Virus record (IMG/VR): IMGVR_UViG_3300017917_001417
Coordinates: 1 to 35,638 of that record
Source: a virus
Direction: 5' to 3' (one strand)
DNA: 35,638 bases
The notes under the pieces were generated by a model, which saw only the letters and a program-made list of their open reading frames with translations, was not told the origin of the DNA and ran no database searches. The translations under genes were made by a program, and so were the position numbers. Positions 1-35,638 of this stretch are shown here, piece by piece (the first letter of the stretch is position 1; each line of letters starts with the position of its first letter).

Positions 1-8
1 AATAAGTT

Positions 9-36
9 AAAAAACCCAGGAGTGGAAACTCCCGGG
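9..36 (-). terminator. Rho-independent terminator
   Basis: On the minus strand an 8-bp stem (CCCGGGAG / CTCCTGGG, one G-T pair, loop TTTCCA) is followed by six T. It lies downstream of the tRNA-Asn gene and the SPFH gene and would end that leftward transcript. Confidence 0.85.
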
Positions 37-73
37 TGGTTAAACTGTGATGATTATGCAATAAAAGGCATAG

Positions 74-192
74 CTACAGAGGTGGGATTTCAACCCACGA
101 CCCCCGGTTTAACCGACCGGTGCTCTACTTCTAGACATAAAGGATGACGGATTATCAGTTCCGGTCCTGTGTCTTATCTGAGCTACTCTGTA
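74..192 (-). tRNA. tRNA-Asn (GTT) with about 45-nt D-loop insertion
   Basis: The ends pair as a normal acceptor (TACAGAG / CTCTGTA, discriminator G). T8-A9, D-stem GCTC/GAGC, anticodon stem CCGGT/ACCGG with loop CGGTTAA, and T-arm GTGGG-TTGAAAT-CCCAC are all in register, giving anticodon GTT. Two things are odd. Position 33 is G instead of the near-universal T. The D-loop is 54 nt instead of 8-9, because a piece that folds on itself is inserted (AGACA...TGTCT, then GGA...TCC, then CGGA-ACTGATAA-TCCG). The tip of that hairpin resembles an anticodon loop (CTGATAA, Ile GAT). No CCA is encoded. It may be a split or decaying gene, or an RNA with another role; standard tRNA folding is otherwise intact. 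Confidence 0.7.
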
Positions 193-227
193 TAACCCAT
201 GTTTAAGGCACACGGGCCCCAAGCCTA

Positions 228-1175
228 TTATTTCAAGTTCAATAAGACATTAGATCCACCACTGCCTAACATAGTCTGAGGATACTTACCATCCCAACGC
301 TGGGCACGGATGTATTCTATATACATAGGAGTGAGGAACTGCTGTTCTTTTTTCACTGCTTCTGCTCTACCTGCTGCTGCAATAACTGCTTGGGCTGAAT
401 CACCCTTGGCTTTAGCTATTTGCGTCTGGGCATTAGCTTCTGCTACTATTCTTTGTTGTAAGGCAGCCTGTGCTTCCTGTACAGCCTTGGTCTTGGCATT
501 AATAGCTTCTGTGATCTCTTTAGGAGGAACAATATTGGTTCTCAGCTGAGATACAATAAACCATTTAGACACACGCTTATTAGCTTCTTTAACGATGTCT
601 GCTTCAAACTCTGCACGGTGGTTGAATATACTATCCACAGTGTACAGGTTAGCTACATCATTAACAGCTCCAATAATGGCATTCTTTAACCAGGTGTTCT
701 GGATCTCATCTACGTCTTTACGCAGGTTCTGATACATGTCAGCTGCATTAGCAGGATTAACGCTCCAGTTAAAACTTGGCTTAATGATAGCCTGGAAACC
801 ACCACGTGTGATGATAGCTGCTTCCTCGTAGTCTATGTGCTGCTGTGTTGTAGGAAACTCTTTGATACGTGATAACCATGAGTTATAGAAAACCCATCCT
901 GTTACGTATACAGTTTTGGATACACCACGCTCGTCACCGGTGTTGTTCACTTTTAAACCTACATTACCTACGTCAATACGCTCCACTTCTAAAGGATTGA
1001 TCACTGTAAGTAGGGCAGAAACAGCCACCACTACGGCAAGTTTTACAACACCTGCTGGTTTAATTTGACGGTCACCGTATTTGTCCACTGGCGTAAAAAG
1101 ATTATTAGAACTAAATGCTCCAAATAACACACCCAGGACTAGAATAGACACTGTAAATACTAATAAAGAGATCAT
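228..1175 (-). CDS. SPFH/prohibitin-like (Band 7) membrane protein
   Basis: A 315-residue protein. Two hydrophobic segments (about residues 2-22 and 43-60) are followed by an SPFH-type domain (about 65-215). Then comes the family's typical Ala/Gln/Lys-rich helical stretch (about 220-280, including AKAKGDSAQAVIAAAGRAEA), which forms coiled coils in prohibitins and HflK/C. Family members assemble into large membrane rings or microdomains and often modulate membrane proteases such as FtsH. In a phage this may protect or reorganise the host membrane, but the role here is inference. Its ATG overlaps the stop of the small membrane protein gene at 1172-1393 (ATGA), so the two are translationally coupled. 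It is the last protein gene of the leftward unit. Confidence 0.85.
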   Translation of the reverse strand: MISLLVFTVSILVLGVLFGAFSSNNLFTPVDKYGDRQIKPAGVVKLAVVVAVSALLTVINPLEVERIDVGNVGLKVNNTGDERGVSKTVYVTGWVFYNSWLSRIKEFPTTQQHIDYEEAAIITRGGFQAIIKPSFNWSVNPANAADMYQNLRKDVDEIQNTWLKNAIIGAVNDVANLYTVDSIFNHRAEFEADIVKEANKRVSKWFIVSQLRTNIVPPKEITEAINAKTKAVQEAQAALQQRIVAEANAQTQIAKAKGDSAQAVIAAAGRAEAVKKEQQFLTPMYIEYIRAQRWDGKYPQTMLGSGGSNVLLNLK

Positions 1176-1393
1176 TCTTGTGGTTTTATAAGATTTTGAA
1201 ATGATTTTACAACAGTGGCTGCATGATATATCAGTAGTATGATCAACACTGATATTAGAACAGCCGCTGCCAGAACTAAAAGGATATTAACGGGCTGAGA
1301 GATGTACTCTCCAGCCCAATTTATAGATACAGCCAGGGCAACAATATGAAATACAAACAGTAACAACCTGGTAATAAACTCTATCAGTTTCAT
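1172..1393 (-). CDS. Small two-helix membrane protein
   Basis: A 73-residue protein with two clear hydrophobic helices (about residues 8-28 and 34-58) and a short, mostly polar C-terminus. Nothing identifies a family. It sits directly upstream of the SPFH-like gene with a 4-base stop/start overlap, and 1 base downstream of the ParB-like gene. A plausible reading is a membrane partner of the SPFH-like protein; this rests only on gene order and topology. Confidence 0.75.
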   Translation of the reverse strand: MKLIEFITRLLLFVFHIVALAVSINWAGEYISQPVNILLVLAAAVLISVLIILLIYHAATVVKSFQNLIKPQE

Positions 1394-1394
1394 A

Positions 1395-2144
1395 TTATAA
1401 GGTTGGTAGTGATAATTTCTTACGTTCTCTGTAGTTGTATATTTCCAGCAGCACTTTTACAAAGTCCTCTGCTTTAGGATAGTCAAACAAGCTTACATGT
1501 TTGATCTGCAGCTTAGCAATGAACTTATCCCAGTTGAAGTCTTTACAGTTGGACAGATGTATCACGGCATAAATAAATGCACGTCTGTTCCATCCCTTGT
1601 AGAACGTACTGATAGTTCTCAGATGGTTGAGCAGGATTCTAGCTTTGTTTTCAAACATCACTACAAACTCTCCCTTCTGGAAATGTCTCTTGCTCAACGT
1701 AGAGGTGGAGCCATCTTTCAGTGTATACTTGTTTTCAAGAATAGAAACCAGTATACCATCTTTTAGCTCAGGAAACTGCTGTTTATACTTTAGGAAGATC
1801 TGATAACTCTGATTACCCTGCTTAGCATGGTATTCAGCATAGTCACCTGCCACCCAGCCGGAGCCGTTGTTATTCAGCTCAATCATATCACTAGATGTAT
1901 AAGACTTGTCAGCTATCTCATAACGGATAGGAAGACCAAGTTCTTTACATGCTACGTAACGGTGCTGGCCGTCAATGATGTTTCCTTTTATATCAATCAG
2001 AACAGACTGGAGGTTACCATTGGTTCTTCTGATACTTTCTTTAAGTCTTGCAACTTTGTGTGCTTTTACTGTACGGTTCAGAGGGTCAAACTTAAATTTG
2101 TTATAGTCTGTTGTTACCCTCACTTCTGATACTTTTTTGTTCAT
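1395..2144 (-). CDS. ParB/Srx-fold domain protein
   Basis: A 249-residue protein. The N-terminal 90 residues match the ParB-like nuclease fold: a strand and helix region (LNRTVKAHKVARLKESI), then the signature IIDGQHRYVACKELGLPI (about residues 55-72), the box where ParB-type proteins bind nucleotide or DNA. The remaining 150 residues are helical and unlike chromosomal ParB; no ParA partner is present. In phages such proteins act as DNA-binding regulators, nucleases or modification-associated proteins, and this sequence does not say which. Upstream lies a 370-nt structured non-coding stretch that is probably co-transcribed with it. Confidence 0.75.
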   Translation of the reverse strand: MNKKVSEVRVTTDYNKFKFDPLNRTVKAHKVARLKESIRRTNGNLQSVLIDIKGNIIDGQHRYVACKELGLPIRYEIADKSYTSSDMIELNNNGSGWVAGDYAEYHAKQGNQSYQIFLKYKQQFPELKDGILVSILENKYTLKDGSTSTLSKRHFQKGEFVVMFENKARILLNHLRTISTFYKGWNRRAFIYAVIHLSNCKDFNWDKFIAKLQIKHVSLFDYPKAEDFVKVLLEIYNYRERKKLSLPTL

Positions 2145-2189
2145 TTGATCAGTTGTTAAGATGTGTGTGTAGAATTATGTAATTGGGGT

Positions 2190-2515
2190 TTATAGTCTAT
2201 CCCAGGGACTGCCCTTGTAAACATTGGGCGTCCTTTCACTCAAGTGTTACTTTGCGTCCGACAGTGAACTACTAACAGGCTCCTGGAATCAGACTATGAG
2301 GTTGGGGCTACCAGAAGGACGTAGGGACAATCGTCCTAGTACAATTACCCAAGGGAGCACCTGCATGCCAGCTCACACCTTAGCTCTTGTATCAATTTTC
2401 ATCGGCTCTCCTGATCAGCCCGTGTACCACGCCCGACCTGTCTCATCCAATATTAGCGTTATAGCTTTTGCACGGCTTACCTAATACGTGATAAAACCAG
2501 GGTCGGCATGGTACT
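2190..2515 (-). ncRNA. Candidate structured RNA between helix-turn-helix and ParB-like genes
   Basis: No convincing gene exists here, but very strong long-range pairing does. One helix is 2501-2514 with 2425-2439 (GTACCATGCCGACC with GGTCGGGCGTGGTAC on the minus strand, about 14 pairs). A second is 2282-2297 with 2192-2206 (about 15 pairs with one bulged G). Between them lie a nested hairpin at 2349-2383 (CTAAGG/CCTTGG enclosing GAGC/GCTC), AGGACG/CGTCCT at 2316-2337, and GGCT/AGCC at 2405-2422. Strand is assigned from the flanking genes. It could be a stand-alone RNA or an element controlling the ParB-like mRNA. I found no group I intron core, RNase P or tmRNA hallmarks. Confidence 0.6.
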
Positions 2516-2519
2516 TAAA

Positions 2520-2807
2520 TTATTTTAGAAGGACAGTTGTCTTGGTTTTTAGAGGACCAGTGTATATCCTTCTTATAAACTGCTTTTCTTCAAGGATCTT
2601 GAGGCTACGTTTTACAGTGGCTTGTGTCACACCGCATTCTGCAGCTATTCTGTTTACACTCACTGTTAGTTCATTGGTTGCACTATCAGCATAGGTAGCC
2701 AGGTAGCCATACATTCCCTTCTCACGTAGAGATAGGCTTGCATCTGCCATAGCAGGTCTGGTGACAAACCCAAATCCACTTTGTAGCCGTGGATTTTTGT
2801 TCTTCAT
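2520..2807 (-). CDS. Winged helix-turn-helix protein (replication-initiator N-domain type)
   Basis: A 95-residue protein whose residues about 25-85 match the helix-turn-helix found in phage and plasmid replication proteins (HTH_36-like). The pattern is SLREKGMYGYLATYAD, then the recognition region RIAAECGVTQATVKRSLKILEEKQFI, then a short wing. It probably binds DNA as a regulator, or is a minimal initiator-like protein; no catalytic domain follows. A host-type promoter at 2834-2864 ends 27 nt before its ATG, so it is likely transcribed by host RNA polymerase early. The structured stretch 2190-2515 begins right after its stop. Confidence 0.75.
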   Translation of the reverse strand: MKNKNPRLQSGFGFVTRPAMADASLSLREKGMYGYLATYADSATNELTVSVNRIAAECGVTQATVKRSLKILEEKQFIRRIYTGPLKTKTTVLLK

Positions 2808-2833
2808 GCAACATAAACTTTCAAAGTGTAGAG

Positions 2834-2864
2834 CAAAATTAGAGAAGTTTACGAGTTCTCCAAA
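2834..2864 (-). promoter_or_regulatory. Bacteroidota-type sigma promoter
   Basis: On the minus strand TTTG, exactly 19 nt, then TAATTTTG. This matches the Bacteroidota housekeeping consensus (-33 TTTG, -7 TAnnTTTG) with its usual spacing. The start of transcription would fall about 20 nt before the ATG at 2807. Confidence 0.75.
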
Positions 2865-2881
2865 TTTTAAACAGGAAAAGT

Positions 2882-3475
2882 TTATTCAAACATTCCCAGG
2901 TTACCTAAAAGGTTGTCTACATCAGAGTGGTCCTGCTTGATAGGATGACCCAACAACTCCATGTATTTGTTGAAGTTGTAGTTGGCTTTCTTTACCAGAT
3001 CAATACGGTTGATCATGGCATCATGCTCTATAGCATTCTCATCTGATGGCTCATCCATAGAGTGCTCACCCTTTTCTTCCTCTTGCTTGTCATGAGCTTC
3101 TTTGAGCTTATGTAAAAGTTTGAGAAACTGCAGTTTAAGCTTGTCCTCAGTGGAAACTTCTGAAGAGTTTTCAAATTTGTAATGGGAGAAGGCCGCCATG
3201 GCCATTTTCTCATATCCCATGAAGTGTAATAGGGTCACTTCATATTCCAGGGGATTGGTAATGAGGGAGAGAACACGTTGCAGATCACCGGTGATGGTGG
3301 TAAACTCTTTAGGAGCTTCATCACGGTTGTCAAATAGTTCCATTAACTGCAAGGAGTTTGCAAAATGAGAGAAGAAGATTCTTTCTCTGCACCGTAATAC
3401 GATGTCTTTGTCTAGATTCAGGGCTTTAAAAAAGCCTTCCTGGCTGTGGTCAAAGTTTCTGTACTTGAGTTCCAT
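2882..3475 (-). CDS. Hypothetical protein, helical
   Basis: A 197-residue soluble protein with no recognised family. It is predicted largely helical, with a central very charged run (about residues 120-150, KLKEAHDKQEEEKGEHSMDE) likely forming a linker or coiled coil, and an acidic C-terminal segment. The ATG follows a possible promoter-like sequence on the minus strand (TTG-N20-TATATTTA, about 30 nt upstream), a weaker version of the host-type element. It lies alone between two regulated segments; its stop is 74 bases before the ATG of the helix-turn-helix gene. Confidence 0.75.
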   Translation of the reverse strand: MELKYRNFDHSQEGFFKALNLDKDIVLRCRERIFFSHFANSLQLMELFDNRDEAPKEFTTITGDLQRVLSLITNPLEYEVTLLHFMGYEKMAMAAFSHYKFENSSEVSTEDKLKLQFLKLLHKLKEAHDKQEEEKGEHSMDEPSDENAIEHDAMINRIDLVKKANYNFNKYMELLGHPIKQDHSDVDNLLGNLGMFE

Positions 3476-3535
3476 TTTTCTACAGGATTAGGAGGTAAAT
3501 ATACAATTTGGATTTAAGTTCTACAATAGCGTAGA

Positions 3536-3736
3536 TTAAAAGCGTTCAAGCTTTACATATTTGGTGCGGTCACCTATAGTGACGGTAAACTCTGAGTTCT
3601 TGTTAGCCAGTGTGCCAACATTCAGTTCCTGACACCAGGCAGAGAATGCCTTCATGTCCAGGTTGGGGAGGGGAGTTTTAACATGCACCTTAGGGGTTTC
3701 TTTCTTTTTGAGGAAAAGTTCCATAAGACGTTTCAT
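3536..3736 (-). CDS. Small hypothetical protein
   Basis: A 66-residue basic protein of unknown function. The N-terminus is Lys-rich (LFLKKKE, about residues 7-13). The C-terminal half looks like a small beta-rich unit (EFTVTIGDRTKYVKLERF, about 49-66). It begins just downstream of a strong terminator (3748-3774), so it needs its own promoter, which I could not identify. Confidence 0.55.
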   Translation of the reverse strand: MKRLMELFLKKKETPKVHVKTPLPNLDMKAFSAWCQELNVGTLANKNSEFTVTIGDRTKYVKLERF

Positions 3737-3747
3737 TTTGATGGATT

Positions 3748-3774
3748 TAAAAAAAACCGGCTTGACGTACCGGT
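3748..3774 (-). terminator. Rho-independent terminator
   Basis: On the minus strand ACCGG, a 9-nt loop, CCGGT and a run of eight T. Two further hairpins directly precede it: GATGTAG-GAAACT-CTGCATC, and CTGG(T)AGC...GCTATCCAG with one bulge. This is the end of the leftward transcript carrying the small lipoprotein gene and the candidate RNA 3775-4072. Confidence 0.85.
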
Positions 3775-4072
3775 GATGCAGAGTTTCCTACATCTGGATA
3801 GCTCAGCTACCAGGTTCAGTGTTGTATAACTACTCAGAAAAATAACAGGTTGACAAGGCCGGAGCCTCAATAATATGTTAGTCATCTCTCCTTTGGTAAC
3901 CCCATTACGGCTGCCGTTCTCAGCAGCGTTAGCTCATGGTTGATCAGTATCCTAGTACCAAGGTCAGGGCAAGAGCGTGCCCGCTCCAGCGTCTTTGCTG
4001 GCTTCACCGAGTTGATAGAGAATGTAGCCCCTTTGATGTCATCTCCAGGGCTTACCATCCATCTAAAGAAGA
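3775..4072 (-). ncRNA. Candidate structured RNA ending in a terminator
   Basis: On the minus strand this stretch carries a series of compact hairpins. In order they are CCAGC-AAAGAC-GCTGG, GGGCA-CGCTCT-TGCCC, CTGC...GCAG, AGGC-TCCG-GCCT (a stable UNCG-type tetraloop), CTGGTAGC...GCTATCCAG, and GATGTAG-GAAACT-CTGCATC. The terminator at 3748-3774 follows. A 58-codon open frame (3882-4058) crosses the middle, but its residue composition is unlike neighbouring proteins. Either a stand-alone RNA or a structured 3' region of the lipoprotein transcript is possible; only expression data would separate them. Confidence 0.45.
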
Positions 4073-4198
4073 TCAATAGTATTGCTTAACTCGTAGCATG
4101 TTCCTACTGTTGCCTTTACAACCCCAGCCTTGCGTATAGCAGCTAGTTAAAGACACAGTGATGCCTAACAATACCATGATGAGGAATAGTTTTTTCAT
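4073..4198 (-). CDS. 41-residue lipoprotein
   Basis: A very short gene. MKK is followed by a hydrophobic stretch (LFLIMVLLGITVS) and the lipobox LTSC with Cys at residue 20, so signal peptidase II should cleave and lipidate it. Only 22 residues would remain, including a second Cys. It starts 23 bases after the stop of the two-helix membrane protein at 4222-4443. Similar tiny lipoproteins are made from 7640-7759 and, longer, from 6953-7270. Superinfection exclusion or surface modification is a common role for phage lipoproteins; here that is inference. Confidence 0.75.
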   Translation of the reverse strand: MKKLFLIMVLLGITVSLTSCYTQGWGCKGNSRNMLRVKQYY

Positions 4199-4221
4199 AA
4201 CGAGATAGTGGATTTTTGGTT

Positions 4222-4443
4222 TTAGAAATACTTATTCTTACGCTGCCTGGCTTCTTGTCTGAAGTCATGCCAGAAGTAGAAATTCAGGGCTGATGCACCA
4301 AATGCCAGGATGGCTATGAGGAATAATACAGCTGCGTGCGGAAGGCCGTTGGGCTGTCTGATCACCACATAGGTGAGAAAGAGCAGACCCAGGCAGAATA
4401 GGCCACATATAGTGCCTATCAGGAATAGGATGAAGAGTTTCAT
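4222..4443 (-). CDS. Small two-helix membrane protein
   Basis: A 73-residue protein with two hydrophobic segments (about residues 2-28 and 36-58) and a basic tail (FRQEARQRKNKYF), giving probable N-in/C-in topology by the positive-inside rule. The family is not recognised. The ATG at 4443 is 15 bases after the stop of the 146-residue gene at 4459-4899, and the small lipoprotein gene follows, so these three probably form one transcript of envelope-directed proteins. Confidence 0.7.
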   Translation of the reverse strand: MKLFILFLIGTICGLFCLGLLFLTYVVIRQPNGLPHAAVLFLIAILAFGASALNFYFWHDFRQEARQRKNKYF

Positions 4444-4458
4444 GGATGTTAAATCTTT

Positions 4459-4899
4459 TTATTCAAACACTGCGTTGTGTAGTCCACCGGCCAAGGCTGA
4501 GAAGTCACTGTGTGGTATTTCCACGGTGCTGTTCATTGGATCATACTGCCATTTTTTACAGGTGATCACTATAGAACTGGGTTTTAGTTCCACTATAGTG
4601 TAGATGCCACGCCTGGAGTGGATATGTATTCTGTCTCCTACACGGTAAGAGGGCCGTCTCAGCTTCTTAACCTGTTGGTTAACCAGGAAATGCTCCCGTT
4701 CTTCCTTTCTGGAATACACTATACACTTACTGTATTTCTCGTGTATAAGAATGGAGTAATTCATGGGGTCGTAGTTGTCTGTAATTTGACAGTTACGGGC
4801 CGGGTTGTACAGGGTGTACGTGTTGTCATCATTAATGACACACACCTTACCGTTGACTAACTCAGGGAGTGCGTAGACAGAGGCTAATAAGATGTTCAT
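4459..4899 (-). CDS. Hypothetical protein with SH3-like C-terminal strand region
   Basis: A 146-residue soluble protein, unrecognised. The last third (from about residue 84, YRVGDRIHIHSRRGIYTIVE, then PSSIVITCKKWQ) has the look of a small SH3-like barrel, as in many short phage proteins; the N-terminal part carries an NDDNTYTLYNP turn-rich segment. It leads a set with the membrane protein and lipoprotein downstream. Upstream, 4900-5065 holds no gene but does hold an inverted repeat. Confidence 0.65.
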   Translation of the reverse strand: MNILLASVYALPELVNGKVCVINDDNTYTLYNPARNCQITDNYDPMNYSILIHEKYSKCIVYSRKEEREHFLVNQQVKKLRRPSYRVGDRIHIHSRRGIYTIVELKPSSIVITCKKWQYDPMNSTVEIPHSDFSALAGGLHNAVFE

Positions 4900-5065
4900 G
4901 CTATTTGGTAGTTATGCTCATACAAGAGCTGGTTTAGGAAGAAATCTCTGGTAGCTGCCGTGTTACAGGTCTATTTAATCGGAATTAGGGAAACACCCAC
5001 CGAACTACCAGGACTCTAATTTAGTCCTTAAGGGGACTAATAAGTTATGAATGAAGGGGCCGTTG
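4900..5065. other. Short non-coding gap with inverted repeats
   Basis: It contains TTAGTCC-TTAAGG-GGACTAA near 5022-5041, a 7-bp perfect inverted repeat without a clear T run. It also contains distant complementary pieces, GGTAGTT near 4908 and AACTACC near 5004. The region probably ends the upstream transcript and starts the next, but I could not assign a promoter. Confidence 0.35.
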
Positions 5066-5365
5066 TTATTCTTCTTCTGTATGAGAATACATATGGTCGT
5101 ATATCTCTGCTTGACAATTACAGGGCTCGTTACCTACATGTATGGTGCCGTGACAGCATTCCCATTCCATGTTCTCTTCTTGCCACCGGTCGTAAGCCTG
5201 TAAGGAGTGGACATGCTTGTTATTTAATTCTACAGCCTGTTGTAATCCTGAGGCTAATACAGAGAGAAGAGACTGTATGTCTGTAGTGTTATAGAGCTGC
5301 TCCATTATAGAGCCTTTTAGATGGGAGTAGTCCATGTTACTATGTGTTATTGGTTTTATAGCCAT
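5066..5365 (-). CDS. Hypothetical protein with Cys/His motif
   Basis: A 99-residue protein. The N-terminal two thirds are probably helical. The C-terminal third carries WECCHGTIHVGNEPCNC (about residues 68-84), with four Cys and two His closely spaced, which could bind a metal such as zinc. It ends in an acidic tail. The family is not recognised. The start ATG at 5365 follows the terminator at 5413-5455, so it has its own leader of about 50 nt. Confidence 0.65.
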   Translation of the reverse strand: MAIKPITHSNMDYSHLKGSIMEQLYNTTDIQSLLSVLASGLQQAVELNNKHVHSLQAYDRWQEENMEWECCHGTIHVGNEPCNCQAEIYDHMYSHTEEE

Positions 5366-5412
5366 TTGATCCGCCTGCCGGGCTATCCGGGAGACTGAGT
5401 GGTGAGAGATAC

Positions 5413-5455
5413 TAAGAAAGGGGCTGAGGTGGTTCTATCACCCACACTCACCCCC
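5413..5455 (-). terminator. Rho-independent terminator
   Basis: On the minus strand a long stem (GGGG-x-TGAG / CTCA-x-CCCC with an inner GTGG/CCAC) is followed by TTTCTT. It lies just after the 47-residue gene at 5477-5620. Confidence 0.75.
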
Positions 5456-5476
5456 TAACACGTTGATAATCAGGGC

Positions 5477-5620
5477 TTAATAGCTGATCATTACACGGAT
5501 GCGTTGAGAGTCTGTCTTAATGTAGCAGACTACGAGAGCCTCAAAGCTTTTCTTCATGTGGATATACCAGTCACGGAAGAATTGGTAGCTTTGGAACAAC
5601 AGGGTTTTATAACGTTTCAT
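5477..5620 (-). CDS. 47-residue basic protein
   Basis: ATG to TAA on the minus strand. It is rich in aromatic and basic residues (MKRYKTLLFQSYQFFRDWY, then HMKKSFEALVV), so an amphipathic helix is likely. No family is recognised. Support for a real gene comes from the tight terminator downstream (5413-5455) and from its position between two terminators, which leaves no other product for that transcript. Upstream, 5681-5735 has pairing potential (GATTAGATAATTTCTATATC hairpin inside GCGG/CCGC), perhaps a leader structure. Confidence 0.5.
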   Translation of the reverse strand: MKRYKTLLFQSYQFFRDWYIHMKKSFEALVVCYIKTDSQRIRVMISY

Positions 5621-5748
5621 GATGTTTCTTAGATGATGGTTAAAGAATATGATGATATGTTAGATGTTATCTAATACAGTCCCGAGCGGATATAGAAATT
5701 ATCTAATCAGAGCCGCCTGACCTACTGAGACATGGGGATGTTTGGGAG

Positions 5749-5784
5749 TAAAAAAGCCCCTATCCCTTTATCGGGACAGGAGCT
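5749..5784 (-). terminator. Rho-independent terminator
   Basis: A 12-bp stem on the minus strand (AGCTCCTGTCCC with GGGATAGGGGCT, two G-T pairs, loop GATAAA) and a T run. It ends the leftmost cassette gene (5795-6124). Confidence 0.9.
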
Positions 5785-5794
5785 TATCAGTCTA

Positions 5795-6124
5795 TTACTC
5801 TGCTGCAGCAGTTTTCATCGTGCGTTGTAACAGCACAAGTTTGGCAACGTCTGCACCATACTGCTGAACCATACTCTGGAGCTTAGAGAGTTCATCGTCC
5901 TTAACAACAACGTTGTTATTCTGGGTGATGTCAAGCTCAATGTTGTCGTCAACATAACGGGTGGTAAAGAACAAGGGCTTACCACTCTCTTCATCTAAGA
6001 TGAAGTTGTCACCCTGGGCATCCTGGTAAGAACTGAGTTCTTTTTCATTACCGGATACGGTGTAAACAAATACATTGTTTCCTGCCTTAGAACGATACTT
6101 GCGTTTGAATTTACCTGTTAACAT
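5795..6124 (-). CDS. Cassette gene 1: hypothetical protein
   Basis: A 109-residue protein starting MLTGKFKRKYRSKAGNN. The frame is open further upstream to a TTG, but the first ATG is at 6124. It is probably beta-rich in its first 70 residues (NVFVYTVSG, PLFFTTRYVDDN) with a helical C-terminus containing Q-rich and Lys residues. The family is unknown. It has its own promoter-like element (6161-6182) and terminator (5749-5784). The leader is about 37 nt, longer than in most cassettes, and lacks the start-codon inverted repeat. Confidence 0.7.
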   Translation of the reverse strand: MLTGKFKRKYRSKAGNNVFVYTVSGNEKELSSYQDAQGDNFILDEESGKPLFFTTRYVDDNIELDITQNNNVVVKDDELSKLQSMVQQYGADVAKLVLLQRTMKTAAAE

Positions 6125-6160
6125 AGTTAAATGGTTTTTGTGATTAAATGATGAAATAAC

Positions 6161-6182
6161 TTTTATGTTCAATCAAGGGTTA
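6161..6182 (-). promoter_or_regulatory. Cassette element, copy 1
   Basis: Minus-strand TAACCCTTGA-N8-AAAA upstream of the 5795-6124 gene; one base differs from the AAACCCTTGA core. Confidence 0.65.
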
Positions 6183-6348
6183 AAGAGAGTGTGGGTAATC
6201 CAGCCGAAGGCTGGTGAAGGCAGCCGAAGGCTGCTAAACCAACTGAGCAGATGAGCATCAGAAATGAGTGGTCATACCTACTGCGGATCATGTGCAATGG
6301 CTCTCACTTCTTTCATCCTTGTAAAGAACTGTACTAAATCAAGGGTTA
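6183..6348 (-). other. Cassette remnant or small RNA unit without a clear gene
   Basis: A cassette element core (TAACCCTTGA, 6339-6348) is present, but the AAAA block at the fixed distance is missing. Downstream there is only a 12-codon open frame (ATG near 6319, MKEVRAIAHDPQ) and then two triloop hairpins, GCAGCC-TTC-GGCTGC and CCAGCC-TTC-GGCTGG. A related hairpin sits at 6383-6396. A stretch near 6265-6283 resembles 6880-6898 in the other gene-less unit. It may be a degraded gene or a small RNA. Confidence 0.45.
6339..6348 (-). promoter_or_regulatory. Cassette element core, copy 2 (incomplete)
   Basis: TAACCCTTGA on the minus strand without the AAAA block; heads the gene-less unit 6183-6338. 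Confidence 0.4.
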
Positions 6349-6422
6349 AATAGAGTGGTTAATTAAGAAATAATGCAGGTAACCAGCCGAAGGCTGTAAA
6401 TAGCGTACATAGAAGATAAACC

Positions 6423-6437
6423 CCCCTTTAGAAGGGG
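6423..6437 (-). terminator. Hairpin over the stop codon of cassette gene 2
   Basis: Minus-strand CCCCTT-CTA-AAGGGG contains the last codons and stop of the gene ending at 6428. Only a short T run (GGTTTATC) follows, so it is a weaker terminator than its neighbours. Confidence 0.5.
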
Positions 6438-6667
6438 AGTTCATCGTCCATACTGCTATTAGCCAGGTTCATTTGCCAATCTACCTCTTCTAAAGCCATA
6501 TCTACCTCGTACGTTAGATGACTAACGGCTTGCTCTACGGTGGCACCTGGTGTGTTCTGCATAAACAACAGCACGTTCATGATGACGTCTCCGGTCTTAT
6601 GAGAGGCGTAATGTGCTAGATGGTTTACATGCAGCTTAATGTCGTTAATGAGAGTTTCTGTGTCCAT
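6428..6667 (-). CDS. Cassette gene 2: hypothetical helical protein
   Basis: A 79-residue, mostly helical acidic protein. Its middle (DVIMNVLLFMQNTPGATVEQ, then AVSHLTYEVDM) resembles cassette gene 6 (7817-7999, EVLAMVILMLKRHPEMSIEA, then AFQHSILEWDV), so the two are probable paralogs. The function is unknown. Its upstream element (6696-6705) has the core but the AAAA block is displaced by 4 nt, unlike the other gene-bearing cassettes. Confidence 0.65.
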   Translation of the reverse strand: MDTETLINDIKLHVNHLAHYASHKTGDVIMNVLLFMQNTPGATVEQAVSHLTYEVDMALEEVDWQMNLANSSMDDELPF

Positions 6668-6695
6668 GATAAAGAGGGGTTTTAGTTATTATTAA

Positions 6696-6705
6696 TCAAG
6701 GGTTT
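6696..6705 (-). promoter_or_regulatory. Cassette element core, copy 3
   Basis: AAACCCTTGA on the minus strand, 28 nt before the ATG at 6667. The A-rich block lies 12 instead of 8 nt downstream. Confidence 0.55.
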
Positions 6706-6716
6706 AGAATAAATAT

Positions 6717-6751
6717 TAAAAAACAGAAGAGAGCTTGGTGGCTCCCTTCTG
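6717..6751 (-). terminator. Rho-independent terminator of a gene-less unit
   Basis: Minus-strand CAGAAGGGAGC-CACCAA-GCTCTCTTCTG followed by TTTTTT. It ends a unit that starts at the element 6907-6916 and has no visible protein gene. Confidence 0.8.
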
Positions 6752-6906
6752 AAAAACTGCCCTATGCACTACACAATATTTTTCTCCTGTGTTAGGGTGG
6801 GAATAATGATTTTACCCACTTGTACGCTGGGCCAGCTGTTAACTGGAGGTTACATAAAATAAAACGAGCGGTTAAAAATGAGTGGTTACGTCTACTACTT
6901 GTTAAG
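6752..6906 (-). ncRNA. Possible small RNA unit between element copy 4 and its terminator
   Basis: About 155 nt lie between a cassette element and a strong terminator. On the minus strand the only starts give ATG-TAA or a 16-codon GTG frame. A small hairpin, CCAG-TTAACAG-CTGG, is visible near 6835-6849. The arrangement fits a small RNA of roughly 150-190 nt or a decayed cassette. Confidence 0.4.
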
Positions 6907-6916
6907 TCAAGGGTTC
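6907..6916 (-). promoter_or_regulatory. Cassette element core, copy 4 (incomplete)
   Basis: GAACCCTTGA on the minus strand, without the AAAA block; heads the gene-less unit. Confidence 0.4.
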
Positions 6917-6927
6917 TTCCCATAGGG

Positions 6928-6949
6928 AAAAAGAGGACCGAAGTCCTCT
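6928..6949 (-). terminator. Rho-independent terminator with TTCG loop
   Basis: Minus-strand AGAGGAC-TTCG-GTCCTCT then TTTTT. A perfect 7-bp stem with the stable C(UUCG)G tetraloop, placed just after the stop of the lipoprotein gene (6953). Confidence 0.9.
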
Positions 6950-6952
6950 TTC

Positions 6953-7270
6953 TTATTCATTATCATCTACCAGGATGCTGTCAAGTCTGCCTATCTGATC
7001 CCAACGTAGGAACTGTACAAACCTGCCATCTTGGATGACATTGATACCATCCACTTCCATGTGGAACTGATAGTCTCCACGGTCTAGATGACAGGCTAAC
7101 CCGTCACACTCACAGTTACCGTCACAAGACTGATGTGTACGATCATTACAAGCATGTGTGGGTACACTGGTTTTCTCAATGTTGTCCTGAGGCGGAACCG
7201 GCTTAACTGGTTCTGGCTTCTTACAAGACACGGCTAATAGGACAACTGCTAAAATCATAATCTGTTTCAT
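6953..7270 (-). CDS. Cassette gene 3: Cys-rich lipoprotein
   Basis: A 105-residue protein. MKQIMILAVVLLAVSCKK is a signal peptide with lipobox AVSC (Cys at about residue 16), followed by a Pro/Lys linker (PEPVKPVPP). Next comes a Cys/His cluster (HACNDRTHQSCDGNCECDG, then CHLDRGD) likely held by disulfides or metal, and a C-terminal domain with FVQFLRWDQIGRL. It should be anchored to a host membrane facing the periplasm or surface. An in-frame ATG six bases upstream (MHM...) is possible. Exclusion of other phages is a plausible role, but unproven. Confidence 0.8.
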   Translation of the reverse strand: MKQIMILAVVLLAVSCKKPEPVKPVPPQDNIEKTSVPTHACNDRTHQSCDGNCECDGLACHLDRGDYQFHMEVDGINVIQDGRFVQFLRWDQIGRLDSILVDDNE

Positions 7271-7278
7271 GTGCATAA

Positions 7279-7300
7279 TTTTTATGTAAATCAAGGGTTT
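7279..7300 (-). promoter_or_regulatory. Cassette element, copy 5
   Basis: AAACCCTTGA-N8-AAAA on the minus strand. The following CATAA-AAA-TTATG inverted repeat includes an in-frame ATG. Confidence 0.75.
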
Positions 7301-7311
7301 ATACTATGTTT

Positions 7312-7343
7312 TAAAAGAACAGCACATTATACCTGTGCTGTTC
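7312..7343 (-). terminator. Rho-independent terminator enclosing a stop codon
   Basis: Minus-strand AGAACAGCAC-(9 nt)-GTGCTGTTCT then TTTT. The TAA of the 7327-7554 gene lies in the loop. Confidence 0.9.
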
Positions 7344-7554
7344 TATATGCTCGTAGCTTGTCTTCTACGGCCCAATAGCTCTTGGATTTCTGTGGCACCA
7401 GGGCTTCAAACACTACATAGCCGTTCTTAACCGTTCTATATTCTCCCATCTTGTCCATACCTACGGCAAAGAACTTGGAGCTAACTAGTCTTAGTTTAAT
7501 CAGGACATTACCAGCTTGATAATGATACCCGAACTTTACATGATTCTCAGTCAT
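7327..7554 (-). CDS. Cassette gene 4: hypothetical protein
   Basis: A 75-residue basic, probably beta-rich protein (HVKFGYHYQAGNVLIKLRLV, then FFAVGMDKMGEYRTVKNGYV), ending in a short helix. No family is recognised. It has a complete cassette: element 7564-7585, then the inverted repeat GCTTAA-AAC-TTAAGC directly before the ATG, and a terminator whose loop holds the stop codon. Confidence 0.7.
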   Translation of the reverse strand: MTENHVKFGYHYQAGNVLIKLRLVSSKFFAVGMDKMGEYRTVKNGYVVFEALVPQKSKSYWAVEDKLRAYRTAQV

Positions 7555-7563
7555 ATGCTTAAG

Positions 7564-7585
7564 TTTTAAGCTTAATCAAGGGTTT
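7564..7585 (-). promoter_or_regulatory. Cassette element, copy 6
   Basis: AAACCCTTGA-N8-AAAA on the minus strand, overlapping the GCTTAA/TTAAGC repeat just before the ATG at 7554. Confidence 0.75.
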
Positions 7586-7596
7586 AGTGTGCTTAA

Positions 7597-7624
7597 TAAA
7601 ACAGCCTGCATTTCTACAGGCTGT
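7597..7624 (-). terminator. Rho-independent terminator
   Basis: Minus-strand ACAGCCTG-TAGAAATG-CAGGCTGT then TTTATT, after the small lipoprotein gene ending at 7640. Confidence 0.85.
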
Positions 7625-7639
7625 ATTATCATAATATCA

Positions 7640-7759
7640 TCATCTGAGTGATCCTCTGCCACATCTTTGCGGGCCCTGAGCGGCCTGATATGGAGACATC
7701 ATACGAGAACATGACATGAGCAGTGTGGCTAACAGAGCCACGGCTAATAAACTTTTCAT
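7640..7759 (-). CDS. Cassette gene 5: 39-residue lipoprotein
   Basis: The signal peptide MKSLLAVALLATLLMSC has lipobox LMSC (Cys at residue 17). Only about 23 residues remain after processing (SRMMSPYQAAQGPQRCGRG...), including a second Cys. It is the only frame that begins properly downstream of its cassette element (7769-7790) and ends before the terminator. It matches the 41-residue lipoprotein at 4073-4198 in plan: short signal, lipidated Cys, a tail with one more Cys and basic residues. The target is unknown. Confidence 0.75.
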   Translation of the reverse strand: MKSLLAVALLATLLMSCSRMMSPYQAAQGPQRCGRGSLR

Positions 7760-7768
7760 AATGAGGAG

Positions 7769-7790
7769 TTTTATATGTGATCAAGGGTTT
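7769..7790 (-). promoter_or_regulatory. Cassette element, copy 7
   Basis: AAACCCTTGA-N8-AAAA on the minus strand before the ATG at 7759. No clear start-codon inverted repeat here. Confidence 0.7.
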
Positions 7791-7803
7791 AATATGTACT
7801 AAG

Positions 7804-7831
7804 AAAAAGAATGGGACTAGACGTCCCACTC
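7804..7831 (-). terminator. Rho-independent terminator enclosing a stop codon
   Basis: Minus-strand GAGTGGGAC-GTCTA-GTCCCATTC then TTTTT; the TAG of cassette gene 6 is in the loop and stem. Confidence 0.85.
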
Positions 7832-7999
7832 AAGAATACTGTGCTGAAATGCTGCTTCTATGGACATCTCTGGATGCCGCTTAAGCATGAGGATAACCAT
7901 GGCCAGCACCTCTGGTACGAGACCATGTGGTTCTGCCTGGGCAATAGTGTTAACGACCATAGTGGTCACGTCTGGAAGACTAAGTGTTGTACGTGGCAT
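7817..7999 (-). CDS. Cassette gene 6: small helical protein
   Basis: A 60-residue protein (MPRTTLSLPDVTTMVVN at its start), with an alternative in-frame ATG at 8005 giving MHM. A longer open frame continues upstream through the promoter element and is not credible. It is helical, and its C-terminal half (EVLAMVILMLKRHPEMSIEA...EWDV) resembles cassette gene 2 (6428-6667). The function is unknown. Its leader holds an imperfect inverted repeat (ATACATTAT / ATAATGCAT) reaching the start codon. Confidence 0.7.
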   Translation of the reverse strand: MPRTTLSLPDVTTMVVNTIAQAEPHGLVPEVLAMVILMLKRHPEMSIEAAFQHSILEWDV

Positions 8000-8007
8000 A
8001 TGCATTA

Positions 8008-8029
8008 TTTTATAATGTATCAAGGGTTT
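8008..8029 (-). promoter_or_regulatory. Cassette element, copy 8
   Basis: AAACCCTTGA-N8-AAAA on the minus strand, before the start at 7999/8005. Confidence 0.75.
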
Positions 8030-8043
8030 AGAACATAACATAT

Positions 8044-8063
8044 AAAAGGGGGCATTAGCCCCC
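8044..8063 (-). terminator. Rho-independent terminator
   Basis: Minus-strand GGGGGC-TAAT-GCCCCC then TTTT, directly after the gene ending at 8068. Confidence 0.9.
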
Positions 8064-8067
8064 GTTA

Positions 8068-8277
8068 TCATGCTTCTTCAATACTGTCTACTTGTAACTC
8101 GTATACAATCTTTACTGCATTGTATACGTTTACAATGTCATCAAAAAAGCCATGGTCCATTTTCCACATTACTTCCTCCGCTGTATAGCGGTCTTCGTAT
8201 TCATAAACCAGGTCTTTTGTAACAGTGCCGTTACCAATAAATGTTGTCTGTGTAAAGTGTAAAAACGTACGTGTCAT
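8068..8277 (-). CDS. Cassette gene 7: hypothetical protein, paralog of gene 8
   Basis: A 69-residue protein, probably a beta-hairpin region followed by a helix. The central and C-terminal part (YEYEDRYTAEEVMWKMDHGF, then AVKIVYELQ) aligns with cassette gene 8 (8332-8553: SEYEHAFIAEDIMHSMECGV, then AVKKIVYELE). They are adjacent diverged duplicates. The family is unknown. Cassette parts: element 8287-8308, AGTGTA/TACACT repeat before the ATG, terminator 8044-8063. Confidence 0.75.
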   Translation of the reverse strand: MTRTFLHFTQTTFIGNGTVTKDLVYEYEDRYTAEEVMWKMDHGFFDDIVNVYNAVKIVYELQVDSIEEA

Positions 8278-8286
8278 AGTGTATAA

Positions 8287-8308
8287 TTTTACACTGGATC
8301 AAGGGTTT
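8287..8308 (-). promoter_or_regulatory. Cassette element, copy 9
   Basis: AAACCCTTGA-N8-AAAA on the minus strand, within an AGTGTA-AAATTA-TACACT repeat next to the ATG at 8277. Confidence 0.75.
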
Positions 8309-8320
8309 ATAGTCTATAAA

Positions 8321-8347
8321 AGAAAAGAGGGTTATTCAACCCCCTCT
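8321..8347 (-). terminator. Rho-independent terminator overlapping a stop codon
   Basis: Minus-strand AGAG(GG)GGTT-GAAT-AACCCTCT then TTTCTTTT; the TAA of cassette gene 8 is in the hairpin. Confidence 0.8.
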
Positions 8348-8553
8348 TCTTCATCTATAAGAATGCCCACAAGTTCCAGTTCATACACAATCTTCTTAAC
8401 GGCATACACCATACCGTTCTCGTTAAATACGCCACACTCCATACTGTGCATGATGTCCTCTGCTATAAAAGCATGCTCATACTCACTGGAGCTGGATTGT
8501 GTAAAAGTCTTTCCGTCCTTAGTGATCGTAACGTCATAATGTAATGTAACCAT
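8332..8553 (-). CDS. Cassette gene 8: hypothetical protein, paralog of gene 7
   Basis: A 73-residue acidic protein with the same plan as cassette gene 7: an N-terminal strand pair (MVTLHYDVTITKDGKTF), the EYE...AEDIM..ME.GVF helix region, then VYAVKKIVYELELV and an acidic tail. No family is recognised. Its ATG follows a near-perfect palindrome (GTTTAAA-TT-TTTAAAC) that overlaps the cassette element 8563-8584. Confidence 0.75.
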   Translation of the reverse strand: MVTLHYDVTITKDGKTFTQSSSSEYEHAFIAEDIMHSMECGVFNENGMVYAVKKIVYELELVGILIDEEEGVE

Positions 8554-8562
8554 GGTTTAAAT

Positions 8563-8584
8563 TTTTAAACTTGATCAAGGGTTT
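8563..8584 (-). promoter_or_regulatory. Cassette element, copy 10
   Basis: AAACCCTTGA-N8-AAAA on the minus strand, overlapping the GTTTAAA/TTTAAAC palindrome before the ATG at 8553. Confidence 0.75.
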
Positions 8585-8593
8585 ACTACGTAG

Positions 8594-8618
8594 AAAAACA
8601 AAAGGGGCCGAAGCCCCT
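8594..8618 (-). terminator. Rho-independent terminator with TTCG loop
   Basis: Minus-strand AGGGGC-TTCG-GCCCCT then TTTGTTTTT; a perfect stem with the UUCG tetraloop, just after the gene ending at 8625. Confidence 0.95.
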
Positions 8619-8624
8619 GTGTTT

Positions 8625-8855
8625 CTAGAATTTATCAGTGATGTTCTTGATAGCATCCTGACGGCCCATCAGTATCTTACGTAAACGGCTTATCTCTTCA
8701 TTACGTTCTTCCACTATAGAGAATGCAAAGAAGATGACTGCAGACATGAAGATGATGAACCACTCATAGAGGTTCTCTCTGGTTTCCATTTGGAAGAAGA
8801 AATACAGAGATACAAGACCAAGAACAACGGACATGATTTGCATAAAGGTTTTCAT
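8625..8855 (-). CDS. Cassette gene 9: small membrane protein
   Basis: A 76-residue protein with two hydrophobic helices (about residues 4-22 and 32-48, WFIIFMSAVIFFAFSIV), followed by a charged helical tail (EERNEEISRLRKIL) that could form a coiled coil in the cytoplasm. The family is unknown. The leader contains ACTTAAA-GTTT-TTTAAGT ending next to the ATG. Confidence 0.75.
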   Translation of the reverse strand: MKTFMQIMSVVLGLVSLYFFFQMETRENLYEWFIIFMSAVIFFAFSIVEERNEEISRLRKILMGRQDAIKNITDKF

Positions 8856-8865
8856 AACTTAAAGT

Positions 8866-8887
8866 TTTTTAAGTAAGTCAAGGGTTT
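8866..8887 (-). promoter_or_regulatory. Cassette element, copy 11
   Basis: AAACCCTTGA-N8-AAAA on the minus strand, overlapping the ACTTAAA/TTTAAGT repeat before the ATG at 8855. Confidence 0.75.
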
Positions 8888-8903
8888 AATACTCATTGTT
8901 TAT

Positions 8904-8939
8904 AAAAGAATACAGGCCATCTATGTAGACAGCCTGTAT
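8904..8939 (-). terminator. Rho-independent terminator
   Basis: Minus-strand ATACAGGC...GCCTGTAT with an inner TCTA/TAGA pairing, then TCTTTT; ends the cassette gene stopping at 8946. Confidence 0.8.
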
Positions 8940-8945
8940 AGAATA

Positions 8946-9254
8946 CTAATAGGGAAGATCCTCACCGAAGATGTCAGTGTGTTCAGCATACTTCTGGTCT
9001 ATACGCTTATGCATGACATGTGCACACAGACGTCTTACGCACTTAAGCCACTCATCGTGTAGTGTAGCGTTAGTGGTAGCCCATGTGATGATGACTGTAC
9101 CAGCCTTACCGTCATAGACAGTGATGCTTGGATCAGAGATGAAGAAGTTGACTGTTTGCAGACTAGTCTTGATTCTGATCTTAGCAGTGGAGATGAACAT
9201 GTTACCAACCTGCAAGGTGTGTGCTCCGTAGGGAACGTTGATCTTGTGTAGCAT
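8946..9254 (-). CDS. Cassette gene 10: hypothetical protein
   Basis: A 102-residue protein. The first 70 residues look beta-rich (TLQVGNMFISTAKIRIKTSL, then TVNFFISDPSITVYDGKAGT), then a helix with DEWLKCVRRLCAHVMH. It could be a small PH- or YkuR-like barrel, but I do not recognise it. It is the first cassette next to the divergent region. Its start codon is inside the 3' arm of a perfect 11-bp inverted repeat (GTAGCATAAAA / TTTTATGCTAC), the strongest of the series. Ends with TAG. Confidence 0.75.
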   Translation of the reverse strand: MLHKINVPYGAHTLQVGNMFISTAKIRIKTSLQTVNFFISDPSITVYDGKAGTVIITWATTNATLHDEWLKCVRRLCAHVMHKRIDQKYAEHTDIFGEDLPY

Positions 9255-9263
9255 AAAATTTAG

Positions 9264-9285
9264 TTTTATGCTACGTCAAGGGTTT
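9264..9285 (-). promoter_or_regulatory. Cassette element, copy 12
   Basis: AAACCCTTGA-N8-AAAA on the minus strand, overlapping the 11-bp inverted repeat that includes the ATG at 9254. Confidence 0.8.
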
Positions 9286-9530
9286 GGCATAATGCAGGTA
9301 GAAGCTAGGGGGGTGACCCGGCTTGCGTAGCTTGCCGGGGAGGGTGGCGTGGAAGGGTCCTCTCATCCTCTACCACACTCATCACTCCTGGCCGTAAAAC
9401 TAAGGGGGGGGTGACCAGGTCTCCAGGAACACCCGGGGGCATGTTTACGGGGGCTCAAATTTGATACCTATAACATACTAATACTATATAGGTATATATA
9501 ATACTATGTTATGGGGCTCAAAAATGAGCT
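9286..9530. other. Divergent control region, possible replication origin
   Basis: No gene. Minus-strand genes leave to the left and plus-strand genes to the right. Contents: a CCCGGC-(11 nt)-GCCGGG hairpin at 9317-9339; two copies of GGGGGGTGACC (near 9308 and 9405); GGGGCTCAAA twice (near 9453 and 9512); a 43-nt AT-rich imperfect palindrome near 9466-9508 (outer arms ATAACATA / TATGTTAT); and GCTCA-AAAA-TGAGC near 9515-9530. G-tracts next to an AT-rich palindrome at a strand switch are what one expects of an origin, but no initiator sites are known to me here. Confidence 0.45.
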
Positions 9531-9561
9531 CTTGAAAAGTTGTAGAACTTCTCTATATTTG
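9531..9561 (+). promoter_or_regulatory. Bacteroidota-type promoter
   Basis: CTTG, exactly 19 nt, then TATATTTG: one mismatch from the host consensus TTTG-N19-TAnnTTTG. The -7 box ends 4 nt before the ATG at 9566, so the message would be leaderless or nearly so. Confidence 0.65.
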
Positions 9562-9565
9562 TAGA

Positions 9566-9763
9566 ATGGAAGAAATCATCTATACAGATTTGGAAGCTCT
9601 TGTTCTCCTCTATAGAAATGGAGACCTTCCCGAGGATCAAATGGCGTTCAAGTATAACGCAGCCCCAGGAAAAATCACCTGGATCCACAGGGATGAGCTG
9701 AGAAAGGAGCTGGCTCTGCGTGGAGCCTATCCATCGTCTAATACACAAAAGGGTAAGAAATGA
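9566..9763 (+). CDS. Small hypothetical protein, first rightward gene
   Basis: A 65-residue protein: an acidic helical N-terminus (EEIIYTDLEALVLLYRNGDL), then a basic C-terminus (DELRKELALRGAYP...KGKK). A helix-turn-helix-like arrangement (residues about 20-45) is conceivable but not clear. It is driven by the promoter at 9531-9561. Its stop overlaps the ATG of the next small gene (ATGA). Confidence 0.65.
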   Translation: MEEIIYTDLEALVLLYRNGDLPEDQMAFKYNAAPGKITWIHRDELRKELALRGAYPSSNTQKGKK

Positions 9764-9897
9764 ACCAGCAGCAACACCAGCTTTTAGAAAATCTAGCTCA
9801 CCAGCTTTTTAATCAACTACTGGAAGGGTTTGTAATGCACAAGTATAAAAAGAAACCCACCAGAAGGAAAATGAAAAAACGTAGAAAATCAGAATAA
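9760..9897 (+). CDS. 45-residue basic protein
   Basis: The start overlaps the upstream stop by 4 bases. The N-terminal half is a Gln-rich amphipathic helix (MNQQQHQLLENLAHQLFNQL) and the C-terminal half is strongly basic (KYKKKPTRRKMKKRRKSE), suggesting nucleic-acid binding. No family is recognised. Translational coupling is the main reason to believe it. Confidence 0.6.
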   Translation: MNQQQHQLLENLAHQLFNQLLEGFVMHKYKKKPTRRKMKKRRKSE

Positions 9898-9901
9898 TTC
9901 C

Positions 9902-9915
9902 GTATATTATTATTG
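9902..9915 (+). promoter_or_regulatory. Repeated AT-rich motif GTATATTATTATTG
   Basis: The same motif occurs at 11130-11143 (one base different) and 30175-30188, each time just before a new transcription unit. TATTATTG resembles the host -7 box TAnnTTTG with one mismatch. Possible phage-phase promoter. Confidence 0.45.
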
Positions 9916-10040
9916 TATGAGACACACATGTACAACAACGTTCTTCTGTTTCTGGCATAGGTCAGCCGGGGAAGGTGTGTCATAAACATACATAAAGACA
10001 TTACATAAGCCCCGGCAGGATCTCCTAGCCGGGGTTTTTA
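9916..10040 (+). ncRNA. Structured leader or small RNA with terminator
   Basis: TATGA(GA)CACAC at 9916-9927 pairs with GTGTGTCATA at 9975-9984. GCCGGGG occurs twice (9965-9971 and 10028-10034) and either copy can pair with CCCCGGC at 10010-10016. The second pairing is a terminator with a T run; the first would prevent it. This is the layout of an attenuator in front of the tRNA genes, or of a roughly 120-nt stand-alone RNA. Confidence 0.5.
10010..10039 (+). terminator. Rho-independent terminator before the tRNA cluster
   Basis: CCCCGGC-(11 nt)-GCCGGGG then TTTTT. A competing upstream GCCGGGG at 9965-9971 could disrupt it. Confidence 0.85.
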
Positions 10041-10043
10041 TTT

Positions 10044-10116
10044 GCGGGTGTAGCTCAACTGGTAGAGCAGCGGTCTCCAAAACCGAAGGTTGTGGGTTCA
10101 ATTCCTACCATCCGTG
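10044..10116 (+). tRNA. tRNA-Trp (CCA)
   Basis: Full cloverleaf: acceptor GCGGGTG/CATCCGT with two G-T pairs, D-stem GCTC/GAGC, anticodon loop CTCCAAA between GCGGT/ACCGA, T-loop TTCAATT, discriminator G. No CCA encoded. Confidence 0.9.
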
Positions 10117-10124
10117 CAACATAA

Positions 10125-10194
10125 GTCTAGTTTGGTCTTGGAGGCCGGGCAGTTTGCAAAACTGTTGGAGCGGGATCGTAACCTGCACTAGACT
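10125..10194 (+). tRNA. tRNA-Cys (GCA)
   Basis: Acceptor GTCTAGT/ACTAGAC, anticodon arm GCAGT-TTGCAAA-ACTGT, T-arm GCGGG-ATCGTAA-CCTGC. The D-loop is short (TTGGA). The T-loop has A54 and T58, the reverse of the usual T54/A58 pair. Confidence 0.8.
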
Positions 10195-10201
10195 CTTACA
10201 T

Positions 10202-10274
10202 GGTAAAGAAGCTAACTAGGTAGAAGCACGGGACTGAAAATCCTGGGGAGCTGGATCGTTACCAGCCTTTACCA
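10202..10274 (+). tRNA. tRNA-Phe (GAA)
   Basis: Acceptor GGTAAAG/CTTTACC, D-stem GCT/AGC, anticodon arm CGGGA-CTGAAAA-TCCTG, T-arm GCTGG-ATCGTTA-CCAGC, discriminator A. Position 8 is A instead of T, and the T-loop again has A54/T58. Confidence 0.85.
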
Positions 10275-10319
10275 CATTCTCCGCAGAATATGCGGACAAT
10301 CCTGGATTATTCACCGCAA

Positions 10320-10391
10320 GCCTCCTTAAGCTAACGGGAAAACTGCCTGACTTGTAATCAGGATTTACCGGGTCGGTTCCGGTAGGAGGCT
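10320..10391 (+). tRNA. tRNA-Thr (TGT)
   Basis: Acceptor GCCTCCT/AGGAGGC, anticodon arm CCTGA-CTTGTAA-TCAGG, T-arm ACCGG-GTCGGTT-CCGGT. The D-arm is weak and the T-loop has G54/G58. The spacer before it (10275-10319) holds the hairpin TCCGCA-GAATA-TGCGGA. Confidence 0.8.
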
Positions 10392-10449
10392 CTTTAGTGA
10401 TTAAACTCATACATCTAGTCCTAACTATTGGCTAACTTAGTTACTTCTT

Positions 10450-10484
10450 GGTTACCTACTCACTTAATGGTAACCTGCTCACCT
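10450..10484 (+). promoter_or_regulatory. Putative HxlR operators (two direct repeats)
   Basis: GGTTACCTACTCACTT (10450-10465) and GGTAACCTGCTCACCT (10469-10484) are direct repeats that start 19 bases apart. GGTTACC and GGTAACC are also inverted repeats of each other. A third copy follows the regulator gene at 10982-10997. Confidence 0.5.
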
Positions 10485-10564
10485 GCACATTTTAAATAGC
10501 CGCTCATCCGCAACCCCAACCGTTTGAAGATGTTGTTTTGCAAACCCAAATAAAACTGTGTCTT

Positions 10565-10975
10565 ATGATTTCTTACATTCTAAACACCGGAGCTGAGCTG
10601 CTTGGCAAAAAATGGAGAGCTGTTATCATATGGTATTTAAAGGACGGGCCTCTAAGGTTTTCACAGCTAAAAAAAAATATTCCGGACATATCTGTAAAGG
10701 TGTTGTCAGAGGTGTTAAAAGAGATGGAAGAAAATCACCTGGTGGTCAGAAAACAATATAGCACTATTCCTGTAAAGGTGACTTATGAGATACACCCGGA
10801 TGCCATTGATATTATAGACGCCAACGTTGTGTGCACCATCAGAATAGCTGAGTATATTCTAAGGAATGAAACCAGGTTTGGTCTTTCCGGAGAACTCTTT
10901 GCACAAATCACTGATCTGGTCAAGAAGAATAAGGTGTACATCAACCACCCGCCATACAGCTCCTTAAAAAAGTAA
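10565..10975 (+). CDS. HxlR-family winged-helix transcriptional regulator
   Basis: A 136-residue protein; the ATG at 10565 fits the family start better than an upstream TTG. It matches the HxlR pattern: LLGKKWRAVIIWYLKDGPLR, then FSQLKKNIPDISVKVLSEVL (recognition helix), then KEMEENHLVVRKQYSTIPVK and VTYEIHP for the wing. The usual N-terminal Cys redox sensor is absent, so it is probably not thiol-responsive. HxlR proteins bind as dimers to repeated operators; such repeats lie on both sides (10450-10484 and 10982-10997), so it probably regulates itself and the operon starting at 11145. Confidence 0.85.
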   Translation: MISYILNTGAELLGKKWRAVIIWYLKDGPLRFSQLKKNIPDISVKVLSEVLKEMEENHLVVRKQYSTIPVKVTYEIHPDAIDIIDANVVCTIRIAEYILRNETRFGLSGELFAQITDLVKKNKVYINHPPYSSLKK

Positions 10976-10981
10976 CGAGCT

Positions 10982-10997
10982 GGTAACTTTCTCACCT
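10982..10997 (+). promoter_or_regulatory. Third putative HxlR operator copy
   Basis: GGTAACTTTCTCACCT matches the two repeats upstream of the HxlR gene at most positions. It lies in the leader of the plus-strand operon that begins at 11145. Confidence 0.45.
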
Positions 10998-11083
10998 GTC
11001 TAAAAATTTCTGCCTTCAGCTCTTCTTAATTTTAATCTTCCTCTACATCTTTGTGTCCACACTCTGTGCATAAGTATACACTC

Positions 11084-11143
11084 ACTTATAAGTTCTACAA
11101 TATAAATTTGTAGAGTTTAAACTTATTAAGTATATTATTAGTG
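11084..11143 (+). promoter_or_regulatory. Promoter region of the right-hand operon
   Basis: A host-like -7 box TAAATTTG (11103-11110) sits within the inverted repeat TCTACAA-(7 nt)-TTGTAGA, without a good TTTG 19 nt upstream. The repeated motif GTATATTATTAGTG (11130-11143) ends 1 nt before the ATG at 11145. One or both could start transcription. Confidence 0.45.
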
Positions 11144-11144
11144 T

Positions 11145-11360
11145 ATGGACACCCTAAATGAAAACCCTCAACCGCTATCACATTTCAGAGAAACCACCAA
11201 TAAGTACGGTGTAAAGGTCTATGTACCCGTTGTAGATGTCAGAGATGGCATGGCAGAGCGTGCTCTGGCTATGCAGATCCTGAAAGCATCCAACCAATCC
11301 AGGTACATGAGATATAACCAGTACCATGTTTCTAAGAAAAACCAATCCGTATCCCTATGA
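11145..11360 (+). CDS. Small hypothetical protein
   Basis: A 71-residue soluble protein with a short beta segment (KYGVKVYVPVVDVRDG) followed by a basic helix (AERALAMQILKASNQSRYMR). No family is recognised. It is the first gene of the tightly packed operon; its stop overlaps the next ATG. Confidence 0.65.
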   Translation: MDTLNENPQPLSHFRETTNKYGVKVYVPVVDVRDGMAERALAMQILKASNQSRYMRYNQYHVSKKNQSVSL

Positions 11361-11650
11361 TAAACAACATTCACAGGTGCAGGATCCACTGCCACACCAT
11401 GGATCCAGGTAAACTGGAAGTGATGGGACTAGATGACGATCCTGGAAAATGGATGTCTTTCTCCTTTCACATGGGAACTATTGTTGCATGCAAGCTTGCT
11501 TCTGACGATGAAGACATGCTGGCCTATGGATGCACCACCCTGTTCACCGAGCATGGAGACACTTACATCATAGACACTCCTTTTGATGAGTTTGAAGAAA
11601 AGTTCTACAGATATAACAATCCTGAGCATTCTTCAGAACCAGAACTATAA
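11357..11650 (+). CDS. Small hypothetical protein
   Basis: A 97-residue acidic protein, coupled by an ATGA overlap to the gene before it. The sequence suggests a small mixed alpha/beta fold (PGKWMSFSFHMGTIVACKLA, then YGCTTLFTEHGDTYIIDTPF). Nothing identifies a family. Confidence 0.65.
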   Translation: MINNIHRCRIHCHTMDPGKLEVMGLDDDPGKWMSFSFHMGTIVACKLASDDEDMLAYGCTTLFTEHGDTYIIDTPFDEFEEKFYRYNNPEHSSEPEL

Positions 11651-11673
11651 ATCCGTAAAAAACCTACATCCCT

Positions 11674-12060
11674 ATGTCAGAAGAAAAAGTAATTCCTCAA
11701 CAGGAAGAAAAAGCAGCCCCATCTAAAGAAGAGATTATTGCCTTCTTCCAGGAACAGATAGATGTTAAGAAGGTGCAATATGAGCTCCAGGAACTGAACA
11801 CCAAACTAGCGGTGGCCAGGGCTGAGGAGCTAAAAGCATTGTCTTTTGTAGCCCAGATGACCAACCCTAAACAAGCAGGTGATCCATATGAGGGCGGTAC
11901 ACCACACACCATCACCCAGGACGATATGGATAACAATCCAGAACTGGCTGAGCAGGGTATTAAGGTGGGGGACGAAGTGCTTATTCCTAAAGAAGCTATA
12001 GTGACCGACCCTGAAGAAATTAAAGCTTTAAAGAAAGAACGCTCCTTAAAGAAGAAGTGA
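11674..12060 (+). CDS. Hypothetical protein, coiled-coil and charged tails
   Basis: A 128-residue highly charged protein. Residues about 18-58 form a long helix, probably a coiled coil (FFQEQIDVKKVQYELQELNT). A Gly/Pro-rich middle (YEGGTPHTITQ) follows, then a Lys-rich end. The start has the CCCTATG context seen before several highly expressed genes here. It overlaps the acetyltransferase gene by one base. The role is unknown. Confidence 0.65.
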   Translation: MSEEKVIPQQEEKAAPSKEEIIAFFQEQIDVKKVQYELQELNTKLAVARAEELKALSFVAQMTNPKQAGDPYEGGTPHTITQDDMDNNPELAEQGIKVGDEVLIPKEAIVTDPEEIKALKKERSLKKK

Positions 12061-12494
12061 TGACCACCCTGTACAAGCTAAAAGACTACACAGAGACTTT
12101 CAAGTTTGAACGTGAACACCCAAAACAGCTACGCTGGGATGATAAGTATAAGATGTTTATGCTCACCCAGGATGAAAAATGCCAGGGCATCTGGCTCCGG
12201 GATAAACAGCACGGATTGATTGCTGAGATGATTGTAAGCTGGAACAGTGATAATGTCCTGCATGGTAACAGCATCACTGTAATGCCTGACTGGAGAAGAA
12301 AAGGACTGGCTACAGAAATTACAAACATCACCCTGGAATGGGCAGAGCAGATGGGGTTTGAATGGTTTATGGGGGAAGCAAGAATGGGAAGTTCATGGAA
12401 GGTGTTTCAAAGCCTGGGTGCTGAACCCATTTTTGAGCACAAGAACTGGAGCGGTACAGGAGAAAATTACATGTTTTTTAAAATGAAGATCTGA
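12060..12494 (+). CDS. GNAT-family N-acetyltransferase
   Basis: A 144-residue protein; the ATG at 12060 overlaps the upstream TGA. The GNAT core is visible: a strand followed by the acetyl-CoA pyrophosphate loop (ITVMPDWRRKGLATEITNIT, about residues 78-97, matching V-x-P-x-x-R-x-x-G-x-A), then helix EWAEQMGF and the C-terminal KVFQSLGAEPIFEHKNW. It would transfer an acetyl group to an amine, either of a protein or a small molecule. The substrate is not predictable. Related proteins occur in many Bacteroidota phage operons. Confidence 0.8.
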   Translation: MTTLYKLKDYTETFKFEREHPKQLRWDDKYKMFMLTQDEKCQGIWLRDKQHGLIAEMIVSWNSDNVLHGNSITVMPDWRRKGLATEITNITLEWAEQMGFEWFMGEARMGSSWKVFQSLGAEPIFEHKNWSGTGENYMFFKMKI

Positions 12495-12859
12495 TGGCAA
12501 TAGTAAACCAGGTTGATAAAAGAGTGAGGATGGACCGCTGGGACATAGTGAAGTTCCAGCTACTCACTCATTGCTACCTGTTCAAAATACAAGTGAGTGA
12601 GAGTGATCTGGACTGCCTGACACTACTTGCTATTAACGGAGAGCAGGAGCTGACAAGCTTTTGTAACATAGCCCATGATGAGAAGATATTCTCGTCTACG
12701 CAGAGTGTACGTAACTGTCTCACCAAAGCTGAAAAGAAGAAACTGATTAAGAAGGAAGGAAAGAATAAGAAGAAGATATACATCCACCCGGATCTGAAGG
12801 TGCATGCTAAAGGAAACATTCTTCTTGACTATAAATTCTTGAGTGTTGAAACCCAGTAA
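12494..12859 (+). CDS. Probable winged-helix protein
   Basis: A 121-residue protein. The region about 60-110 (SSTQSVRNCLTKAEKKKLIK, then KKIYIHPDL) reads as a recognition helix followed by a basic wing, similar to short phage DNA-binding proteins. There is no N-terminal enzymatic domain. It is coupled to the acetyltransferase gene by an ATG/TGA overlap and overlaps the IHF-like gene by 17 bases. Likely a regulator or DNA-architecture factor. Confidence 0.6.
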   Translation: MAIVNQVDKRVRMDRWDIVKFQLLTHCYLFKIQVSESDLDCLTLLAINGEQELTSFCNIAHDEKIFSSTQSVRNCLTKAEKKKLIKKEGKNKKKIYIHPDLKVHAKGNILLDYKFLSVETQ

Positions 12860-13268
12860 GGCAAAACAATTTATTCCGCAGGTAGCTGAGCAAACCGGTG
12901 TAAGTGAGGAGTGTGCATCTGCAATAATAAACTTCTACTGGCAGGAGGTGAGAAAATCTCTTTCCGGATTAAAACATTCACGGGTGCATCTGACCAACCT
13001 GGGTGATTTTACCATCAAGCACTGGAAGCTGGATGATAAGATTCAGAAGCTGGAGCAGTTTGAAGAGAACAACAGGCTTAAAGGACTACAGCAGATGACC
13101 GCCAGGTTTAAAACAGTGGAAACACTGTATGACTTAAAACAGCTTAAGCAGATCGTAGAAGAAGAGAAGCAGAGGGCTGACTTTATCAAACTGCATAAAA
13201 AGAACAGACATGTCGTCACTACAAGAGAACATAATCAGGGTGTGGAAAGCCAAGGGGCAGATCATTGA
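12843..13268 (+). CDS. IHF/HU-like DNA-binding protein
   Basis: A 141-residue protein; it must start at GTG 12843 or TTG 12846 because no ATG is available. The first 60 residues match the HU/IHF fold: FIPQVAEQTGVSEECASAII, then HSRVHLTNLGDFTIKHWKL, equivalent to the G-x-G-x-F beta-arm base. The usual flexible DNA-binding arm is short or absent, and a long C-terminal helix (about 70-125) replaces it. IHF-like genes near the packaging genes are typical of crAss-like phages. It probably bends DNA during packaging or transcription. Confidence 0.75.
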   Translation: MLKPSKAKQFIPQVAEQTGVSEECASAIINFYWQEVRKSLSGLKHSRVHLTNLGDFTIKHWKLDDKIQKLEQFEENNRLKGLQQMTARFKTVETLYDLKQLKQIVEEEKQRADFIKLHKKNRHVVTTREHNQGVESQGADH

Positions 13269-13542
13269 GGGCATCACCAACTCAATTTTTAAGAAAGAGG
13301 ATGTAGAACAGCTGGCAGAACACCGCATGTCCATCTGCAGATTTTGTGATTTATATACAGAAACAGACAACGGATGTATGGTGCCAGGTACAGAGCCATG
13401 TTGCAACCAGGACAAAGGTGGGTGTGGTTGTTCTCTGAAGTTTAAAACAAGGTCACTAAGCTCAGAATGTCCAAAAGGAAATTGGAAAGCTGAGATGACC
13501 CAGGATGAAGAAGATAAACTCAACCAGAAACTTGGACTCTGA
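13210..13542 (+). CDS. Cys-rich, probable zinc-binding protein
   Basis: A 110-residue protein overlapping the IHF-like gene by 59 bases. The middle has CRFCDLYTETDNGCMVPGTE, then CCNQDKGGCGC (about residues 43-75), enough Cys for one or two zinc sites. The N-terminus is helical (IIRVWKAKGQIIEGITNSI). Cys-rich proteins of this kind are common beside the packaging genes in Bacteroidota phages; the function is unknown. Confidence 0.7.
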   Translation: MSSLQENIIRVWKAKGQIIEGITNSIFKKEDVEQLAEHRMSICRFCDLYTETDNGCMVPGTEPCCNQDKGGCGCSLKFKTRSLSSECPKGNWKAEMTQDEEDKLNQKLGL

Positions 13543-13544
13543 TT

Positions 13545-13934
13545 ATGCCTATTCTATCTAGTGGAGATAGTATAAGACTGGAAGTGGTGCACTCCGTGTA
13601 CAAAAACAAGATAGAATATGAGCAGCTGCCTGGAGGTGAAGAATATCCCTTGCAGAAGGAGAAGCTCATAAAGCAGATTAGAGTGAAAAAGTGGTTTAAG
13701 AAGGAAGCCATAACCAGTGTTGAAGAATACGTAACAGCTAAGAATACCATTGCCCGTAACCGGTGCATAGTGTTTGATAAATATTCCGGTAAGTTCTACG
13801 CTACATACCATCGTCCTGATGAGGTGATAGAGAACATAGAACCCCAACCCTATAAAAACCAAATTGGCTTTACCCATGATACTAAGATTTACACCACAGG
13901 ATCACAAATACACCAGCATAAAAAAAGAAGATGA
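13545..13934 (+). CDS. Hypothetical protein
   Basis: A 129-residue basic protein, probably beta-rich at its start (DSIRLEVVHSVYKNKIEYEQ) with a Lys-rich helix (LIKQIRVKKWFKKEAITSVE), and a second beta part (NRCIVFDKYSGKFYATYHRP). No family is recognised. The last 59 bases overlap the start of the exonuclease gene in another frame. Confidence 0.65.
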   Translation: MPILSSGDSIRLEVVHSVYKNKIEYEQLPGGEEYPLQKEKLIKQIRVKKWFKKEAITSVEEYVTAKNTIARNRCIVFDKYSGKFYATYHRPDEVIENIEPQPYKNQIGFTHDTKIYTTGSQIHQHKKRR

Positions 13935-14712
13935 GCAGGATTGGATTAGTGTAACCAGCTTTATTGGAAACTTTAAGCAGCCGTTTGAAGCTGATAAGAT
14001 AGCAGAGAAATCTTCTAAGAACAGGAAGTCTAAGTGGTATGGAATGACTCCTGAAGAAATTAAAGAAGCTTGGAAAGCTGAAGCTAACCGGGCCACGACA
14101 CTCGGCACCTGGTACCACAACTGCAGGGAAGCAGATATCTGCGGCCTGGAAACAATGGAAAGACACGGTCACACCATTCCTGTGTTTAAACCCATGGAGA
14201 TTGAGGGTATTAAATACTCTCCGGAGCAGAAACTAAAAGATGGTGTTTACCCAGAGCATATGGTGTATTTACGCTCTGCCGGCCTATGCGGTCAGTCTGA
14301 CCTGGTAGAAGTGGTAGATGGTTACGTACACATTACAGATTACAAGACCAATAAAGAAATAAAGACAGAAGGGTTTACCAATTGGGAAGGCATCACTACC
14401 AAGATGATGGCTCCGGTGAGCCACTTGGATGATTGCAATCTAAACCACTACACATTACAGCTTAGTCTGTACATGTACATCATCCTGAAACATAATCCAA
14501 AACTTAAACCTGGTAATCTCACAATACATCACATTTTATTTGAGACTGTAGGAGAAGACAAGTTTGGTAATCCCATAACAGCTCTTGATAGTAATGGAGA
14601 TCCCATTGTAAAAGATATAGTGCAGTATGATTTGCCCTATTTAAAACAAGAGATCATATCACTAATGCACTGGTTAGAAGACAACAGACATAAGCTTAAA
14701 CCAAAACATTGA
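13876..14712 (+). CDS. PD-(D/E)XK exonuclease, Cas4/RecB-like
   Basis: A 278-residue protein; ATG 13876 is chosen because the family N-terminus (ILRFTPQDHKYTS...WISVTSFIGNF) begins there. Motifs: an E-rich helix around GTWYHNCREADI (about residue 75), then GQSDLVEVVDGYVHITDYKT, which supplies the catalytic Asp (in SDLVE) and the D-x-K (DYKTNK, about residues 140-162). Later HYTLQLSLYMYI gives the QxxxY-type helix. Such nucleases resect DNA ends for recombination. It shares a single-base overlap with the PhoH gene, suggesting a joint DNA-processing role. Confidence 0.8.
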   Translation: MILRFTPQDHKYTSIKKEDEQDWISVTSFIGNFKQPFEADKIAEKSSKNRKSKWYGMTPEEIKEAWKAEANRATTLGTWYHNCREADICGLETMERHGHTIPVFKPMEIEGIKYSPEQKLKDGVYPEHMVYLRSAGLCGQSDLVEVVDGYVHITDYKTNKEIKTEGFTNWEGITTKMMAPVSHLDDCNLNHYTLQLSLYMYIILKHNPKLKPGNLTIHHILFETVGEDKFGNPITALDSNGDPIVKDIVQYDLPYLKQEIISLMHWLEDNRHKLKPKH

Positions 14713-15359
14713 TGAAAGAGCCCAACAGAGTGAGAAAAAATGAGATAAAGTTTGGTGTGGAACTAAACGCTGAACAGAAGGAAGCTAAAAGATTGATCAG
14801 AGAGAACCAGGTGGTGATTATTACAGGCAGAGCGGGTTGTGGTAAAAGTTTAGTGAGTGCACAGGCTGCCATGGATTTTCTTTCACAGAAGATGATAAGT
14901 GAAATATTTGTCACCAGGGCTACAATAGAAGTGGGAAACAGTCTGGGATTATTACCTGGATCTCTGGATGATAAATTCAATCCCTACCTGGAAGCATTCA
15001 TTGGTAACCTGGAGAAGCTTGTAGAGAAAAGAAAGATAGCAGAACTGGTGCAAGAGAAAAAGATTGTGGCTATGCCGGTGCAATTTATACGTGGTAAAAC
15101 CATAGATGATGTTCTTGTAGTGGAGGAAGCTCAGAACTTAACCAAAGCTCAAATGCTTGCCATACTTACGAGACTTGGAAAAACCGGGAAGATCATTATC
15201 AATGGTGACAATGAGCAGAAGGATATAAAAGATGACTATAACGGGTTATCCTATGCCATAGAACTCTCTAAAAAGATACCAGAGATTAAGTGGATCAAGT
15301 TGAAAGAAAATCACAGATCTGACCTGGTAGGTAAAATCCTGGAATACGAGTATAAATGA
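14712..15359 (+). CDS. PhoH-like ATPase
   Basis: A 215-residue protein; ATG at 14712. Walker A GRAGCGKS (about residues 38-45) and Walker B DDVLVVEEAQNLTKAQM (about 134-150) are intact. GDNEQKDI then LKENHRSDLV give the later helicase-type motifs. PhoH-like proteins are RNA- or DNA-dependent ATPases of the helicase superfamily, very common in phages. It sits between the exonuclease and the ATE-like gene, overlapping both by a few bases. Confidence 0.9.
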   Translation: MKEPNRVRKNEIKFGVELNAEQKEAKRLIRENQVVIITGRAGCGKSLVSAQAAMDFLSQKMISEIFVTRATIEVGNSLGLLPGSLDDKFNPYLEAFIGNLEKLVEKRKIAELVQEKKIVAMPVQFIRGKTIDDVLVVEEAQNLTKAQMLAILTRLGKTGKIIINGDNEQKDIKDDYNGLSYAIELSKKIPEIKWIKLKENHRSDLVGKILEYEYK

Positions 15360-16030
15360 GAGTGGTATTTAATCATATAGACGGCTTTGGTAAGGTGAGT
15401 GACCAGGACTTCATCTACTCTCAACCTTACGGTGTGCTGGAAGAAGGTGAATCTCCATCAAAAGCTTTGGCTACTGGTTGGATCCCGTGGGAAAATGTGT
15501 GGTATAATCTGCGTTCTGTACGAATAGATTTAACTGCGTACAAACCACATGAAACTACACGTAAGCAGGCAAGACTGGTTGACTTTATGTACCAGGAGTT
15601 TGAAGACAAACCCGTCTATCGTGACCTGTATGAAAAATACCTGGTTCATCATGGTTTCCAAAGAACAATAACATGGGAACAGCTTTTCACCGGGAATATG
15701 ATTGAGTATAGACACATGGGTGAAATCATTGGATATTCCTGTGTAGAACAATATGATGATGCTTTAGTGGCTACACAGTTTGTTTGGGACTATGCTAACC
15801 CAAAACTATCCCTGGGAAAGGTGGCACAGATGTACGAATGTGAGGTGGCAAAGATGCTTGGGTGTAAGCACGTATACATCCTGGGCGGATATGAGAAATG
15901 TTGCCTGTATAAGGGAGATTTCTATGGAATGGAATGGTGGACAGGAACGGAGTGGAGCAGAGACAAAGATTTATATCAAAAGCTTTGTTTACGTGATGAA
16001 GCTGCAACGGTGATTTATGATGATATATGA
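15356..16030 (+). CDS. ATE/Bpt-like GNAT-fold protein
   Basis: A 224-residue protein. WYNLRSVRIDLTAYKPHETT (about residues 50-69) corresponds to the RxRVxxFxPSRSQ region of aminoacyl-tRNA-protein transferases. Later VATQFVWDYANPKLSLGKVA, then HVYILGGYEKCCLYKGDFYG (about 140-200), matches the family's FYDP...LSLG...YYLGYY...YK.F pattern. The N-terminal Cys cluster of bacterial Bpt is missing. It may attach an amino acid to protein N-termini using charged tRNA, or use the fold for another acyl transfer. Confidence is moderate for the fold, low for the reaction. Confidence 0.55.
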   Translation: MRVVFNHIDGFGKVSDQDFIYSQPYGVLEEGESPSKALATGWIPWENVWYNLRSVRIDLTAYKPHETTRKQARLVDFMYQEFEDKPVYRDLYEKYLVHHGFQRTITWEQLFTGNMIEYRHMGEIIGYSCVEQYDDALVATQFVWDYANPKLSLGKVAQMYECEVAKMLGCKHVYILGGYEKCCLYKGDFYGMEWWTGTEWSRDKDLYQKLCLRDEAATVIYDDI

Positions 16031-16211
16031 ACCCCAGAACAGGGTGGAAGTGAGTACACCTAGAGGTGATGGTATTGTTTGGCTTGTAACAGACTATGGG
16101 CATGAAACAGATACAATTTACACAGTGATTATAAACAGCACTGGAGAGTTCTGGCAGTTTAGTCATAAAGATATAAGAGCTAAAAAGAACATAACATTTG
16201 GAAGAAAATGA
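16017..16211 (+). CDS. Small SH3-like protein
   Basis: A 64-residue protein with the character of a small beta-barrel: NRVEVSTPRGDGIVWLVTDY, IYTVIINSTGEFWQFSHKDI, then a basic end (RAKKNITFGRK). It overlaps its neighbours at both ends, so it belongs to the operon. The ATG at 16017 or 16020 could be used. Such barrels bind nucleic acids or partner proteins; the role is unknown. Confidence 0.65.
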   Translation: MMIYEPQNRVEVSTPRGDGIVWLVTDYGHETDTIYTVIINSTGEFWQFSHKDIRAKKNITFGRK

Positions 16212-16720
16212 TCAGATTATTTGATATACAAAACGGAAAGGTGACGGCATCAGAGCATTGCTATGCTCTTAAGTTTTTAAAGGACATTATGGATGAGTAT
16301 CCGGATGAATACCTGCGTATATACGCCTACCTGTTCTACATGACTTGTCCCAACCCAGATCTAAATCCATTTTTTGATGTACCAGAAACTGAAAAAGAAG
16401 AGCTTATTCTTCAGGAAGTTGATGCTGACTTTTCTACTGATGACGAACTTATTGTTAACGCCCTTAAGCTGTGCCGTAAAATGTATGAAACTCCTACGTA
16501 CAGAGCTTATGCGGGGATCAAGAGTATGCTGGATCGGCTTGCAAAGTATATGGAGACCACGGAGATTGAGCATGGTAGAGACGGTAATATTACAGCGTTG
16601 GTTAACGCAGCTGCTAAGTTTGAAGCAATCCGTCAGAGTTTCAAAGGAACTCTCCGGGATCTGGAAGAAGAGCAGCAGTCACAAGTGAGAGGAGGACAAA
16701 ATCTAGCCTATGACCAGTAA
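16208..16720 (+). CDS. Hypothetical helical protein upstream of the packaging genes
   Basis: A 170-residue, mostly helical acidic protein (HCYALKFLKDIMDEYPDEYL, then AGIKSMLDRLAKYMETTEIE and AAAKFEAIRQSFKGTLRDLE). The C-terminus is Gln/Glu-rich. The position, shortly before TerL, and the helical content would fit a small terminase or packaging accessory, but no helix-turn-helix is evident, so this is only a suggestion. Confidence 0.65.
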   Translation: MIRLFDIQNGKVTASEHCYALKFLKDIMDEYPDEYLRIYAYLFYMTCPNPDLNPFFDVPETEKEELILQEVDADFSTDDELIVNALKLCRKMYETPTYRAYAGIKSMLDRLAKYMETTEIEHGRDGNITALVNAAAKFEAIRQSFKGTLRDLEEEQQSQVRGGQNLAYDQ

Positions 16721-17378
16721 ATTGATCAATCCTTTAAAGGAATACCAGAAGCGTTTGGAAATAGCTCTGGAATCTGCAGAAAAGATTGTAGTGCCGGAAG
16801 AAGAGTATGAGCAGATAAAAGAGTTTGCCAAGAAGTGGGAAGATGATAAACGCAAAGTGGGGCTGCATTATGCACAGGATGGTAACCTACTTACCAGTCG
16901 GTCACTAACCGGTCATGCAGGACAGATAGCACTGGAGCATTACCTCGGACAAAGGTTTACAGACCTGGATCCAAAGTTTGGATATGATAAGAATGTTCCG
17001 GATCTGCAACCCCTGGGATTACGGTTTGGTGTAAAAACCCACCGGCAGCGTAATCCACCACTGGTAAACTACATATCAGAGAAACACTATAACAACCTTA
17101 GTGAGGAAAGTAAGATGCACTACCGGTATCCCCAGATCATACTAACCAGGGATAATGATTGTGACAGAACATTCTACCTGCTTGGGTTATTCTCTGTAAC
17201 CATGTTATACCATCCGGATTATTTATGTCCAGAGTTGATATATGATGCGGATCTGGCAGAAAGAGGAACTAAGATGCCATTTATAGGTGTACATAGAGGC
17301 CACCATTTTAAAACAGTGGAAGATCTCTACGGGTATGCTAAAGATAAGTGGACTATTGAAATGAATAAAGCAGCATAA
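16710..17378 (+). CDS. Second PD-(D/E)XK-type nuclease-like protein
   Basis: A 222-residue protein. After a helical N-terminus comes GHAGQIALEHYLGQRFTDLD, then a spacer and VPDLQPLGLRFGVKTHRQRN (about residues 67-112). The E-x-x-L helix, the catalytic Asp and the D-x(9)-V-K-T arrangement are those of restriction-endonuclease-like folds. No DNA-recognition domain is visible. It could be a packaging-associated or restriction-like nuclease. It ends exactly one base before the class II tRNA. Confidence 0.6.
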   Translation: MTSKLINPLKEYQKRLEIALESAEKIVVPEEEYEQIKEFAKKWEDDKRKVGLHYAQDGNLLTSRSLTGHAGQIALEHYLGQRFTDLDPKFGYDKNVPDLQPLGLRFGVKTHRQRNPPLVNYISEKHYNNLSEESKMHYRYPQIILTRDNDCDRTFYLLGLFSVTMLYHPDYLCPELIYDADLAERGTKMPFIGVHRGHHFKTVEDLYGYAKDKWTIEMNKAA

Positions 17379-17482
17379 TGTAGGGTGGTGAAACTGGCAG
17401 ACACGCCACCTTGTCTCGGTGGTGCTCTCTTAGCGGTTTTTGAACCACGGAGAGTTTGGAAGTTCAAATCTTCCCCCTACAG
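17379..17482 (+). tRNA. Class II-type tRNA with GTC at the anticodon position
   Basis: Acceptor TGTAGGG/CCCTACA, a Leu-type D-arm (GTGAAACTGGCAGACAC), T-arm GGAAG-TTCAAAT-CTTCC. The anticodon stem is CCACC/GGTGG with loop TTGTCTC, which would read as GTC (Asp), and position 37 is T instead of a purine. The variable region is 35 nt with CTCTC/GAGAG and an inner GGTT/AACC hairpin, longer than in ordinary Leu or Ser tRNAs. The identity is uncertain: Asp by anticodon, Leu by body. It starts directly after the stop codon of the nuclease-like gene. Confidence 0.55.
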
Positions 17483-17623
17483 CAGTGAGCCGCAGACGTG
17501 CGGATCGTAAGCAAAGCAGGCTGAACAGTATATCTGAAGAAGAAAAAACTGAATGCACACTATGCAGATTGTGATCGTAGGCACAACCAGGTAAGACCCA
17601 CCTGGGTTTCAAACGGGTCATAT
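17483..17623 (+). other. Spacer between tRNA genes with T-arm-like pieces
   Basis: No gene recognised. It contains the hairpin CCGCA-GACG-TGCGG, two ATCGTA pieces like the T-loops of the tRNA-Cys and tRNA-Phe (one within TTGTG...CACAA), TGCA-CACTA-TGCA, and CCAGG...CCTGG. It may contain a degenerate tRNA or a processing element; I could not fold a complete tRNA. Confidence 0.35.
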
Positions 17624-17694
17624 TGTGGGGTGATGTAATGGTAGCATACTGGGCTCATAACCCAGAGATCCTAGTTCAACTCTAGGCCCCGCAA
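17624..17694 (+). tRNA. tRNA-Met (CAT)
   Basis: Acceptor TGTGGGG/CCCCGCA, anticodon arm CTGGG-CTCATAA-CCCAG, T-arm CCTAG-TTCAACT-CTAGG, discriminator A. The unpaired-1 feature of initiator tRNA is absent, so it is an elongator tRNA-Met or an Ile tRNA needing lysidine at C34. Confidence 0.9.
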
Positions 17695-17718
17695 CAATAT
17701 TCTTAAACCATACGTAAC

Positions 17719-17967
17719 ATGAAAAACCAGACGTACCAAGACTTAGAAAACACAAAGGTAGATCTTAAGAATGCCCACTTACAGGACTTTGTATTTCATT
17801 ACAACATCTTCACTTCTAGTTGGGCTGCTATTCCCCGTGAACTTTACCAACAATACTGGAGTGATTATAACACACCTGGTATCATCCGCTCTTCCAGTAT
17901 AGAGACTCTTATTGATATTTTGGGTAAGGTGAGCGTTGATCCTAAGTTCTTGGATAAGATCCAATAA
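17719..17967 (+). CDS. Small protein directly upstream of TerL
   Basis: An 82-residue protein (MKNQTYQDLENTKVDLKNAH, then HYNIFTSSWAAIPRELYQQY). No recognised family. It ends 4 bases before the TerL start, so it belongs to the packaging unit. Location suggests a small packaging partner, but it lacks a clear DNA-binding motif. Confidence 0.65.
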   Translation: MKNQTYQDLENTKVDLKNAHLQDFVFHYNIFTSSWAAIPRELYQQYWSDYNTPGIIRSSSIETLIDILGKVSVDPKFLDKIQ

Positions 17968-17971
17968 CACT

Positions 17972-20170
17972 ATGCAACCGTACAAAGAAGTTCCCACCTA
18001 TGATAACGGTCATTGGACCGTAACTACTTTCTACACCCGGGAGGAATTCCGGGATTTTGTATTGTTCCTGTTTAAAGAACCAGGGAAATACAATTTTGAT
18101 GAAGCTTCTAAAATCTTTAATGCTGAGGGCCGTAAGTTTCAAAACCAGGGATTTTATTGTGCAGCTCCTGTAAAGAGTAAGGACTTTATTGCCTACTGGG
18201 ATGACCAGAAGAATAAATGCCGTAATGGTGTCATTGTAAAAAGCAATGGAAACACCTGGTATGTTACTCGTGACTACTACATGTGGCTAAACTTTCTTCC
18301 CATCTATGACAAGGAAGAAAAACGGTTTGACTTTGCCAAGGTGAGAGACGCACAGTATCACATGGCTCTTTATGAACACCTGGCTGAGCTGCATTACAAG
18401 CATGCCATCATCCTTAAGAAACGTCAGATTGCTTCTTCCTACTTCCACATGGCTAAGCTGATCAACACCTACTGGTTTGAATCAGGTGCTGTATTAAAGA
18501 TTGGAGCATCACTAAAAGACTATATCAACGAAAAGGGTAGCTGGAAGTTTCTAAATGAGTATAAGAACTTTTTAAATGAACACACCGCTTGGTATAGACC
18601 TTCTGATCCGGAGAAAACATTTGCCTGGGAACAGAAGATTAAGGTGCGTATAAATGGTCGTGATACCTATAAAGGACTTAAGAGCACCATAGCTGGATAT
18701 TCTTTTGAGAAAGATCCTACTAACGGTGTCGGTGGTCCCGTTACTTATTTCTTCCATGAGGAAGCTGGTATTGCTCCCAAGATGAATGACACCTATGGAT
18801 TCATTAAGCCTGCCTTAAAATCTGGTCATATCATCACCGGTCAGTTTATAGCTGCAGGATCTGTGGGTGATCTGGATCAGTGTGAACCCATGAAGGAATA
18901 CATCATGCACCCGGAAGAAAACGGGTTTTATGGTGTAGAGTCTACATTACTAGACAAAGACGGTACAATTTCTATTACAGGGTTATTTATCCCGGAGCAG
19001 TGGTCTATGCCTCCTTATATAGACCAATACGGTAACTCCAACGTGGAGGAAGCCCTGGAGGCCCTGGATAAACAGTTTGAGAAAGCTAAACGTGATCTGA
19101 CACCAGAAGCTTATCAGCTGGAGATCTCTCAGCACCCAAGAAATATTGAAGAAGCTTTTGCTACACGTAAGGTGAGCGTGTTTCCACCGCACCTGGTGAG
19201 TAAACAACTGCAGCGTATTTCAGACAAGGAATATCCTGTTGAGTATATAGACCTATCACGTAATGCAGAGGGAAAAATCATAGACAAGCCTTCCAGAAAG
19301 ATTCCCATCATGGAGTTTCCTATTTCTAAAAAGACAGAAAATAAGGAAGGCGTGATCTGCGTCTACGAGAGACCAATGAAAGATCCTCCTTTTGGAACTT
19401 ATTATGCTTCTGTGGATCCAGTGGGTGAGGGTAAGACCACCACTTCAGACTCTTTGTGTGCTATTTATATCTACAAGAATCCTGTGGAAGTGATTAAAGA
19501 CTACGGTGATGGTAAGGTGGAAAACATTGTAGAACGAGATGGAATAGTGGCATCATGGTGTGGACGTTTTGATGATCTGAACAAAACACATGAACGCCTG
19601 GAGCTGATGATTGAATGGTATAATGCCTGGACTGTGGTGGAAAACAACGTGGCCTTGTTCATCCAGTATATGATCAGCCGGAAGAAGCAGAAATACCTGG
19701 TGCCAAAAGACATGATCTTATTTCTTAAAGATCTTGGAGCCAATAGAAACGTGTTCCAGGAATACGGGTGGAAGAACGTAGGTACCCTGTTTAAAGGAAA
19801 CATCCTGTCATATGGTATTGAGTATACCAAAGAGGAGCTGGATCATGAAACCAAGGAAGATGGAACCATTGTAAAGACTACTTACGGGGTGGAACGCATT
19901 CCTGATCCCATGCTTTTAAAAGAAATGCAGGCTTACCAGGATGGTCTGAACGTGGACCGATTGGTGGCTTTTTGTGCCCTGATAGCCTTTGCCAAAGTAC
20001 AACAATCTAATAGAGGATACAGTAAACGTGTAGAACACGTAAACCAAAAGTTGGAGAACTCACAAAAAATCAGTAAATTAAATTGGGGACCTTTCAGACA
20101 CATGGGGTCTTCAAGGGGGTCGTCTACAGGTATGAAAGTGCCTAGAAATCCCTTTAAAAATCTTAGATGA
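17972..20170 (+). CDS. terL: Terminase large subunit
   Basis: A 732-residue packaging motor. ATG 17972 is preferred over an upstream TTG. The ATPase domain includes ILKKRQIASSYFHMA (about residues 147-161) at the Walker A position and VTYFFHEEAGIA at Walker B. The Walker A lacks the usual G-K-T/S. The nuclease domain shows YYASVDPVGEGKTTTSD (first catalytic Asp), VVENNVALFI and VDRLVAFCALIAFAK (late acidic cluster nearby). It cuts concatemers and pumps DNA into the prohead through the portal encoded two genes downstream. Confidence 0.85.
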   Translation: MQPYKEVPTYDNGHWTVTTFYTREEFRDFVLFLFKEPGKYNFDEASKIFNAEGRKFQNQGFYCAAPVKSKDFIAYWDDQKNKCRNGVIVKSNGNTWYVTRDYYMWLNFLPIYDKEEKRFDFAKVRDAQYHMALYEHLAELHYKHAIILKKRQIASSYFHMAKLINTYWFESGAVLKIGASLKDYINEKGSWKFLNEYKNFLNEHTAWYRPSDPEKTFAWEQKIKVRINGRDTYKGLKSTIAGYSFEKDPTNGVGGPVTYFFHEEAGIAPKMNDTYGFIKPALKSGHIITGQFIAAGSVGDLDQCEPMKEYIMHPEENGFYGVESTLLDKDGTISITGLFIPEQWSMPPYIDQYGNSNVEEALEALDKQFEKAKRDLTPEAYQLEISQHPRNIEEAFATRKVSVFPPHLVSKQLQRISDKEYPVEYIDLSRNAEGKIIDKPSRKIPIMEFPISKKTENKEGVICVYERPMKDPPFGTYYASVDPVGEGKTTTSDSLCAIYIYKNPVEVIKDYGDGKVENIVERDGIVASWCGRFDDLNKTHERLELMIEWYNAWTVVENNVALFIQYMISRKKQKYLVPKDMILFLKDLGANRNVFQEYGWKNVGTLFKGNILSYGIEYTKEELDHETKEDGTIVKTTYGVERIPDPMLLKEMQAYQDGLNVDRLVAFCALIAFAKVQQSNRGYSKRVEHVNQKLENSQKISKLNWGPFRHMGSSRGSSTGMKVPRNPFKNLR

Positions 20171-20171
20171 T

Positions 20172-20474
20172 ATGGAAACTTCTTTACACCAGCAAAAGGT
20201 CACTATTCTTTCACGCCTGATAAAAGAAAGCTCACTCACTTTAGAGGAGGCTTTACTGCTTTTAGAGGAGGAAAAGGAAGAAGTTACTCCTCCTACATTT
20301 ATTCCTGGTACTACAACGCCCTGGACGGTTCCAACTCAACCATATATAAAACCTTATGGATCAGGCATTACCGGTGGAACTGTTACCTGGACTGGCGGAA
20401 CTGGAACTATTACGGTACCAGATAATTCCTTTTTTACTTTAAATACTGAGGTTGAACCCAACCTAAATAATTAA
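20172..20474 (+). CDS. Small hypothetical protein between TerL and portal
   Basis: A 100-residue protein: a helical acidic N-terminus (SRLIKESSLTLEEALLLLEE) and a Pro/Thr/Gly-rich C-terminus (FIPGTTTPWTVPTQPYIKPY, then TGGTVTWTGG), probably a flexible arm. It starts one base after the TerL stop. Perhaps a minor virion or packaging protein; function unknown. Confidence 0.6.
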   Translation: METSLHQQKVTILSRLIKESSLTLEEALLLLEEEKEEVTPPTFIPGTTTPWTVPTQPYIKPYGSGITGGTVTWTGGTGTITVPDNSFFTLNTEVEPNLNN

Positions 20475-20479
20475 GAATC

Positions 20480-23239
20480 ATGCAGATATATAATGCTCTT
20501 GACCTAAAGAAAGGTGCCAAGGTGGAGTACAACAAGATGGGTACTCTCGTGCAGCCTATTCAGTTTCTTTCTGAGAAAGAGAAAGATGAAGAATGGCGTG
20601 CCTGGAACCTGGATTGGTTGGAATGGCAGGGCATGAAACAGCTTAGACGTAATGCACGCAGGCTGATGAAGAACTACAAGTTGGCCAAAGGTATCATTGA
20701 CAAGACTGACTATATTGTAGAAGAGAACAATGAAATGGCTGATCTCATTGACACTCTGACCAAGGAGGATCAATCAGCTTTAGAACTTAAGTTCTATCCT
20801 ATCATTCCTAACGTAATCAACGTTCTTACCAACGAGTTTAGCAAACGCACCTCTAAGATTACATATCGTGCTGTAGATGATATTTCTTACCAGGAACTAC
20901 TGGAAGAAAAGAGGGCCATGATAGAAGAAACCCTGGTTCAACAGGCTCAGCAGAAGGCTTTGATCAATATGTTGAACATGGGAATGGATCCGGAATCAGA
21001 GGAAGCACAGCAGATGTTGGCTCCGGAAAACCTGAAAACCCTGCCAGAAATAGAGGAATTCTTTAAGAAAGACTATCGTTCTATGGTGGAGGAGTGGGCT
21101 ACTCACCAGCATAAAGCTGATGTGGAAAGGTTTTCTCTACAAGAGTTAGAAGAGCGTGCTTTTAGAGACATGTTGATCACTGACCGTGAGTTCTGGCATT
21201 TCCAGATGAGGGAAGATGATTATGACATTGAGCTTTGGAACCCGCTTTTAACATTCTACCATAAATCACCAGACGTACGCTACCTGTCTCAGGGTAACTG
21301 GGCCGGTAAGATTGATTTAATGTCTGTATCAGACGTTATAGACAAGTTTGGCTGGATGATGACACAGGAGCAACTAGAAGCCCTGGAAGCTATTTATCCT
21401 GTACGCTCAGCTGGTTATGCTGTACAGGGGTATCAAAATGATGGAACATATTATGATCCAACAAGATCTCACGAGTGGAACACGCAAATGCCTTCGTTGG
21501 GCTATAGACAGTTCACTTCAGTTTATGACGCTCAGTTTGGGACCGGGGATATCGTGGAGTGGATACTTTCTGATTCAGAAGACACGATTGACTTTGGTAA
21601 AACTAACCTGTTACGTGTCACACAAGTGTATTGGAAGAGTCAAAGAAAGGTGGGGCATTTAACCCGTATCACTGAGGATGGAGAAATCTCCCAGGATATT
21701 GTATCAGAATTTTATAAGATCACAGAAAAACCTCAGTATAACACCACTCTGTACAAACAGAAGACTAAGGATAACCTAGTTTTTGGTGAACATATTGACT
21801 GGATCTGGATCAACGAGGTGTGGGGTGGTATCAAAATAGGACCTAACAGACCTGCTTTCTGGGGTATGAATAACCCAGGAGGCATCAATCCAATCTATTT
21901 GGGACTCAATGGCGGTAAGCCAGGACGTGTTCCTTTCCAATTTAAAGGTGATAGTTCTTTATATGGTTGTAAACTTCCGGTGGAAGGTGCTGTATTCGGT
22001 GATAGAAACACCCGCAGTATTTCACTGGTAGACTTGATGAAGCCATTCCAGATAGGCTATAACATTGTAAATAACCAGATTGCTGACATTCTTGTAGATG
22101 AACTGGGAACTGTTATACTCTTAGACCAGAATGCTTTACCACGTCACTCCATGGGAGAAGACTGGGGTAAAAATAACCTGGCCAAAGCCTATGTGGCCAT
22201 GAAGAATTTCCAGATGTTACCTCTGGATACAACCATTACCAATACAGAGAATGCCCTTGCATTCCAACACTACCAGGTGCTGAACCTGGAGCAGACCAAC
22301 CGTTTGTTGTCACGTATCCAGCTTGCCAATTATTTTAAGATGCAGGCTTTTGAGGTGATTGGTCTGAACCCACAGCGTATGGGTCAAGCCATATCCCAGC
22401 AGCAAACCGCTACAGGTGTGGAACAGGCTATGAATGCTTCTTATGCTCAGACAGAACAGTATTTCATACAGCATAGTGACTACCTGATGCCAAGAGTTCA
22501 TCAAATGAGAACTGACCTGGCACAATACTACCATTCTAAAAAGCCGTCTCTAAGGCTTCAATACATCACTACTAATGACGAGAAGGTGAATTTCCAGATT
22601 AATGGAACAGATCTTCTCATGCGTGATTTCAACATCTTTTGTACTACTAAGACCAACCAGCGTCAGGTGATGGAACAGCTGCGTAGCCTGGCTATAAATA
22701 ACAACACCACCGGTGCTTCTATTTATGACCTGGGTAATGTGATTAAGTCTGAGTCTATTGCTGAGCTTACTCATGTACTGAAAACAGCTGAGGAGAAAAC
22801 CAATGCCATGCGTCAGCAGGAAATGGCTCAACAGCAGCAGATGCAACAGGAAATGCTGGCTAGCCAGGAACGTCAGAAAGCTATGGATCTTCAGTTTAAG
22901 GCTGATGAAGCTGAGAAGGATCGTCAGAAAGACATCCTGGTGGCTGAGATCAGGGCTTCCGGCTACGGTGCTATGATGGATACCAACAAGAATATGGAAT
23001 CTGACTTTACAGAATCCATGAGAGACATCCGTCAGTCAGAGCAGTATAGAGAACAGATGAGCTTCAAACGTGAGCAGGAGCTGAATAAAACAGCCATGAG
23101 TGGTCAGAAAATGCAGATTGAACGTGAGAAGCTAAATGCTCAGCGTGAGATAGCTGAAAAGCAGTTGCAGATTGCTCGTGAGAACAAAAACAAGTATGAC
23201 GTTCAGAAAAAGGAGCAGGCTAAGAAGAAATCAAAATAA
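20480..23239 (+). CDS. Portal protein
   Basis: A 919-residue protein placed between TerL and the scaffold/capsid genes. The N-terminal part has the clip/stem-type mixed fold with conserved portal-like stretches (ENNEMADLIDTLT, then FYPIIPNVINVLTNEFSKRT). The last 150 residues are Gln/Met/Lys-rich helices (NAMRQQEMAQQQQMQQEMLA...), forming a long coiled coil. The portal ring is the vertex for packaging and head-tail joining. The length is above most phage portals; the extra C-terminal helices may project into the capsid. Confidence 0.8.
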   Translation: MQIYNALDLKKGAKVEYNKMGTLVQPIQFLSEKEKDEEWRAWNLDWLEWQGMKQLRRNARRLMKNYKLAKGIIDKTDYIVEENNEMADLIDTLTKEDQSALELKFYPIIPNVINVLTNEFSKRTSKITYRAVDDISYQELLEEKRAMIEETLVQQAQQKALINMLNMGMDPESEEAQQMLAPENLKTLPEIEEFFKKDYRSMVEEWATHQHKADVERFSLQELEERAFRDMLITDREFWHFQMREDDYDIELWNPLLTFYHKSPDVRYLSQGNWAGKIDLMSVSDVIDKFGWMMTQEQLEALEAIYPVRSAGYAVQGYQNDGTYYDPTRSHEWNTQMPSLGYRQFTSVYDAQFGTGDIVEWILSDSEDTIDFGKTNLLRVTQVYWKSQRKVGHLTRITEDGEISQDIVSEFYKITEKPQYNTTLYKQKTKDNLVFGEHIDWIWINEVWGGIKIGPNRPAFWGMNNPGGINPIYLGLNGGKPGRVPFQFKGDSSLYGCKLPVEGAVFGDRNTRSISLVDLMKPFQIGYNIVNNQIADILVDELGTVILLDQNALPRHSMGEDWGKNNLAKAYVAMKNFQMLPLDTTITNTENALAFQHYQVLNLEQTNRLLSRIQLANYFKMQAFEVIGLNPQRMGQAISQQQTATGVEQAMNASYAQTEQYFIQHSDYLMPRVHQMRTDLAQYYHSKKPSLRLQYITTNDEKVNFQINGTDLLMRDFNIFCTTKTNQRQVMEQLRSLAINNNTTGASIYDLGNVIKSESIAELTHVLKTAEEKTNAMRQQEMAQQQQMQQEMLASQERQKAMDLQFKADEAEKDRQKDILVAEIRASGYGAMMDTNKNMESDFTESMRDIRQSEQYREQMSFKREQELNKTAMSGQKMQIEREKLNAQREIAEKQLQIARENKNKYDVQKKEQAKKKSK

Positions 23240-23298
23240 CTATAGCTCTATTATACAGGGTTCAGATCTACAAGGTCTACAGAAAGTAAATTCGTAAG

Positions 23299-23336
23299 GT
23301 TTAAAGTTGTATATTTTTAATGTAGAGATATACAAC
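23299..23336 (+). promoter_or_regulatory. Possible promoter and inverted repeat before the capsid unit
   Basis: GTTGTATAT-(13 nt)-ATATACAAC is a perfect 9-bp inverted repeat around 23305-23335. Its left half contains GTATATTTTTAATG, a looser form of the repeated motif found at 9902, 11130 and 30175. The ATG is 20 nt downstream. Confidence 0.4.
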
Positions 23337-23355
23337 AAAAAACCACACGTATCTT

Positions 23356-24615
23356 ATGGAAAACCAAACATCTGTACAGACTAATGTACAACAAGTAGAT
23401 CTTGATATAGACAGCTGGTTAGGAGCTCCCGGAGCTGATAGTATTGTCACTCCCACTTCTACAGAAGAAGTTAAGCCTAACATCCTTTCTAATAAAGCTC
23501 CAGACCTCACATTCCTGGATAAGGAAGATGATGAGGATGAAGAAAATAAGAAACCAGACGGAACAGAAGCTTCTAAAGAGCCAGTTTCCCGTGAAACAGT
23601 GGATGACATTGTAAATGACCTGGATGAAGAAGATGCTTCTGCACAGGGAAAAAGCAAAGGTGGTCGTCCTAAAACTGAAAAGTCCGGACTGGTAGAGTTC
23701 TTAAAAAAGAGAATAGAGTCAAAGGAGATGTTTGCCTTTGATGACTATGATGAAAGTAAACAAACCCTTGATGAGTACCTATCAGGTCTCGGAGAGAAAG
23801 ATATAGAGGAATTGTGGCAAGCCAATATTGACAACCTCAAGAATGAGGTGGCTGCTTCAACCCCTAAAGAGTTTTTTGAATCACTGCCAGATGAACTTCA
23901 GTATGCTGCTAAATATGTAGCAGATGGAGGACAAGACCTTAAAGGACTATTCCGTGCACTTGCTCAGGTGGAGGAAGTGAGACAACTGGATCCTTCTAAG
24001 GAAACTGACCAGGAAGAAATCATCCGTAATTATCTGCAGGCTACCCAGTTTGGTACAGCTGATGAGATTGATGAGGAGATCAACACTTGGAAAGACCTGG
24101 GTGTACTGGAAAAGAAAGCCGGCCAGTTCAAGCCAAAGCTTGACAGGATGCAGGAAGAAATGATCCAGGCCCAGCTTGCAGAACAAGAAGCTCGTAAGCA
24201 ACAACAGGAAGAAGCTGCCCAGGCATATACAAGAAATGTGTTTGAAGCTCTTCGTCCAGCTGAGATTAACGGTTTGAAACTGGATAAGAAAACCCAGGCT
24301 TTCCTTTACTCAGGGCTTACACAACCACAATACCCATCTATCAGCGGTCGTCCAACCAACCTTCTGGGACACTTGCTGGAAAAACACCAGTTCGTAGAAC
24401 CTAACTACCCACTCATTGCAGAAGCTCTATGGCTTCTTTCAGATCCGGATAGTTACCGTGCCGAACTTAAAAAACAGGGTAAAAATGCTGCTGTAGAACA
24501 AACAGTGAGAACACTGAAGACTGAGCAGGCTCGTAAAAACCCAAGTTCTTACCAGGAAGAAGAAGAAACAAGAACTAGAAAACTGGTAAGACCTGCCAAC
24601 ATCTTTAAACGCTAA
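23356..24615 (+). CDS. Scaffold-like head protein
   Basis: A 419-residue acidic, mostly helical protein between portal and capsid genes, where scaffolds are encoded. Residues about 55-100 are strongly acidic (DKEDDEDEENKKPDGTEASK), and about 255-285 form a coiled coil (EEMIQAQLAEQEARKQQQEE). The C-terminus is basic (TRKLVRPANIFKR), as expected for a scaffold that contacts the capsid protein. No protease motif is visible. Assignment is from position and composition. Confidence 0.65.
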   Translation: MENQTSVQTNVQQVDLDIDSWLGAPGADSIVTPTSTEEVKPNILSNKAPDLTFLDKEDDEDEENKKPDGTEASKEPVSRETVDDIVNDLDEEDASAQGKSKGGRPKTEKSGLVEFLKKRIESKEMFAFDDYDESKQTLDEYLSGLGEKDIEELWQANIDNLKNEVAASTPKEFFESLPDELQYAAKYVADGGQDLKGLFRALAQVEEVRQLDPSKETDQEEIIRNYLQATQFGTADEIDEEINTWKDLGVLEKKAGQFKPKLDRMQEEMIQAQLAEQEARKQQQEEAAQAYTRNVFEALRPAEINGLKLDKKTQAFLYSGLTQPQYPSISGRPTNLLGHLLEKHQFVEPNYPLIAEALWLLSDPDSYRAELKKQGKNAAVEQTVRTLKTEQARKNPSSYQEEEETRTRKLVRPANIFKR

Positions 24616-24620
24616 CCTTT

Positions 24621-24652
24621 TTCATTTATAACCCTTAAAATCCGAATGCCCT
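24621..24652 (+). promoter_or_regulatory. Shared leader before the capsid gene
   Basis: TATAACCCTTAAA followed by TC...GCCCTATG. Nearly the same leader precedes the 452-residue structural gene at 28743. It probably acts in translation of the two most abundant virion proteins. Confidence 0.5.
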
Positions 24653-26272
24653 ATGGCAACCCCAGTTTTAAACAATGGTATATTTCTACGGGATACCAGC
24701 TATCAGACTAGCTCACACGTAGATTCTTACCACCTTTCTAACCTGCTGAAATCTGCTGAACCTACAGATATGGGTCCAGTTGATCTGTGGGCTATGGCAC
24801 AGAAGGTAGAAATGCCTTTGTATCAGATGTCTTCTTTTGGCGGAAAGAACGTTATCTCTGTAGATAACGCCCGTGGTGAGTACAAATGGCAAGTGCCTGT
24901 TGCACAAGATCTTCCTTACATCGTAGAAGACATTGAGTCTGCTAACGCTACAAAAGGTATTGACGGCCAGACCTTCAAGATCAAAGTGAACAAGCGTTCT
25001 TTCGGTCATGGTGATATCATCACTTATGACAAGTACAATGGTGTTGAAATGTACATCACTGCTGATGACATCATCCCTGCTGGAGATGGCTTCATCTACA
25101 CAGTGCAGTTGGTGAACAACGACAACGCTAAGTATTTAGATAACAAATACCTGAAGGTGGGAACTAAAGTGTTCCGCAAGGGTTCTGCTCGTGGTGAATA
25201 CGGTGAGCGTTTCTCTGACCTGGGTAATGTATCTGCTGGCTTCCGTGAATTCTACAACTACGTTGGTGGTGCAGAAGCTCACGTACACTACAGCATCAGC
25301 TCACGTGCTGACTTGATGTTGAAAGGTGGTATGAAAGCTGACGGAACTATTCCTGTTATTGAGCTTTGGAGAAACTTTGACAAAACTACTGATCCTTCTA
25401 TCACTTCTTTAGAAGATATGGCTTCTAAGATGGGTAAGGATTATGTAAAGAAGGCTTACCAGTCTGGTCAACTTTCTCGTACTTTCTTGACTACTCTTGA
25501 AGCAGCTCACCTGACTAAGATTGCTAACGACATTGAGACCTACTTAATGTGGGGACAAGGTGGTAAGGTTAAGCAAGATGGTCCAGATGATATCCGCTTG
25601 AGCGTGGGTCTTTGGAAGCAGCTTGATAACTCTTACAAGCGTATCTACAACAAGGGATCATTCAACCTGGATCTTTTCAAATCTGAGATCTTCAACTTCT
25701 TCAATGGTAAGGTGGAGTTCCAGGGACCAGATCCTAAGCGTCAACTGATCGTACAAACCGGTATGGGTGGTATGCGTCTGGTGAACGAGGCAATCAAGAA
25801 GGAAGCTATCAACTCTGGCTTAGTGATCAACGCATCTGAGATTGGTGCAATCACTGGTAAGGGAATGGATCTGAACTTCGGTTTTGCTTACACTCAGTAT
25901 GTAATCCCATTCTTGGCTAACGTGAAGTTCGTGTTGAACCCTGCGTTTGACAACGTACACACTAATGACATTGAGAACCCAATCATTGATGGTTTCCCTC
26001 TGTCTAGCTACAACTTCATCATCTTTGATATCACAGATAACACTAACGACAACATCTTCTTGTTGAAGCTTAGCTGGGATAATCAATTGAAATGGTTCTA
26101 TCAGAACGGTACTATGGACTACATGGGTCGTACACAAGGCTTCCAGTCTTCTGGAAACTTCAACGGTTACCGTGTGTTCATGACACAGACAATGCCAGCC
26201 ATCTGGGTTAAAGACCCTACCAAGGTGTTGAAGATCGTTATGAGAAACCCAATCACTGGTGGATCATTCTAA
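24653..26272 (+). CDS. Major capsid protein
   Basis: A 539-residue protein, in the MCP position right after the scaffold-like gene. It is rich in beta segments and Gly turns, with an N-terminal arm (VLNNGIFLRDTSYQTSSHVD), a possible E-loop (EYKWQVPVAQDLPYIVEDIE), and a long spine-like helix (EAAHLTKIANDIETYLMWGQ). An HK97 fold is assumed from context. Codon choice is noticeably uniform (GGT, GAC, AAC, CGT), as in highly expressed genes. A terminator follows, and then the hairpin-rich stretch 26345-26491. Confidence 0.8.
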   Translation: MATPVLNNGIFLRDTSYQTSSHVDSYHLSNLLKSAEPTDMGPVDLWAMAQKVEMPLYQMSSFGGKNVISVDNARGEYKWQVPVAQDLPYIVEDIESANATKGIDGQTFKIKVNKRSFGHGDIITYDKYNGVEMYITADDIIPAGDGFIYTVQLVNNDNAKYLDNKYLKVGTKVFRKGSARGEYGERFSDLGNVSAGFREFYNYVGGAEAHVHYSISSRADLMLKGGMKADGTIPVIELWRNFDKTTDPSITSLEDMASKMGKDYVKKAYQSGQLSRTFLTTLEAAHLTKIANDIETYLMWGQGGKVKQDGPDDIRLSVGLWKQLDNSYKRIYNKGSFNLDLFKSEIFNFFNGKVEFQGPDPKRQLIVQTGMGGMRLVNEAIKKEAINSGLVINASEIGAITGKGMDLNFGFAYTQYVIPFLANVKFVLNPAFDNVHTNDIENPIIDGFPLSSYNFIIFDITDNTNDNIFLLKLSWDNQLKWFYQNGTMDYMGRTQGFQSSGNFNGYRVFMTQTMPAIWVKDPTKVLKIVMRNPITGGSF

Positions 26273-26278
26273 CGAATA

Positions 26279-26320
26279 GTATCAGAGCAGGGGGCATTAA
26301 AATCCCCTGCTTATTGATAC
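26279..26320 (+). terminator. Hairpin after the capsid gene, probable terminator
   Basis: GTATCA-GA-GCAGGGG...CCCCTGC-TTAT-TGATAC; a long stem, but only a short T run (TTATT). Confidence 0.6.
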
Positions 26321-26344
26321 ACTTCCTATGAAAACGCCCCCTCC

Positions 26345-26491
26345 CGGATAGTATCCGATCTGGAAACGACCAGAAGAGTATAGGAGTCATGACCTAGAAA
26401 GGAGTCTGCAGGAGGAAAGCCTGTAGCCTGTTGAGATGTATCCTCGGGAGTTTACCACTCCAACAGGTACTAGAGATCTGGAAAACCAGAT
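26345..26491 (+). ncRNA. Candidate structured RNA of consecutive hairpins
   Basis: Six hairpins follow one another: CGGAT-AGT-ATCCG (26345-26357), TCTGG-AAACGA-CCAGA (26359-26374), TAGG-AGTCATGA-CCTA (26381-26396), CTGCAGG-AGGAAAG-CCTGTAG (26406-26426), CCTGTT...AACAGG enclosing GGAGT-TTACC-ACTCC (26427-26467), and ATCTGG-AAAA-CCAGAT (26476-26491). No gene is inside apart from a 7-codon frame. It lies between the capsid terminator and the ATG at 26516, so it is either a leader or a processed RNA. Confidence 0.55.
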
Positions 26492-26515
26492 TACTTAAAA
26501 ACCAAAAAACCAAGC

Positions 26516-27532
26516 ATGAGTAGTGTAACTATTGTGGAAGGCTACCCACAGAACAAACGTAGCACAATTGCTATCCGTCCTTTTTTTGATCCAATGGTGG
26601 ACAATATGGGACTACAGAAGTACGGGCTAAGTCTTTTTGACGGAGCGTTTCACGAGGAAAGCATTGCTTGTTTAGAGATTAACGGTATCAAAAGATACGT
26701 AACTGGTCTGAACGAGTTTGCTCCGGAAGTGAAATCCCTGGATCCTGAAGAGCAGGAAGCTAAGATTAAGCAGATCCGTGCAGTGATAGCAGAACTGGAA
26801 AAACAGCTTGCCGCTAACGTAATTGATCCTAAAGATGATCAGTTCTGGAACAAGGTGAAGTTGTTAAGACCAGATAACAATGAGTTTTGGGATAAGATTA
26901 AGGTGAGATGCGGTAATGAACCGGTTTACCTGGAGCCAGAAAAAGATCCTTATGATCTGATCAGACTATATGCAATTGAAGCCGGAGGTTTCTCCATCGT
27001 TGCAAAGTCTTTAGAAGAAGCACGCAGAATGCCTGTACCACCTAAGTTCTACTTAGATAAACTGGAAGAAACTGCTTCTATACAAACTGAGGTGAAGAAG
27101 CTTAGAAACAAAGCTCTTGCAGAACTTCAGAAGCTGTTTGACAAGAACCAGAATAAGCTGCTTTATGTGGCAAAAGTGCTGGATCCTAACTCAGCTCAGT
27201 ATAAGAAGAGCACACCTAATGATGTGATCTATGACAACATGGATAAGTACATCAACGGTGACCTGGTAGAAAAGGATAAGCGTAAGACAGGACAGAGATT
27301 CCTGGATGCAGCCAGTCTGGATATGGAAACCTTAAAGATCAGGGCCATTGTAAAAGACTCAGGATACTTCAAGTTCATAGCTCCTAAAGCTGATGGTTTT
27401 ATCTACCATATGAAGACCGGAACTATGATGGGACGCACACCTACAGATGTAGCTGAGTTCTTGAAAAACCCATTACACGAAGAGATCCTGATTGATCTGA
27501 CTAAGGCAGTGGAGAAGTATTGGAATCAATAA
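26516..27532 (+). CDS. Virion protein downstream of the capsid gene
   Basis: A 338-residue protein with no recognised family. It is mixed alpha/beta with a long charged helix region (PEEQEAKIKQIRAVIAELEK and QTEVKKLRNKALAELQKLFD). The C-terminal DSGYFKFIAPKADGFIYHMK, then GRTPTDVAEFLKNPLHEEIL looks like a small compact domain. Conserved position after the capsid gene suggests a head accessory or decoration protein. It is preceded by a hairpin-rich leader. Confidence 0.65.
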   Translation: MSSVTIVEGYPQNKRSTIAIRPFFDPMVDNMGLQKYGLSLFDGAFHEESIACLEINGIKRYVTGLNEFAPEVKSLDPEEQEAKIKQIRAVIAELEKQLAANVIDPKDDQFWNKVKLLRPDNNEFWDKIKVRCGNEPVYLEPEKDPYDLIRLYAIEAGGFSIVAKSLEEARRMPVPPKFYLDKLEETASIQTEVKKLRNKALAELQKLFDKNQNKLLYVAKVLDPNSAQYKKSTPNDVIYDNMDKYINGDLVEKDKRKTGQRFLDAASLDMETLKIRAIVKDSGYFKFIAPKADGFIYHMKTGTMMGRTPTDVAEFLKNPLHEEILIDLTKAVEKYWNQ

Positions 27533-27539
27533 AAACAGT

Positions 27540-27574
27540 ACCCGGGATGCTTCCCGTGAGAACAGCACCCGGGT
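27540..27574 (+). promoter_or_regulatory. Intergenic hairpin ACCCGGG / CCCGGGT
   Basis: A 7-bp perfect stem in the short gap before the ATG at 27588. No T run follows, so it more likely modulates mRNA stability or translation than terminates. Confidence 0.45.
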
Positions 27575-27587
27575 CATTATATAACTT

Positions 27588-28286
27588 ATGACAAACGCTC
27601 TCTTACAGATCAAAATAAAACAGCGGCTGAATAAACTAGCTTCTTTTGATTATGACAACCTGGAGTGTTGGCAGATTCAGGAGGCTTTTAATAAAGCACA
27701 GCTGGAGTGGGTGAGGAGGATGATGTACGGGATGAATACCCGTAAAGAAGGTACAGAACAGTCCACAGGTCTTGTAGATGATCTGAGAGTGTTACTCAAA
27801 GATGGTATCCTGCCCCATACAAACCAGAAGTTGTTTGCAGAATCTACACTTCCAGCGGATTATCTGTATTTCAGTCGTGTAGACGTATTGGCAAAATCAG
27901 AGTGTTGTCCAGAAAGAAGGATGACGGTATACGAAGTGGAAGAAGCTAATATGGGCATCTTACTTACAAGTGATACTAAAGGGCCCAGCTTTGAATGGGC
28001 AGAAACCTTAACCACCCTTGTAGGAGATAAGATCCGGGTGTACACAAACAATGAGTTTCAGATTACATCTGTAAACCTGGTGTATTTCCGCAGACCAAGA
28101 GATGTACAGTTTAAAAACTGTATAAACCCAAACAGCGGTGTTGTTGCTTCTGCAGATGTAACCTGTGAGTTTAAAGATGATATAGCTGAAATTCTTGTAG
28201 ATGAAGCTGCAGCTATACTGGCCGGAGACATTGAGAGTATGAATCAGTATCAGAGAGAAATTCAAAACGGACAACGTAATAGCTAA
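27588..28286 (+). CDS. Head-tail connector-like protein
   Basis: A 232-residue protein: an N-terminal helical part (KQRLNKLASFDYDNLECWQI) then beta-rich middle, then a helical end (IAEILVDEAAAILAGDIESM). The overall arrangement and place between head and tail genes fit the helical-bundle adaptors that join portal and tail. The exact family is not recognised. The ATG at 28286 of the next gene overlaps its stop by one base. Confidence 0.55.
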   Translation: MTNALLQIKIKQRLNKLASFDYDNLECWQIQEAFNKAQLEWVRRMMYGMNTRKEGTEQSTGLVDDLRVLLKDGILPHTNQKLFAESTLPADYLYFSRVDVLAKSECCPERRMTVYEVEEANMGILLTSDTKGPSFEWAETLTTLVGDKIRVYTNNEFQITSVNLVYFRRPRDVQFKNCINPNSGVVASADVTCEFKDDIAEILVDEAAAILAGDIESMNQYQREIQNGQRNS

Positions 28287-28708
28287 TGGCACTAACTAAA
28301 ATACCCAGACCTCTTTCCGGTGGCGGGTCACTGGAATCTAAAACAGCAGCTTGTGTATCAGAGCTAATGAACGCAAGAACTTCTATCCATAAGCTTCATC
28401 TGAAGATTACCGGTATTGGTTCTTATGCGGGACATAAAGCCCTGAACGAGTTGTATGATTCTTTACCGGGTCATGCTGACACTGTAGCTGAGCAGTTCCA
28501 GGGAGCTGCTGAAAAACTCCTGGACTATGAAGATAAAGCACCTAGAACTCTAAACTCTGTACAGGAAGGTTTAGCCTATCTGAGAGAGTTAAAAGAAATG
28601 GTGACCAGTCTTCAGAATGATATGCCGTATTCAGAGATTGTAAATGACCTGGATACTATTAAAAGTACTATTAACAGCATCAAGTATAAGTTGTTGTTTT
28701 TAAAATAA
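28286..28708 (+). CDS. Hypothetical helical protein
   Basis: A 140-residue protein, helical from end to end (AACVSELMNARTSIHKLHLK, YDSLPGHADTVAEQFQGAAE, AYLRELKEMVTSLQNDMPYS). It has a single-base overlap with the preceding connector-like gene. It is probably a minor virion or assembly protein; no further clue. Confidence 0.65.
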   Translation: MALTKIPRPLSGGGSLESKTAACVSELMNARTSIHKLHLKITGIGSYAGHKALNELYDSLPGHADTVAEQFQGAAEKLLDYEDKAPRTLNSVQEGLAYLRELKEMVTSLQNDMPYSEIVNDLDTIKSTINSIKYKLLFLK

Positions 28709-28710
28709 TT

Positions 28711-28742
28711 TCTTTTTTTATAACCCTTAAATCAAAAGCCCT
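28711..28742 (+). promoter_or_regulatory. Shared leader before the 452-residue structural gene
   Basis: TATAACCCTTAAATC...GCCCTATG, matching the capsid gene leader at 24621-24652 in sequence and distance to the ATG. Confidence 0.5.
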
Positions 28743-30101
28743 ATGTATTTTCCTCATGCTTTTCGTAAGAGCTTCCTGCCAGTTCCAGTGAACGGTGCCG
28801 TTGCTCTTGCATCTAGTGGATCTACAGCTAGCTTGACAGCTGGTCAAATTGGTGTGTTTAACTCCAAGACCTTTGCTGCATTGACTTCTGCTGCTGCCAC
28901 TCCATTCATCATTGCTCAGGGATCTTACTTCACTTCAGACAAGATTGGCCCCGTTCACGGTGGTTACAAAGAGTCTTTGAAGAGTAAGGAGATCAACCCT
29001 AAGTACATCAGCCGTGTAATCAAGGTTACTTCTGATGTTCCTCAGAACCAAATTGTAACAGTAGATCCTTCTACTTGCACAATTGAGTGCGGTGCTACTT
29101 ACCGCCTGCGTTTGGACATCAAAGGTTCTCCTGCACTGCGTTTCTTAAGCCACAACTTGTACAGAACTTTGGATGCTTTCACAGGATGCTGTGATGCTTC
29201 TAACAGTGCTGTAGACCAAAACGTTGTGTTGTTACAGTGGAAAGATCAGATCAACACTTATCCTTTACTGAAGGATTTCGTACAAGCTAAGGTTTGGAAT
29301 GTTACTGATGCTTCTGTAGCTATCAACCCAACTGCAGGTTCTGCAACTATCGTTGTAGCTAACGCTGACGCTGCTAAGTTCCAAGTGGGTGAGAAAGTAG
29401 TTCACGCTTCTTTAGCTGCTAATTCTTTAGTAGTTTCTGTAGGTGCTGCTGACTCAGCTGGTACTGGTAACGCAAACGTAGTGTTGAGCAAAGCTGCTGT
29501 AGCTTCTACAGACGGTAATGCTAAGATCTTCTCTCAGATTGCAACAGAAACTTACGTTCCTGTGACTTCTGGTGTAGCTAACGTGGATAGCCACCTGGAA
29601 TTAACCACTGCTTACATGGATACTAAATTCGGTAACTGTACTTTCACAGTGACTGATAAGTATGACATTGAGCCTTTGTTCATCTATCCTTCATTTACAA
29701 TGGATAAGGGTGAGCCTTGTGATGTAAACTGCTTTGCGGTTGCAGAAACTCAAGCTCCTAAGCAAGCTTCCGGTGTAGGTGAAACAGTTCTTCGTGAGCT
29801 TATCCTGGATGGTCGTTACGCTCAAAATGCTTACCCAGACAGCGGTCGTGTAGAGCACCTGCGTATGCGTGAGATTGAAGCTGATCCAGCTCTTGCTACT
29901 GTAAACCGTAGCGGTCTGTATGATCAAGTTTTGATCCTTCACAGTGTACCTCGTTTCTACAACCCAACTGGAACTTTTGACAATGATCAGTATTTGTTGG
30001 TTGTTCACGTACCTGCTGGTACTGACACTGATGACTTGACTGACTTTGTTATTGATTCAGCTGTAGCTGCCGGTAACGCAGTGAGCCTGGAAACTGTCTA
30101 A
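28743..30101 (+). CDS. Major structural protein (probably tail)
   Basis: A 452-residue beta-rich protein. N-terminal AGQIGVFNSKTFAALTSAAA, then FIIAQGSYFTSDKIGPVHGG resembles tail tube or sheath type proteins. Residues about 190-265 form an inserted Ala/Val-rich beta domain (SATIVVANADAAKFQVGEKV) with repeats as in Ig-like decorations. It shares its leader with the capsid gene and the same uniform codon use, so it is likely among the most abundant virion proteins. A strong terminator follows. I cannot say whether it is tube, sheath or a capsid-surface protein. Confidence 0.6.
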   Translation: MYFPHAFRKSFLPVPVNGAVALASSGSTASLTAGQIGVFNSKTFAALTSAAATPFIIAQGSYFTSDKIGPVHGGYKESLKSKEINPKYISRVIKVTSDVPQNQIVTVDPSTCTIECGATYRLRLDIKGSPALRFLSHNLYRTLDAFTGCCDASNSAVDQNVVLLQWKDQINTYPLLKDFVQAKVWNVTDASVAINPTAGSATIVVANADAAKFQVGEKVVHASLAANSLVVSVGAADSAGTGNANVVLSKAAVASTDGNAKIFSQIATETYVPVTSGVANVDSHLELTTAYMDTKFGNCTFTVTDKYDIEPLFIYPSFTMDKGEPCDVNCFAVAETQAPKQASGVGETVLRELILDGRYAQNAYPDSGRVEHLRMREIEADPALATVNRSGLYDQVLILHSVPRFYNPTGTFDNDQYLLVVHVPAGTDTDDLTDFVIDSAVAAGNAVSLETV

Positions 30102-30124
30102 GTTTTTAGATCATAATAAGACTA

Positions 30125-30154
30125 GGGAGGGTATTTACCCTCCCTTTTCTTTTT
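30125..30154 (+). terminator. Rho-independent terminator
   Basis: GGGAGGG-TATTTA-CCCTCCC followed by TTTTCTTTTT; a perfect 7-bp stem after the 452-residue gene. Confidence 0.95.
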
Positions 30155-30174
30155 GGACAGGTCCTTAAGATTTT

Positions 30175-30188
30175 GTATATTATTATTG
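30175..30188 (+). promoter_or_regulatory. Repeated motif GTATATTATTATTG before the fibre unit
   Basis: Same 14 bases as at 9902-9915. It lies between a strong terminator and the ATG at 30233, where a promoter is required. Confidence 0.5.
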
Positions 30189-30232
30189 AGAACCTCTACA
30201 TATTTCTCTATTAATTTTAAAAGTTTAACTAA

Positions 30233-30790
30233 ATGGCCAGCAAACACCAATTAAGTTTAGAGCTGCCAGATACAAACAATATCAAGGTGTTACGTATCCT
30301 GGATACCAGTTTGTATGCGGAAGGGCTCCAGGTAGACTGCAGAACCCTGGAGATCGTACCTCCTGGTTTTAACTTTCCGGTGGTATTGGAAGACGTAATG
30401 CCAGGCTTTAACCTGACATTATCCGCCTGTTCACTTGGACTTCAGAAGTCCGGGTGTGGAGAGGTGTCCCAAATTTTACCTGATGGAATCTATGGAATAA
30501 AATACTCTGTATCTCCAAATAGCAGTGTTTTTGTAGAATATAACTACTTAAGAGCCACACAGACTCTGAACCGGTATTATAACCTTCTATGTGAAGTGGA
30601 ACTATCTGCATGTGAACCGGACGCTGATGTTAAAGATCAATTGGCTGAACTGAGACTTATCAAAAGTTTTATTGATGCTGCTAAAGCAAAGGTGGAATAC
30701 TGCCATGAACCTGAAAAGGGTATGGAGCTGTTCCTCTATGCAAAAAAGAGACTGGATAAGCTCACTTCTAAGAGCTGTACTTCCTGTTAA
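30233..30790 (+). CDS. Cys-rich virion-associated protein
   Basis: A 185-residue protein with a beta-rich front (KHQLSLELPDTNNIKVLRIL, then VDCRTLEIVPPGFNFPVVLE) and a helical back (LAELRLIKSFIDAAKAKVEY). It has nine Cys, ending KSCTSC, which could form disulfides or bind metal. No family name is known to me. It is the first gene of the tail-fibre unit, next to a zinc-ribbon protein. Confidence 0.65.
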   Translation: MASKHQLSLELPDTNNIKVLRILDTSLYAEGLQVDCRTLEIVPPGFNFPVVLEDVMPGFNLTLSACSLGLQKSGCGEVSQILPDGIYGIKYSVSPNSSVFVEYNYLRATQTLNRYYNLLCEVELSACEPDADVKDQLAELRLIKSFIDAAKAKVEYCHEPEKGMELFLYAKKRLDKLTSKSCTSC

Positions 30791-30811
30791 TTAACCATAA
30801 AACCAATATCT

Positions 30812-31000
30812 ATGACTAGTTGTCCCAACTGTGGAGCACAAATTACATGCGGTTGTCAACAACGTGTAGCCTCAAACGGAGCTAATGTTTGCCAAAACTG
30901 CGTAGCAATGTATGAACAAAGCTTGGTGCAGGCTAAGACATTTGATCAAACCTTGCAAGAAGCTAAAGCCTATTTTAACAATGAGAAGTCTTCTTCCTAA
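30812..31000 (+). CDS. Small zinc-ribbon protein
   Basis: A 62-residue protein: SCPNCGAQITCGCQQR (CxxC...CxC) and VCQNCVAMYEQSL (CxxC) supply zinc ligands, followed by a helix. Probably one zinc-bound domain, useful for protein contacts during tail or fibre assembly. The next gene overlaps its last 20 bases in another frame. Confidence 0.75.
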   Translation: MTSCPNCGAQITCGCQQRVASNGANVCQNCVAMYEQSLVQAKTFDQTLQEAKAYFNNEKSSS

Positions 31001-31577
31001 AAAAGAAAAGTATTATGGTGTGTTTGCCGATTCTGTTTACAGACAGTATCGGCAAATACGTTATGGTATTGCTACCTGCAGTCCTGAACAGGACGCAGAT
31101 CTGGCTGCTGTACGTAAAGAAATTGTGGACTGGCAAGCCAGAGAAGATGCAGGAGCTCTTTCTGAAGTGAAGATCACATACAGAACCTGGCTGGCTGTGG
31201 AGTACGATGATGTAATTTATTCTAAAGGTGGTGCAGGTTACGTTAATTCCGGAACACCTTCAAAGCCTGGAACTATGGGTCTGAACTACGTAAACGGAAA
31301 CATCAACCAGAACATCATAGAAGTGAATGCCGGTGGATGTATTACCAGGATTAATCTTAATCCATCAATCACTGTTAACCAAAATAGCACTTACAGTCAT
31401 CTTCAGTCTACACCATCTACACTCTGGGATATTCAGCATAATATGGGTATTACACCTAATGTCTTTACAGAAGATACAATTGGTAATGATATCCAGGGAA
31501 TCATAGAGGTGGTGGATGCAAACCGTATCAAAATTTACTTTAATCAGCCGGTTGCCGGTAAAGCATACTTATCTTAA
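30981..31577 (+). CDS. Tail-fibre-associated protein with shared C-terminal module
   Basis: A 198-residue protein; ATG 30981 is chosen because upstream in-frame sequence overlaps the zinc-ribbon gene heavily. The N-terminal 80 residues are helical and charged, like an adaptor that binds the virion. The C-terminal 60 residues (STLWDIQHNMGITPNVFTED...RIKIYFNQPVAGKAYLS) form a beta module also found at the end of the next two genes. Ends with an overlap (TAATG) with the following gene. Confidence 0.65.
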   Translation: MRSLLPKKEKYYGVFADSVYRQYRQIRYGIATCSPEQDADLAAVRKEIVDWQAREDAGALSEVKITYRTWLAVEYDDVIYSKGGAGYVNSGTPSKPGTMGLNYVNGNINQNIIEVNAGGCITRINLNPSITVNQNSTYSHLQSTPSTLWDIQHNMGITPNVFTEDTIGNDIQGIIEVVDANRIKIYFNQPVAGKAYLS

Positions 31578-32107
31578 TGCCAAGTTCAGTCATATATTAC
31601 CACGATATAGACCTGGGTACCAACCAGCTCTTAAATGCACGACTGCACCCGTTAACCACTGCAGAGCGTCAAGCTCTTGCATCCAGTTATAATTCAGGGG
31701 ATGAAGGCATCACAGTATATGACACCACTGAAGATACATTCTATGTATGGGACGGTAACCAGTGGCTCCAGGTGGGAGTGACCCAAACTCAGATTGAGCA
31801 GATCCAGGAGGCATATGATCGTTCTGTAATGAGTGTGGACATTACACAAACCACTACAGACAGAACAATCACTTTGAACTATAGGGATGGTGGTACAACA
31901 GCAGATCTCTATAAGTTTTCTCACATTCATACACAAACTACACCAGAAATGGTTTGGACCGTAGTGCATAACCTGGGAAAGTTTCCATCAGTTTCCATTG
32001 TAGACAGTACAGAAGAAGAGGTGATAGGTGAGGTGGAGCATGTTAACAGTAATTCTTTAAAGATAAAGTTCTCCGCTGCGTTCAGTGGAAAAGCATATAT
32101 AAACTAA
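31577..32107 (+). CDS. Tail-fibre-associated protein, second with shared module
   Basis: A 176-residue protein. The N-terminal part has the phage fibre peptide style GNQWLQVGVTQTQIEQIQEA. The C-terminal module PEMVWTVVHNLGKFPSVSIV, then NSNSLKIKFSAAFSGKAYIN parallels the previous protein. Likely a fibre adaptor or short fibre component; host binding is inferred from context. Confidence 0.65.
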   Translation: MPSSVIYYHDIDLGTNQLLNARLHPLTTAERQALASSYNSGDEGITVYDTTEDTFYVWDGNQWLQVGVTQTQIEQIQEAYDRSVMSVDITQTTTDRTITLNYRDGGTTADLYKFSHIHTQTTPEMVWTVVHNLGKFPSVSIVDSTEEEVIGEVEHVNSNSLKIKFSAAFSGKAYIN

Positions 32108-32126
32108 AACGTAAAATCCAAACCCT

Positions 32127-33335
32127 ATGGCAAAGAAGTTTTTGACCAACTTAGACTTAGCCAAAAACCAGATACTGAACGTAGCGTTACAGAACCTGGC
32201 AACGGCCCCATCTAGTCCTGTTTCTGGACAGATTTATTTTAACACCGCTGACGCCCGTATTTATTTCTGGGACGGGTCTGCATGGGTGGACATCTCTGGT
32301 GACCTACGCTCTGTATTTGGCGGAGAAGGTCTTACTGCCACCTACTCTGGTGACGGTGATGAGGTGACTCTTGATGTAAACGTAGACAACGTTACCATTG
32401 AGATTAACAATGACACCCTGCGTGTAAAAGACCTGGGAATTTCTACAGCTAAATTAGCTGACTCTGCTGTAACTACTATCAAGATTAACAACAATGCTGT
32501 TACACTTGGTAAGATTGCACAGATTGGTTCTCTCACTGTACTTGGTAACCTGACAGGTTCTTCAGCTAACGTACAGGAAGTAGGTGTTGTGACAGATCTT
32601 GGATCTGCTACAAGTACAACACTTGCTACATCTTCTGCAATCAAAACTTATATTGATGCCACTGTAGGAAACCTGGGTAACCTGGAAGGTGGATGGGACG
32701 CTTCAAGCGGATCATTCCCAGTAGGTGACGAACCGGTTGCTGGTACAAAGAAGGGTGACTACTGGTATGTAACTGTAGCTGGCACTGTTGATGGTGAAGC
32801 ATTTAACGTTGGTGATGTAATTGTTGCCAAGGTGGATAATGCATCTACATCTTCTAAGGCAGATTGGATCCGTTTAGAAGTGAACCGTGATCAGGCTACT
32901 GAAACTGCACTTGGTTTGGTAGAGATTGCCACTCAAACTGAGACTAATGACGGTGTAAACGATACAGCTGCTGTAACTCCTCTGAAATTAGCAGGACGTA
33001 CAGCTACAGAAACTCGTACAGGTATTGCAGAAATTGCTACCCAGGCTGAAACAGATACTGGTACTGATGACGAGCGTATCGTAACTCCTCTTAAATTAAA
33101 GACTCTTTTAGATAACCGCACTGGCGGATATGCTGAAACTATCACACCCACTGCTAACGGAAGCTTTACAATTACGCACAACCTGAATGCTACAGACGTA
33201 GTGACTAACCTTTACGAGGTAAGTACAGGTTTGCAAGTGGCAGCTGACGTAGCTATTACTTCTGCTAACGTGGTGACTGTTTCTTTTGGAAACATTATGA
33301 CTACAGGAGCTATCCGTGTGATTGTTAAAAAGTAA
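32127..33335 (+). CDS. Tail fibre protein
   Basis: A 402-residue beta-repeat protein. The N-terminus contains SGQIYFNTADARIYFWDGSAWVD, a motif frequent in phage fibres. Then come Thr/Ala/Asn-rich repeats (GISTAKLADSAVTTIKINNN, TALGLVEIATQTETN and AEIATQAETD) typical of fibrous trimer shafts, and a terminal module (SFTITHNLNATDVVTNLYEV, then VVTVSFGNIMTTGAIRVIVK) related to the two previous genes. Start in the CCCTATG context. Confidence 0.75.
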   Translation: MAKKFLTNLDLAKNQILNVALQNLATAPSSPVSGQIYFNTADARIYFWDGSAWVDISGDLRSVFGGEGLTATYSGDGDEVTLDVNVDNVTIEINNDTLRVKDLGISTAKLADSAVTTIKINNNAVTLGKIAQIGSLTVLGNLTGSSANVQEVGVVTDLGSATSTTLATSSAIKTYIDATVGNLGNLEGGWDASSGSFPVGDEPVAGTKKGDYWYVTVAGTVDGEAFNVGDVIVAKVDNASTSSKADWIRLEVNRDQATETALGLVEIATQTETNDGVNDTAAVTPLKLAGRTATETRTGIAEIATQAETDTGTDDERIVTPLKLKTLLDNRTGGYAETITPTANGSFTITHNLNATDVVTNLYEVSTGLQVAADVAITSANVVTVSFGNIMTTGAIRVIVKK

Positions 33336-33343
33336 CCCTTTAG

Positions 33344-35371
33344 ATGAAATTTTTATCTGATATACTAGCCAAAGCCGGGTTGGTAGTAGACGGAGTTGTA
33401 ACCTTAAATAACGTTGCAGCCGCTACTACCGACACGGACAAGTTTGTTGTAATAGACAATGGTGTGGTGAAATACCGCACCGGTGCACAACTATTGTCTG
33501 ATATAGGAGCTTTGTCTGCTGAATCAGATACACTTGATTCTGTTACAACTAGAGGTAATACCACTACCAATTCTATATCTATTGCCGGACTAACAATGTC
33601 TGGTAATCTTACAACTACCAATCAGTGGTATGGGTTAGCGTCTAACTTTCCAAATGGTATATTTTCAGGCTGGGATGCTGCTGCTGTCTATCTTGGATAC
33701 AGCATGGGAGCTACTCCTATTCATATAGGATCAAACGGAACAGGTAATGTAGTAATTAAGACCACTGGTAATCTTGTTTTAGATTATGGTCATATTCTCG
33801 GTGGTACTCAGATGGGATTATATCCATCGTTAGGATACTATGAATTTGGATCTTCCGCATCTTCTGTTTATAGCCCTATAGTTGTAATGAAGAATGCTTA
33901 CACTGGTTCTGAGTGGGCGTGGTATGCTGGGGATCCGACTTATACAGGTGTTCTTTTATATAAACAGTCTGCTAACAGCACTGAAGCTATCTACTGGGAT
34001 TTAGATAGAACTGTTATGCCATACAACTCTAAGATTGTATGGGGATCTACAACAGGAATATTACCACAGGTAGTTACAGATATTGGTATTTCAAGAGATT
34101 CTGCCAATACACTCCAGATTAATAATGGAACCATTGGTCAGTATGCAAACCTAAAAGCATTAGGAGCAACCTTCACCGGATTGGCAGGCAGTGGAGTTAG
34201 AATGGTGGTGGCTGACGCTAATGGTGTATTAAGTGTACAGGCTTTGCCTACCACTGGTCCAGCTACAACCACTACGCTTGGTAGCATTATAGTGGGAGCT
34301 GGTTTGTCCATCACTGTAGGAGGCACATTAAGTGTAAACGGAACCGGGACTGCCAGGTTGGTAGAAACTTTTACAGCTTCTGCCGGCCAGACTACATTCA
34401 CAGTGGCTCAAAGTTACACTGTAGGACTTGTAGATGTATTCCTGAATGGTGTAAGACTAAGCTCTTCTGCTTTTACAGCTACTGACGGTACAACAATAGT
34501 ACTTGCAGACGCTGCGGTGAGCGGGGATATTATAGATGTAGTAAAATACACTCCTTTATCAGGATATGCTTTTTCTACAGATAATGTACCAGAAGGTTCA
34601 ACTAATCTATATTTTACTAACGCCAGGGCAAGGGCTGCCATCAGCTTAACTACCACTGGTACAACAGGTGCTGCAACATACAATAGCACAACTGGTGTAT
34701 TAAACATTCCTCAGTATAATAATATTTACACTGCAGATGGTACACTTACAGGAAATAGATCAGTATCTCTAAATAATAATAAGCTTTATTTCAGCGGTGG
34801 TCAGGTTCAGTTTGGAGCTACCACCACTCCAAATCTACTTAGCTTAGTTCAGTTTGTAGGTAGTACTGCCTTTACCAAAAGTATTGCATTAACATCTACT
34901 TGGGATTACCAGACTAGTTTCTCTATGGGTAATGGTATTTACTCAGCAGAGTTTAATCTGGGTGGATCTTCCAAGAACACTAATGAAGGAGGACCTGGTT
35001 CTTTACAGGTGGCTACATATAATGCTACAACAGGTGTAACAAGATACCCTGTAACATTCTTTGCCAATGGTAATGTTGCATTTGGAGGCTCCGGAAACAC
35101 TGTCCTAACAGACTCCGGTGAGGCTTTACAAGTGAGAGGAGACGGTAAGATAGCAGGTAACCTTGGAGTAAATCTTTCTAGCACAATAAGTGCGTCAGCT
35201 ATATTACAAGCTGATTCTACCACTAAAGGATTTTTACCACCACGTATGACAGCTGCACAGAAAACAGCTATATCTAGTCCTGCAATAGGATTAGTGATCT
35301 ACCAGACTGATGGGGTGGAAGGTCTTTGGGCTTATACATCTAGCGGATGGAAAGCTTTAGCAATCGTTTAA
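33344..35371 (+). CDS. Large tail fibre / adhesin-like protein
   Basis: A 675-residue beta-rich protein. About residues 340-400 hold a common phage-fibre domain (QTTFTVAQSYTVGLVDVFLN, then DGTTIVLADAAVSGDIIDVV). The C-terminus (TKGFLPPRMTAAQKTAISSP, then YTSSGWKALAI) has a form widespread in Bacteroidota phage and host surface proteins. It probably makes the receptor-contacting fibre. It follows the previous gene by 8 bases. Confidence 0.75.
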   Translation: MKFLSDILAKAGLVVDGVVTLNNVAAATTDTDKFVVIDNGVVKYRTGAQLLSDIGALSAESDTLDSVTTRGNTTTNSISIAGLTMSGNLTTTNQWYGLASNFPNGIFSGWDAAAVYLGYSMGATPIHIGSNGTGNVVIKTTGNLVLDYGHILGGTQMGLYPSLGYYEFGSSASSVYSPIVVMKNAYTGSEWAWYAGDPTYTGVLLYKQSANSTEAIYWDLDRTVMPYNSKIVWGSTTGILPQVVTDIGISRDSANTLQINNGTIGQYANLKALGATFTGLAGSGVRMVVADANGVLSVQALPTTGPATTTTLGSIIVGAGLSITVGGTLSVNGTGTARLVETFTASAGQTTFTVAQSYTVGLVDVFLNGVRLSSSAFTATDGTTIVLADAAVSGDIIDVVKYTPLSGYAFSTDNVPEGSTNLYFTNARARAAISLTTTGTTGAATYNSTTGVLNIPQYNNIYTADGTLTGNRSVSLNNNKLYFSGGQVQFGATTTPNLLSLVQFVGSTAFTKSIALTSTWDYQTSFSMGNGIYSAEFNLGGSSKNTNEGGPGSLQVATYNATTGVTRYPVTFFANGNVAFGGSGNTVLTDSGEALQVRGDGKIAGNLGVNLSSTISASAILQADSTTKGFLPPRMTAAQKTAISSPAIGLVIYQTDGVEGLWAYTSSGWKALAIV

Positions 35372-35389
35372 AAATAGAATATAGAAGAT

Positions 35390-35638
35390 ATGCCTAATAT
35401 AGCACTCATAGTTAACAACGTACTTACAGACAGCGGTGTAGATATGTCTGGAAAAGCAGATCTGGTTAATGGTTTAGTACCATCTAATCAGCTGCCGTCT
35501 TATGTAGATGACGTACTAGAGTATGCAAACTTAGCCAGCTTTCCTGCTACAGGAGAGAGTGCCAAGATCTATGTTGCATTAGAAACAAACGAAACTTACC
35601 GCTGGTCCGGATCAGCGTATATCCGTATAGCCAATGGA
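35390..35638 (+). CDS. Fibre-like protein, truncated by window end
   Basis: The first 83 codons of an open frame that leaves the window. It starts MPNIALIVNNVLTDSGVDMS and contains KIYVALETNETYRWSGSAYI, the fibre-type short beta repeat. Probably another fibre or fibre-tip protein of the same unit. Confidence 0.65.
   Translation, partial: MPNIALIVNNVLTDSGVDMSGKADLVNGLVPSNQLPSYVDDVLEYANLASFPATGESAKIYVALETNETYRWSGSAYIRIANG

Follow-up and report, generated by a model that had tools for sequence, protein, structure and literature searches.

The analysed stretch of viral DNA, hereafter the window, is 35,638 nt long and, judged by its genes, represents part of the genome of a Crassvirales-like, crAss-related phage. 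Its TerL, portal, and head proteins have PHROG matches, and the portal has hits (<60% identity) in 131 phage records, most of which are crAss-like. An IHF-like gene lies near the structural block at 12843-13268 (Pfam PF00216, 25.0 bits; cut-off, 22.4), an arrangement described as a Crassvirales signature (PMC7886860). Elsewhere, the window carries the following run of short cassettes and repeated elements:

9264..9285, minus strand: element 1, AAACCCTTGA-N8-AAAA, then gene 8946-9254
9248..9274, minus strand: example of an inverted repeat with an 11-bp stem, lying between core and ATG
8946..9254, minus strand: cassette gene A, with an orthologue in the relative G047
8866..8887, minus strand: element 2, then gene 8625-8855
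8563..8584, minus strand: element 3, then gene 8332-8553, a paralogue of 8068-8277
8287..8308, minus strand: element 4, then gene 8068-8277
8008..8029, minus strand: element 5, then gene 7817-8005
7769..7790, minus strand: element 6, then a 39-aa lipoprotein-like ORF, 7640-7759
7564..7585, minus strand: element 7, then gene 7327-7554
7327..7554, minus strand: cassette gene B, with orthologues in G047 and G031
7279..7300, minus strand: element 8, then lipoprotein-like gene 6953-7276
6907..6915, minus strand: element 9, core only, without AAAA at +8; no start of an ORF of at least 25 aa within 70 nt
6704..6909, minus strand: non-coding-RNA-like cassette behind element 9, terminator-like site at 6751-6724, z -1.47
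6696..6704, minus strand: element 10, core, then gene 6428-6667 with its ATG at 28 nt
6339..6347, minus strand: element 11, core only, without a convincing ORF
6190..6341, minus strand: non-coding-RNA-like cassette behind element 11, z -1.68
6161..6182, minus strand: element 12, TAACCCTTGA-N8-AAAA, long leader, then gene D
5795..6124, minus strand: gene D, the final gene of the array, as are its orthologues in the G047 and G031 arrays

The presence of a repeated element array in the window was confirmed. An exact-match count over the whole window recovered the 12 minus-strand copies of AACCCTTGA (6173-9284) that the initial annotation had reported in 3.1 kb, as well as a thirteenth on the plus strand at 23763, within a gene. 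The chance expectation for the whole window is 0.43 (sd 0.62), and none of 100 shuffles reached 13. The exact pattern CCCTTGA-N8-AAAA was found nine times, every time inside the array stretch, in agreement with the nine copies in which AAAA had been placed exactly 8 nt past TTGA. The element had also been described as absent outside this stretch, and this was borne out by a PWM trained on other phages only, with the window copies excluded: 11 window copies scored between 18.5 and 27.2, and the next-best site in the window scored 12.9. This motif is restricted to the array, as is the type B motif in the 124.7 kb genome of the relative G029. A 22-mer pattern scan of viral contigs matched at least 120 stretches; among the matches listed, each stretch had a single match, and no arrays were seen.

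A copy had been assigned to each small gene, which holds for 10 of the 12; the remaining two (6913 and 6345) precede ORF-poor stretches, with 166 to 211 nt downstream lacking a convincing ORF. The ATG lies 20 to 22 nt past TTGA in eight copies, 28 nt past it at 6702, and 48 nt past it at 6179. All eight close-ATG copies have AAAA, whereas among the other four it occurs solely at 6179; the A-run is therefore placed outside the invariant core. The proposed single element, AAACCCTTGA-N8-AAAA, thus stands as to its shared core but splits into an AACCCYTGAT core with a TA-purine and a separate A-run. The core and the TA-purine start-like site are common to gene and RNA cassettes, and the A-run is typical of gene cassettes. 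None of the 33 type A and A' copies deviates from CCC, which is partly a selection effect, since copies were chosen by that core. The element is best read as a compact, phage-specific early promoter, AACCCYTGAT-N2-A-N3-TAR, in which AAAA would be part of an mRNA-type start. Promoter function itself appears likely.

Terminator-like sites numbered 17, compared to 2.3 +/- 1.5 in shuffles, and further ones were visible by eye, which bears out the claim that almost every cassette ends in its own terminator. The element copies sit between a terminator-like site and the start of a gene or RNA, which supports an organization in promoter-gene-terminator-like units. The same geometry bears on whether the element might instead be an operator, bound by a phage repressor or activator, with a weak true promoter hidden in the AT-rich flank. 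A fixed ATG distance in most copies would suit an operator, as would the concerted change of the element between phages described below, which any DNA-binding protein could produce. However, the RNA cassettes retain the core but not the ATG spacing, and the distance from upstream terminator to start codon is about 40-50 nt in most cassettes, leaving little space for another conserved promoter; no second one was seen. We consider an operator improbable.

An inverted repeat lies between core and ATG in seven of the eight close-ATG cassettes. Although these repeats vary in sequence, matched hairpin arms pair more strongly than exchanged ones (window, p = 1.5e-4; L291/L274, p = 1.4e-3; combined, p = 2e-5), as would be expected if the unit acted at the RNA level, with a 5' leader hairpin governing mRNA stability or translation. 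However, arm pairing was not significant in G047 (p = 0.14), no leader inverted repeat was seen in the RNA cassettes, and the invariant core is left unexplained. An RNA-level unit is very improbable and would at most be an extra layer. Because the hairpin is significant in the window and L291/L274 but absent from G047, we treat it as a side feature only.

The element had been judged unlike sigma-70 and Bacteroidota promoters, and consensus scores at the copies indeed blend with those of shuffles. For the sigma-70 consensus TTGACA-N17-TATAAT, the mean best score was 8.18 of 12, slightly above shuffles (7.90; sd 0.15) yet far from consensus, with none above 9; sigma-70 sites in the region numbered 6, compared to 9.1 expected. 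The Bacteroidota consensus (TTG at -33, TAnnTTTG at -7) gave a mean of 6.33 of 9, compared to 6.53 in shuffles. A sigma region 2 profile had no match in 11 relatives, and a region 4 profile had one weak match, under the cut-off. With help from an activator encoded by the phage, or through a variant sigma contact, host RNA polymerase could nevertheless read the element. The Bacteroidota -7 box places TTG about 8 nt upstream of the start, as does the element relative to its proposed start, and AACCCTTG fits 4 of the 6 fixed positions of TAnnTTTG. The patchy occurrence of the element would be explained if the activator moved with the array, and host polymerase is thought to transcribe late Crassvirales genes (PMC10136315). 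In contrast, the three invariant C residues are not specified by the -7 box, the -33 element is absent, and the combined score is no better than that of shuffles. Promotion by host polymerase is possible but unlikely.

Related phages carry comparable arrays. In G047, 10 exact copies lie within 3 kb, all on the same strand, and its 54.9 kb contain no further exact copy; its TerL is 89% identical to that of the window, whereas corresponding cassette proteins are merely 28-59% identical. The arrays of G031 and L274 have CCCCTGA in place of the window core, those of L265 and L295 have TTTCCTTTA-type elements, and that of L333 has TCAAAACCT; TTTCCTTTA elements also occur in G029. Within each phage, all copies differ jointly from those of other phages, in line with the initial proposal of a phage-specific signal, and this turnover across entire arrays suggests a trans-acting reader. 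The motif search was adjusted during the work, with several relatives, strands, and anchor rules inspected before the element-bearing ones were chosen, and for this reason relatives in which no element was detected are listed alongside. G046, whose TerL (89%) is as near as that of G047, has no array and no exact element copy in 126.6 kb. L332 and L329 showed no repeated element, and relatives gathered by portal had no array of the window element. In an IHF tree the window falls near G047 and G046; the deeper forks are unsettled, several rows are long-branched, and the element-type groups are too small for a clustering test. Most relatives also retain another element, GCGGATAARATRGCTATAA, which qualifies equally well as a core phage promoter candidate.

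The cassette order is also reshuffled, with A then B in the window and G047 and B then A in G031. Together with the paralogous cassettes and the close relative lacking an array, this would fit an integron-like recombination site for cassette exchange with no direct role in transcription. However, no integrase was recognized among the scanned window proteins, and the constant ATG distance and the terminator immediately upstream indicate transcription. Moreover, several orthologues carry unrelated elements in different phages (G047_32435 versus L265_4017 and L295_4112, G031_37166 versus L265_2336, and G031_37414 versus L295_2677). A recombination site is the least probable of the explanations considered.

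An early island with phage-specific promoters and a phage-borne reader is the best explanation as a whole, with close to an even chance of being correct. The stretch would represent an island of early genes in a Crassvirales-like phage, the early timing being suggested by position. Each unit would comprise a AACCCTTGAT-N2-A-N3-TAR promoter and one small protein gene or small RNA, mostly with an intrinsic terminator. Transcription would most likely start at the TA-purine about 8 nt past TTGA; gene transcripts would then open with AAAA and reach the ATG after about 12-14 nt. The reader may be a factor brought by the phage, most likely a virion-packaged RNA polymerase of the phi14:2 gp66 type. 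With such a reader, genes could be turned on singly without host sigma factors, and cassettes could come, go, or change order as modules.

RNA polymerase injection is known for crAss-group-like phages. Near-complete G029 encodes a giant protein homologous to the phi14:2 gp66 RNA polymerase, and eight other relatives have matches to this giant DxDxD-type polymerase (9 of 17 tested, G029 included); the 35.6 kb window does not extend into that region. G046 has a weak polymerase-homologue match despite the absent motif, and this may not be the cognate polymerase. Since this close relative lacks both array and element, we hold reading of the element by a virion RNA polymerase to be plausible, if somewhat short of probable. 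More tentatively still, the earliest genes and small RNAs may be swappable units behind the private promoter of an injected polymerase, with arrays changing promoter as polymerase specificity drifts and at least four promoter types in one group of relatives.

Early promoters of phage N4 serve a phage polymerase that is injected, and they have conserved-sequence hairpins upstream of the start. Small hairpins near the start site occur here as well, but their stem sequence varies and G047 has none. Morons are usually scattered and depend on host sigma-70-type promoters. The present units would resemble them as single genes with a terminator and an own promoter, here putative and of non-host type, gained or lost as a unit (the array varies among close relatives), but form a run under one shared non-host signal. 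In Thermus phage P23-45, pre-early genes are preceded by a short conserved motif, the proposed target of an injected two-barrel virion RNA polymerase. That motif is AT-rich, backed by start-site mapping and ChIP, and shared by relatives with the polymerase (PMC10770324), whereas the element here has a CCC core, is known from sequence, and is missing in some polymerase-homologue relatives. Cellulophaga phage phi14:2 and Crassvirales are phage kin, with a gp66 polymerase homologue in near-complete relatives and the genes located where transcription diverges from the structural genes (PMC10136315). The phi14:2 early region showed no comparable repeat array. No early promoter for Crassvirales was found described in the literature searched, which did not cover the key phi14:2 paper.

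A repeated element that is short and invariant, and that has natural variants in relatives, offers a direct experimental handle. If the early-promoter reading is correct, the element would flag early islands of uncharacterized small genes in environmental phages; small genes in such islands are often involved in host takeover or counter-defence. An Rfam search of the RNA-like cassettes matched no family. Gene D had no homologues in the bacterial genomes or known phages searched, and its AlphaFold model (pLDDT 50) is too low for use. The predicted fold for gene A had no significant match among known folds; it is a beta2-alpha-beta2-alpha fold, predicted on the G047 orthologue, and the gene A family model has a pLDDT of 81.

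The element AACCCTTGA occurs in 12 minus-strand copies at 6173-9284 and in one copy elsewhere, against 0.43 expected in the whole window. The twelve minus-strand copies described in the initial annotation were therefore confirmed, as were its nine copies with AAAA at exactly 8 nt past TTGA. Its claim that one copy precedes each small gene held for ten copies, with the ATG 20 to 22 nt downstream in eight, 28 nt in one, and 48 nt in one, but not for two copies leading 166 to 211 nt without a convincing gene. The proposed cassette terminators were also recovered, with 17 terminator-like sites in the array region versus 2.3 expected. With a weight matrix built from other phages only, 11 of the 12 window copies scored 18.5 to 27.2 bits and the next best place scored 12.9, which agrees with the claim that the element is absent outside this stretch. 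Of 40 sequences simulated under a Markov-1 model, at least one reached a single site of 21.5, and significance therefore rests on the cluster rather than on individual scores. The array is genuine and, in kind, conserved.

Relatives with a like arrangement were gathered by IHF-based and array-gene-based searches. The motif search of the genome and relatives suggested in the initial annotation found an array of the same type in G047 and variant elements in five other stretches. G047 (stretch L316) has AACCCTTGAT in 10 exact copies, all on the same strand within 3 kb, with no further exact copy in its 54.9 kb. CCCCTGA occurs eight times in G031 (stretch L291), with the ATG spacing of the window in five, and three times in L274. 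L265 and L295 share the type TTTCCTTTA-N2-A-N2-(T/C)(T/C)G; in G029, the 124.7-kb record containing L295, the exact pattern is confined to the array, and a single site outside it matches with 1 mismatch. L333 has five exact TCAAAACCT copies in a 26-kb record, on a single strand within 2 kb. De novo motif searches exceeded shuffled controls for the window, L316, L291, L265, and L295, and only marginally for L333, where the top motif differed from TCAAAACCT; L332 and L329 yielded no motif above the controls.

Window genes 9254, 7554, 7276, and 6124 match G047 genes at 28 to 59% identity, and three of them also match G031, where two cassettes are in swapped order. The cassette genes are orthologous yet well diverged. 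Orthology also crosses element types: G047_32435, behind CCCTTGA, is orthologous to L265_4017 and L295_4112, behind TTTCCTTTA; G031_37166, behind CCCCTGA, to L265_2336; and G031_37414 to L295_2677, the latter two pairs likewise differing in element type. Alteration of the element in all array copies while the genes persist implies a trans-acting reader. The array resembles known phage-specific early promoters but differs from them in its unusual modularity and whole-array turnover.

Several cassettes have the core element, no convincing ORF, and mostly a terminator:

6704-6909, minus strand, RNA-like cassette in the window
6190-6341, minus strand, RNA-like cassette in the window
near 3897 and near 3681 in L291, RNA-like cassettes
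near 7970 in L265, RNA-like cassette

These showed moderate structure (z about -1.5) and no family in Rfam. For the family of gene A (8946-9254, minus strand, and relatives), a beta2-alpha-beta2-alpha fold was predicted fairly confidently (pLDDT 81); comparison with solved and viral structures gave no significant match.

Across 33 copies drawn from four phages, the common part is AACCC(T/C)TGA, followed nearly always by T; because the copies were gathered by this core, part of its invariance is built in, while flanking positions are free of this bias. T, A, and a purine tend to recur at fixed places about 8 nt past TGA in gene and RNA or long-leader cassettes alike, and A at the positions that follow is nearly invariant in gene cassettes only. 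From this we infer a putative promoter of about 20 bp with its initiator at TAR. An inverted repeat of varying sequence lies between TTGA and ATG in seven of the eight close-ATG window copies, its arms pairing better matched than swapped (p 1.5e-4 in the window and p 1.4e-3 in L291 and L274). It was not found in G047 cassettes and is therefore a lineage feature.

Promoter function of the element is likely. The Bacteroidota consensus matched the elements no better than shuffled sequence, and sigma-70 matches were barely above shuffles and far from consensus, in line with the initial annotation. Sigma region 2 was not detected in any of 11 relatives, and the one weak region 4 match was below the cut-off. 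Giant proteins are encoded by relatives. The G029 protein carries DFDID and matches the polymerase catalytic subunit of Cellulophaga phage phi14:2 (E 2e-9); 9 of the 17 records tested match this G029 protein. The phi14:2 polymerase performs rifampicin-resistant early transcription, according to a review (PMC10136315), and Thermus phage P23-45, where an injected polymerase is proposed to use a conserved motif, offers a precedent (PMC10770324). Together, these homologues, this role, and this precedent make a virion polymerase the leading but unproven candidate reader of CCCTTGA. Alternatively, the reader could be a factor travelling with the array, since G046, whose terminase is 89% identical to that of the window and equally close as that of G047, has a weak polymerase match but no array and no exact copy of the element, and since a separate 19-nt element, GCGGATAARATRGCTATAA, is widely kept:

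5374-5356, minus strand, GCGGATAARATRGCTATAA in the window
4650 in L298, 4527 in L332, and 2899 in L291, examples of GCGGATAARATRGCTATAA in many relatives
GCGGATAARATRGCTATAA also in G046

About 40 distinct contexts retain this non-coding element, usually as a single copy on the early strand, and a reversed control pattern gave zero matches. Each of three long records holds three related sites, two on one strand and the third opposite (e.g., G008 at 75719, 86914, and 94908), and one variant lies directly past the portal stop. There was no Rfam match. GCGGATAARATRGCTATAA is possibly a phage promoter of more general use, or else a site of a different kind.

The window is a virus record of 35,638 bases. 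From about 11 kb onwards, its plus strand encodes structural proteins (terminase, phrog_6681; portal, phrog_6547; major head protein; tail fibres), preceded by PhoH, an exonuclease, and an IHF-like protein. Known phages supply 131 relatives of the portal, most of them crAss-like and all below 60% identity, which makes the window most probably a piece of the genome of a distant Crassvirales-like phage. Its minus-strand small genes, from about 9.3 kb downwards, diverge from the structural block, as do early genes of this group (PMC10136315), and by position would occupy the early-gene place. Three plus-strand tRNA genes lie at the divergence point (10044-10391), and the first gene of the plus-strand block (10538-10975) encodes an HxlR-type helix-turn-helix regulator (Pfam) that could be a host-derived switch. 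A ParB-like protein (1395-2144, minus strand) had a single relative from a pattern-based scan of viral contigs, in L298 (78% identity), and is apparently in G047 too.

Two unrelated contigs, L076 (5675-7648) and L030 (7145-9731), have six copies each of TTGACAATAA(A/T)TGG, with TATAAT-like sequence after most; these appear to be arrays of sigma-70-like promoters. In L097 (796-4940), an inverted repeat resembling CCAAAATTATACCATATAATTTTGG occurs in seven copies, several adjoined by CTTGACAC.
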